A DNA stretch of 64,000 nucleotides from an uncultured Bacteroidota bacterium. GTDB taxonomy: Bacteria; Bacteroidota; Bacteroidia; Chitinophagales; Chitinophagaceae. A program made the translations under genes and the position numbers. This document shows, in pieces, positions 1-64,000 of the stretch (the first letter of the stretch is position 1; the number at the start of each line of letters is the position of its first letter). The stretch lies in the NCBI GenBank assembly GCA_903877645.1, contig CAIRES010000059.1, positions 1 to 64,000 on the forward strand. Reading direction: 5' to 3'. Under the pieces are notes generated by a model that made no database searches, was not told the origin of the DNA, and saw only the letters and a list, made by a program, of their open reading frames with translations.

Positions 1-114
1 GGAACATATAAAGGCGTAGCACAATCGTATGATGTGTATGTGTACCAGGTAGAGGCAGTAACCTCGGCAGGCCGCACATTCAGCAAATCAGGGAATGTGA
101 CGCTGATCAGGTAA
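1..114 (+). CDS. C-terminal end of a gliding-motility-associated (CHU_C) T9SS substrate, partial
   Basis: The first 37 codons of the window, up to the TAA at 112-114, encode the last strands of a CHU_C-type T9SS sorting domain ending in SGNVTLIR. The DNA is identical to the 3' end of the next gene: positions 1-119 equal 4928-5046. The gene therefore belongs to a tandem pair of related secreted proteins. Everything upstream lies outside the window. In the family this domain directs export across the outer membrane and attachment to the cell surface. The function of this protein cannot be told from the tail alone. Confidence 0.85.
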   Translation, partial: GTYKGVAQSYDVYVYQVEAVTSAGRTFSKSGNVTLIR

Positions 115-119
115 TGATA
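1..119 (+). repeat. 119-bp perfect direct repeat, copy 1
   Basis: Identical base for base to 4928-5046. It covers the last 37 codons and stop of one CHU_C gene and a few bases beyond. The match may extend further left outside the window. Confidence 0.97.
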
Positions 120-163
120 TTTACTGTTCCGAATTGTTTCGGGGCAGGATAAAAAGGAATACA

Positions 164-3100
164 ATGAGAACACTATCGACCTTACTTGTACTATCTATTT
201 TAATGCTTGCCCCTTTAAAGAGCATACAGACCACTGCATCTGCGCAGGGCTGGGTTTGGGGCAAAGGCGCCGTTGGCGGTGGCCAGGATACCTGGGCAGT
301 AGCTACCGACCCGTCCGGCAATGTATATGGCGGAGGTATTACGCTTGGTGGCGGCACAACAGATTTCGGCAGTGGAATTACCATTCCGGTAGTAGGTACG
401 GGTTATATAGCTATATGGGTAAAATACAGCCCGACCGGCACACCATTGTGGGCGGGGTCGGCATCTTCGTCGGCTCCGGGGAGTTCTACCTACTTATATA
501 ATATCACAACTGATCCGTCAGGTAACCTTATTGTTTTCGGTTCGTTTAGTTCAGGTACATTGAATATTGGTGCATATACTTTGCCACATACCGGCACGGG
601 TTCAAATTATTATCTTGCCAAGATCAGCCCGACAGGTACTGTGCTATGGGCCGTTAGTGGCGGGTCATCAATTATTACATTTGGCTCAGTAGGAGTAACT
701 ATATTAAGCGCAGGCGGTGTGACGACTGATGCAGCAGGTAATATTTATATTACCTCTTCCTTCAGCAGCGGCTCAATGACTGTCGGCGGGATCACGGTTA
801 CTAATTCTGGCCCAAGTGGAACTTATGATATTTTTGCAGCCAAATTTAACCCTGCCGGCACGGCGCTGTGGGCAAAAGCAATAGGCGGCACAGGTAATGA
901 TTATGGCTTTGGCATTGCTGAGATCCCAACCGGGGATATATATATTACAGGAGGATTCTATTCCCATACTATGGTGGTTGGGGCTTCAGGCATTACTAAC
1001 CCAACGAGCTATTCCTATGCTTACCTTGCTAAACTTTCTGCAAGTGGTGCGCCCTTGTGGGCAGAGGGGGAGGGAGGAGTAAATGGAGCTTTCGGTGTAG
1101 GTTTGGCAAGAGATAACTATGGTAATGTATTTATGACGGGCGGCTTTACAGATGTGTCCATTAATTTTGGCAGCACTACTGTTACACGACCGTATGCCAC
1201 ATCAGCTCCCCAGTATGCATTATACCTTGTCAGATACACACATGATGCGGTATCATGGAGTAAATCGATCGGGGCAAAACATAGTTCTTTATGGGGCTTT
1301 TGTATAGCTATGGCCTCTTGCGGGCAAGTATGGGTGAGTGGTAATTACCGCGACACAGCGAATATTGACGGCTCTTTGCTATACCCAGTGGCAGGAGACG
1401 ATCCTGTATTCATTGCGGGTTATGACCTGGCAGGTGGCGTGGTAGGTTATTCCGGCCTGAGCTCGGGCGCTGATGACCAGAATGGTATTGCCGCCGACGC
1501 ATCCGGCAATGTGTTCATCTGTAGTGACCTGGAAGGGACGTCTATGACCATAGGCCCTGATGTGATCTCGGCATCGGGTGGAGAAACTTTTTATATTGGT
1601 AAGTACGCCAATACTATAGCACCCCCGGATACAACTTTTAACACTAAGGACACAACTGTTTGCGGTATTGCCGGTGAGATCGGGTTCACACTTAAAGGCA
1701 CATCCGGTTATACCAACTATTTGTGGGATGATGGTAGTATAGACTCCACACGTTATGTAAGTGCCGGTGGTACTTATTATGTATACGATATCAACTGCGG
1801 TTCGTCTATGCACATTGATACTTTCCATGTCACATTCGTTGCGCCGATAGATAGCTCACATTCCGTACATGATACAAGTGTTTGCGGAGCATTTGGCGAC
1901 ACACTGCATGGACCGCCAGGTTACTCTTCTTATGTATGGAGTACGGGCAGCACCGACACTGCAATTTTTGCAGCCACTGCGGGTTATTACGTATTGCATG
2001 CAGTATCAGGTAGTGCTTTGGCAGGGTGTAATTTGCTGGTGGATAGTTTTCATGTAGCCTTTTTACCACCAAATGATACTTTGCACAAAGCTACCAATGT
2101 AGATACCTGTGCAGCGATTGGATTTGGCAGGTTGGTGGGTGATGTGGGTTATGCCAATTTTTTATGGAGTACCGGCAGCACAGATTCAGCTATTGTGGTA
2201 ACAAGCGCAGGTACTTATATCTTGGGTGAAGTATCACGGGCTTGCGATTATGTAATTGATACTTTCCATTTCAGTATCGGGCCTAATGACACAACTTTCA
2301 TGCGCCATGATACTGCTGTATGCGGGCCAACAACATCTGTTACAGTTTATGCCCCTTACGGTTATCTTACCTTTTTATGGTCATCGGGAGGCACTGGTTC
2401 CTCTCACCTGGTAACAGGCACTCTTGGGTCTACCTCCAATGTAAGATTATATGCGTCCAGCGGTTGTATTGTACTTGCGGATACATTCTATGTCGCCTTT
2501 GTAAGGCAGCCCACAGTAAATATTGGTGTGGACACTACCATTTGCGCAGGTACATCGCTTACCCTTACATCTACAGAGCCATCTGGTGATTCTTATCTTT
2601 GGAGCTCGGGCAGTACAGGAACATCTATCAGCGTATCTGCCGCGGGTAGTTACTGGCTTAGAGTCACTGACTCCGTATCCTGCAATGCAACGGATACGAT
2701 ACATGTGACAACGGCACCAATACCGGCGGTAAACCTTGGCCCGGATGTGATCACCTGCCCCGGCGTGCCGGCAACACTTGCCTCTACCGGCACCTATCCG
2801 CCTGGCACCACTTTTTTATGGAGTACCGGTGCAACCACCTCATCGATCAGCACATCCGTATCCGGCATATATTGGCTTAGAGTAAACAATGGCGGCTGTC
2901 CGAATACCGATACTATAGTCGTTACTAACCGCTACGATACTACCTATGCCCATGAGAGAGATAGTACATGTATATTGAATTTGCTTGCATCACCACCAGT
3001 TCCATATGTACTTACCGGCCCTGCGGGCTATACCGGTTATTTATGGAATACGGGGGCTACCACTTCATCTATTACGGCATCTGTAGCCGGTACCTATTAT

Positions 3101-5041
3101 GTGTATGCAACGATTGCCTGTAATATGCAGATCGATACCTTCCATTTTTCGATCACGCCAACTGATACCACGTTTATGACTAACAGTAATGCGGTTTGTA
3201 TATCAGTAGGTACTGTAACCCTTAGCTCCCCTGCGGGCTACAGCAGTTATGTATGGAGCACCGGTGGCACAGGTTCATCAACAACAGAGCCTGCCTTCGC
3301 CGGAACAGGTAATTACGGGCTGATCGCATATAACGGCTGCCACATACTGTCTGACAAGTTCTCAGTACGCTACATGCCGGTACCTGTAGTGAACCTGGGT
3401 AATGACACCGCATTCTGTATAGGCAATACACTTACGCTATCCTCGCCTCAACCGGCAGGCTTTGGCTATTCATGGAGTACCGGCAGCACTGCCCCTACGA
3501 TAGATGTATCGGCCTCAGGCACCTATACACTTACCATAACCGACAGCGACTTCTGTACTACAGCATCAGTGATCAGTGTTACCGTATCACCGATACCTGT
3601 AGTAGACCTTGGCCCTGATACAGCTATATGCACAGGCTCCTTCCCACTCCTTCAATCCCGTATCGCGTATCCCCCGGGAGCGACCTATCTGTGGAGCACC
3701 GGCAGTACAGCGCCATCAGTGACAGCTACCAGCATAGGCACCTACTGGCTACAGGTAACAGTAGTAGGCTGCCCCGGCTCAGATACTTTGGTGGTAAAGA
3801 ACCTGTTCGACACACTCAACTTCACCCAAACAGATACATCATTGTGTCTCGGTCAGCAACTGCCTGTAGTGGTATCGGGCACACCGGGTATGACCTACCA
3901 GTGGACACCAACCACAGGTATATCATCATCAACTACAGCAAGCACAGTGATACTTACAGATACGTCGGCTACGTATACGCTGACCGCATCTATTTCGACA
4001 TGTCCGCCAATAGTTAAGTCCTTCCACCTGGATATACAGCCCTACCCGCAGGTATATATCAGCGACAACCGTTTTGTGTGCCGCTACGATACGCTTCACC
4101 TGGAGGCGTCAGTGACACCGGGCTGGTACACGCATTACAGCTACAACTGGTCGCCGGGCGGAGACCTTGATGATTCTACGATACAAAATGCAGTATATAC
4201 AGCAGGTGACTCAGGAAAGATAGTGCTGACCGTGAGTACCCCGCACAACTGTATCGGCAAAGACAGCATCATCATTCATGTACACCCAAGCGATTCGGCG
4301 GTGCTGAACCTGACAGTACATGTATGCCCACATGATTCAGTAAGGCTGATGCCGATCTCAAAAGACCCCGGTACTATCTACCGCTGGCATCCTGGCCTGT
4401 ACCTGAGCGACAGCATGGCTGCCTCGCCATGGGTATACCCGATCACCTCACAGCATTATGTAGGTATAGCATACAACCAATACAACTGCCGCGACACAGT
4501 ACATGCCTATGTGTTAGTAGATGCGAGCGCAGAGATATACTTGGGCAGCGCCTCCACAACGATCTATCCGGGTGAATCATACCAGATACCGACACAGACG
4601 AACTGTACCTCCTTTGCGTGGTTCCCGCCATCAGGGTTGAACTCAGCATCTATATCGGCGCCGATAGCCACACCACAGATCAGCACGAAGTACATAGTGA
4701 ATGCATCGACAGAATGGGGTTGTAAGATCACGGATTCGATAGAGATAGACGTGAGTACAGAGACACTGCTGGCAGTACCGAATGCGTTCACACCGGGTAA
4801 TGGCAGCGGCCCTAACAACACCTTCAAACTGGACAAGCGCGGTATAGCGAAGCTGAATTACTTCAGGATATACAACCGCTGGGGCAACAAGGTCTATGAG
4901 AGCACAGATATAGATGCGGGCTGGGACGGAACATATAAAGGCGTAGCACAATCGTATGATGTGTATGTGTACCAGGTAGAGGCAGTAACCTCGGCAGGCC
5001 GCACATTCAGCAAATCAGGGAATGTGACGCTGATCAGGTAA
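164..5041 (+). CDS. Giant secreted beta-propeller / Ig-like repeat protein with CHU_C T9SS sorting domain
   Basis: A 1625-residue exported protein. The ATG at 164 is preferred over an in-frame ATG at 134 because an AGGA-type ribosome site (about 154-159) precedes it and a clean signal peptide (MRTLSTLLVLSILMLAPLKS) follows. Residues about 35-500 contain SBBP-like beta-propeller repeats, each with a 'D.SGN.Y..G.F' strand and a 'Y..TG..LWA' strand. Residues about 510-1290 hold ten Ig/PKD-like units built around 'Y.WSTGST...I.V...GTYW', with paired Cys, plus one variant unit. The last 90 residues are a CHU_C domain (VPNAFTPG, FRIYNRWG, WDGTYKG). Such proteins are T9SS cargo that stay on or leave the cell surface; an adhesive or structural role is inferred. 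The 3' end is repeated exactly at the window start. Confidence 0.92.
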   Translation: MRTLSTLLVLSILMLAPLKSIQTTASAQGWVWGKGAVGGGQDTWAVATDPSGNVYGGGITLGGGTTDFGSGITIPVVGTGYIAIWVKYSPTGTPLWAGSASSSAPGSSTYLYNITTDPSGNLIVFGSFSSGTLNIGAYTLPHTGTGSNYYLAKISPTGTVLWAVSGGSSIITFGSVGVTILSAGGVTTDAAGNIYITSSFSSGSMTVGGITVTNSGPSGTYDIFAAKFNPAGTALWAKAIGGTGNDYGFGIAEIPTGDIYITGGFYSHTMVVGASGITNPTSYSYAYLAKLSASGAPLWAEGEGGVNGAFGVGLARDNYGNVFMTGGFTDVSINFGSTTVTRPYATSAPQYALYLVRYTHDAVSWSKSIGAKHSSLWGFCIAMASCGQVWVSGNYRDTANIDGSLLYPVAGDDPVFIAGYDLAGGVVGYSGLSSGADDQNGIAADASGNVFICSDLEGTSMTIGPDVISASGGETFYIGKYANTIAPPDTTFNTKDTTVCGIAGEIGFTLKGTSGYTNYLWDDGSIDSTRYVSAGGTYYVYDINCGSSMHIDTFHVTFVAPIDSSHSVHDTSVCGAFGDTLHGPPGYSSYVWSTGSTDTAIFAATAGYYVLHAVSGSALAGCNLLVDSFHVAFLPPNDTLHKATNVDTCAAIGFGRLVGDVGYANFLWSTGSTDSAIVVTSAGTYILGEVSRACDYVIDTFHFSIGPNDTTFMRHDTAVCGPTTSVTVYAPYGYLTFLWSSGGTGSSHLVTGTLGSTSNVRLYASSGCIVLADTFYVAFVRQPTVNIGVDTTICAGTSLTLTSTEPSGDSYLWSSGSTGTSISVSAAGSYWLRVTDSVSCNATDTIHVTTAPIPAVNLGPDVITCPGVPATLASTGTYPPGTTFLWSTGATTSSISTSVSGIYWLRVNNGGCPNTDTIVVTNRYDTTYAHERDSTCILNLLASPPVPYVLTGPAGYTGYLWNTGATTSSITASVAGTYYVYATIACNMQIDTFHFSITPTDTTFMTNSNAVCISVGTVTLSSPAGYSSYVWSTGGTGSSTTEPAFAGTGNYGLIAYNGCHILSDKFSVRYMPVPVVNLGNDTAFCIGNTLTLSSPQPAGFGYSWSTGSTAPTIDVSASGTYTLTITDSDFCTTASVISVTVSPIPVVDLGPDTAICTGSFPLLQSRIAYPPGATYLWSTGSTAPSVTATSIGTYWLQVTVVGCPGSDTLVVKNLFDTLNFTQTDTSLCLGQQLPVVVSGTPGMTYQWTPTTGISSSTTASTVILTDTSATYTLTASISTCPPIVKSFHLDIQPYPQVYISDNRFVCRYDTLHLEASVTPGWYTHYSYNWSPGGDLDDSTIQNAVYTAGDSGKIVLTVSTPHNCIGKDSIIIHVHPSDSAVLNLTVHVCPHDSVRLMPISKDPGTIYRWHPGLYLSDSMAASPWVYPITSQHYVGIAYNQYNCRDTVHAYVLVDASAEIYLGSASTTIYPGESYQIPTQTNCTSFAWFPPSGLNSASISAPIATPQISTKYIVNASTEWGCKITDSIEIDVSTETLLAVPNAFTPGNGSGPNNTFKLDKRGIAKLNYFRIYNRWGNKVYESTDIDAGWDGTYKGVAQSYDVYVYQVEAVTSAGRTFSKSGNVTLIR

Positions 5042-5046
5042 TGATA
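4928..5046 (+). repeat. 119-bp perfect direct repeat, copy 2
   Basis: Second copy of the tract at 1-119, forming the 3' end of the 1625-residue protein gene. Identity stops shortly after the stop codon, so the coding 3' end is what is shared. Confidence 0.97.
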
Positions 5047-5064
5047 AATAAATGACAATTATTG

Positions 5065-5096
5065 AGCGCGGAGCTATTTATAGCTTCGCGCTTTTT
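5065..5096 (+). terminator. Rho-independent terminator of the CHU_C gene
   Basis: A 12-bp stem (5065-5076 with 5081-5092, one G-T pair) closes a TTTA loop and is followed by a run of T. It lies 24 bases after the stop of the large secreted protein. Confidence 0.9.
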
Positions 5097-5166
5097 CGTG
5101 CAAAAGGATTGCATCATGGTTGTCATCATGAAATGCTATCACTATCATCACTTAGCATCCACCTAA

Positions 5167-5218
5167 CCCCCTTCGGCCAAAGCATCCCGATAGCTATCGG
5201 GACCTACGCTAAAGGGGG
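5167..5218. repeat. Nested palindromic intergenic element
   Basis: An outer stem, CCCCCTT (5167-5173) with AAGGGGG (5212-5218), encloses a perfect 18-base palindrome, TCCCGATAGCTATCGGGA (5185-5202). It lies in the 417-bp noncoding gap at 5042-5458. That gap also contains the terminator at 5065 and the dispersed repeat at 5243-5289. Confidence 0.8.
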
Positions 5219-5242
5219 AATTTCCAGCGCGAGTATGCAGCC

Positions 5243-5289
5243 ACATAGGCGGGCGAAATTTGCCTATGTGTACTCGAAACTTATGAGTG
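5243..5289. repeat. Dispersed intergenic repeat, copy A
   Basis: The core at 5251-5289 matches 18277-18315 at 38 of 39 positions. It starts with an inverted repeat, ACATAGGC / GCCTATGT, around GGGCGAAATTT. Both copies are intergenic. No open frame is conserved between them. Confidence 0.9.
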
Positions 5290-5402
5290 AACGATAGCCT
5301 ATCCTATGTGACTATGTGGTGGAATATATCGGGCTGATTCCGGGGCCTGATCAGTATAATATTGACAGCGTTTCTTATCAGGAATTTCATCCGCAAAAGG
5401 GC

Positions 5403-5436
5403 AAAAAAATAACGCCTCCCGGTACAGGAGGCGTTA
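5403..5436 (-). terminator. Terminator of the Ig-like T9SS protein gene
   Basis: A perfect 10-bp stem (TAACGCCTCC at 5410-5419 with its complement at 5427-5436) is followed on the minus strand by a run of T (complement of 5403-5409). It sits just past the stop of the minus-strand gene at 5459. Confidence 0.92.
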
Positions 5437-5458
5437 CAAATATTGTAGCGTTAACGGC

Positions 5459-6880
5459 TTACAATTTAATGAACCGCTGAACTAATGTACCCTGCTCTCC
5501 TTTAAAGGTGATATAATAAAGAGCGGGTGCCAGGGTGTTTACATTTAAGGTAGTTTCTTTAGTGGCGATCTGCTGCTGCGCTACTACTTGTCCCATGCCG
5601 TTTGTAATAGTGAATGATGAATAGTTACCCGCTGTTTTGATGGTCAGTTCATCAGTAGCAGGGTTAGGGAATAATTCAGGTGTAGTGCTTGCTGTGGTAG
5701 TAGTGCTTACGCCTGTGTTGCAAGGTGCTGCATCAATAGTTACCGTAGTGGTAACAGAGCATACGCCTATTGTGTAAGAGATGGTTGCAGTACCTGCTGT
5801 AAGGCCGGTCACCAATCCTGTTGCAGTATCTACAGTAGCTACCGCAGAGCTGCCACTCCATGTGCCGCCTGTGGTGGTGTCCAGCAATATAACAGGGCTG
5901 CTGGTGCAGATAGCCATACTATCGCCTATAATTGCAGTAGGAGCCGGGTCGATGGTAACGATAGTGCTGACACTACAGCCGATACCTAAAGAATAAGTGA
6001 TAATATTAAAACCGGCGCCTACGCTGGTGATCACGCCTGTGGCAGAGTCTGCTTTGGCAAGTGTAGTATCGCCGCTGCTCCAGGAGCCGCCTGCGGTTGC
6101 ATCAGAAAATGTGATAGAAGTACCGGTACAAAGGTCTCCTGCAGGAAGGCCCGCAATAGGAGCCGGAGACGATACAACATTCATGAGGAATGAAACACCA
6201 CAGCCTGTAGGCAAGGTGTAAGAGATCGTAGCAAAACCTGCAGTAGAGCCCAATACGAGGCCGGAGGTAGCATCGATGAACGCAGTACTCGGATCGCTGC
6301 TGCTCCAGCTTCCGCTTCCTGTAGCATCAGTCAGTGTGGTTGATGAACCGATACAGATAATGCCCATGCCGGTAACACCACCGGGCAATGGATCTACATT
6401 GATGATACCCGTAACACTGCAACCGCCGGTAAGCGTATAGCTGGCAATAGCTGTGCCTGATACAATGCCTGACACCACGCCATCTGTATCATTAATGGTG
6501 GCAACGCTTGTGGGGCTGAGGCTCCATGTGCCGCCTGATGGCGTAGAAGACAAAGAAATAGTGCTGCCTGAGCATACCGGTGTGATACCGGCAATGGCGG
6601 AAGGCATTGCATATACAGTAACAACAGCCGTATCAGCGCCGCCAAGGCCGAGGTCATAGCTGATCATCACGGTGCCGGCAGATACGCCTGAAACCACCCC
6701 GGTAGACGAGTTAACGGTCGCTACCGATGGATCAAGGCTGTACCAGGTGCCGCCAAGCGTGGTGTCTGTTAAAGTGGTAGCGCTTCCTGCACATACCGAC
6801 ATCGTTCCGGATATAGCCGCCGCCGCAAATGACGAGAAACCAACAAACAATAATAAAACTGAAAGATAAATATATTTCAT
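5459..6880 (-). CDS. Secreted protein with tandem bacterial Ig-like repeats and T9SS type A sorting domain
   Basis: 473 residues with a signal peptide (MKYIYLSVLLLFVGFSSFAA). Five to six consecutive repeats of about 75 residues follow, each with 'G....C.GS...L.D.T.GGTWSS.....A.VD..TGVV.G...G.A.ISY'. They resemble Big_2-type Ig-like domains and run to about residue 390. The last 80 residues (starting ELFPNPATDELTI and ending LVQRFIKL) are a type A T9SS sorting domain. A cell-surface or released structural protein is the likely role; no catalytic domain is present. It stands convergent to the large CHU_C gene and has its own terminator and a -7 promoter element. Confidence 0.9.
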   Translation of the reverse strand: MKYIYLSVLLLFVGFSSFAAAAISGTMSVCAGSATTLTDTTLGGTWYSLDPSVATVNSSTGVVSGVSAGTVMISYDLGLGGADTAVVTVYAMPSAIAGITPVCSGSTISLSSTPSGGTWSLSPTSVATINDTDGVVSGIVSGTAIASYTLTGGCSVTGIINVDPLPGGVTGMGIICIGSSTTLTDATGSGSWSSSDPSTAFIDATSGLVLGSTAGFATISYTLPTGCGVSFLMNVVSSPAPIAGLPAGDLCTGTSITFSDATAGGSWSSGDTTLAKADSATGVITSVGAGFNIITYSLGIGCSVSTIVTIDPAPTAIIGDSMAICTSSPVILLDTTTGGTWSGSSAVATVDTATGLVTGLTAGTATISYTIGVCSVTTTVTIDAAPCNTGVSTTTTASTTPELFPNPATDELTIKTAGNYSSFTITNGMGQVVAQQQIATKETTLNVNTLAPALYYITFKGEQGTLVQRFIKL

Positions 6881-6921
6881 AAAAAGACTGATTTACGCTA
6901 CGAATGTATAAAATTTACTTG

Positions 6922-6929
6922 CAAATTTA
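6922..6929 (-). promoter_or_regulatory. -7 promoter element (TAAATTTG) of the Ig-like T9SS gene
   Basis: Read on the minus strand, 6929-6922 is TAAATTTG, matching the Bacteroidota consensus TAnnTTTG. It lies about 42 bases before the start codon at 6880. No TTG at the expected -33 spacing is evident. Confidence 0.5.
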
Positions 6930-7067
6930 AAATCGTACACAAATCTCTTGAAAAATAGGCACAAAACATGGGTTGGAAAGTACCGGATTTAACGGCCGGT
7001 TAATGAGCAATGGCGAGCTATCTTATTTTTTTGTTCTTTTGTATTGGTCACATAAAGCACAAGCGCC

Positions 7068-7493
7068 ATGAAGAAAGTATCTTTTGTACTACTTATTGTT
7101 ATAGGCATCTTGGCCGTCTCCTCATGCGGAAGCAATACTGCCCCCGAAGCCGGTACTGCAAACACAATGAAACCCGCGCCATCGGGCGAGGACATTTATA
7201 AGAACAACTGTATTGCCTGCCACCAGGCCAACGGTGCAGGGGTTCCGCCATCTTACCCCCCGCTGGCAAAGGCCGACTACCTGGCCGACCATGGAAAAGC
7301 AATAACAATGGTAATAAAGGGTAGCAGTAGCGAGATAATGGTAAACAGCACCAAATACAGCAATATGATGCCTGCACAGCAACTATCGGACGAAGAAGTG
7401 GCGGCTGTGCTCACTTATGTCTATACCAATTTCGGCAATACAGGCGCTGTGATCACACCGGAGCAGGTGAAGGAGATACGGGCTAAGTATTAA
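7068..7493 (+). CDS. Lipoprotein monoheme cytochrome c
   Basis: A 141-residue lipoprotein cytochrome. The lipobox VSSC places the lipidated Cys at residue 20. The single heme motif CIACH spans residues 48-52, and a Met-Met pair at 100-101 (SNMMPAQQLS) supplies the likely axial ligand of a class I cytochrome c. The protein is probably held in the periplasm as an electron carrier; its partner is unknown. It overlaps the convergent DUF1003 gene by four bases at the stop codons, so the two transcripts run into each other. It is not part of the respiratory operon at 37-49 kb. Confidence 0.9.
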   Translation: MKKVSFVLLIVIGILAVSSCGSNTAPEAGTANTMKPAPSGEDIYKNNCIACHQANGAGVPPSYPPLAKADYLADHGKAITMVIKGSSSEIMVNSTKYSNMMPAQQLSDEEVAAVLTYVYTNFGNTGAVITPEQVKEIRAKY

Positions 7494-7906
7494 GACTTCA
7501 GTTTCAGCTCTGCCAGCATAGTTATGATCTTATCCAGCTTTTCTGTTTCCAGTGCGTTCAGCTTTAGCTGCAAGGCTTCAATTTCTTTTTTGGCATCCAG
7601 GTTGGTCTGGTAGTCCGCCTGTGCCTGTATGCGGTCCCTTTCGCTCTGCCGGTTTTGCGCCATCATGATGATGGGGGCAGCATAGGCTGCCTGTGTGGAG
7701 AACACCAGGTTGAGCAAGATGAAGGGATACGGATCCCAGTGCATCACGAAGCCCACCACGTTTAGTGCCATCCACAGCAATACGATAATGGATTGGATAA
7801 TAATGAATGACCATGATCCCATGCCGTTGGCTACACTATCCGCCAGCCTTTGTCCGAAACCTAATGATTCTTTGTGCAGCTGATGCCACGTGGGTTTTAA
7901 TTCCAT
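7490..7906 (-). CDS. DUF1003 family membrane protein
   Basis: 138 residues. The segment LHKESLGFGQRLADSVANGMGS precedes two membrane spans (about 33-53 and 60-80), and a charged, coiled-coil C-terminus contains QNRQSERDR. This is the layout of the DUF1003 family of small integral membrane proteins, whose role is not established. The stop codon overlaps that of the convergent cytochrome gene. No operon partner lies on the same strand; gyrB is upstream but ends in its own terminator. Confidence 0.88.
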   Translation of the reverse strand: MELKPTWHQLHKESLGFGQRLADSVANGMGSWSFIIIQSIIVLLWMALNVVGFVMHWDPYPFILLNLVFSTQAAYAAPIIMMAQNRQSERDRIQAQADYQTNLDAKKEIEALQLKLNALETEKLDKIITMLAELKLKS

Positions 7907-7940
7907 TGTTATTGCTTTAGATGGTAAAGAAGATGGTGTT

Positions 7941-7970
7941 AAAAAAGCGGCCCATCGCCGGGCCGCTTTT
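7941..7970 (-). terminator. gyrB terminator, possibly bidirectional
   Basis: An 8-bp GC-rich stem (AGCGGCCC at 7946-7953 with GGGCCGCT at 7960-7967) is flanked by A6 on the left and T4 on the right. It can therefore end transcription on the minus strand after gyrB and perhaps on the plus strand as well. Confidence 0.88.
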
Positions 7971-7992
7971 GTTTGTTTATTTTTTGTCTGTT

Positions 7993-10110
<2,118 letters not shown>

Positions 10111-10119
10111 TTATCCACA
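10111..10119 (+). promoter_or_regulatory. Perfect DnaA-box sequence upstream of gyrB
   Basis: TTATCCACA matches the consensus DnaA box exactly. A weaker, inverted look-alike (TGTGGAATA) follows at 10134-10142. Both are upstream of the gyrB promoter. One good box could regulate gyrB or occur by chance; it does not define an origin. Confidence 0.4.
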
Positions 10120-10226
10120 CAGTCTGCATAACCTGTGGAATACCCTGAAAGGCACTATTTCCGGCATTATTATCATAATATAGATGCGATAATTTTGCTA
10201 TGGGGAATGTTATAGATAAAAAGGGC

Positions 10227-11261
10227 TTATTGTAGACGCAAGTCGCCAAAAAGATTGTCTATTATCAGGCCATGTTCATTGGGCTGCTCATCGCAGTCGT
10301 CTTTGAAATTACCGGCTAAAATATCCCCTTTTTCTTTACCGGTAATGTAGTTGAATACCTGCCACGCTGTAGATGGCTTTGAATCGGCAGTAAGCAGGAT
10401 GGTCTCACCCGTAGAGATCCTTTTAATACTGATCTGGTCAACAGTAAGCGCGCAGTTTCTGTTTGTTTTATTGGCATCCTTATAGCATAGCTGGCCGGAT
10501 TGGTCGGGCTCTATGATGCTGCATGTAGAGGCTGAGGAAGGCTTGTTGACACCGCATTGCAGTGTTTGCGTAATGCATATTTCCAGCGGGCATTTGGTGG
10601 TGTTGCACACAAAATCATTTGTCTTGAAATCGTCGTCTGCTACGGTGTTGTTATATCCCATAGAATGCCGGTGTGGCTTGAAAAATTCGCTTTTATGCCG
10701 GTTTTGCAGGGTGACGCCCATTTCATGCCGGCCGAGAAAATTATCGTGCGTTGGGTGTAGTGCAAAAGACGCCACTGCATTTTTATTTATTGCCTTCATC
10801 ACCGGCTGTGCGGGGGTATCTGTTTTTATGACAACAGGGGTAGCCTGTTCCGCGACCGGGGATGGTACAACATGGGCATCAGTATGCTGCGCTACAGCTA
10901 CCCGGTTATTGTTATTATCCTGTGCCGGAATGTAGTAAGCCATATACCCTGCCCCTGCAAATAACAACAGTATTGCGGCCACTTTCAGCCATCGGTAGGC
11001 GGGGCGGGCTGGTAACGCCACTTTTCTGCCTTGTGCTGTCAATGTCCGGAACCTTTTCCACGCCTCATTTTCATTAACAGTGCTTTGCGGCACAGCCATC
11101 TTGCTTTGCGACCAGATCAGCTTCAGGTCGTTGAAATATGCCTTGTTCGTTTTGCTTTCATTCAGCCACTGCTGCACACTTTCTTTCTCGGCATCAGTGG
11201 CCTCGCCGGCCAGGTACTTGCCCAGCAGTGCGTCCATCATATTTTCCTGATCCTTTTTCAT
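10227..11261 (-). CDS. Transmembrane anti-sigma factor with Cys/His-rich periplasmic domain
   Basis: 344 residues. Residues 1-55 (LLGKYLAGEATDAEKESVQQ, then FNDLKLIW) match the cytoplasmic sigma-binding part of FecR-type anti-sigma factors. One membrane span covers about residues 91-111. The usual FecR domain is not recognisable outside the membrane. Instead there is a Pro-rich linker, a His-rich stretch (eight His, residues 126-199) and eight Cys (219, 224, 229, 236, 247, 259, 270, 323). It lies four bases after the ECF sigma gene and should control it. No TonB receptor gene is adjacent, so the signal is unknown; metal or redox sensing is only inferred. Confidence 0.75.
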   Translation of the reverse strand: MKKDQENMMDALLGKYLAGEATDAEKESVQQWLNESKTNKAYFNDLKLIWSQSKMAVPQSTVNENEAWKRFRTLTAQGRKVALPARPAYRWLKVAAILLLFAGAGYMAYYIPAQDNNNNRVAVAQHTDAHVVPSPVAEQATPVVIKTDTPAQPVMKAINKNAVASFALHPTHDNFLGRHEMGVTLQNRHKSEFFKPHRHSMGYNNTVADDDFKTNDFVCNTTKCPLEICITQTLQCGVNKPSSASTCSIIEPDQSGQLCYKDANKTNRNCALTVDQISIKRISTGETILLTADSKPSTAWQVFNYITGKEKGDILAGNFKDDCDEQPNEHGLIIDNLFGDLRLQ

Positions 11262-11265
11262 ACAC

Positions 11266-11838
11266 TCAGTTTTTCATGTTCATTAATACGACGATCAATA
11301 TGGGTAATACATCTGCCAGCTTGCTGCGCAAGATCCGCAATGCCTTGCCTATATGGTTCTCTACCGTCTTTACTGATATGCCCAGCTTATCAGCGATACT
11401 CTTGTATTTGAGTTCTTCGTACCGGCTCATCTGGAAAACGGTACGGCATTGCTCAGGTAGTTCTTTCAGGGCGTCATTTATTTTCTGTTGCAATTCCTTC
11501 ACGGCTGCATTATCTACAGCAGGCTGCTCTTCATTAAAATGATGGCCCACCCGTGCCTGGTGTGCGGTCCTTACCTTTACATGTTTTAAATAATTCAGGC
11601 TTTCATAATACACCGACCGGTACAGGTAGGCTGCCGCCGATTGCTGGATCTCTATCTGGTCTTTACGCTCCCAAAGCTTCAGAAACACATTCTGCACCAT
11701 TTCCTCAGCTATGGTCTCATCCTTCACTATGGAGCAGGCATACCCGTGCAGGCCCTTAAAGTGTTCTTTAAAAACCGCCTCAAACATGGTTGCATTGTCG
11801 GCAGTTGCTATAGGTATGTCTGCCGTATGTGTCGCCAA
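11266..11838 (-). CDS. ECF-family RNA polymerase sigma factor
   Basis: 190 residues. Region 2 lies at about 18-84 (FKEHFKGLHGYACSIVKD, VFLKLWE). Region 4 is at about 123-172 (LPEQCRTVFQMSRYEELKYK, then GISVKTVENH). A short hydrophobic tail (LPILIVVLMNM) is common in the Bacteroidota group of ECF factors. It is the first gene of a two-gene operon with the anti-sigma factor four bases downstream. The start could also be the Met at 11787, but the longer form sits a natural distance from a TATCTTTA element at 11867-11860. Confidence 0.92.
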   Translation of the reverse strand: MATHTADIPIATADNATMFEAVFKEHFKGLHGYACSIVKDETIAEEMVQNVFLKLWERKDQIEIQQSAAAYLYRSVYYESLNYLKHVKVRTAHQARVGHHFNEEQPAVDNAAVKELQQKINDALKELPEQCRTVFQMSRYEELKYKSIADKLGISVKTVENHIGKALRILRSKLADVLPILIVVLMNMKN

Positions 11839-11980
11839 TGGATAGGTTGCATAATATGATAAAGATAACGACTTCAGCTTGCTTCTTTAAGAATAGACAA
11901 CTGAATGAAGGAATACCCCTATTGTGTGATGCTTCATGCAGGTGAGGCACACCTTGGTGCTATAAGTTAGTGGCTGTTGC

Positions 11981-13129
11981 CTAAAACCCCACTCCCACAC
12001 CAAACTCAGCTAACTCAGCCACCGTCTGGTGCGTTTTTAAGAATACCGACAGGAATAGCTCTTTGACCGGCCCTTTTTCTCTTTGCACAAGATAATAATG
12101 CCCACCCACTTTTTCATAAACAGGGTCCAGCTTTACATAGGTTTGATGCAGGTAGGCGCCTACCTGTAGCACTATGCCCGCCCTGCCCAGCAAAAATTCA
12201 TTGCCCGCGAATAGGGCTGCCTGGTAAGAGTTTTGTGCTTCGCGCCCTGTAGCCAGCCCTGTATTGCGCAGGTAGGCATAAATATCTTCGTGGTAGTAAT
12301 AGTCGGCCCCTACAAAGTATTTATAGCTATTGTGCCAGCGCCGGCTGGCATATACACTGGCTATATACACGGGGTATAGCGGCCCGCCGTTGGTGTTGCG
12401 GGCGGTCATGGACATACTCAGGCGCGCCTCAGCCAGCCATCTGTTACTCAGCTTTGGCAGGGTATCATATTTACGCACCGGCTTTGAGGTGACCGGGAAG
12501 TACCGAACACCTATATGCACACCGGCCATATTAATGCCAAGGTTGGGTTTGCCGTAAGAGGCATTAGAGATATGCGTGGCGCCGGCACCCAGTTGCACAT
12601 CCCAATGGCTGTTCACATGATACCGCAGGTCGGTCATGAAGTTCGTCATACCATTGATATGCGTGCCTATGGCTACGTTTATGGTGTCTGCCGGCGCTGT
12701 GCGACTGAAAGTTTTGCTCACATAGCCCAGTCCTTCGCCCAGCCTCATGGTCCATTCCCATTTATTGCGGCTGATGATGGGAAATGTAATATTGGGGTAC
12801 ATGCCATAGCACCGGCCATACACTGCGTCCATGCCGTAATTGATGTATACAACGGCAAAGCCTATAGTGGGGTAATGTGTCCGCTGTTCCCATTGTTTAC
12901 GGCCATAAGTATGGAGCATGAGGTTGATGTCGGTGCCTGAGGAAAATGCGGGGATAGGCAGTGTGAATTTTGGTTCGTGCCTGAATACTTTGCCACCTGT
13001 TTCATTGGCCTCAATGCCAAATCCTGCAAACGGTGATTGCTGCTGGGCATAACATAAAACGGGGGTAACTACTGCAAGCAGTAATACCCTCAATAAATTA
13101 CAAATACCAAACTTTACAATACCCGGCAT
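11981..13129 (-). CDS. Probable lipid A 3-O-deacylase (PagL-like) outer-membrane protein
   Basis: 382 residues with a signal peptide ending near CYAQQQ, followed by alternating strands typical of an outer-membrane barrel and an aromatic C-terminus ending in GVGVGF. The motif THISNAS (His186, Ser188, Asn189) matches the HxSN catalytic signature of PagL-type deacylases, which remove the 3-O acyl chain of lipid A. The PagL glutamate expected 12 residues after the Ser is not there (Asn200), so activity is uncertain. The protein is longer than PagL itself (about 170), with a C-terminal extension of about 160 residues. It is divergent from the DUF502 gene and monocistronic. Confidence 0.7.
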   Translation of the reverse strand: MPGIVKFGICNLLRVLLLAVVTPVLCYAQQQSPFAGFGIEANETGGKVFRHEPKFTLPIPAFSSGTDINLMLHTYGRKQWEQRTHYPTIGFAVVYINYGMDAVYGRCYGMYPNITFPIISRNKWEWTMRLGEGLGYVSKTFSRTAPADTINVAIGTHINGMTNFMTDLRYHVNSHWDVQLGAGATHISNASYGKPNLGINMAGVHIGVRYFPVTSKPVRKYDTLPKLSNRWLAEARLSMSMTARNTNGGPLYPVYIASVYASRRWHNSYKYFVGADYYYHEDIYAYLRNTGLATGREAQNSYQAALFAGNEFLLGRAGIVLQVGAYLHQTYVKLDPVYEKVGGHYYLVQREKGPVKELFLSVFLKTHQTVAELAEFGVGVGF

Positions 13130-13140
13130 AAAACAATAAG

Positions 13141-13148
13141 CAAATATA
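13141..13148 (-). promoter_or_regulatory. -7 promoter element (TATATTTG) of the PagL-like gene
   Basis: Minus-strand 13148-13141 reads TATATTTG, 11 bases before the start codon at 13129. It implies a very short leader. No -33 TTG at normal spacing is seen. Confidence 0.5.
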
Positions 13149-13197
13149 ATGGAAAGCCAAAACTGATTGTGTTTATGGCTGCAATTGTCGTTTTATG

Positions 13198-13205
13198 TAC
13201 ATTTG
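13198..13205 (+). promoter_or_regulatory. -7 promoter element (TACATTTG) of the DUF502 gene
   Basis: TACATTTG matches TAnnTTTG exactly and ends four bases before a GTG codon at 13210. It overlaps the region just after the in-frame ATG at 13195. If real, it rules out that ATG as the start. Confidence 0.55.
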
Positions 13206-13209
13206 CGCC

Positions 13210-13800
13210 GTGCGCCGCATTACTGCTATACTTTTAAGGTCATTCCTGCAAGGGCTTTTATTGCTTAGTCCCATAGCTATTACGGTATATGTATTGTATT
13301 CTGTTTTCACCGGCGTAGATAATCTTGTACCGGTCGTTCCCCGCGGTGTAGGTTTTTTGCTCATTATAGTGGTGGTAACAATAGTAGGTTATCTCGGCAC
13401 ACGCTTTTTTGTAGGCAAGTGGCTCTTCGATTCCTTCTCCTACCTGATGGAGCATACGCCCGGCGTAAAATATATATACTCCTCTGTTCGTGATCTGATC
13501 AAATCATTTGTAGGGGATAAAAAGCGGTTCAACAAGCCGGTATGGGTTTGCGTGAATGTGAATCCCGAGATTTGGCGTATAGGCTTTATGACCCAGCGGG
13601 ATATGGGCCACTTTGGCCATATAGGCAAGGTGGCTGTATATATGCCACATGCTTATGCTATATCAGGCTGGGTAATTGTCACCGATTCCAAAAATGTAAA
13701 ACCTGTAAAAGAAATGACCGCAGGCGAGGCAATGAAATTTGCTGTAAGCGGCGGCATAACCACTGTAGAAGACGAAGAGAACCATGAAAAGACAGATTAA
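13210..13800 (+). CDS. DUF502 family membrane protein
   Basis: About 196 residues. It begins with an arginine-rich start and two membrane spans (FLQGLLLLSPIAITVYVLYS, then VGFLLIIVVVTIVGYLG). A soluble part follows with HTPGVKYIYSSVRDLIK and PEIWRIGFMTQ. This is the standard layout of the DUF502 family, whose function is not established. The GTG at 13210 is chosen because a -7 promoter element ends just before it; an ATG at 13195 gives five more residues. The 3' end overlaps serC by 17 bases in another frame, so the two genes are probably co-transcribed. Confidence 0.88.
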   Translation: MRRITAILLRSFLQGLLLLSPIAITVYVLYSVFTGVDNLVPVVPRGVGFLLIIVVVTIVGYLGTRFFVGKWLFDSFSYLMEHTPGVKYIYSSVRDLIKSFVGDKKRFNKPVWVCVNVNPEIWRIGFMTQRDMGHFGHIGKVAVYMPHAYAISGWVIVTDSKNVKPVKEMTAGEAMKFAVSGGITTVEDEENHEKTD

Positions 13801-14860
13801 TTTTAGTGCCGGCCCTGCGGAGATGCCGGCCGAAGTGCTGCATGAAGCCTCAAAGGCCGTGAAGAAGTTTGGAAGCACAGGATCATCTATCCTGGAGTTG
13901 TCCCACCGCAGCAAAGAATTTATGGACATTGTGGAGGAGAGCAAGACACTCGTGAAGCAGCTCTGTGGCATTGGCAGCGACTATGATGTGCTGTGGATGC
14001 AGGGCGGTGGCCGCTTACAGTTTTGTATGATCCCCATGAATTTCCTTGATGCCAAGGGCGCCGCAGGATACCTCGATACCGGGCATTGGGCAGATGAAGC
14101 GCAGCAGTATGCTGCAAATTACGGCAAGGCTGATGTGCTGGCTTCATCAAAAAAAGCAAACTACAACCACTTGCCTGAATGGCCTAAGAAAGTACCTGCA
14201 TCGTTGTCTTACCTGCACATTACTACCAATAATACCATATATGGTACGCAATGGCAAACCATTGGTGAATCAGGTGCGCCGCTTGTGGCAGATATGAGCA
14301 GCGATATTTTTAGCGGCAAAAGAGATTATACCAGGTATGCCATGTTCTATGCTGCGGCACAAAAGAACCTCGGCGCTGCGGGCAATACATTAGCTGTTAT
14401 CCGGAAAGACTTCCTGGCCCGTGCCAAAAACGAACTGCCGCCTATGCTCAGCTACAAGGCAAACGTGAAAGAGAACTCTATTCTCAATACCGCCAATGTG
14501 TTTGGCGTATATGTGTCCCTGCTCACGCTCAGGTGGATAAAAGAAAAAGGAATTGCCACTATTGAGAAGGAAAATAAAGCAAAAGCAAAGTTGCTTTATG
14601 ATGCATTGGACAGCAGCAAGGTGTTTACACCTCATGTAAAGGAAAAGACGCACCGAAGCCGGATGAATGTATGCTTTACCACAGCAAACGCAAAGCAGGA
14701 AAAGGCATTCCTCGAGTTTTGCGATGCAAGAGACATTACCGGCATCAAAGGCCACAGGCTGGCAGGCGGGTTCAGGGCTTCTTTATACAATGCTATAGAG
14801 CTTTCTTCTGTTGAGCGCCTGGTTGCGGTAATGAAGGAGTTTGAGGCACAAGCGGTTTGA
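13784..14860 (+). CDS. serC: Phosphoserine aminotransferase
   Basis: A 358-residue PLP enzyme that converts 3-phosphohydroxypyruvate and glutamate to O-phosphoserine (serine synthesis) and acts on the related intermediate in vitamin B6 synthesis. INFSAGPAEMP opens the protein. Lys194 in AQKNLG is the PLP-binding lysine, and DMSSDI (170-175) carries the conserved Asp. The family GGGATxQF segment reads GGGRLQF (74-80). Length is normal. The start overlaps the DUF502 gene by 17 bases. serA, often the next gene in related genomes, is absent; a DUF1015 gene follows 70 bases later. Confidence 0.95.
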   Translation: MKRQINFSAGPAEMPAEVLHEASKAVKKFGSTGSSILELSHRSKEFMDIVEESKTLVKQLCGIGSDYDVLWMQGGGRLQFCMIPMNFLDAKGAAGYLDTGHWADEAQQYAANYGKADVLASSKKANYNHLPEWPKKVPASLSYLHITTNNTIYGTQWQTIGESGAPLVADMSSDIFSGKRDYTRYAMFYAAAQKNLGAAGNTLAVIRKDFLARAKNELPPMLSYKANVKENSILNTANVFGVYVSLLTLRWIKEKGIATIEKENKAKAKLLYDALDSSKVFTPHVKEKTHRSRMNVCFTTANAKQEKAFLEFCDARDITGIKGHRLAGGFRASLYNAIELSSVERLVAVMKEFEAQAV

Positions 14861-14930
14861 TAAACTTTTATATATTAGTGTGGATAGGGTCTGGGGCTAT
14901 TGATCAATACAAAGAATATAATACAAGCAC

Positions 14931-16172
14931 ATGGCAAAAATAACCCCGTTCAAAGGCCTCAGGCCCACAAAAGAATTAGCAAGCGCTGTAGCTACTTTAC
15001 CATACGATGTAGTGAGTGTGGCCGAAGCGCGCGAATTCAAAAAAGACCCGTACAACTTTTACCACGTTACCCGCTCAGAGATAGACCTGCCGGAGAATGT
15101 GGATGTACACAGCATACAGGTATACGAGAAGGCAAAAGAGAACCTCGATGCAATGGTGCAGGATGGCACATTGATACAGGACAGTGAACCCTGTTATTAT
15201 ATCTATGAGCTGGTAATGGATGGCCGCTCACAAACTGGCCTTATCTGCGGTTCATCAATAGATGATTACAATAACGGCATCATCAAAAAGCATGAATTTA
15301 CCCGCCCTGAGAAGGAACTCGACCGCATCAACCACATATCCATAACAGGTGCGCAAACAGGGGTCGTATTCCTTGCCTACAACGATTGCGAAAGTGTGGA
15401 GCGTGTGATCGCAGAATGGAAGCAGGAGCACCAGCCAGAATATGATTTTACTGCCACCGACGGCATCAGGCATATACTTTGGGTCATCAACGACTATGCC
15501 AAGGTGGCCAATATCACCCGTTATTTCTCGCAGGACGTGCCCTGCACATATATCGCCGACGGGCATCACCGGGCGGCATCTGCAGCCAAGGTATGCGCTG
15601 AGCGACGGGAGAATGGCTATTCGGTAAGCGGGGAGGAATCGCTGAATTATTTCATTACCTGCATATTCCCGGCCAGCCAACTGAAGATCATGGATTATAA
15701 CCGGGTAGCCAAAGACCTCAATGGTATGGTGCCAGGTGAGTTTGTGCAGGCGCTGGAAAAGGATTTTGTCGTTACCCGCACAGGCACTGAAGTAGTAAAG
15801 CCGGCACAGCCGCATGAGTTTGGCATGTTCCTTGTCGACGCCTGGTACAAGCTGGTAGCCCGTCCGGGTACCTTTACTGAAGACCCGATAGGCATACTTG
15901 ATGTTACTATCCTGCAGGACAATGTGCTCGATAAATTGCTGAACATTAAAGACCCCCGTGTAGACAAACGCATAGATTTTGTGGGTGGCATCCGTGGTAT
16001 GGCAGCCCTCGAAAAGAAAGTGAGCAGCAAAGAAGCCGACGTAGCATTTTCTTTGTATCCTGTTAGCATCAAACAATTATTTGACATAGCAGACAGCGGC
16101 AATGTAATGCCCCCCAAAAGCACCTGGTTCGAACCAAAGCTGCGGGATGGCCTGGTAGTGTACATGATATAA
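14931..16172 (+). CDS. DUF1015 family protein
   Basis: 413 residues matching the DUF1015 family: MAKITPFKGLRPT at the start, LPYDVVS, and a central TYIADGHHRAASA motif that looks like an active or ligand site. It is soluble, with no signal peptide. It follows serC in the same direction after 70 bases, so a role in serine or phosphoserine metabolism is suggested by context only. No function is assigned from sequence here. The ADGHHR core with its two His residues would be the place to look for catalysis or metal binding. Confidence 0.85.
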   Translation: MAKITPFKGLRPTKELASAVATLPYDVVSVAEAREFKKDPYNFYHVTRSEIDLPENVDVHSIQVYEKAKENLDAMVQDGTLIQDSEPCYYIYELVMDGRSQTGLICGSSIDDYNNGIIKKHEFTRPEKELDRINHISITGAQTGVVFLAYNDCESVERVIAEWKQEHQPEYDFTATDGIRHILWVINDYAKVANITRYFSQDVPCTYIADGHHRAASAAKVCAERRENGYSVSGEESLNYFITCIFPASQLKIMDYNRVAKDLNGMVPGEFVQALEKDFVVTRTGTEVVKPAQPHEFGMFLVDAWYKLVARPGTFTEDPIGILDVTILQDNVLDKLLNIKDPRVDKRIDFVGGIRGMAALEKKVSSKEADVAFSLYPVSIKQLFDIADSGNVMPPKSTWFEPKLRDGLVVYMI

Positions 16173-16205
16173 CAAACTTAGCTACCCTAATAAAACCTCC
16201 ACGCC

Positions 16206-17180
16206 ATGGAATACAGAAGAATGGGAAAAACAGGATTACAGCTCAGTGTACTTTCTTATGGTTCCTGGGTTACCTTCTCCAAACAGGTGGATGATAGTGC
16301 ATCTGACAAGCTTATGGGCCTCGCCTATGATAGCGGTATCAACTTCTTTGATAATGCAGAAGCGTATGAGGGCGGCAAATCAGAAGAGCTGATGGGCCGT
16401 GTACTCAGCCGCAAGAACTGGGACCGCACTTCTTATTGTATCTCCAGCAAAGTATTCTTTGGCCTTTATGGCAAGGACAACAAGCCGAACCAGCACGGCC
16501 TTAGCCGCAAGCACATCACCGAAGCTTGCCATGCCGCGCTCCGCCGTTTGCAGACGGAATATCTCGATCTCTTTTATTGCCACCGCCATGATCCCGAAAC
16601 CCCGATTGAAGAGGTAGTAGTGACCATGAACATATTGCCGCAGCAGGGTAAAATACTCTACTGGGGTACCAGCGAATGGGATGCTGAATACATACTGGAA
16701 GCACATAAAGTAGCTAAGGAGTTGGGTCTCATAGGCCCCGCTATGGAGCAACCACAATACAACCTCTTTGAGCGGGCCAAGGTAGAAAAAGATTACCTGC
16801 CCATTTTCAACACTATAGGCATGGGTACTACCATCTGGAGCCCGCTGGCATCTGGCTTGCTCACCGGCAAGTATAATAACGGCATACCCGAAGGTTCTCG
16901 CATGGCGTTGGAGAATTATAGCTGGCTCAAAGACCGGATGATGCAGGAAGATAAGATCGAAAAAGTAAAGAAGCTGGAGAAGGTAGCCAATGAACTGAAT
17001 ACGTCGCTGGCAACCTTATCCATAGCCTGGTGCATCAACAATCAGCGGGTTACCACCGCTATACTCGGAGCCACCAAGGAGCAACAGCTCACCGAAAACT
17101 TAAAGGCGCTTGACGTGTATCTGCATCTTACTCCTGCAGTATTAAAGGAGATAGATGATATTATGTGTACTAAACCATAA
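16206..17180 (+). CDS. Aldo/keto reductase, voltage-gated K+ channel beta-subunit-like
   Basis: A 324-residue (beta/alpha)8-barrel NADPH-dependent oxidoreductase. The catalytic tetrad of aldo/keto reductases is visible as Asp49, Tyr54, Lys82 and His126 (NFFDNAEAY, ISSKVFF, FYCHRHD). The motifs MGKTGLQLSVLSYGSW and WSPLASGLLTGKYN place it in the AKR6-like group of bacterial homologues of Kv-beta. The substrate is unknown, probably small aldehydes. It lies 33 bases after the DUF1015 gene and may share its transcript. Confidence 0.9.
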   Translation: MEYRRMGKTGLQLSVLSYGSWVTFSKQVDDSASDKLMGLAYDSGINFFDNAEAYEGGKSEELMGRVLSRKNWDRTSYCISSKVFFGLYGKDNKPNQHGLSRKHITEACHAALRRLQTEYLDLFYCHRHDPETPIEEVVVTMNILPQQGKILYWGTSEWDAEYILEAHKVAKELGLIGPAMEQPQYNLFERAKVEKDYLPIFNTIGMGTTIWSPLASGLLTGKYNNGIPEGSRMALENYSWLKDRMMQEDKIEKVKKLEKVANELNTSLATLSIAWCINNQRVTTAILGATKEQQLTENLKALDVYLHLTPAVLKEIDDIMCTKP

Positions 17181-17295
17181 TAAACCTGTATTGATTTGAT
17201 TCATTTTAAATGCCCAAGGCTTCAGCCGTTCCCAACGAATCGCATTGTGATAAATAGTTAAGTATCAACTGACAATTCTATTACACTTCATCCCG

Positions 17296-17303
17296 TACCT
17301 TTG
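17296..17303 (+). promoter_or_regulatory. -7 promoter element (TACCTTTG) of the AraC-type regulator
   Basis: TACCTTTG is an exact TAnnTTTG match and ends five bases before the TTG start codon proposed at 17309. No -33 TTG at normal spacing was found. Confidence 0.5.
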
Positions 17304-17308
17304 TAACC

Positions 17309-18169
17309 TTGCCGGCAATAAAAACACATATACAAAAGCAGCCCGATGCACTACAACGCTTTATAGGCGAAGAGGCAAATAAGGTGTCGCTGCAACGTAC
17401 CGCCATCAGCAACTTCATTGAGGCGGAGTGGTTGGATGTGAGCCTGCCCGACGACAACCTGCCCGAGGATACCGGTATGCTGTACCTGTTCCCTATTGAT
17501 GATGGCAAATTCTGCCTGCAATTGTTTTACATACAGTATGTGCAATCTTCTGCAATCAATGCAAGCGTTTTTTCATTGCGCTTTTTGCCCGGTTTTTTTG
17601 ATCAGTATCCCGCCGAGACGCTCATGGGCAACCGCCCTTTTCGTTTCGACCAAACCACTGAGCAGCAATTTTCCGTTTGTCACCAGGCGCGCCTGCTTAT
17701 ACAGCAGCTATTGGATATAGAAAGCACTACACCATTGGTAAGATCGTTGCAGCAGAGCGAAGCCGCCATGCGGTTGTTATCCCGTGCGTTGCAATGTATC
17801 ACCATCCCCGTAGCTGCCTGCCATGTGCCTGCCTGCCGTTTCCTCGCTTATGATAGCGAGCGCGAGAAGATACAGGAAGCCCGCCTCATCATAGAAAGGA
17901 ACATAGACCAGCCGCAAACCATTCGGGAGCTATCAAAAAAGGTGGCGATGAATGAGTGTTACCTCAAAAAAGGATTTAAGGCTTTGGTAGGTAAGACCAT
18001 ACATGAATACCAGCAAGAGCTTCGTATTGCGAAAGCCAAGGAATTGCTGAACCAGCAGGGTCGCTCAGTAACTGATGTGGCCAATATACTGGGCTACAGC
18101 AGCATCTCTCACTTTAGTACAGCCTTTAAAAGGGTCACCGGTATGAAGCCCTGCGAACTGCTCGCCTGA
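17309..18169 (+). CDS. AraC-family transcriptional regulator
   Basis: 286 residues. The C-terminal 100 residues form the double helix-turn-helix of AraC/XylS proteins: TIRELSKKVAMNECYLKKGF, then VTDVANILGYSSISHFSTAF and a closing KRVTGMKP. The N-terminal 180 residues are an unrecognised sensor or dimerisation domain rich in Gln and Phe. The proposed TTG start is the only good initiator near the N-terminus and directly follows a -7 element; the exact start is uncertain. The target is unknown; the aldo/keto reductase upstream on the same strand is a possible one. Confidence 0.88.
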   Translation: MPAIKTHIQKQPDALQRFIGEEANKVSLQRTAISNFIEAEWLDVSLPDDNLPEDTGMLYLFPIDDGKFCLQLFYIQYVQSSAINASVFSLRFLPGFFDQYPAETLMGNRPFRFDQTTEQQFSVCHQARLLIQQLLDIESTTPLVRSLQQSEAAMRLLSRALQCITIPVAACHVPACRFLAYDSEREKIQEARLIIERNIDQPQTIRELSKKVAMNECYLKKGFKALVGKTIHEYQQELRIAKAKELLNQQGRSVTDVANILGYSSISHFSTAFKRVTGMKPCELLA

Positions 18170-18261
18170 TCTCTTGCTCCCGGCAACTAATGTATTATGC
18201 CAATTAGGTACCTATTCCGTGTGTAAATTTCAGGTATGATTTGGGCTAGTCAAGGCCGCCC

Positions 18262-18315
18262 CATAGGCACATAAACGGGCGAAATTTGCCTATGTGTACT
18301 CAAAACTTATGAGTG
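18262..18315. repeat. Dispersed intergenic repeat, copy B
   Basis: The core at 18277-18315 matches 5251-5289 at 38 of 39 bases. Relative to copy A there is an eight-base insertion (ACATAAAC) after CATAGGC. It lies in the 355-bp gap at 18170-18525, which otherwise holds only a -7 promoter element near 18468. Confidence 0.9.
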
Positions 18316-18467
18316 CAGACCAATTAGTCTATGTGTCCTATGTGCCTATTGTGTTGGAAAATCTCGCACATGATTTCGGTGTCTTCGGTATTACATCACA
18401 ACCGGCAAGTTTATCAGCTACTTATTACACGCTTTGTTAAGTTTTTAGCATAATTTTAATACGTCAT

Positions 18468-18475
18468 TATATTTG
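18468..18475 (+). promoter_or_regulatory. -7 promoter element (TATATTTG) of the DUF4783 gene
   Basis: An exact TAnnTTTG match 50 bases before the ATG at 18526, in a strongly AT-rich stretch. No well-placed -33 TTG is seen. Confidence 0.45.
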
Positions 18476-18525
18476 GCTTAGTTTTTGCGTTATTTCGATT
18501 GATACAAAACGCATACAACATTGTT

Positions 18526-18930
18526 ATGAAAAGGGGTTATAAAAAATACATTTTATTGATCTGTGCCGCCGGGTTCTTCAGCGCGGCACAGGCGCAGAAT
18601 GGGCATTCCCCGATAGAAGACATGGCCAATGCCATAAAAAATGATCACATAGCCGAGATCAGCATGTATTTTGATAATGTGGTGCCGGTTACCATCAACA
18701 ATACGCCAAACATTTATAGCCGCAACCAGGCAGAAGCTGTACTGGAAGACTTTTTTGAAAAGAACAAGCCTAAAGATTTTGCCGTATCAGACAACGGCTC
18801 ACCCACCAGCACTTCCAAATTCATGATCGGTACCTTCGATACCCCTTCCGGCAAGTACAATGTGTACATATTGATGAAGCAAAAGGATGGCAACTTCGTC
18901 ATCCAGGAGATCCGCCTGACCAGGCAGTAA
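18526..18930 (+). CDS. DUF4783 family exported protein
   Basis: 134 residues with a signal peptide (MKRGYKKYILLICAAGFFSA, cleaved near AQAQN). A short NTF2-like fold follows, with MANAIKNDHIAEISMYFD, YSRNQAEAVLEDFF and a C-terminal strand pair. This matches the DUF4783 family of Bacteroidota periplasmic proteins of unknown role. The ATG at 18526 is chosen over one at 18499 because the signal peptide begins here. The gene is convergent with the MuiA-like gene, 44 bases away. Confidence 0.85.
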   Translation: MKRGYKKYILLICAAGFFSAAQAQNGHSPIEDMANAIKNDHIAEISMYFDNVVPVTINNTPNIYSRNQAEAVLEDFFEKNKPKDFAVSDNGSPTSTSKFMIGTFDTPSGKYNVYILMKQKDGNFVIQEIRLTRQ

Positions 18931-18974
18931 GTAGTACCTTTTATAGGAAATACATCATTGAGCCATTGGGCAAC

Positions 18975-20609
18975 TTATTTGAGTCCTGATACTATCTTCC
19001 CTTTAGGGTATTTCACCGTATACCCAAAGCTAAGCTTCTTTGTCTCGTTCGGTGCTACGCCTATTGTCCAGTTCATGATGCCTGTCTTTTCATCAAACTC
19101 CGCGCCTGCCGTTTCGCGGTCTTCAATGGTGATGTCGGTATTGGTACTCACAGGTTGCTGGTCCTGCACCACCAGGGTGATATTCTCTTTACGTGTGTTG
19201 CGTATGCTGATGGTGTAGGCAAATGCCTCGCGCACATTAGTGCCTATGGTCTTGGTGCTGCGCAGCTTGGTATCCTGGTCGCGTTTTACCACTATCTTCT
19301 TGTCCCTGCCCAGCGATAGTGTCATGGTGTCTTTGATGTTGCGCACATCTATATATCCCTGTCCCACATAAGTACCTTCATAAAAGATGTTCGACTGTCC
19401 GGGCAGCAGGTTCAGGTCTTCCCAGTTGGTTACCTGCGCCTGCAGGAAGGCATCCTTATCCAGCTTCGGCACCACATAGTAGCGGTAGCTGGCGGGCAGC
19501 TCATATTTCTTTATGGCTACCAGGTGCTGCTGCCCATCTGTTGGTATAGTATATGGCAGGTCTATATCAAAATTCGTATTGATGCCCGCATTATCTACAG
19601 TTACATAATTGTCAATTGATGTATTTCCTCTCTGTTGTTGGTAAACGCCCGCGCTGGTCACCGGGTCGCTGACTTCCATTGATGGCATTGCTGCCAGGTC
19701 CTGCTGCACTAAGGCTTTTTTGTAAGCCATTACAGTTACGGGAGGTGTGTAAAATGCCAGGTACCACGGGTTCATAACCGGCGCCTGTGCACCTTCGTTA
19801 GGGTTGCCCGTAGATAGGCTCAGGCGCACATTGTTCCAGCTTACTCCGCTGCTCTGGTGTATATTGGCTTTGTAGAACAGCTTTATGGGGCTGTGGGCAT
19901 CATCGGCTACTATGTCGTACGTGGGACTCCAGCCTGCGCCCGGCACTACATAGTCTACGCTCACAGTGGCCGTGGTGGCTTCTTTCGCGTAAAACTTCAC
20001 TACCAACTGCCCGCCCGGCTGGTAGTCTTTTTTCTTTTCTTCATTGAGTTGGCTGTTCAGTTTGGCCAGGTAATCATCGGTTTTTGCCAGTTGTTTATCA
20101 AGCTTGTCTTTCTGGTTCAGATAGCCTTCCATTTTTGCATTGATCAGGTCCAGCATCTTGGTCAGTTCTGCCACCGACAGGCCATTGGCATTGCCGCTTA
20201 CCTTCCTGTTTTCCTTCAGTATGGCCATCTCTTCGGTGATCACGGCTATCTTATTGCTCAGTTCCTCTACATGGTCGCCCACCAGGTCTATGCTGTCTTT
20301 CAGCTCTTTGGCGCGTGGCGAAAATACCTCGGTCGCGAGGTAATTATTCTGAAACGTGGCCGACTCCACCACCACACCATTAGTAGCGCCAAGGTTCAGG
20401 CTTTGGCTGTTCACATTGCCTGCCACATTACTGAAGATCACTTCATTCTCGCCCTTGCTTAGCGACACCGTTGCGGTGCTGGTCAGTTCAGCCCCGCTCA
20501 GGAATACGGTTGCCTGTTCTATATTCAGCTTTTGCTTTGTTTGGGCATGTGCGTTTGTGGCTATCAATACCATTACGCAGGCGGCGGGTAACAAGCGTGT
20601 GTAGCGCAT
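18975..20609 (-). CDS. MuiA-like DUF4139 domain protein
   Basis: 544 residues with a signal peptide ending at NAHAQ. An N-terminal DUF4140-type domain (about 28-125) begins IEQATVFLSGAELTSTATV. A coiled coil follows (about 105-195: KELKDSIDLVGDHVEELSNK and a KLDKQLAKTDDYLAKL stretch). A long C-terminal DUF4139 beta-sandwich domain runs from VDYVVPGAGWSPTYDIVADD to the end. This is the layout of proteins annotated as mucoidy inhibitor A; their biochemical role is not established. The N-terminal signal peptide means it acts outside the cytoplasm. It is monocistronic. Confidence 0.88.
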   Translation of the reverse strand: MRYTRLLPAACVMVLIATNAHAQTKQKLNIEQATVFLSGAELTSTATVSLSKGENEVIFSNVAGNVNSQSLNLGATNGVVVESATFQNNYLATEVFSPRAKELKDSIDLVGDHVEELSNKIAVITEEMAILKENRKVSGNANGLSVAELTKMLDLINAKMEGYLNQKDKLDKQLAKTDDYLAKLNSQLNEEKKKDYQPGGQLVVKFYAKEATTATVSVDYVVPGAGWSPTYDIVADDAHSPIKLFYKANIHQSSGVSWNNVRLSLSTGNPNEGAQAPVMNPWYLAFYTPPVTVMAYKKALVQQDLAAMPSMEVSDPVTSAGVYQQQRGNTSIDNYVTVDNAGINTNFDIDLPYTIPTDGQQHLVAIKKYELPASYRYYVVPKLDKDAFLQAQVTNWEDLNLLPGQSNIFYEGTYVGQGYIDVRNIKDTMTLSLGRDKKIVVKRDQDTKLRSTKTIGTNVREAFAYTISIRNTRKENITLVVQDQQPVSTNTDITIEDRETAGAEFDEKTGIMNWTIGVAPNETKKLSFGYTVKYPKGKIVSGLK

Positions 20610-20761
20610 AAAATGTAGTTTATACCTTTAAGAGCCGGAAAAGTAGGATTTCCATAACGCACTATAGCATCCTTAACAATACTTTACATTTGTCGCTTAT
20701 TGATGTGTATTTATGGAATCGCTCATTTCCGGTGTCTTATCAGCATAACAGAAGTAAACAG

Positions 20762-20769
20762 TAAATTTG
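20762..20769 (+). promoter_or_regulatory. -7 promoter element (TAAATTTG)
   Basis: An exact TAnnTTTG match 17 bases before the ATG at 20787. A second match (TACATTTG, 20685-20692) lies further upstream. Either could serve the small membrane protein gene. Confidence 0.5.
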
Positions 20770-20786
20770 CCCCACAAAAGACACCA

Positions 20787-21029
20787 ATGAGCTACGAAAC
20801 CAACGAAAGGAAAAGGTCGAGAATGCAATTTCGCATCATTATGGATATAGGAATGGGTATTTTCTATGCCATTATCGGCTCTTTTATCTTGTATTTCAAG
20901 TCGTTTGCCAATGTAGCCATCCCCCCTATATTCGCTTATATCATCGGTGGTATGATGGCCATCGGGGGCCTGTTCAGGTTATACAGGGGCATTAAGGCGC
21001 TTTTACCCGGAGATCCGGCAAATGACTGA
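20787..21029 (+). CDS. Small two-span membrane protein, unknown function
   Basis: 80 residues starting MSYETNERKR, with a basic N-terminus and two membrane spans (about 17-37 and 43-63) joined by a short VAIPP turn. It ends in a charged tail. An in-frame extension back to 20700 uses a TTG and crosses a promoter-like element, so the ATG at 20787 is preferred. It lies 89 bases upstream of the PstS-like lipoprotein gene. I do not recognise the family. Confidence 0.7.
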   Translation: MSYETNERKRSRMQFRIIMDIGMGIFYAIIGSFILYFKSFANVAIPPIFAYIIGGMMAIGGLFRLYRGIKALLPGDPAND

Positions 21030-21055
21030 TCTTCTTTAGCTAAACCCACTGCCAC

Positions 21056-21063
21056 TATATTTG
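21056..21063 (+). promoter_or_regulatory. -7 promoter element (TATATTTG) of the pstS-like/TPR pair
   Basis: An exact TAnnTTTG match 55 bases before the ATG at 21119. No clear -33 TTG. Confidence 0.45.
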
Positions 21064-21118
21064 CACCCTGTTAAATTATTGTTACAACAGATATAAACGA
21101 CAGCCATTCTTTAAATTA

Positions 21119-22051
21119 ATGAGTAAAATTGCGCTTTCTATGTCGCGGATCAGCTTGCTTTTTGGGGGTATTATACTCAGTGCCATCATCGCATCTTGCG
21201 GAGATGATGCACCAAAACATCCCGATACGCTCGGTAAGGGAGCTGTAGACATCTCTGTTGATGAGAGTTTTCAGCCGGTAATAGAAGAGCAGATAAAGGT
21301 CTTTGACAGCATATATCCCGATGCTAAAATAACGGTACACTACAAGCCCGAAGCGGAATGTTTTAAAGACTACTTTAACCACACTGCACACCTTATACTC
21401 GTAACAAGGCAGCTCACTAAGCAGGAGCAGGACCTTTGCGACCAGGAAAAAATATTCCCTTCTTCAGAAGCCCTGGCCAGCGATGGTATTGCGGTCATTG
21501 TCAACAACGCATCCCGGGATACCCTACTGGATATGGACGCACTCACAGGCATCCTTACCGGTATGTACAAGAAAAAATATACCGCAGTATTTGATGACCA
21601 GGGTTCCAGCACACTCAGGTTTGTAACAGACTCTATACTTAAAGGCACAAAGCTGGCAAGCAATGTATTTGCCGCCAAGAGCAATAAAGATGTGATCGAC
21701 TACGTTGCTAAGAACCCCGATGCTATAGGCTTTGTAGGAATGAGCTATGTATATGCCAATGAGGATACCTCAGGAGCGGGTACCTTTATCAATAGTGTGA
21801 AAGTGGTGGCCATGCAGAACCCAAAAGCGAAGAAGCTGGAATTTAACAAACCATACCAGGCCTATGTGGCGCTGCGGTCTTACCCGCTTACCCGCAAGCT
21901 TTATTATATCAATGCGGAGAGTTACCACGGCCTTGGCACGGGCTTTGCTAATTTCTTAGGTAGCCACAACGGGCAATTGCTGTTCTTGCACGAACACTTT
22001 TTTCCGCTTAAAGAACAGATAATAATAAGGGAAGCAGATATAAAGCAATAA
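21119..22051 (+). CDS. PstS-like substrate-binding lipoprotein
   Basis: 310 residues. A lipobox (IIASC) makes Cys27 the lipidated residue. The rest resembles phosphate-type periplasmic binding proteins: AHLILVTRQLTKQEQ, SDGIAVIVN, LTGILTG, GSSTLRFVTDSIL and PDAIGFVGMSY. No transport permease or ATPase genes are nearby. In related genomes such proteins occur with ExbB/ExbD/TonB and TPR genes. Here only the TPR gene follows, 31 bases downstream, so a phosphate-transport role should not be assumed. Confidence 0.8.
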   Translation: MSKIALSMSRISLLFGGIILSAIIASCGDDAPKHPDTLGKGAVDISVDESFQPVIEEQIKVFDSIYPDAKITVHYKPEAECFKDYFNHTAHLILVTRQLTKQEQDLCDQEKIFPSSEALASDGIAVIVNNASRDTLLDMDALTGILTGMYKKKYTAVFDDQGSSTLRFVTDSILKGTKLASNVFAAKSNKDVIDYVAKNPDAIGFVGMSYVYANEDTSGAGTFINSVKVVAMQNPKAKKLEFNKPYQAYVALRSYPLTRKLYYINAESYHGLGTGFANFLGSHNGQLLFLHEHFFPLKEQIIIREADIKQ

Positions 22052-22082
22052 TTTTTAAACAATAAATAGCAGGAGTAACAAC

Positions 22083-23705
22083 ATGAAAAGAATAATGATC
22101 ATTGTATTGGCTATATGCTTTACGATCAGCGCGAATGCGCAGGATGGCACAGTGGATAACGGTATTAAAATGTACAATTACGAAAGGTATCAGTCTGCCC
22201 TGCGTGTCCTTACGCCGTTAGCGGCCGATGCACGCGCCAATTACTACCTTGGCCTCACCTACCTGGCTACAGGCAACACAGCCATGGCAAGTACCACTTT
22301 CCTGAAATTCCCCGAAGATCCTGCCAATATCTCCGGTACTGCACGCGTGGCATTTGTCAATAAAGACATAGCCAAAGGCATGCAGATATGCAAAGACCTC
22401 GCGGCAAAATCAAGAAAGAAAGATTGGGTATCCGAAAGGTATGCTGCCGATGCCATTACTTATACCGATGGTGGCGACAATCAGCATTCCATCACCTGGT
22501 ACAAGGATGCGCTTACAAAAACTGACGATGCCGAAGTACACATTGCCCTTGCCGATGCCAACAGGAAGATACCCGGTGGCGGTGGCGAAGCCATGAATAA
22601 CTATGAGCACGTAACTGAAAAAGATGTGAAAAATTCACTCGCATTTTCGCGCATAGGCGATCTGTGGTACGAAGCCCGCAATTACCCAAGCGCATTGGAT
22701 AACTACGCTAAAGCCAAAGCGGCAGACAGCACCAACCCACTGCCATACAAGGCGCTCGCAAAAGCATACCGGGTATCCGGCTCTTACCAGAAGGCATTGG
22801 AAAATATGAAGGTTTACCTGAGATTGTCTGATAACACCCTGTCTGATAAGATAGAGTATGCAGAGAACCTCTATCAGGCGCAAAGCTATTGCGATGCGGT
22901 AAATTATGTGAACACCCTGATGGGTACTCCTGAGCTTAATAAAGATCAAAAAGTAGAACTTACCGGCATACTCGGATATTCGCAGGCTGAGTGCGGTGAT
23001 TCGGTAAAAGCACTTAACACGCTCCATACATATTTCCAGATACAGGATGCTAAAAGGATAAAACCCGGTGATTATTTACAACTCGGCAAGCTCTACCTCA
23101 AATTAGGTCAGCTCGATTCTGCAGGGGTATATTATAACAAAGGCATCGCCGGCGATACTGCACAAAACAAAACAGACATTTACCGCACTATTGCAGAGGC
23201 ATTTAAAACCAAGAAGGATTACTGCAAATCAGCAGACTGGTATGATAACCTCGTGAAAACAAATAATCCCGCAGTTCAGCCCGGCGACTATGCATGGCGT
23301 GGTATCATGTATTACTACTGCGGCACTTATAGCAAAGCACTGGACGCAGCCAAAGATTTTGCTGCCAAATACCCGGCACAGCCTTCTGCCCCTTACTGGG
23401 AAGGCCGCTTTGCCGCAGCAATAGATTCTGATGCTACCACCGGCGGCGCCGCTCCTTTCTTCAACACATGGCTGGGCATTGTAGGGCCAAACTATGATAA
23501 AAAAAGCGAACTGAAGTCGGCATACGAATACATGATGTATTACTACTACAATCAGAAGGATAAGGACAACGAAAAGAAATATAAAGACCTCATCCTCTCT
23601 ATCGACCCGGCCAACAAATCGGTACAGCAGATAGATGATGCTGAGAAGGCCGAAAAGGCAGGTGGCGCTAAGAAAGCAGCCGCCCCGGCAAAGGGGAAAA
23701 AATAA
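22083..23705 (+). CDS. Exported tetratricopeptide-repeat protein
   Basis: 540 residues with a signal peptide (MKRIMIIVLAICFTISANAQ). Several TPR-like helical pairs follow across the protein, for example YYLGLTYLATGNTAMASTTF, then IGDLWYEARNYPSALDNYAK and YLQLGKLYLKLGQLDSAGVY. The C-terminus is a Lys/Ala-rich tail (EKAEKAGGAKKAAAPAKGKK). TPRs mediate protein contacts; the location should be periplasm. It is the second gene after the PstS-like lipoprotein and is followed at once by a strong terminator. Confidence 0.88.
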   Translation: MKRIMIIVLAICFTISANAQDGTVDNGIKMYNYERYQSALRVLTPLAADARANYYLGLTYLATGNTAMASTTFLKFPEDPANISGTARVAFVNKDIAKGMQICKDLAAKSRKKDWVSERYAADAITYTDGGDNQHSITWYKDALTKTDDAEVHIALADANRKIPGGGGEAMNNYEHVTEKDVKNSLAFSRIGDLWYEARNYPSALDNYAKAKAADSTNPLPYKALAKAYRVSGSYQKALENMKVYLRLSDNTLSDKIEYAENLYQAQSYCDAVNYVNTLMGTPELNKDQKVELTGILGYSQAECGDSVKALNTLHTYFQIQDAKRIKPGDYLQLGKLYLKLGQLDSAGVYYNKGIAGDTAQNKTDIYRTIAEAFKTKKDYCKSADWYDNLVKTNNPAVQPGDYAWRGIMYYYCGTYSKALDAAKDFAAKYPAQPSAPYWEGRFAAAIDSDATTGGAAPFFNTWLGIVGPNYDKKSELKSAYEYMMYYYYNQKDKDNEKKYKDLILSIDPANKSVQQIDDAEKAEKAGGAKKAAAPAKGKK

Positions 23706-23711
23706 ATACTG

Positions 23712-23741
23712 AAAGCTGCCTTGAAAAAGGCAGCTTTTTTT
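23712..23741 (+). terminator. Strong rho-independent terminator after the TPR gene
   Basis: A perfect 11-bp stem (AAAGCTGCCTT at 23712-23722 with its complement at 23727-23737) closes a GAAA tetraloop and is followed by T residues. Confidence 0.96.
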
Positions 23742-23773
23742 ATGCAATACACACACTTTAAAACTTAACGATC

Positions 23774-24319
23774 ATGCAAGACCAATTGGAACAACTGAAA
23801 TACCCGATAGGCAAATTTGTAAGGCCTGAAGCAACCTCTCCCGAACAGAGAAAAGAGCAGATCGCTATCATAAAGGCCCTCCCCTCATGGATGGATGCCT
23901 GCATCGAGAACCTTGATGCCGCACAACTGGAAGTGCCTTACCGCGAGGGCGGCTGGACAATAAAACAAGTGGTACACCATGTGGCCGATAGCCATGCCAA
24001 TGCCTATATCCGCGTGAAACTGGCCCTTACCGAAGACAACCCTACCATAAAGCCGTACAAGGAAGCCGAATGGGCGAAGCTGCCTGATGTGGATGCAATT
24101 CCCGTGAATGTATCAGTGACGATGCTACATGCCATGCACCGCCGCCTGGTAGCCTTGCTCGAAAGTATGGACGATGCTGCATGGCAGCGTACCTATTTCC
24201 ATCCTGAGCAGCAGCGCAATGTACCCCTTTGGGAGGTTGTAGCGATGTATGCATGGCACAGCAAGCACCATACCGCGCACATCATGCAATTGCGCCGGCG
24301 CATGAACTGGCCTGTATAG
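23774..24319 (+). CDS. YfiT/DinB-family putative metal-dependent hydrolase or thiol transferase
   Basis: A 181-residue four-helix DinB-superfamily protein. The three metal-binding His of YfiT-type members are visible: His68 or 69 (VVHHVADSH), His162 and His166 (YAWHSKHHTAHI). The N-terminal YPIGKFVRP segment is also typical of this group. Relatives bind a divalent metal, and some transfer bacillithiol. The true substrate here is not known. It stands alone after a terminator. Confidence 0.88.
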   Translation: MQDQLEQLKYPIGKFVRPEATSPEQRKEQIAIIKALPSWMDACIENLDAAQLEVPYREGGWTIKQVVHHVADSHANAYIRVKLALTEDNPTIKPYKEAEWAKLPDVDAIPVNVSVTMLHAMHRRLVALLESMDDAAWQRTYFHPEQQRNVPLWEVVAMYAWHSKHHTAHIMQLRRRMNWPV

Positions 24320-24363
24320 GCCCCCTGCGAATGGCTGTTTCGCGTTATATTTTTCCATACAAG

Positions 24364-24392
24364 TTGTTTTTTTGAAAATTCCTTTACCTTTA
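24364..24392 (+). promoter_or_regulatory. Candidate promoter (TTG-N18-TACCTTTA)
   Basis: TTG at 24364-24366 and TACCTTTA at 24385-24392 (one mismatch to TAnnTTTG) are 18 bases apart, 19 bases before the ATG at 24412. Confidence 0.45.
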
Positions 24393-24411
24393 AATACCAA
24401 AACGACCACAT

Positions 24412-24885
24412 ATGCAATCCGCTACCCCTTATATACTCTATATACACAGCATACTTCGTTACTTCATACTGTTGGCTGCTGTGCTGGTGGTAGTGCAGAG
24501 CCTTATGGGCATGATGGGAAAGAAAAAGTTTATGCCCGGCAACAGGAAGGCCGCACTGGTATTGCTTATCTTTTGCGACCTGCAATTGCTCTTTGGCCTG
24601 GCTCTGTATTCGATGAACGGCTGGATGGGCAGGCTCTCCGCGCCAGGGGGCATGAAAGACACAAATACGCGTTTTTATGGTATGGAGCACAGTGTGAGCA
24701 TGATCATTGCCATCATACTTATTCACGTCGGCTACTCTATCACTAAGAAAAATATGGATGACGACCGCAAGTTCAAGCGCCTGTTTTGGTGTTCTTTCAT
24801 AGCGCTGGTAATATTCATGGCCATGATACCATGGGCAGGCAAGCAGGTGGTAGGCAGGCCCAATATCCCCTCGTTGTCCGCCTGA
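24412..24885 (+). CDS. Four-span conserved membrane protein, cytochrome b-like
   Basis: 157 residues with four membrane spans (about 8-32, 46-68, 92-110, 123-143). His12 in the first span and two His in the third (MEHSVSMII, IHVGYS) could bind heme, which is why such proteins are sometimes called cytochrome b. The heme assignment is a guess. It lies 15 bases upstream of the acyltransferase gene and is probably co-transcribed with it. Confidence 0.7.
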   Translation: MQSATPYILYIHSILRYFILLAAVLVVVQSLMGMMGKKKFMPGNRKAALVLLIFCDLQLLFGLALYSMNGWMGRLSAPGGMKDTNTRFYGMEHSVSMIIAIILIHVGYSITKKNMDDDRKFKRLFWCSFIALVIFMAMIPWAGKQVVGRPNIPSLSA

Positions 24886-24900
24886 TCCCCATCGATAATC

Positions 24901-25650
24901 ATGCTCCGCAAGCTACTACAGCCATTCTATACAGCTTATGTCATCATTACCTTCACGGTAAGCATACTTGCTGCATTCCCGTTTTTTGTACTGCTCAGCT
25001 TTGGCGATAACCCTACTGCCCGCAAGGCTATCTACACCATCATCAAGGTATGGGCTGAGGGCTGGATGTTCTGCATCGGCATGCCGGTTACCCGCATTGG
25101 GCCACGCCCGACCGCAGGCAGGTATGTGGTGGTAGCCAATCATATCTCCTATATGGATACGCTGGTTATCTTCCCGGCCATACCCGGCTACTTCAGGGCA
25201 CTGGGCAAAAAAGAAATATCGCGTATCCCCATTGTCGGCTTCATCTACAAGCAGATCGTTATTATGGTCGACAGGGGCAGCCTCCACAGCCGTGCCCGCA
25301 GCATGCACCTCATGTGGCGCGTATTGCACCGCGAAGGAAATATTATTGTATTTCCCGAGGGTACATTTAATGAGACCCCCGATAAAATACTACTCCCATT
25401 CTACGACGGTGCATTCAGGCTGGCAATAAATACACAAACTGCCATTTTCCCCATGATACTGCCCGATACTGTTGATCGCTGGAACTTTACCGCCTGGTGG
25501 AAATTATGGCCAGGCCGGAACAGGGTAGTCTATCTTCCACCCGTACCCGTTGCCGATATGACAATGGACAACCTTCCTGCCCTAAAGCAGCAGGTATTTG
25601 ACGTCATGGCCGCCGAATTGAGGAAGTATGACTATTATAAAGACCGATAA
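24901..25650 (+). CDS. plsC: 1-acyl-sn-glycerol-3-phosphate acyltransferase (PlsC family)
   Basis: A 249-residue acyltransferase of phospholipid synthesis, which adds the second acyl chain to lysophosphatidate at the inner membrane. A hydrophobic N-terminal helix (about 12-34) anchors it. The catalytic HX4D motif is His81 to Asp86 (NHISYMDT), and FPEGT (151-155) is the glycerol-phosphate binding motif. Length is typical. It follows the four-span membrane protein by 15 bases. Confidence 0.9.
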   Translation: MLRKLLQPFYTAYVIITFTVSILAAFPFFVLLSFGDNPTARKAIYTIIKVWAEGWMFCIGMPVTRIGPRPTAGRYVVVANHISYMDTLVIFPAIPGYFRALGKKEISRIPIVGFIYKQIVIMVDRGSLHSRARSMHLMWRVLHREGNIIVFPEGTFNETPDKILLPFYDGAFRLAINTQTAIFPMILPDTVDRWNFTAWWKLWPGRNRVVYLPPVPVADMTMDNLPALKQQVFDVMAAELRKYDYYKDR

Positions 25651-25795
25651 TTCGTCTTTATAGCCCCATAAAGCAACATTTTTTCAGGAAACACCCTAAA
25701 AATTAGGATTTAATTATAAAAAATTCGCCGAAAGTCATATTTTTATCCCTTGACAATTCATTTTATCAATTGTTAACCCAGATTAAAAGGCATAT

Positions 25796-26512
25796 ATGCA
25801 AAAAGGAATTTTTAAAATTACTTCAAAACTGGTAGCTATGCTACTCGTCGCGATCAGTTTCAATTCTTACGCCCAGGACATAGTGAAAGTAAGGAACCAG
25901 AATTACACTTCTTATTTCTCAAAGACGCAGCATATACCTGTATTGGTGGTTTATTCGTTGACTCCTGACCTGTTCAACTGTATCAAAATGAAAGGCGAAG
26001 CAGGTATTAAGCTGTCCCAGGATCCCCAGTTGCCCGATGCTACTACGTTGACTGACGACTACAATAACTCTCTTTTTGACAACGCGCAAATGATGTCGCC
26101 TGATGAGAATACCTGCGACCGTGATGCCTATACCGAAAGCTACTACTTCACCAATGTAATGCCAATGCCTAAAGACCTCTACAAGGCCCTTTGGGAAAAA
26201 CTGCATGACAAGGAAATACTGAAGACCAAGAAATTCAAGAAGGTAAAAGTGTTTGCAGGCACTGTAGGTCGCAACTGGGTCATCGGCCGCGACAACAACG
26301 TGATAGTACCGGAATGGTGCTGGAAGGTGATCTACATACCTAGCACCGACGAATACCTGTGCTATGAGTTTCACAACATTGAGCCATACATGGCCGGCGA
26401 CAAGCTCGCTAACCACAAAGTTGACCTCAATACCATCGAATCATTGGCCGGTGTGCATTTCGTAAATGGCGTTATTTCTGCCCCATACGTTACCGCTACT
26501 CCCAACAACTAA
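25796..26512 (+). CDS. Secreted NUC1 (DNA/RNA non-specific nuclease)-fold protein with catalytic residues replaced
   Basis: 238 residues with a signal peptide (to NSYAQ, about residue 27). The fold signature of NUC1/EndoG-like nucleases is visible in order: NYTSYFSKTQHIPVLVVYSL, ESYYFTNVMPMP...ALW, KVKVFAG, VPEWCWKVIY and a closing LNTIESLAGVHF. The family DRGH motif is replaced by D95-N96-A97-Q98, so the catalytic His is Gln. The metal-binding Asn, nine residues after the conserved Asn120, is Tyr129. The spacing between these sites is that of active enzymes. The protein is therefore probably a non-catalytic family member, for example a binding protein. It stands alone, with its own terminator. 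Confidence 0.65.
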   Translation: MQKGIFKITSKLVAMLLVAISFNSYAQDIVKVRNQNYTSYFSKTQHIPVLVVYSLTPDLFNCIKMKGEAGIKLSQDPQLPDATTLTDDYNNSLFDNAQMMSPDENTCDRDAYTESYYFTNVMPMPKDLYKALWEKLHDKEILKTKKFKKVKVFAGTVGRNWVIGRDNNVIVPEWCWKVIYIPSTDEYLCYEFHNIEPYMAGDKLANHKVDLNTIESLAGVHFVNGVISAPYVTATPNN

Positions 26513-26531
26513 GAACGATATTTTTATAGAG

Positions 26532-26569
26532 AATGTGCAAATGCTGAAAAGTGTTTGCACATTTTTTTT
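26532..26569 (+). terminator. Terminator after the NUC1-like gene
   Basis: A 10-bp perfect stem (AATGTGCAAA at 26532-26541 with TTTGCACATT at 26554-26563) followed by a run of T to 26569. Confidence 0.93.
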
Positions 26570-26871
26570 GCCACAAAGTATCCCGGTTTGCCATCCAGGA
26601 TAGGAAGGATTTTTTGCGATCAGTATGGTATGTATTTTGTCATCCTGACGCAGGAAGGATCTACACGCATGGGAATATTCGCAAAGTCAATACCACAGGT
26701 GTGCAACAATCCGTGACGAGGCATTGCACACATACACACCATAAACAAATAATATCTCCCTCCTTGCCCCTCCATTTTCACCCATTTAACGACTTGTTAA
26801 AGCCCAAAGTGAAAATCACCCTCAAACCCGCGCTGCGAGCGCAAACTTTTTTCTATGACAGACGTATTTGC

Positions 26872-26906
26872 ATCTATGACAGCGCGGAAAGCGCGCTGTC
26901 ATAGAT
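26872..26906. repeat. Perfect 15-bp-stem hairpin
   Basis: 26872-26886 (ATCTATGACAGCGCG) pairs perfectly with 26892-26906 around a GAAAG loop. There is no clear T run on either side, so it looks like a REP-type palindrome rather than a terminator. The motif CTATGACAG is also present in part at 26853-26861. Confidence 0.85.
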
Positions 26907-26912
26907 ATTCGT

Positions 26913-26944
26913 TTTGTCCGTTTGCAATTCCCTTTTCACCTTTG
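26913..26944 (+). promoter_or_regulatory. Candidate promoter (TTTG-N20-CACCTTTG)
   Basis: TTTG at 26913-26916 and CACCTTTG at 26937-26944 (first base differs from TAnnTTTG) are 20 bases apart. The next gene starts at 27001. Confidence 0.4.
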
Positions 26945-27000
26945 TGGCATCAAAACACTAAATAGGGCAATAAGCGCCTTAGCAATTAAACCTCTATCCT

Positions 27001-27594
27001 ATGACAGACAAGATACAGCAAGCCCGGCACCTCTACATGGCAATGGGTAAAACACAGAAAGAAATAGCTGAAACAGTGGGCGTAAGCGAGCGCACCATAT
27101 ACAACTGGATCAGGAGCTACGCCTGGGATAAGCTGCGCAAAGCTTCTATGGAAGCGCCTGCCATGGTGGTCGAAAACCTCTGCTCGCAATTAGTAGAGCT
27201 ACAGAACGCAATCGCCTCCCGTGAGCCGGGAAAGCGCTACCCAACCCCGCAGGAAGCGGAAATAACCCGCAGTCTTGTTTGTAGTATAGAGCGCATGAAG
27301 AAATACCCATCCCTTGCACAGAACATGCAGATGATGGAAACATTCCGCACATTTGTGCAGCCCCAAAACAAAGACCTCGCCCGACAGATCGGTAATTACT
27401 CCGAGAACTACTTTGATGCCCGTGTACGCAATGGCTATGCCGCCTATAATATGGAGTATGGCATGGAGCAGGTATCTCCCATCACTCCTTCCTACGACGA
27501 AGGCCCCGATGATACCGAAACCGGAAACCCCGCACTTATTCCTGCAATTTTGCCTCAAAACACCCCCGAAACCCTTGCCAATAAAGCAGCATAG
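27001..27594 (+). CDS. Helix-turn-helix protein resembling a phage terminase small subunit
   Basis: 197 residues. The N-terminus (residues about 3-45: QQARHLYMAMGKTQKEIAET, then GVSERTIYNWIRSYAWDKLR) is a helix-turn-helix like those of terminase small subunits and some transposase-associated proteins. The middle is helical (LVELQNAIASREPG, EITRSLVCSIERMKKY). The last 50 residues are acidic, Pro-rich and disordered-looking. No large terminase, portal, capsid or integrase gene is nearby, so it is a lone, perhaps domesticated or prophage-derived, DNA-binding protein. The assignment to terminase is tentative. Confidence 0.6.
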   Translation: MTDKIQQARHLYMAMGKTQKEIAETVGVSERTIYNWIRSYAWDKLRKASMEAPAMVVENLCSQLVELQNAIASREPGKRYPTPQEAEITRSLVCSIERMKKYPSLAQNMQMMETFRTFVQPQNKDLARQIGNYSENYFDARVRNGYAAYNMEYGMEQVSPITPSYDEGPDDTETGNPALIPAILPQNTPETLANKAA

Positions 27595-27713
27595 CCGTTT
27601 CCGGTACCCTGCAAAAACCGGAAAGAACCGGAAAATGTCTGAAAAGAATGGGAATAGTACATCGTTATTGTCTTACCATAAATAATCGACTATATCCCCA
27701 TCACTATTTCCCT

Positions 27714-27721
27714 TACCTTTG
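27714..27721 (+). promoter_or_regulatory. -7 promoter element (TACCTTTG) of ychF
   Basis: An exact TAnnTTTG match 23 bases before the ychF ATG at 27745. No -33 TTG at the usual distance. Confidence 0.55.
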
Positions 27722-27744
27722 CACACTTTAAATTTTAACTTCAA

Positions 27745-28845
27745 ATGGCATTACAGGCAGGTATAGTGGGCTTACCCAACGTAGGAAAATCAACATTATT
27801 TAATGCGGTGAGCAACAGCGCCAAAGCGCAGGCCTCCAACTACCGGTTCTGTACCATTGAGCCAAATGTGGGCCAGGTGGATGTACCTGATGAGCGCCTG
27901 GCCAAGTTGGCCGAACTGGTGCAGCCGCAGCGCATACTCCCTACTACCATAGAATTTGTGGATATCGCCGGCCTCGTAAAGGGTGCCAGCAAGGGCGAAG
28001 GCCTGGGCAATAAGTTCCTTGCCAACATACGCGAGGTGGATGCCATAGTGCATGTGATCCGCTGCTTTGAGGATGAGAACATTCTGCGCGATGAAGGCCC
28101 CATCAACCCCATTGCCGATAAAGACATTATAGATACCGAGCTGCAACTGAAGGATTTGGACAGCGTGGAGAAAAAGATACAGCGCGTAGAGAAGCTGATG
28201 AAGACCGGCGATGCCAAGGTGAAGAACTCAATGGTGGTATTGCAACAATGCCTCAAGCACCTCAGCGATGGTAAGAACATCCGCGCCCTCAAGCTCGAAG
28301 GCGAAGACCGCGAGGCTATTGCCGACATATTCCTGCTTACAGACAAGCCCGTACTATATGTAGCCAATGTAGACGAAGCTGCCCTGCTCACCGGCAACAA
28401 ATACTCTGATGCGCTGGTAAAGGCCGCAACAGAAGAAGGCGCACAGGTGATCGTGATGAACAACTCTATTGAAGCGCAGATCACTGAGCTGGAAGCACAG
28501 GAAGATAAAGAGCTGTTCTTTGCAGAATACGGCCTTACCGAGCCGGGCCTCAACCGCCTCATCCGTAGTGCCTACAAACTGCTCGACCTGGCTACCTACT
28601 TCACCGCAGGTGTGCAGGAAGTGCGTGCCTGGACCATCCACAAAGGCTGGAAAGCCCCGCAGGCAGCCAGCGTCATCCATACCGATTTTGAGAAAGGGTT
28701 CATTAAGGCTGAGGTGATCTCTTACAATGATTACATACAATTCAAAAGCGAAGCAGCCTGCCGCGAGAACGGTAAGCTGCGCATAGAAGGCAAAGAATAC
28801 ATTGTACACGATGGCGACGTGATGCACTTCAGGTTCAATGTGTAA
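27745..28845 (+). CDS. ychF: Redox-regulated ATPase YchF (Obg-like)
   Basis: A 366-residue P-loop protein of the Obg family, associated with ribosomes and stress responses and known to prefer ATP. The P-loop GLPNVGKST is at residues 9-17. The G3 motif is VDIAGL. The G4 position reads NVDE instead of NKxD, as expected for YchF. A central coiled coil (LKDLDSVEKKIQRVEKLM) and a C-terminal TGS-type domain (about 280-366, ending HDGDVMHFRFNV) complete it. It is monocistronic with its own -7 element. Confidence 0.97.
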   Translation: MALQAGIVGLPNVGKSTLFNAVSNSAKAQASNYRFCTIEPNVGQVDVPDERLAKLAELVQPQRILPTTIEFVDIAGLVKGASKGEGLGNKFLANIREVDAIVHVIRCFEDENILRDEGPINPIADKDIIDTELQLKDLDSVEKKIQRVEKLMKTGDAKVKNSMVVLQQCLKHLSDGKNIRALKLEGEDREAIADIFLLTDKPVLYVANVDEAALLTGNKYSDALVKAATEEGAQVIVMNNSIEAQITELEAQEDKELFFAEYGLTEPGLNRLIRSAYKLLDLATYFTAGVQEVRAWTIHKGWKAPQAASVIHTDFEKGFIKAEVISYNDYIQFKSEAACRENGKLRIEGKEYIVHDGDVMHFRFNV

Positions 28846-28896
28846 GCAATATAATTAGCAGAAATAATAGTTACTCGAAAATTAATGAAAACAAAG

Positions 28897-28955
28897 CCCA
28901 CGGTTTCAACCGTGGGTAGATGTTTATATATCTTCCTGCAACCGTTTTAACGGTT
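28897..28955. repeat. Paired-palindrome intergenic element, copy A
   Basis: Two hairpins sit in a row: CCCACGGTTTCAACCGTGGG (28897-28916) and AACCGTTTTAACGGTT (28940-28955). The same pair, in the same order, is found at 49019-49076. It lies just after ychF and before the YiiX-like gene. Confidence 0.88.
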
Positions 28956-28985
28956 TGCCATACTCGCTGCAACCAACCACCGGCA

Positions 28986-29660
28986 ATGAAAAACGCAATC
29001 AGGATAGCGCTCATCACCATCGCAATAGCGATACCCGCCTTCTTCGGTATAAAACGATTAAACACCAATACAGCCGCACAACCTGCCGCTGCCCCGGTGA
29101 TCAACCCCGCCACTGCTGCCTACAACGATCACGCTATAGATACTGCCGTTTCTCTTTTAAGATCCGGCTACCTCGTACTGCGCACCGGCATTGGCGCAGA
29201 CAGCTACATTCTCTCGCAAATGAACCTCACAGACAAAACCTACTCGCATTGCGGCATTGTGATGATAGAGGACGGCCAGGCCTATGTCTATCACTGCATT
29301 GGCGGTGAGGATAATCCGGATGAACGTCTGCGCAGAGACCCGGCACGATTTTTTTTCTCCCCCCGGCACAACCTCGGACTGGCAGTGGTCAGCTATGAGC
29401 TGGATACAGCAAGTGTGAGCGAACTGAGAAAAGTGGTGACAGCTTATTATCAGCAACGCCCCAGGTTCGATATGCAGTTCGACCTCGCTACAGATGATAA
29501 GCTATACTGCGCCGAATTTGTATATAAAGCGATGAACAAAACCATGAAAGATACTGGGTACATAACCCCTACGATCATATATGGACATAAGTACGTAGGT
29601 GTAGATAACCTGTTCATCAACCCGCACGCACATATCATTTGGAAAACTAAGTTTAAATAA
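28986..29660 (+). CDS. YiiX-like permuted papain-fold (NlpC/P60) hydrolase
   Basis: 224 residues from MKNAIRIALI, a signal anchor or signal peptide. The catalytic pair of the permuted papain-like YiiX/YebB group is in the expected order: His88 (TYSHCGIVM) then Cys175 (KLYCAEFVYKA). Relatives act on amide or ester bonds in lipids or cell-wall peptides; the substrate here is unknown. A longer in-frame start at 28920 is rejected because it would translate the paired-palindrome repeat. The 3' end contains the -33 element of the next gene. Confidence 0.88.
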   Translation: MKNAIRIALITIAIAIPAFFGIKRLNTNTAAQPAAAPVINPATAAYNDHAIDTAVSLLRSGYLVLRTGIGADSYILSQMNLTDKTYSHCGIVMIEDGQAYVYHCIGGEDNPDERLRRDPARFFFSPRHNLGLAVVSYELDTASVSELRKVVTAYYQQRPRFDMQFDLATDDKLYCAEFVYKAMNKTMKDTGYITPTIIYGHKYVGVDNLFINPHAHIIWKTKFK

Positions 29661-29668
29661 TACCTTTG
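29638..29668 (+). promoter_or_regulatory. Consensus Bacteroidota promoter (TTTG-N19-TACCTTTG)
   Basis: TTTG (29638-29641) and TACCTTTG (29661-29668) are separated by 19 bases, the textbook -33/-7 arrangement. It overlaps the end of the YiiX-like gene and drives the lipoprotein gene starting at 29688. Confidence 0.8.
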
Positions 29669-29687
29669 CCGCTCAAATAAGAATCAC

Positions 29688-30176
29688 ATGAAAAAAATAA
29701 TGCTTTCCTTGTCTGGCTTGTTGCTTGCTGCGCTGTTCCTTGTAAGCTGTAAGACCGGCCCTAAGGACGTGGCTAAAACCTGGCTCACAGATTTTTACCA
29801 CATGGATTATGATGCGGCAAAGAAATTATCTACTGAAGATACCAAAAAGCTGCTCAGCCAGTTCCAGGAACTCAGCACCATGATCAATGACTCCAGCAAA
29901 AAGGAGCTCGCCAAGATCGTTGTGACCATCAAAGACGCTAAAATAAAAGATACCACTGCCACTGTTACCTACACCACGTCTGATGTGCCCGATAAGGAAC
30001 AGGCCATCACTATGGTGAGGCAAAACGATAAATGGTTGGTACAATTCACCAAGAACGATACTATGGGTGGCGATGATCCAAATAGTGGTGGTACAGCTCC
30101 TGATCAGCCTGATAGCACAGCCCCTCCTACGGCCCCTGCTGTGGGTAGCACAGATACCAGCGCCGCAAAGCAATAA
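29688..30176 (+). CDS. DUF4878-like lipoprotein
   Basis: 162 residues. The lipobox FLVSC places the lipidated Cys near residue 21. A small NTF2-like domain follows (VAKTWLTDFYHMDYDAAKKL, then QNDKWLVQFTKN), in the style of DUF4878. The tail from residue 128 is Asp/Pro/Ser/Thr-rich and probably disordered. The role is unknown; it should face the periplasm. It has its own consensus promoter and a weak terminator, so it is probably transcribed alone. Confidence 0.85.
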   Translation: MKKIMLSLSGLLLAALFLVSCKTGPKDVAKTWLTDFYHMDYDAAKKLSTEDTKKLLSQFQELSTMINDSSKKELAKIVVTIKDAKIKDTTATVTYTTSDVPDKEQAITMVRQNDKWLVQFTKNDTMGGDDPNSGGTAPDQPDSTAPPTAPAVGSTDTSAAKQ

Positions 30177-30196
30177 ACGACATTTCAAACCGGGTG

Positions 30197-30226
30197 AAGG
30201 GGTTTTCTTAAGCAGGAAGCCCCTTT
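30197..30226 (+). terminator. Hairpin after the DUF4878-like gene
   Basis: A stem of 11 pairs with two wobbles (30197-30207 with 30215-30225) is followed by only a short T stretch. It is a plausible but weak terminator. Confidence 0.5.
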
Positions 30227-30229
30227 CGC

Positions 30230-30259
30230 TTTGGGGTTTGTACCGTTTATTTATCTTTA
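30230..30259 (+). promoter_or_regulatory. Candidate promoter (TTTG-N18-TATCTTTA)
   Basis: TTTG at 30230-30233 and TATCTTTA at 30252-30259 (last base differs from consensus) are 18 bases apart, just before the ATG at 30267. Confidence 0.45.
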
Positions 30260-30266
30260 TGCTGAT

Positions 30267-31517
30267 ATGGCATTGAATTACGTCTGGATAGCTTTTTTTA
30301 TCATTGGCTTTGTGGTGGCAGTCATCAAGGCTTTTGCTTTCGGGCAAACAGGCCTGCTGTCTGAGATGCTCAATGCCCTTTTTGATGCTGCCAAAAATGG
30401 CTTTGAGATATCCATCGGCCTTACCGGCGTGATGACGTTGTGGCTCGGCATCATGAAGATAGGGGAGAAGGCAGGTGTTATTCGGGTACTATCCAAAGCA
30501 GTATCGCCGCTCTTTCGCATCCTGCTCAAGGACGTGCCCAAGGATCACGCAGCCAATGGCAGCGTCACTATGAATCTCTCTGCTACCATGCTCGGGCTCG
30601 ACAATGCTGCTACCCCGCTTGGCCTCAAGGCAATGGGCGAGCTACAGGAGCTGAATCCTGTAAAAGATACCGCCAGTGATGCTCAGATCATGTTCCTGGT
30701 GCTCAATACCGCCGGGCTTACGCTCGTGCCCACATCGGTAATAGCCATCAGGCAAACGATAGCTATGGAGCAGCATGTGGCCAACTTCAATGCTGCCGAT
30801 ATATTTTTGCCTACGCTCATCTCCACCTTCATTGCCTTCATTTCGGGTATGATCATTGTGTCTGTGGTGCAGCGCATCAACTTGCTCCGGCTTCCGGTTA
30901 TCCTGTTTGTCTGTGGCTTCGGCGCTGTTATTGCGTTGCTACATTTTGCTTTATCTGGTATGCCTGCCGATAAGATGAATCAGGTCATAGGTGCTATTGG
31001 TAGCTTCGTCATTCTCTCTATCGTTATTCTGTTCATCACAGCAGGCATGATACGCAAGCAGAATGTGTACGACAACTTTATTGAAGGGGCAAAAGAAGGA
31101 TTTAATGTGGCAGTGCGTATTATTCCGTACCTCGTGGCTATGCTGGCTGCCATAGGTGTATTCCGTGCTTCGGGCTGTATGGATTACCTCGTGAACGGCA
31201 TTGGGCATGTAGTAGGTGCTATGGGCCTGCGTACCGATTTTGTACCCACACTGCCCATAGCGCTCATGAAGCCCCTCAGTGGTAGTGGTGCCCGTGGCCT
31301 GATGGTAGATGTGATGCGCCATTATGGTGTGGCTTCCTTCCAGGGCAAGCTGGCCGCTATTATACAGGGCTCTACCGAAACCACTTTCTATGTGCTGGCA
31401 GTGTACTTCGGCAGTGTACAGATCAAGAACACACGCCATGCTTTGGCCTGTGGCTTGCTTGCTGATTTCATTGGGTTGGTAGGCGCTATAATAGTAGGTT
31501 ATATCTTCTTTGGCTAA
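30267..31517 (+). CDS. SpmA-SpmB-like nucleoside-recognition (Gate) domain membrane protein
   Basis: 416 residues with about 10 membrane spans. Two Gate-type modules are joined in one chain. The first (about 1-190) resembles SpmA: TGVMTLWLGIMKIGEKAGVI, then NLSATMLGLDNAATPLGLKA. The second (about 225-416) resembles SpmB: GAKEGFNVAVRIIPYLVAML and IALMKPLSGSGARG. In Firmicutes these are two spore-maturation genes; in non-sporing Bacteroidota fused forms are common and their role, perhaps nucleoside-like solute transport, is not settled. The ATG at 30267 is preferred over an upstream in-frame TTG at 30231. Confidence 0.88.
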   Translation: MALNYVWIAFFIIGFVVAVIKAFAFGQTGLLSEMLNALFDAAKNGFEISIGLTGVMTLWLGIMKIGEKAGVIRVLSKAVSPLFRILLKDVPKDHAANGSVTMNLSATMLGLDNAATPLGLKAMGELQELNPVKDTASDAQIMFLVLNTAGLTLVPTSVIAIRQTIAMEQHVANFNAADIFLPTLISTFIAFISGMIIVSVVQRINLLRLPVILFVCGFGAVIALLHFALSGMPADKMNQVIGAIGSFVILSIVILFITAGMIRKQNVYDNFIEGAKEGFNVAVRIIPYLVAMLAAIGVFRASGCMDYLVNGIGHVVGAMGLRTDFVPTLPIALMKPLSGSGARGLMVDVMRHYGVASFQGKLAAIIQGSTETTFYVLAVYFGSVQIKNTRHALACGLLADFIGLVGAIIVGYIFFG

Positions 31518-31518
31518 A

Positions 31519-31550
31519 TAAAAATGCCCTGTGCATGATACACAGGGCAT
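31519..31550 (-). terminator. Terminator between the converging SpmAB-like and DUF2911 genes
   Basis: A perfect 10-bp stem, ATGCCCTGTG (31524-31533) with CACAGGGCAT (31541-31550). On the minus strand it is followed by T-rich sequence (complement of 31516-31523). It may stop transcription from both sides. Confidence 0.85.
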
Positions 31551-31570
31551 GAATAATATTCAGAAATAGC

Positions 31571-32092
31571 TTAGAAACTTATAGGGATCTGTACACTTGT
31601 TTTATCCCAGTCCAGCATTAAGCCGGCATCGTTAGTAGAGATCGTGAATTCCTCGGTAACGTTACCATGATTGTGTACAGGCACTGTTACGTTAAGTACA
31701 TCCTGGTCTTTCACTTTGTCATAAGCAAACGAGCCCCACTGTTGCAGCTTGCGGTTGAGGACAATGGTCCATTCGGTTTTGTATGGAACGGTAAAGAGGG
31801 TATAAGTGCCGGCATGTACCGCTTTGCCTGCAACCTTACAGTCTTTGTCAAATGTTATTTCGGTAGCCTCATCAGCTCCGGTGCGCCATACTTTGTTGTA
31901 AGGGGCAAGGCCGGTTTCGCTGAAAATTTCGCGGCCTTTTACGTATGGCCTGCCATAACTTATTTTCATATGATTGCCGGTTACCACTTCATGAGGGCTG
32001 GCCCTTTTTTTGTTGGGGTCCATAGTGTGCTGGGCAAAAATGCTGGTTGCGCTTACCAGAAGGATAAGTGTCGCTGCTAATAATTTCTTCAT
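31571..32092 (-). CDS. DUF2911 family exported protein
   Basis: 173 residues with a signal peptide (MKKLLAATLILLVSATSIFA). The DUF2911 core follows: ISYGRPYVKGREIF, YNKVWRTGADEATEITF, GTYTLFTVPYKTEWTIVLNR and a C-terminal strand ending in IPISF. Function unknown; a periplasmic beta-sandwich is expected. The ATG at 32092 is chosen because the signal peptide starts there; an in-frame ATG at 32170 would add 26 implausible residues. Monocistronic. Confidence 0.9.
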   Translation of the reverse strand: MKKLLAATLILLVSATSIFAQHTMDPNKKRASPHEVVTGNHMKISYGRPYVKGREIFSETGLAPYNKVWRTGADEATEITFDKDCKVAGKAVHAGTYTLFTVPYKTEWTIVLNRKLQQWGSFAYDKVKDQDVLNVTVPVHNHGNVTEEFTISTNDAGLMLDWDKTSVQIPISF

Positions 32093-32239
32093 AGAATGAT
32101 TTGTTTGTACGCAAGTTAGGGAAGTTTGCCCGAATATATATCCCGCTGTTTTTAGCTCCGTTTGAATCATAACAATTCCTTAGTAAAGTTGGCATGGATT
32201 TGTATGGGATAGCTCAAACAAACTAAAAACAATTTGATC

Positions 32240-34303
32240 ATGAAGAGGAATTTACTAGCAGCGATAGTGGGAGCAGGGACAATGATGGGTACTGCTTCGT
32301 ATGCGCAAACGACACTTTACGGCATAACGGATGCCAATACTATTTTCTCCATCAGCGATGTGAGTACACCGTCCTCAATTGCAGGGCCTTTTGCAGTTTC
32401 AGGTGTGGCTTCCGGCCAGTTTCTTGTGGGCCTTGATTCTCGTCCAAGCACTACTGCATTGTATGCATTAGGTTATGACTCACTAACTAACACAGCGCAA
32501 TTATACACTATTGGACATAGCGGCAGTACCTATACTGCCAGCGCAGTAGGCTCTGCGGCTTCAGGTGTTACGCTCGGCTCGGCTCATTATGCGGGCTTTA
32601 ACATTGTTTCTACTGTGGATAACCAGATGCGTATTGTGGGGAGAAATGGCAACAATTACATCATGAATGCTGATAATGGCGCTATTATGACTACCGGTAC
32701 CAGTGGCCTGTCATACGGCCTTGGCGATGTACACGTTGGTTCCATGACATCACTGGCGGCCACCGCATATACCAATAGCTTTTATGGAGCAGACGCAACA
32801 ACCGAAGTAGGGTATGATGCAGTGAGCAATGTATTGGTTTCATTTGATGCGGGTTCTTATAGCAACGGTTTTAACAATGCCTCAAATAACATTCATTCCA
32901 TTGGTGTTACTACAGGTGCATTGCTTACTGCTACCGGTGGCGTAGGTATGGATACATGGTACGATACCGCTACCCATACCAACAGTGTGTATCTGGCAGC
33001 AAGCACTTTGCTTTCAGGCAGTCACCTGTACAGGTACAATCTTTCTAAAGGCATTGCAGGAGCTGTGAGCGATATGGGTGCAATTGGTGCAGGCACACTC
33101 AATGTGACTGCTATATCCTTTGCCGCAACACGCGATTCTACTGCCGCAGTTACAGGCAGCCTGATGACAGCGCTATCCCTGAACCTGAGGAACCTCGTTA
33201 CTTTCGATGCAGCTAATCCTACTAATATCCGCAGGGTACGCACATTGAGTGGTATGGCAACAGGCCAGTCAATGGTAGCTATTGATTATTCCTTCACAGG
33301 TATGCTGTATGGCCTCGGTTATAATTCCATTACACAGACCTACCAGTTTTATACAATAGATACAACAACAGGTGGCGTTACAGCCGTGAACAGTACCCCC
33401 ATCAGTCTTGCATTAGGTACAGATAATGGTTCAGGAAATTATGTAAATGTGGGCTTCCGTTTTATCCCTACCTTGACTAATCGTATTCGTGTAACGGGTA
33501 ACAATGGCAGCGTAAATGTGCAGCTTGATGCCACAACAGGCAATATAGCCTCTTCAGACGGTGCGATATCGTATGCTTTAGGTGATGCGTCCTTTGGTAC
33601 TGCTGCCAGTCTTTCATCAGTAGCCTATACAGGCTATGGTGGCGATACGGCTACCCACATGTTTGGCTTCGATGCCAGCACCGGTGCGATGGTTATGTTC
33701 GGCTCTGTAGGTACAGGCGCAAGCGGCAGCATCACCACCGATCTTAGCCTCAGTTCTGTATTGTCATTATTGTTGCATACCACTACTTACAATAACGCCT
33801 ATATGGATATTGCTTTCAATACCGCAACCTCTGTTAATGAAGGTTTCTTAGTGTCGAATTACATTGGCGACAGCAGCGTGCAAAACAACTATTCTGTGAT
33901 CTACGACATGAGCGCTATGCTCACAGGCTATCACAGAACCACTACCACAGGCCCAAGCCGTGTAGGCAATGTAGGGTTTGGTACACCGGTAAAAGATGCG
34001 GTAATACATTCAGCCGCAATGTCCACAACGGGGATTGCAACTTATACCGCAGGCAGCAATCAGCTTACCGTATATCCTAACCCGGTAGTCAGTAATACTA
34101 AGATCATTCTCGACCAGGCATCAGCAGGCAATGTGAATGTAAATATAATAGACATGAACGGACAGGTGGTGCGCACTTATCAATATGCGCAGGGCAGCTA
34201 TTCGCTTGATGTGGACATGAGCAAACTTCCTGCAGGTTTGTATAGTGTGCGGGTATCAGGCAAAGGAATGGCAGACCACAACCTGAAAGTTGTTAAAGAC
34301 TAA
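32240..34303 (+). CDS. Secreted protein with two DUF4394-like modules and T9SS type A sorting domain
   Basis: 687 residues with a signal peptide (ending ASYAQ). Two copies of a DUF4394-like module follow. Each contains 'LYGLGY(N/D)S.T.....YTI', an 'NRIRV.G.NG.......D...G' strand and a 'D...G....LSS.AYT' strand. The copies cover about 25-310 and 325-595. Family members are predicted beta-propellers of unknown ligand. The last 75 residues (LTVYPNPVVSNTKIILDQAS, then LPAGLYSVRVSGKG and VVKD) are a T9SS type A sorting domain. The ATG at 32240 is used rather than the TTG two codons upstream. It ends in a strong terminator. Confidence 0.88.
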   Translation: MKRNLLAAIVGAGTMMGTASYAQTTLYGITDANTIFSISDVSTPSSIAGPFAVSGVASGQFLVGLDSRPSTTALYALGYDSLTNTAQLYTIGHSGSTYTASAVGSAASGVTLGSAHYAGFNIVSTVDNQMRIVGRNGNNYIMNADNGAIMTTGTSGLSYGLGDVHVGSMTSLAATAYTNSFYGADATTEVGYDAVSNVLVSFDAGSYSNGFNNASNNIHSIGVTTGALLTATGGVGMDTWYDTATHTNSVYLAASTLLSGSHLYRYNLSKGIAGAVSDMGAIGAGTLNVTAISFAATRDSTAAVTGSLMTALSLNLRNLVTFDAANPTNIRRVRTLSGMATGQSMVAIDYSFTGMLYGLGYNSITQTYQFYTIDTTTGGVTAVNSTPISLALGTDNGSGNYVNVGFRFIPTLTNRIRVTGNNGSVNVQLDATTGNIASSDGAISYALGDASFGTAASLSSVAYTGYGGDTATHMFGFDASTGAMVMFGSVGTGASGSITTDLSLSSVLSLLLHTTTYNNAYMDIAFNTATSVNEGFLVSNYIGDSSVQNNYSVIYDMSAMLTGYHRTTTTGPSRVGNVGFGTPVKDAVIHSAAMSTTGIATYTAGSNQLTVYPNPVVSNTKIILDQASAGNVNVNIIDMNGQVVRTYQYAQGSYSLDVDMSKLPAGLYSVRVSGKGMADHNLKVVKD

Positions 34304-34328
34304 ATTTTGTTTTGTGTGTGAGAAGTAG

Positions 34329-34361
34329 AAAGGCCGTTCCCTTGTGGAGCGGCCTTTTTTT
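34329..34361 (+). terminator. Terminator after the DUF4394 T9SS gene
   Basis: A 12-bp stem with one wobble (34329-34340 with 34346-34357) and a run of T to 34361. Confidence 0.93.
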
Positions 34362-34408
34362 GCGTAGTGGCTTTTTGGTGCTATTTTCGCAGAAATACCT
34401 ATTGATCA

Positions 34409-34825
34409 ATGAGAAATGTGATACTGATATTTGCTTTACTTGTCGGCACGTTGGTGCAAGCCCGGCAAACCAAGACATTAAGTGCTCCTACCGGCCCTGA
34501 AACAAAAGACAGTTCCAAGACCTTTGTATATGTGGACGAGATGCCCAAAGCAGCATTTGATTACAACGACTACCTCGTAAAGAACATGCAATACCCTGAC
34601 AGCGCGATCGCACACAACATTGAAGGGCGCGTGATCATAAAGTTCATTGTCAATGAAGATGGCCATATATCTGATTGCGAAGTGTTGCGGGGCTTCGATA
34701 AGGATTGTGATGCGGAAGCCCTGAGAGTGGTACGCAATATGCCTGCCTGGAAACCTGGTAAGGTAAATGGCGAAGCCGTAAAGGTTTGGTTTAACCTACC
34801 TATCAGTTTTAAGCTCACCGATTAA
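34409..34825 (+). CDS. Secreted single-domain TonB C-terminal protein
   Basis: 138 residues. A signal peptide (MRNVILIFALLVGTLVQA) precedes a short linker and one TonB_C domain (about 50-138: NMQYPDSAIAHNIEGRVIIK, AEALRVVRNMPAWKPGKVNG). Unlike true TonB there is no N-terminal membrane anchor with a Pro-rich spacer, so it cannot couple ExbBD energy in the usual way. It is the first of three neighbouring genes carrying four such domains. A periplasmic contact role with receptors or cell wall is inferred. Confidence 0.85.
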   Translation: MRNVILIFALLVGTLVQARQTKTLSAPTGPETKDSSKTFVYVDEMPKAAFDYNDYLVKNMQYPDSAIAHNIEGRVIIKFIVNEDGHISDCEVLRGFDKDCDAEALRVVRNMPAWKPGKVNGEAVKVWFNLPISFKLTD

Positions 34826-34852
34826 CTCATTGATTGTTCAAATAATCTCTTT

Positions 34853-35581
34853 ATGAATCTCCGCACTTTGCTTTTGTCTTTTTCTCTTTTGTGTGTCTCA
34901 GCTGTTTATGCTCAGAATGCCCCTGATAATACGGTGCCTGTGTACCAGTATGTAGAGCAGATGCCGGTGCCACATTATGAACTCAATAGGTACTTAAATA
35001 AAAATCTTCATTATCCCGATAGTGCACGTGAGCACGATATCGAGGGAAAGGTAGTATTGAGTTTCGTAGTCAGTGAAGATGGTAGCATCGCAGATGTCGA
35101 AGTATTGCGAGGTGTAAGTGACGAATGTGATTCTGAAGCTGTGCGTGTCATTAAAACTATGCCGGCCTGGCAACCGGGAAAACAAAATGGGGTGCCTGTG
35201 AAAGTACGGTTTACTCAGTCGATCACTTTTAAATTGGAAGGAAAAGTTGAAGCTAAAACTAACCAGCCGACAAAGTTAGATATTAGTATTACCCAGCCCA
35301 AGCCTCCCTATGATTTAAATGCATATTTCAATGATAATTTGCATTATCCCAAGACAGCCAGAAAACAAAATATTCAGGGTAAAGTAATTGTAGTGTTCCT
35401 AATCAATGAAGACGGCTCGATTTCCGATGTAAGATTACTTAGTGGTATTGGAGGAGGTTGCGATGAAGAGGCCCTGCGTGTGGTAAAAAATATGCCTGCA
35501 TGGACGCCCGGGAAAAAGGATGGCAAAGCAGCAAAGATATATATGAAGCAGCCAGTATCATTTGAATTGAATAATGAGTAA
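34853..35581 (+). CDS. Secreted protein with two tandem TonB C-terminal domains
   Basis: 242 residues. A signal peptide (ending AVYAQN) is followed by two TonB_C domains in a row, about 40-125 and 145-242. Each has 'N(L)HYP..AR...I.GKV...F...EDGSI.DV..L.G' and 'MPAW.PGK'. The repeats are close enough to reflect internal duplication. It starts 27 bases after the previous TonB_C gene. Base composition is more AT-rich than in the flanking genes, especially in the second domain. Confidence 0.85.
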   Translation: MNLRTLLLSFSLLCVSAVYAQNAPDNTVPVYQYVEQMPVPHYELNRYLNKNLHYPDSAREHDIEGKVVLSFVVSEDGSIADVEVLRGVSDECDSEAVRVIKTMPAWQPGKQNGVPVKVRFTQSITFKLEGKVEAKTNQPTKLDISITQPKPPYDLNAYFNDNLHYPKTARKQNIQGKVIVVFLINEDGSISDVRLLSGIGGGCDEEALRVVKNMPAWTPGKKDGKAAKIYMKQPVSFELNNE

Positions 35582-35605
35582 ACGTAACGTTCTTAATTGA
35601 GATGT

Positions 35606-36091
35606 ATGAAATTTAAGATGATCGTATTTTGCGCCTGCATGCATACAGTTTCTGTTCATGGACAGAACATGGGAAAAGACACAACGAAGCATCCCGTAAT
35701 GCACCAGGGAAAAGACCCGGGTAGTGATATGAATCCAGACATAACACCGGCTGGCCCGGCCCCACGGCCAGACCAGGTCTACACTTATGTGGAGCAGATG
35801 CCTACACAATCGTATGACCTCAACAAGTATCTACAGGATAGCCTGCACTATCCTAAAGAAGCACAGGCTAATAATGTAGAAGGCAGGGTAATAGTGCAGT
35901 TTGTAGTGAATGAAGACGGCACCTTTTCTGATGTAAAGGTGATCAGGGGCATCGGTGCGGGTTGTGATGAAGAAGCGATACGTGTAGTAAAGGCCATGCC
36001 CCGCTGGAATGCCGCCAGGCAAAGTGGCAATAAAGTAAAATGCCGGTACGCATTGCCCATAACTTTTAGGCTGGAGGAGGATAAGAAGTAA
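35606..36091 (+). CDS. Secreted single-domain TonB C-terminal protein
   Basis: 161 residues. The start at 35606 gives a signal-like N-terminus (MKFKMIVFCACMHTVSVHGQ). A Pro/Asp-rich linker follows (about 22-58), then one TonB_C domain (about 72-158: LHYPKEAQANNVEGRVIVQF, EEAIRVVKAMPRWN). Third of the local family, 24 bases after the second gene, so the three genes likely form one transcript. The linker is shorter than in classical TonB. Confidence 0.83.
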   Translation: MKFKMIVFCACMHTVSVHGQNMGKDTTKHPVMHQGKDPGSDMNPDITPAGPAPRPDQVYTYVEQMPTQSYDLNKYLQDSLHYPKEAQANNVEGRVIVQFVVNEDGTFSDVKVIRGIGAGCDEEAIRVVKAMPRWNAARQSGNKVKCRYALPITFRLEEDKK

Positions 36092-36105
36092 GAGTTAATA
36101 CCCCC

Positions 36106-36137
36106 ATTGTCGTTTGCACGATAATCCTTTACTTTTG
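36106..36137 (+). promoter_or_regulatory. Promoter (TTG-N20-TACTTTTG) of the SDR gene
   Basis: TTG at 36107-36109 and TACTTTTG at 36130-36137 are 20 bases apart. The -7 element ends four bases before the ATG at 36142, so the message has little or no leader, or starts at the second ATG (36151). Confidence 0.65.
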
Positions 36138-36141
36138 CCCC

Positions 36142-36930
36142 ATGTTATCAATGGATCTTACCGGTAAGACCGCCCTTGTGGGTGGCAGCACACAGGGCAT
36201 AGGGCTGGCATCAGCGCAGGCTATGGCATCGCTGGGCGCTACATGCGTGCTCATCTCCCGCAACGAAGACAAGCTAAAAGCTGCTGTGCAAACACTGCCT
36301 GCCGCTGCGGGCCAAAAGCATAACTATCTCGTGGCAGACTATGCGCAACCTGAGCAAGTGCGCCAAGTAGTGAGTGCATTTGTAAAAGACCATACAGTAC
36401 ATATACTCGTTAATAACAGCGGTGGCCCTGCCGGCGGCCCGGTAATGAAAGCTAAGCCCGAGGAGTTTCTACAGGCATTTCAACAGCATCTTATTTGCAA
36501 CCATATCATTACCACGCTGGTGGCAGAAGGTATGAAGGCCGAGGGCTTTGGCCGCATCATCAATATTATTTCGACTTCTGTAAAGATACCTTTGAAAGAC
36601 CTGGGCGTATCCAATACCATACGTGGAGGGGTAGCATCATGGGCCAAGACCATGGCCAATGAGCTGGGGCAGTACGGCATCACTGTAAATAATGTACTGC
36701 CCGGTGCCACATCCACTGAGCGGCTGGATACGATATTGAACAATAAATCGACAAAAACGGGCAAAGACAAAGATGAGGTAGCAAAAGAAATGGTAGAGGA
36801 GATACCTGCCCGCCGCTTTGGCAAGCCCGAAGAAATAGCTGCGGTTGTCGCGTTTTTGGCCAGCCCTGCTGCGGCCTATGTAAATGGTACTTCTATACCT
36901 GTAGATGGCGGCCGGACCGGGAGTATATAG
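36142..36930 (+). CDS. SDR-family protein with altered catalytic residues
   Basis: 262 residues with a Rossmann fold. The dinucleotide motif is GGSTQGIG (14-21), NNSG is at 91-94 and the catalytic Ser region is NIISTS (140-146). The usual YxxxK is replaced: aligned on KTMANEL, the Tyr is Ser157 and the Lys is Arg161 (SNTIR). The closing PVDGG motif is normal. A subset of SDR proteins shares this SNxxR pattern; whether they are active oxidoreductases is unclear. An alternative start is the ATG at 36151. Monocistronic. Confidence 0.88.
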   Translation: MLSMDLTGKTALVGGSTQGIGLASAQAMASLGATCVLISRNEDKLKAAVQTLPAAAGQKHNYLVADYAQPEQVRQVVSAFVKDHTVHILVNNSGGPAGGPVMKAKPEEFLQAFQQHLICNHIITTLVAEGMKAEGFGRIINIISTSVKIPLKDLGVSNTIRGGVASWAKTMANELGQYGITVNNVLPGATSTERLDTILNNKSTKTGKDKDEVAKEMVEEIPARRFGKPEEIAAVVAFLASPAAAYVNGTSIPVDGGRTGSI

Positions 36931-37168
36931 TTTTTCGGGAAAATGTCTTGCCCAAATGGTTATTTAAGTATTGTTTACACTTAATTTTTTATTGCATAAC
37001 AATAAAATAACAGGCAAAAGGTGAGGGATATTTATAAAATGCGGAAATAATTGCCGTGACAATAAAATGACATTACAAATTAATTTATAACAAAAAAACG
37101 GCTGAAACCCGCGCCAGTATTGAGAAACATTTTTTACAAAATGTGTACAGATTTTCAGGATTGTGTTG

Positions 37169-37176
37169 TAGTTTTG
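37169..37176 (+). promoter_or_regulatory. -7 promoter element (TAGTTTTG) of the act/cox operon
   Basis: An exact TAnnTTTG match 46 bases before the GTG start of actA at 37223, at the end of a 290-bp AT-rich gap with no gene. No clear -33 TTG. It is the only good candidate before the respiratory operon. Confidence 0.5.
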
Positions 37177-37222
37177 CCTCGCTTTTTTATATAATGGAAA
37201 GTTAATTTTCAAATTTATTCCT

Positions 37223-38497
37223 GTGCCAGAATCATTAAAGCCATTGTTTAGATATCTCCGGGGCATTTGCCCGCTTTTCGTCTTTTTGCTTTTATGCAAT
37301 TTTTCAGCAATAGCTGCGCCCGACGGCAAGGCTATTTTCATGTCGAACTGTGCTTCGTGCCACAATCCGTTGAAGGATGCGACCGGCCCTGCGCTACAGA
37401 ATATCGATAAGGGGTTCCCTACCAAGGAATGGGGCTACAACTGGGTACACAACTCCTCGGCTGTAATAGCCAGCGGAGACCCTACAGCCGTAGCGATCTA
37501 CAACAAATTCAACCACACGCAGATGACTGCGTTCCCGCAGTTGTCTAAAGAAGAAATAGATGCGGTATTGAAGTATGTGGATGAGTATAAGGCTCCCGCA
37601 GCCGCAGCCCCTGCTGCAGGCGCTGGTGCAAGCGAAGCCCCTGCAGATAGCAATGGCTGGTTATATACAGTGATCACTTTATCTCTTTTAGTGCTGGTAG
37701 TACTCCTGTGGAGGGCCAACCAGACCATGAAACGTGCTGCAAATGATAAAGAAGGCATAGCTAATGAAAAGGAAATGCCCCTGTACAGGAGTAAATTTGT
37801 AATAGCTATTACATCTATCATCATATTCATCATGGCCGGTTACTGGTTAGTGAATGGCGCTGTGAACGAAGGCCGCCAGCAGAACTACCAGCCAAAACAA
37901 CCTATCTTTTACTCGCACAAAGTACATGTGGGCCTCAACCAGATCAACTGTCTTTATTGCCACGCAGGCGCTGAAAAGAGCCGCCAGGCAATGATCCCGT
38001 CTTCCAACATCTGTATGAACTGCCACAAGCAGATCAATTCTTACAGCAAAGAGCATCCGCTGATAGATGCTGAAGGGCAGGAGCATGACGGTACTGCTGA
38101 GATCAAGAAGCTGTATGCTTATGCAGGCTGGAACGAAGAAAAGAAAGATTACAACCGCGATGCGGCAGGCAACATACTGGCCACCCCTATACAATGGACC
38201 AAAGTTCATAACCTGCCGGACCATGTATACTTCAACCACTCGCAGCACGTGAAGGTAGGCCAGGTACAGTGCCAGCGCTGCCACGGCCAGATACAGGAAA
38301 TGGACGAAGTGTTCCAGTTTGCTCCTTTATCTATGGGCTGGTGTATCAACTGCCACCGAGCTACGGAAGTGCAGTTTACCACCAACAACTATTACAGTAT
38401 TTTTGAGAAATACCATGAAGAACTGAAATCCGGTAAGCGCACAGGCGTTACCGAAGCTGAGGTTGGCGGTACGGAGTGTCAGAAATGCCATTACTAA
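37223..38497 (+). CDS. actA: Alternative complex III subunit A, hexaheme cytochrome c
   Basis: 424 residues, GTG start. A signal peptide precedes an N-terminal monoheme domain (CASCH at 43-47). Two membrane spans lie at about 147-163 and 192-211. The pentaheme ActA core follows, with CXXCH at 243, 264, 350, 374 and 419. Six hemes in total are encoded. ActA passes electrons from the quinol-oxidising membrane part to cytochrome partners in the periplasm. The extra N-terminal heme domain with its Ala/Pro linker (about 124-142) is fused on. It is the first gene of the eight-gene respiratory operon; actB follows after 75 bases. Confidence 0.95.
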   Translation: MPESLKPLFRYLRGICPLFVFLLLCNFSAIAAPDGKAIFMSNCASCHNPLKDATGPALQNIDKGFPTKEWGYNWVHNSSAVIASGDPTAVAIYNKFNHTQMTAFPQLSKEEIDAVLKYVDEYKAPAAAAPAAGAGASEAPADSNGWLYTVITLSLLVLVVLLWRANQTMKRAANDKEGIANEKEMPLYRSKFVIAITSIIIFIMAGYWLVNGAVNEGRQQNYQPKQPIFYSHKVHVGLNQINCLYCHAGAEKSRQAMIPSSNICMNCHKQINSYSKEHPLIDAEGQEHDGTAEIKKLYAYAGWNEEKKDYNRDAAGNILATPIQWTKVHNLPDHVYFNHSQHVKVGQVQCQRCHGQIQEMDEVFQFAPLSMGWCINCHRATEVQFTTNNYYSIFEKYHEELKSGKRTGVTEAEVGGTECQKCHY

Positions 38498-38506
38498 TAA
38501 CCCCGG

Positions 38507-38518
38507 CCCCTAAAGGGG
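38507..38518 (+). repeat. Small intercistronic hairpin CCCCTAAAGGGG
   Basis: A short GC hairpin between actA and actB. A related one, CCCTAAAGGG, is at 43312-43321 between actC and actD. TCCGCCCCGGCGGA lies between actB and actC at 41795-41808. Confidence 0.7.
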
Positions 38519-38572
38519 AGGTGTTTATTTGAAATTTGCTATTATTATTGAATTAGATTTTGAATTTGCAAT

Positions 38573-41500
38573 ATGAGTCACAAACAATATTGGTCGGGCC
38601 TGGAAGATCTCAATAACATTGCTACCAATAAGGAAGTAGTGGAAAATGAGTTTAAGGAAGAATTGCCGTTCGATCTGAGCGACAATTTATTCAACGCTGC
38701 TACTCCCCGCCGCGACTTTTTGAAGTTCTTAGGTTTCAGCACTGTTGCTGCCACATTGGTTGCCAGTTGCGAAATGCCTGTGCGTAAAGCTATTCCTTAT
38801 GCAATAAAGCCGGAGGATATTGTGCCGGGTGTGCCTAATTACTATGCATCTACATTTGCAGAAGGTGGCGATTATTGCGCTATCGTTATCAAAACAAGGG
38901 ATGGCCGCCCTATTAAAGTAGAAGGCAACGACCTGTCTTCCATTACTAAAGGTGGTACTTCTGCAAGGGTTCAGGCATCTGTATTGAACCTTTATGACAA
39001 AGCACGCCTTCGTCATCCGCTTGCAGATGGCAATGAAGCTACTTTTGATGCGATAGACAAGATGGTGAAGGAAGGCATGGGTACAAAACCCGGCTACCTT
39101 GTTACCGGTTCTATCCTCAGCCCTACTACCAAGGATATTATCACCCAGTTCACTACCAAATTTCCGAATGTAAAGCACGTTGTTTACGATGCTATTTCTT
39201 ATTCGGGTATGCTGCAGGCTAATGAGGCCAGCTATGGTAAAAAAACATTGCCTACTTACCATTTCGATAAAGCACACACCATTGTAAGCCTTGATGCCGA
39301 TTTCCTGGGTACCTGGTTGTCTCCTGTTGAATTTTCAAAAGGCTATTCAAAAGGCCGTAAGATCAGCGTCAAAAATCTCGCTATCTCCAAGCATTACCAG
39401 GTAGAGGCTACGCATACTATTTCGGGTGCTGCTGCTGATCACCGTGCCACCTGCCGCCCTTCTGAAATGGGCCTGGTAGCAGTGGCATTGCTGAATGCGG
39501 TGAATGGTACTGCACCATCATTGCCAAGCGCTAACCTGAATAAACTCATCACAGAAGCTGCTGCCGATCTGAAGAAAGGTAATGGTATGGTGGTTTGTGG
39601 CTGCAACGATGTGAATGTGCAGACTGTGGTGAATGCGATCAACAGTGCAATAGGCGCTAATGGGACTACCATTAACTGGACAGTAACTGCCAACAACAAA
39701 CAAGGCATTGATAAAGATGTGGTAGATATGGTAGCGGCAATGGAAGCAGGCCAGGTAGGTGCTGCATTCTTCCACAACGTTAACCCTGTTTACGACTACT
39801 TTGATAATAAGAAATTTGCTGCCGCGCTGGCAAAAGTTCCGGTGACCGTTTCTTTTAACGACCGCATGGACGAGACCACGCAAAAATGCAAGTACGCCAT
39901 ACCGGACCATAACTTCCTGGAAAGCTGGGGTGATGCCGAACCTAAGCCGGGCTACTTCAGCCTGATGCAGCCGGGTATATCGCCACTGTTCAAGACCCGT
40001 TCTTTGCAGGATACGCTGATGATATGGTCGGGCAACCCACGGTCTTATGCTGACTTCTGGAAAGCATACTGGATGGCCAAAACAGGTAGCCAGGAAGCAT
40101 TTGACAAAGCGTTGCAGGAGGGTATCATAGAGCCTGCGGGCGATATGGCCATTGGCGGCGGCACTTATGCAGGCAACACTGCTGATGCTGTAGCTAAGAT
40201 ACAGGCTAAAAAACCATCTACAGGCACTGAGGTGGTTGTATACCAGAAGATAGCAATAGGGCATGGCGGCGCATGGAGCAACAACCCATGGCTGCTGGAA
40301 ATGCCTGATCCTGTAACCCGCGCTACCTGGGACAACTACGTATGCGTATCCCCAAAACGTGCCAAGACCTTACATTCGGAGCTTACAGGCTTCTCGGAAG
40401 TAGACAATAAAAAAGTAGTGGTGACCATAAAAGGCGCTAACGGATACTCGGTGAATCTGCCGGTGATCGTGGTGCCCGGTATGCACAATGATGTAGTGGC
40501 AATAGCAGTAGGCTATGGCCGCGATAAGCAGGTAGGCCGTGCAGCAGCCAGCGATGATACTAAGGGTGGCAAAAATGCCTATCCGTTCATGAGCTTTAAT
40601 GGTGTCAATTTCGAACATCATGGCGACGTAAGCATCACCGAAACTGCAGACAAGTATGAAGTAGCAGTAACACAAACGCATAATAGCTACGAGGCTCGCC
40701 CCGTAGTACATGAATATACACTGAACGAATTTACGAAAGACCCGCAGGTGCTCCTCAAAGAGCGTGGTGTAGAAATTTCTGAATTCTCTGCGGTGCCATG
40801 GATAGAAGATGGCAAAGAATATAAAGACGCCCCGGTTGACTCAACAATAGAAGAAGGATATCGCCAGAACGGTACTTTGTTCCAGAACGGGCCGGAAACC
40901 ACTTACCCTGCGATGGGCATCAAGTGGGGCATGTCTATAGATCTGAATAGCTGTACCGGCTGCGGCGCTTGCGTAGTGGGCTGTATGGCCGAGAATAACG
41001 TATCTGTGGTAGGTAAAGACCATGTGCTGAAAGCACATGAGATGCACTGGATCCGCATCGACCGTTATTTCAGCGGTATGCCTGATGATCCGGATTCCAT
41101 CCAGACCGTCTTCCAGCCGATGCTGTGCCAGCATTGCGATAACGCACCTTGCGAAAACGTATGCCCGGTATCTGCAACCAATCATAGTTCTGAGGGCCTC
41201 AACCAGATGGTGTACAACCGCTGTATCGGCACTAAATATTGCGCTAATAACTGTCCTTATAAGGTTCGTCATTTCAACTGGATGGACTGGAATGGTGCAG
41301 ATTGCTTTGAAGATAACATATACGAAGATGGCCGCCGTGATGATATGAATGACGACCTGACACGTATGGTATTGAACCCCGACGTTACAGTTCGTAGCCG
41401 TGGTGTGATGGAAAAATGCAGTTTCTGCGTGCAGCGCCTGCAGGATGCCAAGCTCGCTGCAAAGAAAGCTGATCGCCCGATGAGGGATGGCGAAGTACGC

Positions 41501-41731
41501 ACAGCATGCCAGCAGGCTTGTCCTACTGATGCGATCACCTTTGGTAATGTGAACGACAGGGCCAGCAACATCTCTAAGCTCCGTAAAGAAGAGCAGATAG
41601 AGCGTACGTTCTATGTACTGGAGCATATCCACACATTGCCAAACGTGAACTACCTTGCTAAGATCAGGAACACGGAAGAGATCAATGCGCTGGATGAGAA
41701 TAAGAATGAACTCCTGAAGTACCACGTTTAA
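38573..41731 (+). CDS. actB: Alternative complex III subunit B (molybdopterin-oxidoreductase-like, iron-sulfur)
   Basis: 1052 residues. A Tat-type signal (RRDFLKFLG, 46-54, followed by a hydrophobic stretch) is present. The N-terminal two thirds is like the large subunit of molybdopterin oxidoreductases but known not to hold the cofactor in this complex. The C-terminal third carries Cys clusters for iron-sulfur centres: CTGCGACVVGC, CQHCDNAPCENVCP, CIGTKYCANNCP, CSFCVQ and CQQACP. This fused form is standard for ActB. It sits at the periplasmic face with ActA. Confidence 0.95.
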   Translation: MSHKQYWSGLEDLNNIATNKEVVENEFKEELPFDLSDNLFNAATPRRDFLKFLGFSTVAATLVASCEMPVRKAIPYAIKPEDIVPGVPNYYASTFAEGGDYCAIVIKTRDGRPIKVEGNDLSSITKGGTSARVQASVLNLYDKARLRHPLADGNEATFDAIDKMVKEGMGTKPGYLVTGSILSPTTKDIITQFTTKFPNVKHVVYDAISYSGMLQANEASYGKKTLPTYHFDKAHTIVSLDADFLGTWLSPVEFSKGYSKGRKISVKNLAISKHYQVEATHTISGAAADHRATCRPSEMGLVAVALLNAVNGTAPSLPSANLNKLITEAAADLKKGNGMVVCGCNDVNVQTVVNAINSAIGANGTTINWTVTANNKQGIDKDVVDMVAAMEAGQVGAAFFHNVNPVYDYFDNKKFAAALAKVPVTVSFNDRMDETTQKCKYAIPDHNFLESWGDAEPKPGYFSLMQPGISPLFKTRSLQDTLMIWSGNPRSYADFWKAYWMAKTGSQEAFDKALQEGIIEPAGDMAIGGGTYAGNTADAVAKIQAKKPSTGTEVVVYQKIAIGHGGAWSNNPWLLEMPDPVTRATWDNYVCVSPKRAKTLHSELTGFSEVDNKKVVVTIKGANGYSVNLPVIVVPGMHNDVVAIAVGYGRDKQVGRAAASDDTKGGKNAYPFMSFNGVNFEHHGDVSITETADKYEVAVTQTHNSYEARPVVHEYTLNEFTKDPQVLLKERGVEISEFSAVPWIEDGKEYKDAPVDSTIEEGYRQNGTLFQNGPETTYPAMGIKWGMSIDLNSCTGCGACVVGCMAENNVSVVGKDHVLKAHEMHWIRIDRYFSGMPDDPDSIQTVFQPMLCQHCDNAPCENVCPVSATNHSSEGLNQMVYNRCIGTKYCANNCPYKVRHFNWMDWNGADCFEDNIYEDGRRDDMNDDLTRMVLNPDVTVRSRGVMEKCSFCVQRLQDAKLAAKKADRPMRDGEVRTACQQACPTDAITFGNVNDRASNISKLRKEEQIERTFYVLEHIHTLPNVNYLAKIRNTEEINALDENKNELLKYHV

Positions 41732-41836
41732 GGCGGATAAAGAATAGAGGCTGTTGCAGAAAGAGTGAATTGAAAAATTGATTGTGTAATAAAGTCCGCC
41801 CCGGCGGATGAAGGATTAAAAATATAATTACGTGCT

Positions 41837-43303
41837 ATGCATATTAAGTACGAATCGTTTGTAAGGGAACCACTTGTAGATGGAGATAAGACGTATCACC
41901 AGGTATCAGAAGATATCATAGGGCCTATTGAGCGCAAGCCGGGCCGTATGTGGTATGTGGGATTTTTCTTTTCGCTCCTGCTGCTGGGCTACGGTATTTT
42001 TTCCGTGAGCTGGGCAGTATATTGGGGTTTGGGCACATGGGGTGTGAACCGTACCGTAGGCTGGGGCTGGGACATCACCAACTTCGTATGGTGGATCGGT
42101 ATCGGCCATGCGGGCACACTGATCTCTGCGATCCTTTTATTATTCCGCCAGGGCTGGCGTACAGGTGTGAACCGTGCTGCTGAAGCCATGACGATATTTG
42201 CGGTAATGTGTGCGGGCCAGTTCCCGATATTCCACATGGGCCGTGTATGGGATGGTTTCTGGGTATTACCACTGCCAAACACACGTGGTACATTATGGCC
42301 AAACTTTGACTCTCCGCTTCTTTGGGACGTATTTGCGATCTCTACTTACTTCACCGTTTCTTTGTTGTTCTGGTACACCGGCCTTATTCCTGACTTCACG
42401 CTGATACGCGACAGGGCTAAGACCAAGACCCGCAAAATGCTTTACGGCCTGGCTTCTTTTGGCTGGACGGGTACCGCAAAAAGCTGGCAGCGTATGGAAG
42501 CCCTGGCACTCGTGCTTGCAGGGCTTTCTACACCACTGGTACTTTCAGTACATACGATAGTATCTTTTGACTTTGCTACCTCAGTAATACCCGGATGGCA
42601 TACGACCATCTTCCCGCCATACTTCGTGGCCGGTGCGGTATTCTCCGGTTTTGCGATGGTGAACACCCTGTTGGTGATCACCCGCCGCATACTTCATCTT
42701 GAAGAATATATCACTATCGGTCACCTGGAAGCGATGAATAAGGTTATCGTACTTACAGGGTCTATAGTAGGTGTGGCTTACCTTACCGAGTTGTTCATAT
42801 CGTGGTACAGTCAGTCGTGGGGCGAAATGGCCGCATTCCAATGGCGTATCATGGGCCCTTACTGGTGGAGTTATTGGGCGATGATGACCTGCAATGTGGT
42901 TTCTCCGCAGTTGTTCTGGTTCAAAAAATTGCGTCGCAATGTTCCGTTCACATTCGTTATGTCTATCGTAGTGAATATCGGTATGTGGTTCGAGCGTTTT
43001 GTGATCATCGTTACTTCTCTTTACCGCGACTGGATACCGAGCAGTTGGACATATTACAGCCCCACATGGCCTGAAGTAGGTTTCTACCTGGGTACATTCG
43101 GCCTGTTCTTCACCTGCTACTTCCTGTTTGCGAAATATTTCCCTGTGGTAGCTGTGCATGAGATCAAGTTCATTTTGAAAACATCAGGCGACAACTACAA
43201 GAGGGGTATGCAGAAGATCGAAGACCAGAGTACTGAAGATTTCCTTCATGTGGTGCATACACATCATGAAGCTGATCATCATGAAGAAGCGGCGCACCAC
43301 TAA
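41837..43303 (+). CDS. actC: Alternative complex III subunit C, NrfD-like quinol oxidase subunit
   Basis: 488 residues with about 10 membrane spans, of the NrfD/PsrC type. In the complex this subunit binds and oxidises menaquinol. RPGRMWYVGFFFSLLLLGYG-like opening spans, GHAGTLISAILLLFRQGWR and FPIFHMGR are family landmarks. The C-terminus is His-rich (HHEADHHEEAAHH). It follows actB by 105 bases and precedes actD by 59. Confidence 0.95.
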   Translation: MHIKYESFVREPLVDGDKTYHQVSEDIIGPIERKPGRMWYVGFFFSLLLLGYGIFSVSWAVYWGLGTWGVNRTVGWGWDITNFVWWIGIGHAGTLISAILLLFRQGWRTGVNRAAEAMTIFAVMCAGQFPIFHMGRVWDGFWVLPLPNTRGTLWPNFDSPLLWDVFAISTYFTVSLLFWYTGLIPDFTLIRDRAKTKTRKMLYGLASFGWTGTAKSWQRMEALALVLAGLSTPLVLSVHTIVSFDFATSVIPGWHTTIFPPYFVAGAVFSGFAMVNTLLVITRRILHLEEYITIGHLEAMNKVIVLTGSIVGVAYLTELFISWYSQSWGEMAAFQWRIMGPYWWSYWAMMTCNVVSPQLFWFKKLRRNVPFTFVMSIVVNIGMWFERFVIIVTSLYRDWIPSSWTYYSPTWPEVGFYLGTFGLFFTCYFLFAKYFPVVAVHEIKFILKTSGDNYKRGMQKIEDQSTEDFLHVVHTHHEADHHEEAAHH

Positions 43304-43362
43304 ACCGCCGACCCTAAAGGGAGAAGGAATTTGTTTTTTGAATTTTAGAATTTTGATATAAA

Positions 43363-43941
43363 ATGGCTATAAAAAAATTTGCTGTAGCGGCTTACGATGA
43401 TGAGGAAGTATTATTTCCCGCAGTAAAATCTGTACGCCGTAAGGGTTATAAGATACATGATGTCTATACTCCCTTTGCAGTCCATGGGCTGGATGAGGCT
43501 ATGGGCCTTAAAGGCACAGACCTGCACATTGCCGGCTTCATATATGGCTTATGCGGTACATCCACAGCAGTAGGCTTCATTTCCTGGATATTTACTTCCG
43601 ATTGGCCTATTAATTACGGCGGTAAACCGCACTTTGCATTACCAGCCTGGATACCTATTACGTTCGAGCTTACGGTGCTTTTTGCGGCAGTAGGTATGAC
43701 CATGACCTTTTGCTACCTTAACCAGATCATGCCGGGCGTGAAGAAACACGTATTTCACCCGCGCCAGAGTGATGATCTTTTTGTGATGGCAATAGAGATC
43801 GGGAAGCATGGTAATGAAAAGGAAGTTGCTGATTTTCTGAAAACGACAGGCGCCAAAGAAGTGAACATACAGGTGGCGGAAGCCGGGTGGTGGTATGGCC
43901 GCTGGGATAAGAAAGAGCCGTATGAACTGGCTGCCGGGTAG
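43363..43941 (+). CDS. actD: Alternative complex III subunit D (DUF3341)
   Basis: 192 residues. A soluble N-terminus (VRRKGYKIHDVYTPFAVHG) precedes two membrane spans (about 57-78 and 97-118) and a C-terminal soluble region that includes FHPRQSDDLF. This is DUF3341, the ActD family, a structural subunit of alternative complex III. It lies between actC and actE with gaps of 59 and 54 bases. Confidence 0.93.
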   Translation: MAIKKFAVAAYDDEEVLFPAVKSVRRKGYKIHDVYTPFAVHGLDEAMGLKGTDLHIAGFIYGLCGTSTAVGFISWIFTSDWPINYGGKPHFALPAWIPITFELTVLFAAVGMTMTFCYLNQIMPGVKKHVFHPRQSDDLFVMAIEIGKHGNEKEVADFLKTTGAKEVNIQVAEAGWWYGRWDKKEPYELAAG

Positions 43942-43995
43942 TATAAATAGAAAGGTGTTGTTCTTGATTTTTTGTTTTTTTGATCTTAACTGAAT

Positions 43996-44682
43996 ATGAA
44001 TACAATTAAAAGCATAGTAGTGGTAAGCCTGGGTGTCGCGATCTGCGGCCTCGTGTCATGCGACTCCGGCAATCTGCGCCGCGATCCGGGGCATATCTAC
44101 GCGCCTGATATGACCTACTCGCGCGCTTATGATGCCTACACATCAAATCCAAACTTTGCCGATGGCCAGACAAGCCGCCAACCGGTTGCAGGCACCATAG
44201 CCCGTGGCCACATGTTGCCTGATCACCTGAAAGAAGGCGATACCACATCCTACAAAACATTCACCACTTCCCTGCGCTTCAATGTAGACGAAATGAAGGA
44301 AGGAGGAAGGCTCTTCAATATATATTGTGCCATTTGCCATGGCCCTAATCTTGATGGACAGGGGCCATTATTTGCCAGCGGCAAGTTTGCTTCTATGCCT
44401 GCCAATTTCAAAGACGGCAAATACCTGCACATGCCGGTAGGCCAGATGTTTGCAGCCGCTAAATACGGCAAGAATATGATGGGTTCTTACGCCGCTCAGC
44501 TCGATGAAAAACAACGCTGGATGGTGATCGCCTACATCAAAAAAGTACAGTCTGAGAATGGCGGTGATGCGTTCACATTTGGTGAAGGCGCTGCTGCCCC
44601 TGCTGCGAAAGCAGATACCGGCAAAGCAGCAATGCCAATGGCCGCAGCTGATGCTAAGAAAGACGAGAAGAAAACGAAATAA
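43996..44682 (+). CDS. actE: Alternative complex III subunit E, monoheme lipoprotein cytochrome c
   Basis: 228 residues. The lipobox LVSC places the lipid anchor at Cys22. The heme motif CAICH is at 111-115, within a class I cytochrome c domain, and a Met in NMMGSY probably completes heme ligation. The last 35 residues are Ala/Lys-rich. ActE is one of the electron-exit subunits of alternative complex III. It is 32 bases ahead of actF. Confidence 0.93.
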   Translation: MNTIKSIVVVSLGVAICGLVSCDSGNLRRDPGHIYAPDMTYSRAYDAYTSNPNFADGQTSRQPVAGTIARGHMLPDHLKEGDTTSYKTFTTSLRFNVDEMKEGGRLFNIYCAICHGPNLDGQGPLFASGKFASMPANFKDGKYLHMPVGQMFAAAKYGKNMMGSYAAQLDEKQRWMVIAYIKKVQSENGGDAFTFGEGAAAPAAKADTGKAAMPMAAADAKKDEKKTK

Positions 44683-44714
44683 TTTTTAAAGATATTTTAA
44701 TTAAAGTAGAAAAG

Positions 44715-45938
44715 ATGAATGACCGTTTTGAGATCCCCGGACGTTTACGAAATACCAGCATAGGCTTGATATTGGTCGGCGTGCTTACGCTTATAGGTGG
44801 CATTGCCTGCCTGCTGATGGGGCAAGGTACTACCGACGTTGACCATGCGCGGTTCTGGGCAGTATTGCTACATGACAGCGTATTCTTTACGCTCATCACT
44901 ACCGTCAGCATTTTCGTTATGTCGGCAGTATCGCTGGCGCAGGGTAGCTGGATAATAGCTTACCGCCGTGTACCCGAGGCTATTGGCGCTAATGTATGGG
45001 TGTTTGCTACTATCGCTGCTGTGGTGATGTTTCTTATCGTATTCACTTTCAGAGATTCGCACGGGGTCAATACAATTTACGGATGGGTAACTCCGGGCAA
45101 CGATCCGATCCTCAAAGGAAAGTCTCCATTTTTGAATAAAGGTATGTTCGTGGGCTTCACGCTCGTTACCCTTGGTTTGTGGTCTTTCTTCGGCCGCAAG
45201 ATCCGCGCGTTGTCTATCGCACAGGAGTCTGCGCCACATAATGATACTAAGATCTATTGGAAGGTGTTCCGCCTCGGGGCTGTATTCTTATTTGTGTATG
45301 CGTTAACGCAAATGAGCACCAGCCCGTGGTTATGGATCATGAGTGTACAACCCCACTGGTATTCTACGCTGTTTAGCTGGTACACTTTCGCCAGTGCCTT
45401 TGTAAGTGGTATGTCGCTTATTCTTCTTTGGGTAGTATACCTGAAAAACCAGGGTAATCTCGGCCTCGTAACCAAAGAACACATGCATGACCTCGGTAAG
45501 TTCATGTTCGCCTTCAGCATCTTCTGGACCTACCTTTGGTTTGCACAGTACATGCTGATCTGGTATGCCAACATACCTGATGAAACGGTTCACTTCAAGA
45601 TGCGCCAGCAGGGGCCTTACAGCATTATTTTTTATGCCAACTTTATCATCAATTTCGTGATGCCTATATTGATACTGATGGCCCGCCCAAGCAAGCGCAA
45701 CTACTTCACTATTACCTTTATGGCGATGGTCATCATTTTCGGCCACTGGCTCGATTTCTTCCAGATGATCATGCCACAGCCATTGGGCCAGTACTGGCAT
45801 ATCAATTGGTTCGAGATCGGAATATTCATGGGCTTTGCAGGCATATTGATATTCAGTGTGTCGCGTACACTTACAAAATCAGACCTTGTGCCTAACAATA
45901 ACCTAATGCTCAAAGAAACAGCGGTGCATTTAAGTTAG
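44715..45938 (+). CDS. actF: Alternative complex III subunit F
   Basis: 407 residues with about 10 membrane spans; a shortened relative of ActC. RFEIPGRLRNTSIGLILVG opens the protein, and HDSVFFTLITTVSIFVMSAV and FGHWLDFFQMIMP are recognisable membrane segments. It forms the second large membrane subunit. It is followed by coxB after 76 bases. Confidence 0.93.
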   Translation: MNDRFEIPGRLRNTSIGLILVGVLTLIGGIACLLMGQGTTDVDHARFWAVLLHDSVFFTLITTVSIFVMSAVSLAQGSWIIAYRRVPEAIGANVWVFATIAAVVMFLIVFTFRDSHGVNTIYGWVTPGNDPILKGKSPFLNKGMFVGFTLVTLGLWSFFGRKIRALSIAQESAPHNDTKIYWKVFRLGAVFLFVYALTQMSTSPWLWIMSVQPHWYSTLFSWYTFASAFVSGMSLILLWVVYLKNQGNLGLVTKEHMHDLGKFMFAFSIFWTYLWFAQYMLIWYANIPDETVHFKMRQQGPYSIIFYANFIINFVMPILILMARPSKRNYFTITFMAMVIIFGHWLDFFQMIMPQPLGQYWHINWFEIGIFMGFAGILIFSVSRTLTKSDLVPNNNLMLKETAVHLS

Positions 45939-46014
45939 TACGGTGGCCCTTGCGGGATGATAGAATAAAAGAAAAAGTATTAAAATTTAACCAGTAAATA
46001 TAAGCTGAACGACC

Positions 46015-47073
46015 ATGTCGGGATTTATAATAATAACATTGATAATTCTGGTCTTTATAGTTATATACCAGATAGGTAAAGCAAGTGAATATGCTGCCGT
46101 AATTCGCGGAGAAGAAAAGGTGAAGGCATCCACCAACCGCACCATAGCAATATTGCTGCTGGCAATGTTTGTGCTGAGTATATGGGGCATCTGGATGTGC
46201 AATGATCTGTTTAAAGGGAAGTTATTACCGGTTGCTGCCTGCGCTACAGGTGTGAACTATGACATGATGTTCAATATGACCACGCTGGTTACCGGTATTG
46301 TGTTTTTCCTTACACAGGCTGTTCTTTTCTGGTTTGCATTCCGTTACAGGTCTACCGGCGATAAGCGCACTACTTTCTTCTTCCCGCACAACAATAAGCT
46401 GGAAATTATCTGGACTACCATTCCTGCCATTGCTATGGCGATTCTTGTGGCCATTGGTTTGCGCAACTGGTTTGATGTTACTTCTCCTGCGCCGCCTGAG
46501 GCTACTGTGGTAGAAGTAGTGGGCAAGCAGTTCAACTGGCTGATCCGCTACCCCGGTAAAGACAAGGAGCTGGGAAAGAGGGACTTCCGCAAGATCAATG
46601 ACGCAAATAATATCCTTGGCCTCGATTGGTCTGACCCGCATAACATGGATGACATCATCGCACAGAATGGCGAGCTGCATGTGGTGGTCAACAAGCCTGT
46701 GAAATTGCTGATCGGTTCGCGCGATGTGATACATGATGTGGGCCTGCCGCACTTCCGTATGAAGATGGATGCTGTGCCCGGTATTACTACCACATTGTGG
46801 TTCACTCCTACTATCACTACTGATTCTATGAAGCTGATCACGCACAATCCTGATTTTGTGTATGAAATATCCTGCGACCAGGTATGTGGTAAGGGCCACT
46901 ATTCTATGCGCGGTACAGTGATCGTGCAGACACAGGCAGAGTATGATAAATGGATGGCTGCGCAGCAGACGTACTACTCTCAAAATGCCCCCGGTGCAGC
47001 GCCGACTACTCCGGCAGCCGCACCCACGGATGCGCCTAAGAAAGATAGTGTAAAAGCAGTAACGATGAAATAA
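46015..47073 (+). CDS. coxB: Cytochrome c oxidase subunit II
   Basis: 352 residues with three predicted membrane spans (about 4-20, 43-60, 88-110) and a fourth candidate at 132-150, then a cupredoxin domain. The CuA ligands are intact: His240 (VIHDVG), Cys287, Cys291, His295 and Met298 in CDQVCGKGHYSM. No CXXCH heme is fused. The C-terminus is an Ala/Pro tail. It receives electrons from cytochrome c and passes them to subunit I. It is followed by coxA after 32 bases. Confidence 0.95.
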   Translation: MSGFIIITLIILVFIVIYQIGKASEYAAVIRGEEKVKASTNRTIAILLLAMFVLSIWGIWMCNDLFKGKLLPVAACATGVNYDMMFNMTTLVTGIVFFLTQAVLFWFAFRYRSTGDKRTTFFFPHNNKLEIIWTTIPAIAMAILVAIGLRNWFDVTSPAPPEATVVEVVGKQFNWLIRYPGKDKELGKRDFRKINDANNILGLDWSDPHNMDDIIAQNGELHVVVNKPVKLLIGSRDVIHDVGLPHFRMKMDAVPGITTTLWFTPTITTDSMKLITHNPDFVYEISCDQVCGKGHYSMRGTVIVQTQAEYDKWMAAQQTYYSQNAPGAAPTTPAAAPTDAPKKDSVKAVTMK

Positions 47074-47105
47074 TCGGCTACAATTGTAGTCATAAATGTT
47101 AAAAG

Positions 47106-48932
47106 ATGAGTAATCAAGAAATAATCATTGACGGGCCAAATGTAGTGCATGGTGGAGATACAGCCCCAACTGATATGCATGGCCATGAGCATCACGAACA
47201 GCATTTTATCTGGAAGTATATTTTCAGCCAGGACCATAAGATCATCTCCAAGCAGTTCCTGATCACTGGTATTATCTGGGCGATCATAGGTGCTTTGATG
47301 TCTGTGTTTTTCCGTTTGCAGCTTGGTTTCCCTGATTCTACTTTCCCTATCATGGAGAAATTCCTTGGCGATTGGGCAAAGGGTGGCAAACTGACCCCTG
47401 AATTCTACTATGCATTAATAACGATGCATGGTACCATCCTTGTATTCTTTGTACTTACGGCGGGCCTGAGCGGTACGTTTGCCAACCTGTTGATCCCTTA
47501 CCAGGTGGGCGCACGTGATATGGCCTCTCCTTTTATGAACATGCTGTCTTATTGGTTCTTCTTCGCAGCCAGTATACTGATGTTCACTTCCCTTTTCGTA
47601 GAGACCGGTCCTGCATCAGGCGGCTGGACAACCTATCCGCCGCTTAGTGCCCTTAAAGAAGCATCACTTGGCTCCGGCGTAGGTATGGATCTTTGGTTGA
47701 TGAGTATGGCTCTGTTTGTTGTGTCTTCATTGCTGGGTGGCCTTAACTACATCTCTACTGTACTTAATATGCGTACTAAGGGTATGACGATGACCCGCCT
47801 GCCATTGACAATCTGGGCGCTGTTTTTTACAGCTGTACTTGGCGTACTTTCTTTCCCTGTACTGTTCTCCGGCCTTGTGTTGCTGATATTCGACCGCAAC
47901 TTCGGTACCAGCTTCTACCTGTCTGAAATATTCATAGGTGGTAAGGCATTGCCGCATGTTGGTGGCTCTGCTATCCTTTACCAGCACTTGTTCTGGTTCC
48001 TGGGGCATCCCGAGGTTTATATCATCATGCTTCCGGGCATGGGCATGGCATCGGAGGTACTGTCTACCAACAGCCGCAAACCGATCTTCGGTTACTTTGC
48101 AATGATCATTTCCCTCATTGGTATCACATTGCTGGCGTTCCTTGTTTGGGCGCACCACATGTTCGTTACCGGTATGAGTCCGTTCCTCGGTTCTATATTC
48201 GTACTGCTTACCCTGCTTATCGCAGTACCGTCTGCGGTAAAGGTGTTCAACTGGCTGACTACTATCTGGCGCGGTAACATCAGGTTCACGCCTGCTATGC
48301 TGTTCGCACTTGGTTTCGTATCTCTGTTCATCTCGGGAGGCCTTACAGGTATCTTCCTGGGTAACTCAGCACTTGATATACACCTTCATGATACATATTT
48401 CGTTGTGGCGCACTTCCATATTGTAATGGGTGTATCTGCCTTCTTCGGTATGTTTGCCGGTATCTATCATTGGTTTCCCAAGATGTTTGGCAAGTTCATG
48501 AACAATAGCCTTGGCTATATTCACTTCTTCATCACATTCATTGGTTCTTACCTTATCTTCTGGCCGATGCACTACGAAGGAATCGCAGGTATGCCACGCC
48601 GTTACTACGATTACTCGGCATGGGAATCATTCAAGCATTTTCAGGGTATCAATGCCTTCATCAGCATTGTAGCCATCATCGTATTCTTTACACAGTTATT
48701 GTTTGTGGTTAACTTCTTTACAAGCATTTTCCGTGGCCGCAAGCTCACTAATCCAAACCCATGGGGCGCTACTACACTGGAATGGACCACACCGATACAT
48801 CCGGGCCATGGCAACTGGGTAGGCGAAATACCTGAAGTATATCGCTGGCCTTATGATTACAAAGATGATGGTCATGGCAATGACTTTATCCCGCAGACCA
48901 CGCCATTAAGGCCGGGAGAAGAAGAACATTAA
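47106..48932 (+). CDS. coxA: Cytochrome c oxidase subunit I
   Basis: 608 residues with about 12-13 membrane spans. It carries the oxygen-reducing haem-copper centre and pumps protons. Ligands are in place: His108 for the low-spin heme, HPEVY at 301-305 with His301 for CuB and the cross-linked Tyr305, HH at 350-351 for CuB, then His436 for the high-spin heme and His438 for the low-spin heme. It is A-type because of the HPEVY Glu. The last gene of the operon, ended by a clear terminator. Subunit III is not in this window. Confidence 0.96.
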   Translation: MSNQEIIIDGPNVVHGGDTAPTDMHGHEHHEQHFIWKYIFSQDHKIISKQFLITGIIWAIIGALMSVFFRLQLGFPDSTFPIMEKFLGDWAKGGKLTPEFYYALITMHGTILVFFVLTAGLSGTFANLLIPYQVGARDMASPFMNMLSYWFFFAASILMFTSLFVETGPASGGWTTYPPLSALKEASLGSGVGMDLWLMSMALFVVSSLLGGLNYISTVLNMRTKGMTMTRLPLTIWALFFTAVLGVLSFPVLFSGLVLLIFDRNFGTSFYLSEIFIGGKALPHVGGSAILYQHLFWFLGHPEVYIIMLPGMGMASEVLSTNSRKPIFGYFAMIISLIGITLLAFLVWAHHMFVTGMSPFLGSIFVLLTLLIAVPSAVKVFNWLTTIWRGNIRFTPAMLFALGFVSLFISGGLTGIFLGNSALDIHLHDTYFVVAHFHIVMGVSAFFGMFAGIYHWFPKMFGKFMNNSLGYIHFFITFIGSYLIFWPMHYEGIAGMPRRYYDYSAWESFKHFQGINAFISIVAIIVFFTQLLFVVNFFTSIFRGRKLTNPNPWGATTLEWTTPIHPGHGNWVGEIPEVYRWPYDYKDDGHGNDFIPQTTPLRPGEEEH

Positions 48933-48957
48933 TAATACCAACACACACAAAATAATG

Positions 48958-48985
48958 AAAGACCGCTCGATTGGGCGGTCTTTTT
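48958..48985 (+). terminator. Terminator of the act/cox operon
   Basis: A 9-bp stem (AAAGACCGC at 48958-48966 with GCGGTCTTT at 48975-48983) plus T residues, 25 bases after the coxA stop. Confidence 0.95.
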
Positions 48986-49018
48986 GTTTGGAGATCAGCT
49001 TCGATAATCCGAACATAG

Positions 49019-49076
49019 CCCACGGTTTCAACTGTAGGTAAACAAAGAAAATAAGACAAGAACCGTTTCAACGGTT
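49019..49076. repeat. Paired-palindrome intergenic element, copy B
   Basis: CCCACGGTTTCAACTGTAGG (49019-49038) and AACCGTTTCAACGGTT (49061-49076) repeat the two-hairpin layout of 28897-28955. The first hairpin here has two mismatches in its right arm; the second is intact. Confidence 0.85.
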
Positions 49077-49113
49077 TATCCCCACGCGATTGGCAAGCGG
49101 TTATAACGTACTA

Positions 49114-51258
49114 CTATTCAGCCGGCTTTGTATCTGTCGCTTCCTCCTTTCCTCCAATCTTAAACAGCCTGTAAGCGAGTGCCGTACCCGTTTCATCGGC
49201 TTTCTGCCAGGCAAAGGATTGCTTGGGAACAATATAATTGCCATTACGATCAGTAACGTAATAAGTGATGTCTTTCTTATTTCCGTTGCGGGTAAAGGTG
49301 ATATAGGCCTGCGGAGCAGTACCTGAATTCACCCAATTGATGTTGCAGGCCCGCAGTCTTTCCTCGACATCTTTATCTACTGCGCCATTGATGTGCAGGC
49401 TGATGTTTGGGGTCATACGACTAAAAGGTACTAACTGTGGGTAGATCACAGACAACTTGTATAGCCATTCACTTTGTTCAGCAGTGAGTTTCATGTGCTG
49501 GGCACATTCTGCCTCAGCTTCATATATACGTGCGGTGAACAGTTTTTCGAAATCGGCATCGGTATTAGGATCGTGCAGCAGTTTGTCCAGTTCTTTTTTG
49601 GCATCTGGATACTTGCCTTGCTGCATTTTCAACTTGGCAGCAAACAGCTTGAAATACTTGACCACCTTTGGCCGCTTGTCGGTCTCTGCTTCCTTCTGAA
49701 AGCGGCTGATGAAATACCCGGTGCTGAAATCATGTACCAGGTACCATATCTCATCCCATGATACGGTACTCTCGGTAGAGAACAGCTTGTAGATCACGCG
49801 TTCCCGTTCAGGATTTTGCGCAAACTGGTTGATAATGAGAAATTGCTGCAGGTACTTCTCGCTCAGCTTTTTGGCAATACTGCTCAATACGCCGGGGTTG
49901 TACCACCAGTTGCGGTGTTCAAACTGGTCCATCTGCCATGCCCGGTCTTTATTAATGAGCTTCAGTAGTTGTATACTGAAGTCATAGTGGCTTTGGCCGA
50001 GTGTAGTGCCTATGTGCAGTTCTTTAAAGTCGGCTGCTTTATCGGCATAGCGTTGCGCCTCACTTACTTGTCCATCATAGAGCAGCGACCTTGCGAGGGC
50101 TATATTGTACCAGCCATAGCCGGGGGTGGTGCCATTGGCCGTGATCATATTTCGGGCCATTTCGGCACCCGCCTTTGGTTGCGCTTTGTATATATCAAGT
50201 ATGGTGCTGTAATAGGCCCATTCCTGCAGGTGTTTATCGTCGGCTTCTGTTTCGGCAGCCTTTTTGTACTCATCAGCAGCAGTTCGGAAGTCGCCGCAGA
50301 TACTGCGGAAGTTGGCGTAGTTGTTGTGTGGCAGCCGGTGTGCATCCCTCATCAATCCGAAGTAATACTCTGCCGAATCTATATTGAACGCATAGCTGTA
50401 CAATATGCACCGGTAGTGATAAACGCCAAGTTTTTCCCGCTCATCATTATCTTTCAGGAAGGGGATATAGGTTCCCAGCTTATCATTCAGCCGCTTATTA
50501 TATTGTATCCACCGCATAGCTGTATCGAGGTAGCGGCCGGCCAGCTTTTCATTTTCGTCAATGGTGTTTTTGAGGAAGGTGTATTTTGATGAGGTATAAA
50601 ACCGGTTGCGATGCACCGTCCAGGCCAGGTAGTCATAGGTATCCAGGTAGTAGTCGGCTTGAAACTTCCATTTCAATACATGCCGCAGCAAGGCCATTGT
50701 TTTAATAGGCTGGTCGGTATTACTATAGCACTGCATCAGGTAGTAGGCAATGATCGTATAGTCTGGCTGTATAGCCCTTATCGGGTAAAATACAAGTATG
50801 CTGTCTGTGCGCGTGGATAGTGCCTTGGCATAATCATGCTCTATGAGGTGCAATGCGCGCTCCAGTGGTATGGCCGCATTTTTATACCCCAGGTAGTCGG
50901 CAGCATGGTCAAATTTATATTGCCCTTCCAGCATCCAGCCCACATAGTAGGTGCTGTCTATCCGCTTGAATTCCCTGGCACGGGGCAATAACTCATCAGG
51001 CCCTATACCTATTGCCCGTTTGGCATCAATATCAAAATAGCGCAGTTCCATTTTAGCCGCCGGGTGTGGAGGCCATAGCTGGCGGGGTATGCTTTGCATT
51101 TTAGCTTTTGCCTCTGCTGCCGCAGTGGCATTGTTGCCATGGCTTTGTGCGAAAGAAGTTTTGCCGGCAAACATAAACAGCATCACGCACAGTGCGGCAA
51201 TGCCGCGATACTGCAGCCTGCAAAGAATTATACACTTAATTGATGATGCTACTTTCAT
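49114..51258 (-). CDS. Large exported helical-repeat (TPR-like) protein, unknown function
   Basis: 714 residues. A signal peptide lies at about 1-38 (ending SFAQS). The bulk is alpha-helical with TPR-like pairs, for example YKKAAETEADDKHLQEWAYY, then IALARSLLYDGQVSEAQRYA and LKMQQGKYPDAKKELDKLL. The C-terminal 90 residues look beta-rich (ISLHINGAVD, AYITFTRNGNKKDITYYV). I do not recognise a catalytic motif. It starts five bases after the MoxR gene and is surely in its operon, so it may be a target or partner of the ATPase, although it should lie in the periplasm or outer membrane. Confidence 0.75.
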   Translation of the reverse strand: MKVASSIKCIILCRLQYRGIAALCVMLFMFAGKTSFAQSHGNNATAAAEAKAKMQSIPRQLWPPHPAAKMELRYFDIDAKRAIGIGPDELLPRAREFKRIDSTYYVGWMLEGQYKFDHAADYLGYKNAAIPLERALHLIEHDYAKALSTRTDSILVFYPIRAIQPDYTIIAYYLMQCYSNTDQPIKTMALLRHVLKWKFQADYYLDTYDYLAWTVHRNRFYTSSKYTFLKNTIDENEKLAGRYLDTAMRWIQYNKRLNDKLGTYIPFLKDNDEREKLGVYHYRCILYSYAFNIDSAEYYFGLMRDAHRLPHNNYANFRSICGDFRTAADEYKKAAETEADDKHLQEWAYYSTILDIYKAQPKAGAEMARNMITANGTTPGYGWYNIALARSLLYDGQVSEAQRYADKAADFKELHIGTTLGQSHYDFSIQLLKLINKDRAWQMDQFEHRNWWYNPGVLSSIAKKLSEKYLQQFLIINQFAQNPERERVIYKLFSTESTVSWDEIWYLVHDFSTGYFISRFQKEAETDKRPKVVKYFKLFAAKLKMQQGKYPDAKKELDKLLHDPNTDADFEKLFTARIYEAEAECAQHMKLTAEQSEWLYKLSVIYPQLVPFSRMTPNISLHINGAVDKDVEERLRACNINWVNSGTAPQAYITFTRNGNKKDITYYVTDRNGNYIVPKQSFAWQKADETGTALAYRLFKIGGKEEATDTKPAE

Positions 51259-51263
51259 AATGC

Positions 51264-52256
51264 CTAAGCATACAACTTTAATTTCGCCAGCCGCTCTGCT
51301 TCTTTGTTGATGATGCTCTCCAGTGATTTGAGCTTACCTTCTTTATTGCGATAAATAAGCCTGTGCTCCAGCACTGCCCGGGCAATGTCTTTTACATCAT
51401 CCTCTATCACATAGGTGCGGCCCTTTACCAGCGCATAAGCACGCAGGCATTTGAGGAACGCAATACCACTGCGGGTAGAAGCGCCGAGGGATATATCCTG
51501 GTGGTCGCGTGTAGCTCGTACTATATTACTTACCGCCTTTACGATCTCGTCATGCACAAACACCTCGCCTGCCTGCTTTTGCAGAGAAAGTATATCATGC
51601 ATACTCAGCGCCTGTTGCAGGTCCACGAGGTTTTGGGCAATATCCAGGTACTCGCGATAAATATTCAGCTCGGTCTGTTCATCTACATACCCAAAGTAGA
51701 TCTTCATGTAAAACCTGTCCAGTTGCGCTGCAGGCAATGGATAGGTGCCTTCCATCTCTATGGGGTTCTGCGTGGCAATGGAGAAAAACAAACGCTCCAG
51801 TTTCATTGTCACATCGCCTGATGTGATCTGTTGCTCGGCCATGGCCTCCAGCAGTGCGCTCTGCACCTTGGGCGATGCGCGGTTGATCTCATCAGCCAGC
51901 AGTATGTTGCAGAACAATGGCCCCTTCTTAAAAATGAATTCTTTATGCACATCATCGAAGATGTGTGTGCCTATAAGGTCCATAGGCAACAGGTCGGGTG
52001 TGAACTGTATGCGCTTGAAGATCACATGTTCGCCCTCTCGCTCGCCACTGATGCATTGCGCCAGGGTACGTGCCAATATAGTTTTGCCGGTGCCGGGATT
52101 ATCCTCCATCAGTATATGTCCGCCTGCCAGCAATGCGGTGATCACCAATTCTATTTGCCCGCGCTTGCCGCGGATCACTTTTTCTATCTGTCCTACCAGG
52201 TGCGGTATAGCCTGCGTAGCGTCTATAACTAAAGGTTCAGTGCCCGGTTCTGTCAT
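51264..52256 (-). CDS. MoxR-family AAA+ ATPase
   Basis: 330 residues. Walker A is EDNPGTGKT (51-59), Walker B is ILLADEINR (118-126) and sensor 1 is IATQNPIE. The C-terminal lid contains LGASTRSGIAFLKCLRAYAL. MoxR proteins act as chaperones that help mature partner proteins, usually coded beside VWA or DUF58 genes. Here neither partner type is present. Only the exported 714-residue protein follows, after five bases. Confidence 0.93.
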   Translation of the reverse strand: MTEPGTEPLVIDATQAIPHLVGQIEKVIRGKRGQIELVITALLAGGHILMEDNPGTGKTILARTLAQCISGEREGEHVIFKRIQFTPDLLPMDLIGTHIFDDVHKEFIFKKGPLFCNILLADEINRASPKVQSALLEAMAEQQITSGDVTMKLERLFFSIATQNPIEMEGTYPLPAAQLDRFYMKIYFGYVDEQTELNIYREYLDIAQNLVDLQQALSMHDILSLQKQAGEVFVHDEIVKAVSNIVRATRDHQDISLGASTRSGIAFLKCLRAYALVKGRTYVIEDDVKDIARAVLEHRLIYRNKEGKLKSLESIINKEAERLAKLKLYA

Positions 52257-52401
52257 ACATTAATTTCTTTATACAATTTTACTGATTAATACCCGTAGAT
52301 ATAGAATAGTGTTGATAATTTTTTGTGAAAAGAGGTATCTGATAGATTTTTTTACATAAGACAATTGTAGATTGTATGATAATGTCGTAATTTAGCAAAA
52401 C

Positions 52402-52704
52402 ATGAGTACCGTAAACATAAGGCTATATGATATTCTTCGTAAAGAATTAAATCTTTCGGATGAAAAAGCACGGAACCTAACAGAAACTATTGAGCAAGTA
52501 GTAAAGGACGAAGTAAAGGCAGATAGTAACGAATACAAAAGCATATTTAAAGCAGATTTTAAAGACCTTGACACTAAATTTGAAAAGGAAATATCAAAAG
52601 TAGAAGTTAAGATAGAGCAGTCGAAATCTGACATGGTAAAGTGGTTCGTAAGCCTTTTTGTTGCGCTTGCTTTGATGATCATAGGCCTGTATATAAAGAA
52701 ATAG
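52402..52704 (+). CDS. Small coiled-coil protein with C-terminal membrane anchor
   Basis: 100 residues: a coiled coil (about 20-75: ARNLTETIEQVVKDEVKADS, DTKFEKEISKVEVKIEQSK) followed by one membrane span (about 80-97). The layout resembles small DUF1640/CCDC90-like proteins. Function unknown. The gene is AT-rich compared with its neighbours. A weak promoter (TTG-N20-TAATTTAG, 52365-52395) ends seven bases before the start. Confidence 0.75.
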   Translation: MSTVNIRLYDILRKELNLSDEKARNLTETIEQVVKDEVKADSNEYKSIFKADFKDLDTKFEKEISKVEVKIEQSKSDMVKWFVSLFVALALMIIGLYIKK

Positions 52705-52772
52705 ATTCACACCGGTTGTTGAAATAGGAAGGCATATAAGATACATACCAATAATCGCCTAAAATAACAACT

Positions 52773-53012
52773 ATGAATCCCCAAGTAAAAGAAGTTAAGG
52801 TATTGGATAATTATACGTTAGAGCTCATCTTTGATAATGGCGAAATAGGACGTTTCTCTATGCAACCTTATCTTGACTATCCGGTGTATGAACCCCTCCG
52901 CGACTATAATTTTTTTAAGACTGCCAGGGTCGGTATGGGTATCGTATCGTGGGGCGAAGATATTGACATGTCGCCGGATACGTTATACTTGGATAGCAGA
53001 ATGGTAGCCTGA
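52773..53012 (+). CDS. DUF2442 family protein
   Basis: 79 residues: VKEVKVLDNYTLELIFDNGE, GRFSMQPYLDYPVYEPLRDY and a closing SWGEDIDMSPDTLYLDS are the standard DUF2442 core. In many genomes such genes are paired with DUF4160 in toxin-antitoxin-like units; no DUF4160 gene is seen here, so it is an orphan. It lies in a small AT-rich group between moxR and hddA. Confidence 0.9.
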   Translation: MNPQVKEVKVLDNYTLELIFDNGEIGRFSMQPYLDYPVYEPLRDYNFFKTARVGMGIVSWGEDIDMSPDTLYLDSRMVA

Positions 53013-53086
53013 TGTATGCCTGCGATAATGCTCCTGAAGGTATAATACCCCGAACTCCCGCATTTTTATTAATTTAGCTTCCTATT

Positions 53087-54109
53087 ATGATCTACAGAAG
53101 TAAAGCCCCATTGCGGATAGGCCTTGCCGGCGGTGGCACCGATGTAAGCCCGTATTGCGACCTGTACGGCGGTGCCATTCTCAATGCCACCATTTCGCTA
53201 TATGCCTATGCGACTATTGAGACGCTCCACGATCCGCAGGTCATCTTTGAAGCTATGGATAGGAACGAGGTCGTTTCTTATGACCTGAAAGAAGAATTGC
53301 CCATCGATAGCAAGCTTGACCTCGCTACCGGCGTATACAATCACCTCGTAAAGAAATATGGCCCTGTACCCTGTGGTTTTAAACTCACCACACTCGTAGA
53401 TGCACCCGCTGGCTCAGGCCTCGGCAGTTCATCCACATTGGTAGTGGCCATCATTGGTGTGTTTGCCGAATGGCTGAACCTGCCCCTGGGCGAGTACGAC
53501 ATAGCCCATATGGCCTACGACATAGAGCGGGTGGACCTGGGTATGGCCGGCGGCAAACAGGATCAGTACGCAGCCACATTTGGCGGTGTTAACTTCATGG
53601 AGTTCTATGCCGATAACAAAGTAATAGTGAATCCACTGCGTATAAAGCCACAATACCTCAATGAGCTGGAAAACAACCTGCTGCTGTATTTCACAGCTAC
53701 CAGCAGGCTCTCGTCAACGATCATAGAGGCACAAAGCCAGAATGTAAAAGACAAAAACAAGGAAAGTATAGACGCTATGCACCATCTGAAAGAGCAGTCG
53801 CAGATGATGAAGGAGGCCCTGCTGAAAGGCAATGTTCATGACATAGGCCGCATACTCGATTATGGTTTCCGTTTCAAGAAACAGATGGCAAAGGGCATCT
53901 CTAATACTGCCATGGACGAAATATATGAGGCCGCTCTCAAAGCAGGTGCTACAGGTGGCAAAATATCGGGCGCGGGCGGTGGCGGCTTTATGATGTTCTA
54001 TTGCCCCGGCAATACCCGCTACGCAGTAAAACATACACTACAAAGCATTGGCGGCAGTTTCAGCCAATATCAATTCACAGAAAGAGGTGTCTTTACCTGG
54101 AAAATCTAG
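53087..54109 (+). CDS. hddA: D-glycero-D-manno-heptose 7-phosphate kinase (GHMP family)
   Basis: A 340-residue GHMP kinase. PLRIGLAGGGTDVSPY opens the protein, PAGSGLGSSS (107-116) is the ATP-binding GHMP motif and GKISGAGGGGFMMFY the C-terminal one. HddA phosphorylates D-glycero-D-manno-heptose 7-phosphate at C1 on the way to GDP-heptose for surface glycans. An hddC-like nucleotidyltransferase follows, interrupted by a four-helix-bundle gene. gmhA and gmhB are not in the window. Related sugar kinases have the same fold, so the exact sugar is inferred from the pair. Confidence 0.85.
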   Translation: MIYRSKAPLRIGLAGGGTDVSPYCDLYGGAILNATISLYAYATIETLHDPQVIFEAMDRNEVVSYDLKEELPIDSKLDLATGVYNHLVKKYGPVPCGFKLTTLVDAPAGSGLGSSSTLVVAIIGVFAEWLNLPLGEYDIAHMAYDIERVDLGMAGGKQDQYAATFGGVNFMEFYADNKVIVNPLRIKPQYLNELENNLLLYFTATSRLSSTIIEAQSQNVKDKNKESIDAMHHLKEQSQMMKEALLKGNVHDIGRILDYGFRFKKQMAKGISNTAMDEIYEAALKAGATGGKISGAGGGGFMMFYCPGNTRYAVKHTLQSIGGSFSQYQFTERGVFTWKI

Positions 54110-54115
54110 GTTAAT

Positions 54116-54143
54116 AAGTTAAAAGGTTAATGGGTTAAAAGGT
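54116..54143. repeat. Left imperfect inverted repeat around the four-helix-bundle gene
   Basis: 28 bases matching the reverse complement of 54567-54594 at 24 positions (AAGTTAA...GGGTTAAAAGGT). It lies just after the hddA stop. Confidence 0.75.
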
Positions 54144-54168
54144 CGGTAAGGCTAACTATCTAGGCTAA

Positions 54169-54567
54169 ATGGAAGATGCGAAAATATACAGATCGTTTAC
54201 AGATTTAGAAGTCTGGAAAGCTGCGCGACGCTATAAGAATAGCATTTATAAACTTGTTTCACATTTTCCTCAAACAGAGAAATATCGGCACGAAGATCAG
54301 TTAATAAGAGCGTCAAGATCTATTGGCAGTAATATTTCCGAAGGTTACGGCCGGTTTACTTATAAAGACCAGATACATTTTTGCATACAGGCGCGAGGTT
54401 CATTATTCGAAACATTGAACCATATAATCGATGCGTATGATTGTAAATATATTTCAGAAGAAACACTAATTGAATACAAAGAGAAAGTAACGGAATTAGA
54501 GAAAATGCTAAATGGATATATGGCATGGCTAAAGAAAATGGTCAATTCAAAATCCACAACTAATTAA
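54169..54567 (+). CDS. Four-helix-bundle protein (23S rRNA intervening-sequence type)
   Basis: 132 residues: FTDLEVWKAARRYKNSIYKL, QLIRASRSIGSNISEGYGRF and ARGSLFETLNHIIDAYD are the family signature. Such genes were first seen in 23S rRNA intervening sequences and are also scattered through Bacteroidota genomes, often in surface-polysaccharide loci. The role is unknown. The gene is AT-rich and sits between hddA and the hddC-like gene, bracketed by inverted repeats (54116-54143 and 54567-54594). This suggests insertion as a cassette. Confidence 0.92.
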   Translation: MEDAKIYRSFTDLEVWKAARRYKNSIYKLVSHFPQTEKYRHEDQLIRASRSIGSNISEGYGRFTYKDQIHFCIQARGSLFETLNHIIDAYDCKYISEETLIEYKEKVTELEKMLNGYMAWLKKMVNSKSTTN

Positions 54568-54594
54568 CCTTTTAACCCTTTAACTAATTAACTT
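54567..54594. repeat. Right imperfect inverted repeat around the four-helix-bundle gene
   Basis: Reverse complement of 54116-54143 at 24 of 28 positions. It begins at the last base of the stop codon of the four-helix-bundle gene and ends six bases before the next start. Confidence 0.75.
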
Positions 54595-54599
54595 TACGA

Positions 54600-55304
54600 A
54601 TGGAAGCGATAATTTTGGCCGGTGGGCTAGGTACAAGACTACAGGGTGTGATAGGAGAAGCGCCAAAGTGCATGGCCCCGATAAACGGGCTGCCATTTCT
54701 TTCTTACCTCTTTGAATACCTCGAAAAACAAAGATGCACAAGGATCATCCTCTCTTTAGGCTACAAGAACAAACCCATAATTGACTGGCTGGAAGATCAG
54801 GATATTTTCTTTGAGCTCGATTATATTGTAGAGAACGAGCCATTAGGCACCGGCGGAGGCATACTCGCCGCGTTGGAAGAATGCGAAACAGACGATGTCG
54901 TAGTCATCAACGGTGATACCATGTTCGACGTGAACCTGCGCCAGATGATGCTCTTCCATCAAAGCAGTAATGCGCAAACCACGCTGGCACTCAAGGAAAT
55001 GCACAACTTCGAGCGCTATGGCATTGTTAACACCAACGATGCCGGGCTGATCACCTCTTTTGAAGAGAAGCAGCAGCGCGATGCCGGCCTCATCAACGGC
55101 GGCATATACGTGATAGACAGGGAGGCATTTATAGAAAGAAAGCTGCCCAATAAATTCTCTTTCGAGAAAGATTACCTGGAACGCTACACCAACGATAAAA
55201 AATTCTATGGCTACAAAAGCGACGGCTACTTTATAGACATCGGCATACCTGCCGATTATGAGCGGGCACAGGAAGATTTTAAAACCAAGTACAAAGGCTA
55301 TTAA
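54600..55304 (+). CDS. hddC: Sugar-phosphate nucleotidyltransferase, HddC-like
   Basis: A 234-residue nucleotidyltransferase. The N-terminal AIILAGGLGTRLQ with the catalytic Lys in EAPKCMAPI, then LGTGGGILAA and VINGDTMFD, are complete. It is short, without the C-terminal beta-helix of larger relatives, as expected for HddC, which makes GDP-D-glycero-D-manno-heptose from the 1-phosphate. The HddC call rests on the nearby hddA. A TAACTTTA element (54589-54596) ends three bases before the start. Confidence 0.8.
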   Translation: MEAIILAGGLGTRLQGVIGEAPKCMAPINGLPFLSYLFEYLEKQRCTRIILSLGYKNKPIIDWLEDQDIFFELDYIVENEPLGTGGGILAALEECETDDVVVINGDTMFDVNLRQMMLFHQSSNAQTTLALKEMHNFERYGIVNTNDAGLITSFEEKQQRDAGLINGGIYVIDREAFIERKLPNKFSFEKDYLERYTNDKKFYGYKSDGYFIDIGIPADYERAQEDFKTKYKGY

Positions 55305-55322
55305 GCCTGCAAATAAATTGAC

Positions 55323-56456
55323 ATGAAGATAGCGATCCTCGGTACGGCACATCCTTTGCGTGGCGGGCTGGCAGCTTTTAACGAGCGCCTGGCCTACCAG
55401 TTGCAGGAGCAGGGGCATGAGGTCACTATCTGGTCGTTCTCGCTGCAATACCCCTCATTTCTTTTTCCGGGCAAAACACAATTTACCGATGAACCTGCAC
55501 CGCCGGGGCTTACCATAAAAACGGTGGTCAACTCTGTTCATCCGCTCAATTGGCTCTCTACGGGTACGGCTATGAATAAAGAGCGCTACGACCTCATTAT
55601 CGTCAAATACTGGTTGCCCTTCATGGGTCCATCCTTTGGCACCATACTGCGCAAGGCAAAGGCAAACAAGCACACTCGTGTACTGTGCGTGGTGGACAAC
55701 ATTATACCACACGAGAGCAGGCCCGGAGATAAGCAATTCACCAAGTACTTCATAAAGCCCGTTGATGCCTTTGTGGCCATGAGCAAGGATGTGCTCAAAG
55801 ATGTGAAAACCTTTACTGATAAACCTGCCGTATTCAGTCCCCATCCGGTGTACGATAGCTACGATACCGCAGTAAGTAAACAAGAAGCCTGCGCAAAGCT
55901 GAAGTTGCACCCAAACAAAAAATATCTCCTGTTCTTCGGTTTCATCCGCGAGTACAAGGGCCTCGACCTGCTGCTGGAGGCCATGGCAGATGAGCGCATC
56001 ATCAAATCAGGAATAGAGCTTATCGCTGCCGGTGAGTATTATGATAAGGCTGTAGAAGCCACAAACAACAACATCATAGAAAAACACCAACTTCAAAGCA
56101 GGGTGCACTTGCGCACGGACTTCATCCCCAATAGCGAGGTGCGTTACTTCTTTTCAGCAGCCGATTTGGTGGTACAGCCTTACAAACATGCCACGCAAAG
56201 CGGCATCACCCAGATAGCATTTCATTTTGAGAAGCCAATGGTTGTGACCAATGTAGGCGGCCTGGCTGAGGTAGTGCCTGATGGCAAAGTAGGCTTTATA
56301 GCAGAGCCAAATCCTACATCAATTGCGGATGCGATACTCAAATTTTATGCGCCCGACTCGCTCCCTGATCTGCACCAAAACATCCTCCACGAGAAAAAAA
56401 AATATAGCTGGGATGCTTTTACGGAGGTGATGATGAAGGCGGTGTTTGGTAAATAG
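55323..56456 (+). CDS. Glycosyltransferase family 4 (GT-B fold)
   Basis: 377 residues. The N-terminal Rossmann half starts MKIAILGTAHPLRGGLAAFN, as is common in GT4 enzymes. The C-terminal half holds the nucleotide-sugar site: KYLLFFGFIREYKGLDLL, VVQPYKHATQSGITQIAF and VTNVGGLAEVVPDGKVGF. It lies 18 bases after the hddC-like gene and may transfer the activated heptose or another sugar onto a surface glycan. The acceptor is unknown. Confidence 0.9.
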   Translation: MKIAILGTAHPLRGGLAAFNERLAYQLQEQGHEVTIWSFSLQYPSFLFPGKTQFTDEPAPPGLTIKTVVNSVHPLNWLSTGTAMNKERYDLIIVKYWLPFMGPSFGTILRKAKANKHTRVLCVVDNIIPHESRPGDKQFTKYFIKPVDAFVAMSKDVLKDVKTFTDKPAVFSPHPVYDSYDTAVSKQEACAKLKLHPNKKYLLFFGFIREYKGLDLLLEAMADERIIKSGIELIAAGEYYDKAVEATNNNIIEKHQLQSRVHLRTDFIPNSEVRYFFSAADLVVQPYKHATQSGITQIAFHFEKPMVVTNVGGLAEVVPDGKVGFIAEPNPTSIADAILKFYAPDSLPDLHQNILHEKKKYSWDAFTEVMMKAVFGK

Positions 56457-56513
56457 TATTATCCCCCTTTTAGGTGGATAACTACTGCGATGTTATTGCA
56501 TAGCTTTATTACT

Positions 56514-57017
56514 ATGAAGTCGCTCTTCCTTTCATTATTTATAGCAGTAATTATGTCTTCAACTACGTCAGCACAAAATGCCGCCCCCTGTTCCTCCCCT
56601 GAGTGTGCTCAGTTTGATTTTTGGGTCGGCGACTGGGATCTAATTTACAATGACACGGTGCATGCAGCCAACAGTATCACCAAAGAAATGGGTGGGTGTT
56701 TGATACACGAGCATTTCAAAGACCCTTCCCATAAATACACCGGTGAAAGCTGGTCGGTATATAGTCCTGCAAAGAAGTTATGGCAGCAAACATGGGTAGA
56801 TGACCAGGGGGCCTACATTGTACTTACCGGTAACTTTACTGATGGTAAAATGATATTGTTTACCGGGCCGGCGCTACTCCCTGATGGCACACGGATACAA
56901 AATAGAATGACCTTTCATAACATAACGCCCGACAGCTTCGACTGGGATTGGGAATCAACTACTGATGAAGGCAAAACCTGGAAGAACAACTGGCATATAC
57001 ATTACCAAAGATCCTAG
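56514..57017 (+). CDS. DUF1579-like secreted protein
   Basis: 167 residues from MKSLFLSLFI, a signal peptide ending near TTSAQN. The mature part starts with two Cys (PCSSPEC) and the motif AQFDFWVGDWDL, then lipocalin-like strands (GESWSVYSPAKKLWQQTWVD, FTDGKMILFTG). This resembles DUF1579-type small beta-barrel proteins of unknown ligand. The upstream in-frame ATG at 56490 is less likely because the signal peptide starts at 56514. Its stop overlaps the convergent TonB-receptor gene. Confidence 0.75.
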   Translation: MKSLFLSLFIAVIMSSTTSAQNAAPCSSPECAQFDFWVGDWDLIYNDTVHAANSITKEMGGCLIHEHFKDPSHKYTGESWSVYSPAKKLWQQTWVDDQGAYIVLTGNFTDGKMILFTGPALLPDGTRIQNRMTFHNITPDSFDWDWESTTDEGKTWKNNWHIHYQRS

Positions 57018-59224
57018 TCATTATCTTTTGCTTTCTTATTGCCAAACTTCGGCGTGATCCTCAACGAAAAATTAATGACCCTGCCGTCAATAGGCCCCCA
57101 CAATGGTTTAAAATTGGGATCGGTTATAGACCCCGTATATATCTGCTCATACTTCGTCTGCCGGTAGTCAAACAAATTCTCACCATTCACTACCAGCGTG
57201 AAAACCTTACTCAGCTTACGCTCTATCATGAGCGCCGTGAGGAAGTAAGCCGGTGTGTTGCCCTCACCATCCCTGTATTGAGTGCCTATGTAAGAGCCTT
57301 CAAGCCCCACCCGCCAGTTTTTGCCAAAGGCCCTCGCGGCTGTAAAGGCAAACCTGTTCCTTGGTGTCAGTGGCATAAACTGGTTTTGTGCCAGGTACTT
57401 GCGCTCGGCATCTGTATAGGTGTAGCCTACATACAGCTCTGTTTTTTTAATGGTCAATTTCACATAAGTGTCAAATCCCATGGTATTCACCACGCTGCCT
57501 GCGTTGGCGAAGAATACCTGCCCGTTAGCTGCCTGCGTGGCCACTACCGGGTTATTGATCTGCGTGAAGAAGAAGGCGTGGTTTACAAAAAGGTCTATGC
57601 CGTTGCCCAGATCTTTTTTAAAGTTGCCCTCAAGGTTATATCCTGTCGACTTTTCAGCCTTTATATTTGCCGGCAATGCCTGTATGTCCTGTGTGGGGTA
57701 GTCTATGATCTGTGGCTCCAGCGGGTTAGGCGTTTTGTAGCCCAGCCCTACGCCTGCGCGCATAGCCCATATATCGTTGAAGCGATGAAAGAAAGTAAGC
57801 CGTGGCAGTATAAAATTGCCGTAATTATTGGTATGGTCGCTGCGCAGGCCGCCCTCCAGGGTAGTATTGGTGGTGATGTGCCACGAGTATTGCGCGAAAG
57901 TACCAATGGCGCTGTTGGTGAAATTGCCCAGCGCCAGGCTGTCTGTGCCGGGGAGCTTAGAGAAGTTATCGCCGGTCACATTCACGCCCACCACCAGGCT
58001 GCTGGCTTTGTGCGGGATAAACAAAGATACCTCGCCATAGTAGTTCAGCTCATTCCCCTTTATTACATCTGTATTGGTTTCTATATCCCGGTTGAAGGAG
58101 CTGGCGCTGCCTTTTACGGTCAGTTTGCCCAGCTTGGTGAGTGTGCGCTCCAGTATCAGCTCGCCGGTATGGCGCTGGGTAATATCTTTCTCATAGTATT
58201 GGTGCAGGCTGTCTTCGTGGTTATTCACCACCTGCATATCGCCGCCATATCTTTGCTCAAAGGTGCCGCTGTAGCCCACTATAAGTGTCGTCTTATCATC
58301 AGGATACCAGAACAGGCGAGGGTGTACCGTAAACGTACCCAGGTTAGGTACATCAGACAGCCCGTCACCATTCACATCTACAGCATTCTGGTGCGTATAG
58401 CCCGCGAAGAAGGTATAGCCAAAATGCTTATTGCGCTTTGCCAGATAGGCATTCGCATCCTGCTCTTTCAGTGTAGTTGCATTAACAGTGAATACAGCTT
58501 CCTGTTCTTCTTTTGGTCGTTTAGAAATTAAATTGATCAAACCGGCTATTGCGCCGCCGCCATACAATGTGGAGGACGACCCTTTGATAAGTTCTATCTG
58601 TCGCAGGTCCAGCGGTGGTATCTGCAACACACCAAATCCACCCGAAAAGCCTTCGTATAGCGGCATTCCATCGCGCAGTATCTGTGTATACTGTCCGTTC
58701 AGTCCTTGTATGCGCACATTGGTATTGCCTGAAACAGGAGATGATTGCTGCAATTGCACACCGCTCACATCGCCCAGTATGCCCACAATATTTGCAGGCT
58801 TTATGGTGTTTTCCTCGGTCATTTCCTCCAGCCCCAGTACCTCCACTTTTGTAGGCGAATTTTCGATACGGTCATTCGTACGGGTTGAGGAGACCACCAC
58901 AGCCTCTTCCAACTCACTCTCGTTTGCAGCAAACAGTACCGTGTGCATCGCTTCGCCATTCGGTATGGTGACTATAAGTTGAGCCGTATCAAAACCTACT
59001 GAAGTAAAGAAAAAAGTATCCCTGCCATCCGGAAGGTCATGGATGATCACAATGCCACTGTCATTAGAGGCGTTGCCATGGCCATGTTTATCTGCACCTA
59101 TTACTCCGGGTATAGTTACGCCTGTTGCTTTGTCTTTTACTAGAGCTTTAAAGACGTACTGCGCATGCAGCGGTTGAGCCCCGATCGCTAATAATAAGAC
59201 AATAAAGTACCTTACTGTTTTCAT
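57014..59224 (-). CDS. TonB-dependent outer-membrane receptor
   Basis: 736 residues. A signal peptide (ending QPLHAQ) is followed by a carboxypeptidase-regulatory-like domain (about 24-100) and the plug domain (about 120-225: VRIQGLNGQYTQILRDGMPL, IKGSSSTLYGGGAIAGLINL). The rest is the 22-strand barrel, with family segments AGVGLGYKTPNPLEPQ and VGYTYTDAERKY. It imports an unknown ligand using TonB energy. It is the last gene of a four-gene operon behind a YncE-like propeller and a two-component system, 32 bases after the kinase gene. No SusD partner is present, so a siderophore, metal complex or similar small ligand is more likely than a glycan. Confidence 0.93.
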   Translation of the reverse strand: MKTVRYFIVLLLAIGAQPLHAQYVFKALVKDKATGVTIPGVIGADKHGHGNASNDSGIVIIHDLPDGRDTFFFTSVGFDTAQLIVTIPNGEAMHTVLFAANESELEEAVVVSSTRTNDRIENSPTKVEVLGLEEMTEENTIKPANIVGILGDVSGVQLQQSSPVSGNTNVRIQGLNGQYTQILRDGMPLYEGFSGGFGVLQIPPLDLRQIELIKGSSSTLYGGGAIAGLINLISKRPKEEQEAVFTVNATTLKEQDANAYLAKRNKHFGYTFFAGYTHQNAVDVNGDGLSDVPNLGTFTVHPRLFWYPDDKTTLIVGYSGTFEQRYGGDMQVVNNHEDSLHQYYEKDITQRHTGELILERTLTKLGKLTVKGSASSFNRDIETNTDVIKGNELNYYGEVSLFIPHKASSLVVGVNVTGDNFSKLPGTDSLALGNFTNSAIGTFAQYSWHITTNTTLEGGLRSDHTNNYGNFILPRLTFFHRFNDIWAMRAGVGLGYKTPNPLEPQIIDYPTQDIQALPANIKAEKSTGYNLEGNFKKDLGNGIDLFVNHAFFFTQINNPVVATQAANGQVFFANAGSVVNTMGFDTYVKLTIKKTELYVGYTYTDAERKYLAQNQFMPLTPRNRFAFTAARAFGKNWRVGLEGSYIGTQYRDGEGNTPAYFLTALMIERKLSKVFTLVVNGENLFDYRQTKYEQIYTGSITDPNFKPLWGPIDGRVINFSLRITPKFGNKKAKDND

Positions 59225-59256
59225 AATGCAAAGGAATAAAGAGATTCTGAATAAAT

Positions 59257-60504
59257 TCAGAATTTGGCAGGCTTAAAGTTGATGGTGAACGTGTGCAGAC
59301 CTTGCACGTAGTTATAGCTTGCCGTATAGCCCGCTGCTTCGCAGATCTGTTTCACAATAGAAAGGCCCAGTCCATTGCCATCTTCGCCCTGGTGGACCCG
59401 GTAAAACCGCTTGAATACCTTTTCCTGATCGAGTGGTTCCTGTGTCGATGTGTTACCGATAGTTAGTATGCCGTTCTTTAATTCTATATTGATTTTGCCA
59501 TTCGCTGCGTTATACCGGATAGCATTGTTCAGGAGGTTACTGATGATGATCTCAGCGAGGTGATGATGGAATTTTACAAGTGTTGGTTCGTCATTGATAG
59601 CTACGCGAAGGTGCATGGCTTCTGCAAGTTCACTAAACTCAGCAAGCTTTTGCCTGATGATGGCATCTGCCTGCACTGGCTCATCAAGCGCAAACTGCCT
59701 GTTCTCTACTTTAGTAAGCAGCAGTAATGACTGCTGTAATCTGGCAGATCGTTGCACAGCCTGTTCCATATCAGCTATGTGTTGTGCATGTTTTCTCAGT
59801 ACCTCTTCGTTTTGCATCAGCAGGTCCAGCTTGGTGCGGATGATAGCCAGTGGGGTCTGCATTTCGTGTGCAGCTTGTCCTGTAAGGTTTTTTAGCGATG
59901 TATAGTCCCGTTGCACACGTTCAGTAAGTTCACTGATACTCTGGTTGAGTAGTGTGAATTCATCTATTTCACTTTGTTCAAGCCTTAGTGTTTCATCCGT
60001 TAGACGGTAACTTTTCACCTCTTCTATGGTCCTGTAGAACGGCCGCCATATTTTTTTGATCACTATCCGGTTAATGAAGTAGCCCACCAGTAATATCAGT
60101 GCGATCATGCCAATGGTCACACCTATGATCACTTGTAGCAGGTCTTCTGTTTCTTCAAGCGGCTTGGCTACTTTCACCAGGTAATTACCATCAGTAGTGG
60201 ATACACCGAACTGTATTTGCCTCATTTCTTCTTTTTCACCGCTCCTCACATTCTGAAATGATGTCGCTGTATTGCCATTGAAGGTTTCATAATTGGTATA
60301 CTGGTCCTTAGTACGGATGATATCCGGCAGGCTATGGTGTGTATTGGCGAATGCCACGATCTCCTGTTGTTCACTCATCAATGTCTCATCTATCTGGTGA
60401 ATGAGGATGTAGTGTAGGAGGAAATAAAAAGTGCAACTGCCGATCACAAAGGTGATGATCGTAGCTGTAATGTTCAGGCGGTTATATTTATCAAGCAACT
60501 TCAA
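59257..60504 (-). CDS. Sensor histidine kinase
   Basis: 415 residues. Two membrane spans (about 13-34 and 126-146) flank a small periplasmic sensor (about 35-125). The HisKA box has His213 in AAHEMQTPLAIIRTKL. The ATPase domain has an N box NLLNNAIRY (323-331) and a G2 box GNGLGLSIV (376-384); the G1 box is degenerate (LTIGNTST). Its start overlaps the end of the response-regulator gene by four bases. It should phosphorylate that regulator in response to a periplasmic signal, probably linked to the receptor and propeller of the same operon. Confidence 0.94.
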   Translation of the reverse strand: MKLLDKYNRLNITATIITFVIGSCTFYFLLHYILIHQIDETLMSEQQEIVAFANTHHSLPDIIRTKDQYTNYETFNGNTATSFQNVRSGEKEEMRQIQFGVSTTDGNYLVKVAKPLEETEDLLQVIIGVTIGMIALILLVGYFINRIVIKKIWRPFYRTIEEVKSYRLTDETLRLEQSEIDEFTLLNQSISELTERVQRDYTSLKNLTGQAAHEMQTPLAIIRTKLDLLMQNEEVLRKHAQHIADMEQAVQRSARLQQSLLLLTKVENRQFALDEPVQADAIIRQKLAEFSELAEAMHLRVAINDEPTLVKFHHHLAEIIISNLLNNAIRYNAANGKINIELKNGILTIGNTSTQEPLDQEKVFKRFYRVHQGEDGNGLGLSIVKQICEAAGYTASYNYVQGLHTFTINFKPAKF

Positions 60505-61178
60505 CGGATAGCAAATTTATAGCCCATTCCGTAAATACTGTGAATGTAGTCAGTGCAGCCGGCTGCAAGTAATTTTTTTCTCAGGTTCTTGATGTGCGCG
60601 TATATGAAATCATAGTTGTCGGCCATATCCATATCATCGCCCCAAAGATGCTCGGCGATTGTATTTTTGGAAAGCACTTTGTTCTTGTTGATGACGAAAT
60701 AGATCAGCAGTTCGTATTCTTTCCGCGTCAATGGCAGATCATTGCCCGTTACTTGTACTGTCTTAGCCGACGTATCTGCAATTATTTCTTCAAACGTCAG
60801 CAAATTGCTGCCATTCAGGTTCTTCCGCCTGATAATGGCATTGATGCGCACACTCAGCTCTGATAGATGAAAGGGCTTTGTCAGGTAGTCATCTGCGCCC
60901 AGCTCCAGCCCTTTTATTTTATCGTCCAGCTCATTCTTGGCCGAGATAATGATCACTCCATCGGTTTTCCCTGCTTTTTTTAGCGCCTGTAGTATGTGCA
61001 GGCCATCGCCGTCGGGCAGCATCAGGTCTAGCACTATACAGTCATACCGGTATAGTTCGGCTTTGTCCAACGCATCCCGGTAAGTGGTCGCCGATTCACA
61101 GAGATATTGCTGCGACGAGAGATGGGCTACCATACTCTTGTTCAATACAGGCTCATCTTCTATGATCAGTACCTTCAT
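60501..61178 (-). CDS. OmpR-family response regulator
   Basis: 225 residues. The receiver domain has acidic residues E7/D8, phospho-acceptor Asp51 (VLDLMLPDGDG), Ser79 and Lys101. The C-terminal winged helix (about 125-225) includes LTRKEYELLIYFVINKN and YGMGYKF. It is translationally coupled to the kinase gene (four-base overlap) and lies 11 bases after the YncE-like gene. The likely target is its own operon; this is not visible as an operator. Confidence 0.95.
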   Translation of the reverse strand: MKVLIIEDEPVLNKSMVAHLSSQQYLCESATTYRDALDKAELYRYDCIVLDLMLPDGDGLHILQALKKAGKTDGVIIISAKNELDDKIKGLELGADDYLTKPFHLSELSVRINAIIRRKNLNGSNLLTFEEIIADTSAKTVQVTGNDLPLTRKEYELLIYFVINKNKVLSKNTIAEHLWGDDMDMADNYDFIYAHIKNLRKKLLAAGCTDYIHSIYGMGYKFAIR

Positions 61179-61189
61179 AATGATTGATG

Positions 61190-62203
61190 TTATTCGCCTA
61201 CTACAAGCACCTGGAAGGTGCCGGGCACGATACCGCGCTTCTTTGGTGCTTCTTGTCCAGGAGTTGCCGTTACGAAGTCAGCGGTAGGGAGATACACCTT
61301 GTGTGTCTTTTCATCAACGGCAAGTGTGCGCGCGCCCTTCTTGGTAGATACTGGCTTCAACACCTCAAACTTGTTGGATGATACTTCTTTGATCACGCTT
61401 AGTGAGCCTTCTCCGTTGGAGCTGAACACTAATTTCTTGCCCGCATCAAAAGCCACACCATCGCAACCCTCGCCTATGGGCAACTCTTTCACTATCTTGC
61501 CGTTCTCTGCATTCATTACTATCAATAGCTTGTTATCGCAACCGGCAAACAGCCTTTTAGTAGCCACATCTATTGCCAGGCCCGATGGTGATTTGCCTGC
61601 ACCTGTCTTCCAACTGTGTTCTACCGCATAGGTATGCGAGTTCACTACCTGTATCTCGTTCTTGTCTTCTATATTGACGTAGATATGATCTGCGTCTGCT
61701 ACAGCCGTTTCCGGTTTGCCATCCAGTTCTATGGTCTTCACAATATTATTATTGGCGGGGTCTATTACAGACAGGCTTTTATCATGTCCGTTACAAACCC
61801 ATACTTTTTTGGAGTAGCCGTCATACGTGATCGCATCCGGATTCTCGCCTACATTTATCTGGCCTTCCACCACATTGATGTTCATCTCAAATACGGTCAC
61901 GGTATTCAACTTGCCGTTACTCACAAACCCTTTCAGGAATTCAGGCGCAAAGGCTATACCATGCACGCCCGTTGTATTAGGGATCACACCTACCGAGTCG
62001 CCTGTAGTTTTGTTCAGTATGTTTACCTGTGTGGCGTGTGATACATAAATGTTATCAGTTGCAGGCGATACAGCTATATAATCCCAGCCGCCGCCACTGG
62101 CGATGTGAAAAGTATTGAGTACATGGTATTCCTGCGCTGCTGCTTTGTTGCCCGCAACCAATAGCGCCGCACCAACAGCTAATGACGTAATGAAAGTCTT
62201 CAT
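61190..62203 (-). CDS. YncE-like YVTN beta-propeller protein
   Basis: 337 residues from MKTFITSLAVG, a signal peptide ending near AAAQE. YVTN-type repeats follow: DNIYVSHATQVNILNKTTGD, VWVCNGHDKSLSVIDPANNN, KRLFAGCDNKLLIVMNAENG. They form a seven-bladed propeller in family members. E. coli YncE is the closest known analogue; its gene lies next to the TonB receptor gene yncD. Here too the protein is coded with a TonB receptor, in one operon with a two-component system, and is the first gene. It is probably periplasmic; ligand unknown. Confidence 0.88.
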   Translation of the reverse strand: MKTFITSLAVGAALLVAGNKAAAQEYHVLNTFHIASGGGWDYIAVSPATDNIYVSHATQVNILNKTTGDSVGVIPNTTGVHGIAFAPEFLKGFVSNGKLNTVTVFEMNINVVEGQINVGENPDAITYDGYSKKVWVCNGHDKSLSVIDPANNNIVKTIELDGKPETAVADADHIYVNIEDKNEIQVVNSHTYAVEHSWKTGAGKSPSGLAIDVATKRLFAGCDNKLLIVMNAENGKIVKELPIGEGCDGVAFDAGKKLVFSSNGEGSLSVIKEVSSNKFEVLKPVSTKKGARTLAVDEKTHKVYLPTADFVTATPGQEAPKKRGIVPGTFQVLVVGE

Positions 62204-62320
62204 GAATAGTATTTGAGGCAAAGGTTGCTAATAATTCTGTGGATATTCTGTAGAATCGGGAAAATTTAGGTTAATAAAATCAGGCAATAAGGGGGAGCAC
62301 CGGAACAAAGTCCCGCTATA

Positions 62321-64000
62321 TCAGCGGGAGGGGTTTTGGGTCTTTCGTACATCTATTACCCTCACCTGTAGCCGCATAGTGCCATTATACTCATTCTCAT
62401 CTATATGGTACAGCATATCAAAAGGGCCGCTTTGTACAATGTCTATTTTATCAGCTATGTTAAAGCCTATACCTTCTACGATCAGGCCATTGTGCTGGTG
62501 CGCAGCTATCTTCAGGTGCATATCCTTCACTGTTGCCGATTTGCCCTGGTAATCCACCAGGTTGGTGCTCATAAATATAGGGCGCATATTGGCCGGTCCA
62601 AAAGGCTCCAATTGCTTCAATATGTTCAGTACGGTTGGCTTTATCAGCGATATAGGTATCTCTGCATCTATTTCTATTTCGGGTACTTGCTGGTCTTCAG
62701 TTATGGTCGAGGCTACTATTCGTTCAAATTTTGCAATGAACTCAGCTACTTTATCTTCTTCCATGGTCATACCTGCCGCGTAGAAGTGGCCGCCATAGTT
62801 CAGCAACAGATCACGGCACTCATGTATGGCCTCATAGATATTGAAGCCGGATACTGAGCGCGCAGATCCTGTTGCCTTGCCGTTCGCCGAGGTAAGCATA
62901 ATGGTTGGCCGGTAATAATGGTCTATGAGGCGGGAGGCTACAATGCCCACCACACCCTTGTGCCAGTGTGGCTGGTACAGCACCGTCGATTTCCGGTGGC
63001 GCATGTGGTCTTCTTCCATCAGCGACATGGCTTCTTCGGTAGTGCTCTTATCTACTTCCTTGCGGTCGTCGTTATCAGAGTGTAGGGCTGCCGCCAGCGC
63101 GCCTATTTTCGCCGGGTCTGTTTCTATAAAGAATTCCACAGCCTTACGGGCATCATCCATGCGGCCTGCTGCGTTCACGCGCGGGCCTATTACGAATACC
63201 AGGTCGGTTATAGAAAGTGCCTTGGTCACGCCTCCCAACTCTTTAAGGGTAGATATGGCCAGGCATGGTGTTTCATTTATCTTTTTCACTCCATAGTAAG
63301 CCAATATCCTGTTTTCGCCATCTATGGGCACAATATCTGCTGCTATACTGGTAGCCACGAGGTCCAGATATTGGTACACCTCTTCCATATTCTGCTTCCA
63401 GTGTATGGCCAGGGCGCTGGCCAGCTTAAAGCCAATACCACAGCCGCTCAGTTCTTTATATGGGTACTTGCAATCGATCTGTTTAGGATTAAGTATGGCA
63501 AATGCAGGCGGAATATGCGCATCCGGCATGTGGTGGTCGCACACGATCACATCTATATTCAGCGACCGCGCATAGGTGATCATCTCCATCGACTTAATGC
63601 CGCAATCCAGTGTGATAATAAGGTTATAGCCATTGGCAGAGGCAAAGTCTATTCCTTGTTTTGATATACCGTACCCCTCGCGGTAGCGGTGGGGGATGTA
63701 GTAGTTAAGTTCGCCTTTATAATTCTTTCTCAGGAAGGAGTACATCAGCGCCACCGAGGTAGTACCATCTACATCATAGTCGCCATACACCATTATCCGC
63801 TCGTGCCATTCTATAGCCTCGCTGATACGTACTACCGCTTCCTTCATTCCTTTCATCAGGAAGGGGTCATGCAAATGACTTAATTCCGGCCTGAAGAAAA
63901 GCCTGGCGCTTTCGTAATCTTTAATGCCACGTAGCGCCAGTATCTTGCATAAGGCAGGTTGTATGTTCAATGCGTCACTCAGCACTTTTACCGTAGCCTC
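62321..64000 (-). CDS. recJ: Single-stranded-DNA-specific exonuclease RecJ, 5' end cut by the window
   Basis: 559 codons are visible and the frame stays open to the window edge, so the start lies beyond 64000. RecJ degrades single-stranded DNA 5' to 3' in recombination and repair. The DHH phosphoesterase motifs are present: VYGDYDVDGTTS (motif I), LDCGIKS, CDHHMPD (motif III) and the DHHA1 segment with GGHFYAAGMT. The C-terminal OB domain ends near RLQVRVIDVRK. Its stop codon lies inside a small hairpin (62311-62329) that may help end transcription. A GTG at 63985 could look like a start but family homology continues upstream of it. Confidence 0.95.
   Translation of the reverse strand, partial: EATVKVLSDALNIQPALCKILALRGIKDYESARLFFRPELSHLHDPFLMKGMKEAVVRISEAIEWHERIMVYGDYDVDGTTSVALMYSFLRKNYKGELNYYIPHRYREGYGISKQGIDFASANGYNLIITLDCGIKSMEMITYARSLNIDVIVCDHHMPDAHIPPAFAILNPKQIDCKYPYKELSGCGIGFKLASALAIHWKQNMEEVYQYLDLVATSIAADIVPIDGENRILAYYGVKKINETPCLAISTLKELGGVTKALSITDLVFVIGPRVNAAGRMDDARKAVEFFIETDPAKIGALAAALHSDNDDRKEVDKSTTEEAMSLMEEDHMRHRKSTVLYQPHWHKGVVGIVASRLIDHYYRPTIMLTSANGKATGSARSVSGFNIYEAIHECRDLLLNYGGHFYAAGMTMEEDKVAEFIAKFERIVASTITEDQQVPEIEIDAEIPISLIKPTVLNILKQLEPFGPANMRPIFMSTNLVDYQGKSATVKDMHLKIAAHQHNGLIVEGIGFNIADKIDIVQSGPFDMLYHIDENEYNGTMRLQVRVIDVRKTQNPSR

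Follow-up and report, generated by a model that had tools for sequence, protein, structure and literature searches.

The window analysed here comprises 64,000 nucleotides of contig CAIRES010000059.1, from an uncultured member of the Chitinophagaceae. On its minus strand lie genes for a secreted beta-propeller, a response regulator, a sensor histidine kinase and a TonB-dependent receptor (Table 1). An earlier note on this DNA had described them as tightly packed, with gaps of 11, −4 and 32 bases, and both the open reading frames of the window and the domain matches bore this out. The TTG start of the kinase overlaps the stop of the regulator by 4 bases. A pattern scan found eight terminator-like sites in the window (shuffled mean 5.7), and a sigma-70 promoter scan of the window was uninformative, with 6 found and 11.1 in shuffles.

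Table 1 Genes and predicted regulatory features of the propeller cluster in the window.
Feature	Position	Strand	Remarks
Secreted YVTN-type seven-bladed beta-propeller gene	61190..62203	-	337 aa from ATG
OmpR/PhoB-type response regulator gene	60501..61178	-	225 aa; Response_reg + Trans_reg_C
Sensor histidine kinase gene	59257..60504	-	415 aa; TTG start; HisKA + HATPase_c
TonB-dependent receptor gene	57014..59224	-	736 aa; Plug + TonB barrel
Terminator-like hairpin	62311..62329	-	Between upstream RecJ-like gene and propeller operon; pattern scan only
Predicted operator and -7 element, propeller-regulator-kinase operon	62219..62251	-	ACAGAAT-N4-ACAGAAT-N11-TTTG; exact pattern match
Predicted second operator and -7 element, before receptor	59229..59261	-	TCTGAAT-N4-TCAGAAT-N11-TTTG

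The propeller has a signal peptide, recognized by eye, and no lipobox; a lipobox-like motif was found in 11 of 140 distinct propeller orthologs. Only the cut-off of the YVTN repeat model TIGR02276 was passed, the scores being 51.1 bits for the YncE model NF052280 (7_blade_YncE; cut-off 400) and 19.4 for Pfam YNCE (cut-off 27.1). The AlphaFold2 model (pLDDT 92.4) had E. coli YncE as its best PDB match (3vgz, TM 0.80/0.83). Judging from this model, the protein has a YVTN propeller fold. YncE is its closest solved fold, but the two share only 17% identity and the score is far below the YncE cut-off. In E. coli, yncE lies beside yncD, and we know of no kinase dedicated to YncE. Each blade has one conserved polar residue (D41, H81, D123, E165, S/T207, D248 and R292), with six of the seven positions invariant in 57/57 propeller sequences. 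This mostly acidic ring probably faces the central channel, as placed from the blade repeats rather than from coordinates.

The kinase passed the NCBIfam PorY-family model NF052314 (412.3 bits, cut-off 350), and the next-best kinase in its own genome had 28% identity. A domain search recognized no Pfam sensor domain in it. Its structural model was moderate (pLDDT 81.5, pTM 0.50), and Foldseek matched this model mostly to kinases in general. Membership in PorXY, as the NCBIfam label would have it, was rejected, because the type of the adjacent regulator does not fit. PorX carries an alkaline-phosphatase-like effector domain, whereas the regulator here is plainly of the OmpR/PhoB type, a receiver with a winged-helix effector (Response_reg and Trans_reg_C). 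In keeping with this type, tandem repeats ~11 bp apart lie upstream of the predicted targets. The receptor matched PF00593 with 82 bits and PF07715 with 69 bits, and CarbopepD_reg_2 below threshold. The PDB sequence neighbours of its family profile were the colicin I receptor (Cir), FepA/PirA-type receptors and, as a weak neighbour, 9gbc, which is XusA (PMC13142918).

Both predicted promoters of the cluster bear one common 33-bp element, in which two CAGAAT-like repeats 11 bp apart are followed, after 11 bp, by the Bacteroidota −7 TTTG. The kinase gene ends within the first bases of the receptor-side element. The pattern scan found no element of its own before the regulator, that is, none between propeller and regulator. 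With the composite pattern WCWGAWT-N4-WCAGAWT-N11-TTTG, drawn partly from both window sites, a scan of the window's own genome gave four matches with 0–1 mismatch. Two of them lie in the cluster, ahead of the propeller operon and of the TonB receptor; the other two, on other contigs, stand in front of a PepSY_like/OEP/MFP/RND efflux operon and an OMP_b-brl_3 receptor, both unlinked to the cluster. Two further matches had 2 mismatches, compared with one for the reversed pattern. Type IX secretion genes were behind none of the four 0–1 mismatch sites, a comparison to which indirect control is invisible. The gene types of both unlinked targets were also found beside the propeller in relatives. 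The architecture of the propeller-side element recurs in several relatives, ahead of the leading gene of their operons, and in one relative (L043) the 33-mer before the RND outer-membrane gene is nearly identical to the receptor-side element of the window. The operon of the earlier note therefore stands in so far as the four genes form one predicted regulatory unit, with the qualification that the receptor has its own predicted promoter carrying the common element. The description of the unit as self-contained did not survive, the same element preceding the efflux operon and the second receptor. Because one DNA signal is common to the cluster, the efflux pump and the second receptor, the cluster appears to form a single branch of a larger circuit and not a stand-alone importer.

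Over the 2.28 Mb of the locus set, with duplicates counted, the pattern gave 15, 45 and 80 matches with 0, 1 and 2 mismatches, and the reversed pattern 0, 0 and 1. After leaving out the 15 discovery loci and duplicates, 93 of the 112 matches in 125 loci preceded a module gene, a placement that 4.5% of positions would have. Among 195 genomes of the family, 133 of 149 matches with 0–1 mismatch were in the 116 genomes with a kinase ortholog and 16 in the 79 without one (no match at 1e-50; G161 and G170 were counted as kinase-bearing from the genome table of the kinase search). The reversed pattern had 16 matches across all 195. A listed kinase ortholog was no more than 5 kb away from at least 57 of the 149 matches, where 0.37 would be expected. 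Of 148 distinct sites, 89 precede a module gene (HMM match at 1e-5), in 28 cases the regulator gene itself; one of the four receptor sites scored just 30 bits. By genome type, module genes followed 68 of 92 distinct sites in genomes with a close kinase ortholog (15 sites were before other genes and 9 before no ORF) and 0 of 15 in kinase-less genomes. In genomes with a distant ortholog 26 of 41 sites were counted, 5 of the 26 being sulfatases, which are not module genes of the window. Of the 89 sites, 47 had T at position 26 and 60 had A at position 27, both left open in the pattern; this gives TAnnTTTG, the known −7 consensus (PMC7366714).

In the 125-locus test, a site before a module gene (0–1 mismatch) was found in 19 of 50 loci with a regulator or kinase and still in 12 of 75 without; this means that the kinase often lies apart from the targets, or that the element persists after the kinase has been lost. 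The draft assembly containing L046 had no kinase ortholog at 1e-40, yet carried sites before its PepSY_like and OMP_b-brl_3 genes.

Gene linkage, co-occurrence and anticorrelation were computed from 88 propeller matches in 77 genomes. From the 83 propeller genomes, six were dropped, with weak matches only (G064, G133, G135, G152) or contig-edge fragments (G122, G178), as were weaker second matches; 80 of the 87 matches outside the window genome were taken in as loci. Across the 195 genomes, 10 of the 40 receptor orthologs scoring ≥880 bits had a propeller no more than 8 kb away, compared with 0.09 expected, and at least 9 of the 40 had a listed kinase equally near (0.12 expected). Of the 88 propellers, at least 30 had such a kinase in the same range (0.37 expected). 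Receptor, kinase and propeller together within 8 kb were found in at least 3 of the 195 genomes, among the kinase orthologs listed, and the three kinds shared one locus in 7 of 139 distinct propeller loci (161 minus 22 duplicates, many ending at contig edges). The exact order propeller-regulator-kinase-receptor occurred in these loci only in the window and in L044, where a PepSY_like gene precedes the four-gene set.

The earlier note had held that the unit would be accidental if the four genes rarely co-occurred elsewhere. Literally they do co-occur rarely, but the pairs are strongly linked, and therefore the unit is modular rather than accidental. An accidental or hitch-hiking grouping could be argued from the scarcity of the exact order and from the closest relative (L039), where neither regulator nor kinase separates the propeller from the receptor and the genome has no kinase ortholog. 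Given pair linkage far above expectation and an element common to both promoters and to unlinked targets, we regard such a grouping as highly improbable.

The strongest co-occurrence among the 195 genomes was that of propeller and RND pump (56 genomes, odds ratio 32), followed by propeller and close kinase (55 genomes, odds ratio 22) and RND pump and close kinase (47 genomes, odds ratio 14). Propeller and window-type receptor co-occurred slightly (odds ratio 2.2). The p-values for co-occurrence, as for the motif, ignore relatedness. Near the propeller, a window-type receptor was found within 8 kb in 11 of 81 loci, and RND or OEP in 31 of 81. By casting the receptor as the controlled importer, the earlier note had missed the main partner of the propeller, an exporter.

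Among propeller genomes, pump and receptor were anticorrelated. One propeller locus per genome was used, from 76 of the 77 genomes (G114 left out), and G059 was manually assigned a receptor on account of the receptor gene adjoining its propeller (L158). Both transporters were kept in 8 of the 76 genomes, the window genome included. Of the genomes ≥95% complete, 8 had both, 37 the pump only, 10 the receptor only and 4 neither (Fisher p 4e-4). When the tree was taken into account, 8 well-supported independent pairs carried the anticorrelation, on average 5.3 opposite and 0.1 same, with a median sign-test p of 0.06. Within one genus (G100 and G173), pump and receptor replace each other between propeller and pheS. 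Such natural replacements of exporter by receptor at one site would make a shared ligand directly testable. A simple transporter swap with loss of the pump in the window organism was rejected, because the pump sits on another contig behind the common element; the window genome is among the few keeping both, here predicted to be under one regulator. A possible but rather unlikely reading is that the propeller is a periplasmic ligand carrier serving either direction, an RND pump expelling its ligand and a TonB receptor importing it, with the exporter cassette repeatedly exchanged for the receptor beside the same propeller.

Somewhat less likely still is a stand-alone importer of sensor, propeller and receptor, along the lines of the earlier note, in which the propeller would hand its ligand to the receptor and/or kinase, like BtuG-BtuB and XusB-XusA. 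Consistent with it, the propeller adjoins the receptor in four loci (L039, L042, L047, L049), in whose genomes neither a kinase ortholog nor a close pump ortholog was found; the propeller-receptor linkage and the siderophore-type and 9gbc neighbours of the receptor family point the same way. Propeller-receptor pairs are also known. BtuBG, for vitamin B12 uptake, pairs a seven-bladed propeller with a TonB receptor, but has a lipoprotein propeller and riboswitch control, compared with no lipobox and predicted two-component control in the window (PMC10404256). The Bacteroides xenosiderophore system XusABC combines, at a single locus, a TonB receptor with a seven-bladed propeller and a PepSY-domain protein. 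It differs in that XusB is a surface lipoprotein annotated as DUF4374 and XusC an inner-membrane PepSY protein, whereas the PepSY_like (PF11396) protein here is small, with a signal peptide recognized by eye; the available part of that paper mentions neither a dedicated two-component system nor an RND pump (PMC13142918). Against the importer, BtuG and XusB are surface lipoproteins and the lipobox is absent here and in 129 of 140 propeller orthologs, the dominant genome partner of the propeller is an exporter, and two further targets of the element lie elsewhere in the genome.

We consider it probable that an autoregulated envelope regulon of the OmpR type, small and scattered over the genome, is controlled from this cluster, and that a periplasmic propeller works there with either an exporter or a TonB receptor. 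The kinase, via its short extracytoplasmic domain, would phosphorylate the regulator, which would bind the two CAGAAT-like repeats 11 bp apart, at about the position expected of a −33 element. Acting as an activator rather than a repressor, it would recruit RNA polymerase to the TAnnTTTG −7 element. Predicted targets are (a) the propeller-regulator-kinase operon itself (autoregulation); (b) the TonB receptor, transcribed from a promoter inside the cluster; (c) the unlinked PepSY_like-OEP-MFP-RND efflux operon; and (d) the unlinked OMP_b-brl_3 TonB-type receptor. The propeller may be a periplasmic ligand-binding accessory of a transporter and would offer its ring residues to the central channel. 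In the family, this transporter would usually be the RND pump and in a minority the window-type TonB receptor. What the computations show is the common element, the genes behind it, its association with the presence of the kinase and the exchange of pump and receptor; binding by this regulator, activation, the place and role of the propeller, and the signal are inferences. The regulon gives a testable predicted operator and target list for a kinase family represented in 116 of the 195 genomes from a single Bacteroidota family, and ties a previously uncharacterised YVTN propeller, together with a PepSY_like protein, to an RND pump.

As for the signal, an envelope defence of the PmrAB (BasRS) kind is quite possible, if short of probable. 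The kinase would sense membrane damage or cationic amphiphiles, lipids would be remodelled and amphiphiles pumped out, with propeller and receptors as accessories; as a claim about the signal, this overlaps with the regulon proposed above. Both have an OmpR-type regulator, and the element was found before PAP2 phosphatase genes (5 of 41 distant-kinase and 3 of 92 close-kinase sites; two of the eight PAP2 matches score merely 60 and 86 bits), before the genes of five LTA-synthase-like sulfatases, which were confined to distant-kinase genomes, and at single sites before PEMT-, EamA- and VTT/DedA-type genes. PmrA was the second-best NCBIfam match of the regulator, below cut-off (166 bits, cut-off 330), and the PmrB equivalog model was not passed by the kinase (83.5, cut-off 314). 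The RND subunit of locus L056 is an ACR_tran protein, with multidrug and CusA/CzcA scores alike and both below cut-off. However, no PAP2 or sulfatase gene lies behind the four 0–1 mismatch sites of the window genome, and TonB receptors are, to our knowledge, not typical members of such regulons.

A metal signal appears improbable, although the propeller ring is mostly acidic and the kinase matches the heavy-metal sensor family TIGR01386 (110.7 bits, below the cut-off of 292.55). In the kinase alignment, no Cys, His or Met is invariant or nearly so in the sensor-domain columns, and the L056 RND subunit contains an IDDAIVVVE stretch, of a type typical of drug rather than metal pumps. The model for such a regulon would be Caulobacter UzcRS, a U/Zn/Cu two-component system and global activator in which UzcR acts on MDR efflux pumps and TonB-dependent receptors, among other targets (PMC8963506), a co-activation resembling the regulon proposed here. 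UzcRS belongs to another phylum and has the site CATTAC-N6-TTAA, and a propeller or PepSY_like partner is not mentioned in the available part of that paper (PMC8963506).

No paper on this regulon or element was found in the open-licence literature searched. A coevolution paper on Flavobacterium describes a TolC operon (PMC10197871), which was not linked here to the operon of the window. In the iron stimulon of B. thetaiotaomicron, PepSY-like and RND genes are induced by iron limitation, a likeness of gene type (PMC10434189).

The four genes of the cluster are packed on the minus strand with gaps of 11, −4 and 32 bases between propeller, regulator, kinase and TonB receptor, as the earlier note had observed, and its domain assignments for all four were borne out by domain and family profile scans. 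The cluster is flanked by a RecJ-like gene (62321 upward) on one side and a convergent DUF1579-like gene on the other. The latter (56490–57017; 20.6 bits for DUF1579, under the cut-off of 25.2) overlaps the 3′ end of the receptor gene by 4 bases.

Genes of the cluster, with coordinates in the window
Feature	Position	Strand	Description
Propeller	61190–62203	minus	ORF in window
Regulator	60501–61178	minus	ORF in window
Kinase	59257–60504	minus	ORF in window
TonB receptor	57014–59224	minus	ORF in window

The structure model of the propeller (pLDDT 92.4) had E. coli YncE as its top solved-structure match, and in profile scans the sequence fell short of the YncE family cut-offs. Its secretion signal, without a lipobox, would place the protein in the periplasm. 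Six of seven blade-equivalent positions were invariant in 57 sequences (D41, H81, D123, E165, D248, R292), with S or T at 207, suggesting a single conserved, mostly acidic pocket. The kinase start overlaps the regulator’s stop and is likewise TTG or GTG in six loci from relatives (L040, L041, L043, L044, L045 and L050), which makes it a weak start coupled to the regulator. In L127 and L128 the start is instead an ATG after a 3-base gap.

The genome-contig search gave 181 relatives, with titles including Chitinophagaceae, Ferruginibacter, Niastella, Pedobacter, Chryseobacterium and Flavobacterium, and the best 80 loci of the 181 were retained. Clustered neighbours in these best 80, named by Pfam from one representative per cluster, were the efflux-pump subunits RND (48), MFP (45) and OEP (42), the kinase (40), PepSY_like (36), the regulator (30), the window-type TonB receptor (16), PAP2 phosphatases (13 and 6) and an OMP_b-brl_3 receptor (11). 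A propeller match was found in 83 of 195 sampled genomes of the window’s family, 77 of which entered the counts. Together with the window, the 80 loci retrieved from family genomes made 81, many cut by contig ends. Within 8 kb of the propeller, these carried the kinase in 28, RND or OEP in 31, PepSY_like in 28 and the window-type receptor in 11 cases; the 56 loci flanked on each side by 4 kb or more gave 18, 22, 20 and 6.

Across the 195 genomes, the propeller was associated with the RND pump (both in 56, propeller only in 21, pump only in 9; odds ratio 32) and with a close kinase ortholog (≥430 bits; both in 55, odds ratio 22), and hardly with the window-type receptor (both in 22, odds ratio 2.2). 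This receptor had no genome-level association with the kinase (odds ratio 1.0). Among 76 propeller genomes, 48 had only the pump, 15 only the receptor, eight both (window included) and five neither (p = 1.4e-6). On the propeller tree, eight well-supported independent pairs differed in the pump, the receptor being opposite in 5.3 and the same in 0.1 on average. The anticorrelation outlasts relatedness, but is not decisive, because the median p of these pairs was 0.06. A clean exchange of the TonB receptor for OEP-MFP-RND was seen between two species of one genus (group g100; L138:9244–11471 versus L144:9377–14678, propeller-strand coordinates): the loci match at 84% over the PepSY_like–propeller stretch and at 89% again from just before pheS, one carrying the receptor in between and the other the pump genes.

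Reading the upstream regions by eye, we recognized a common element before the first operon gene and the transporter gene. It consists of two CAGAAT-like repeats 11 bp apart, N11 and TTTG. The propeller operon and the receptor have separate elements, the latter reading TCTGAATTTATTCAGAATCTCTTTATTCCTTTG in the window; before the RND outer-membrane gene in L043 it reads TCTGAATTTATTCAGAATTGGGTTATTCCTTTG. At the open positions, base counts gave TTCT in the spacer that separates the repeats, and TA at 26–27, completing TAnnTTTG, the Bacteroidota −7 consensus as stated in an excerpt of PMC7366714. In 2.28 Mb of loci, duplicates included, WCWGAWT-N4-WCAGAWT-N11-TTTG matched 15, 45 and 80 times at 0, 1 and 2 mismatches (reversed pattern: 0, 0 and 1), and 120 of the 140 matches had directly downstream a module gene (a cluster gene or one of its recurrent neighbours). 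Without the 15 discovery loci and duplicates, 93 of 112 matches preceded a module gene (125 loci), where 4.5% of positions would count. Sites with 0–1 mismatch before a module gene occurred in 19 of 50 of these loci with regulator or kinase versus 12 of 75 others.

The common element goes with the presence of the kinase. Scanning the 195 genomes with WCAGAWT-N4-WCAGAWT-N11-TTTG (0–1 mismatch; relatedness ignored in tests) gave 149 matches, versus 16 in sum for the reversed pattern; 133 came from the 116 genomes that have a kinase ortholog and 16 from the 79 that do not. At least 57 of the 149 lay no more than 5 kb from one of the listed kinase orthologs (expected 0.37). Downstream of the 148 distinct sites were the regulator (28), PepSY_like (17), OMP_b-brl_3 (16), propeller (9), PAP2 (8), OEP (7), TonB receptor (4), other genes (44, five of them LTA-synthase-like sulfatases) and no ORF (15). 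Sites preceded module genes in 68 of 92 cases in close-kinase genomes, 26 of 41 in distant-kinase genomes (sulfatases in five of the 26) and 0 of 15 in genomes without kinase. A counter-example beyond the 195 is the draft genome of L046, with no kinase match and sites before PepSY_like and OMP_b-brl_3 genes. The sulfatase genes preceded by the element are in L226, L321, L341, L348 and L211, so sister systems in distant-kinase genomes may have the modification of lipids or lipid A under their control.

In the 3.84 Mb of the window’s own genome, the repeats alone (WCWGAWT-N4-WCAGAWT) occurred only at the two promoters of the cluster, one site being palindromic and hence reported on both strands; the pattern derives partly from these two sites, making their presence no test and the absence of others informative. 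With the −7 part and at most one mismatch, there were four sites. The third (locus L241) precedes a gene series that opens with PepSY_like and continues with OEP, MFP and RND, and the fourth (locus L240) an OMP_b-brl_3 TonB-type receptor, both gene types already found next to the propeller in relatives. Two-mismatch matches (two, versus one for the reversed pattern) were treated as noise. With the element also before this unlinked pump operon and receptor, the self-contained importer proposed in the earlier note did not hold up; a dispersed regulon with a predicted operator has good computational support and lends itself to direct tests.

The cluster’s regulator would bind the element, presumably activating from a position overlapping −33 and autoregulating the propeller operon. 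A propeller acting as periplasmic accessory and passing its ligand on to a transporter of the envelope would be compatible with pump and receptor alike. Amphiphiles, metals and siderophores are all candidates for the signal. The system appears to be a variant of known arrangements. Its regulatory logic is like that of UzcRS, in which efflux pumps and TonB receptors are both driven by a single two-component system (parts of PMC8963506). Its propeller and receptor resemble those of BtuBG (sections of PMC10404256) and XusABC (sections of PMC13142918), whose lipoprotein feature the window propeller lacks. A PorY label on the kinase is insufficient to make it PorXY.

L039, the closest relative, has a 90% identical propeller adjacent to the receptor and has seemingly lost one repeat upstream of the propeller; in its draft genome no kinase ortholog was matched and the pump was only 29% identical. 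Neither a kinase ortholog nor a close pump ortholog was found in the draft genomes of L042, L047 and L049, nor a full element before their propeller operons. L044 shares the window’s gene order, its draft genome having the kinase and no pump match. From the RecJ-like gene to the propeller, L039 (5078–6874) has two genes, one AAA-ATPase-like and the other smaller, which we take to resemble an RloA/RloB-type pair; the window has no gene there. A 132-aa ORF at 54169–54567 in the window, presumably similar to four-helix-bundle (IVS-type) proteins, is flanked by two further genes, which we take to be GHMP-kinase-like and nucleotidyltransferase-like.
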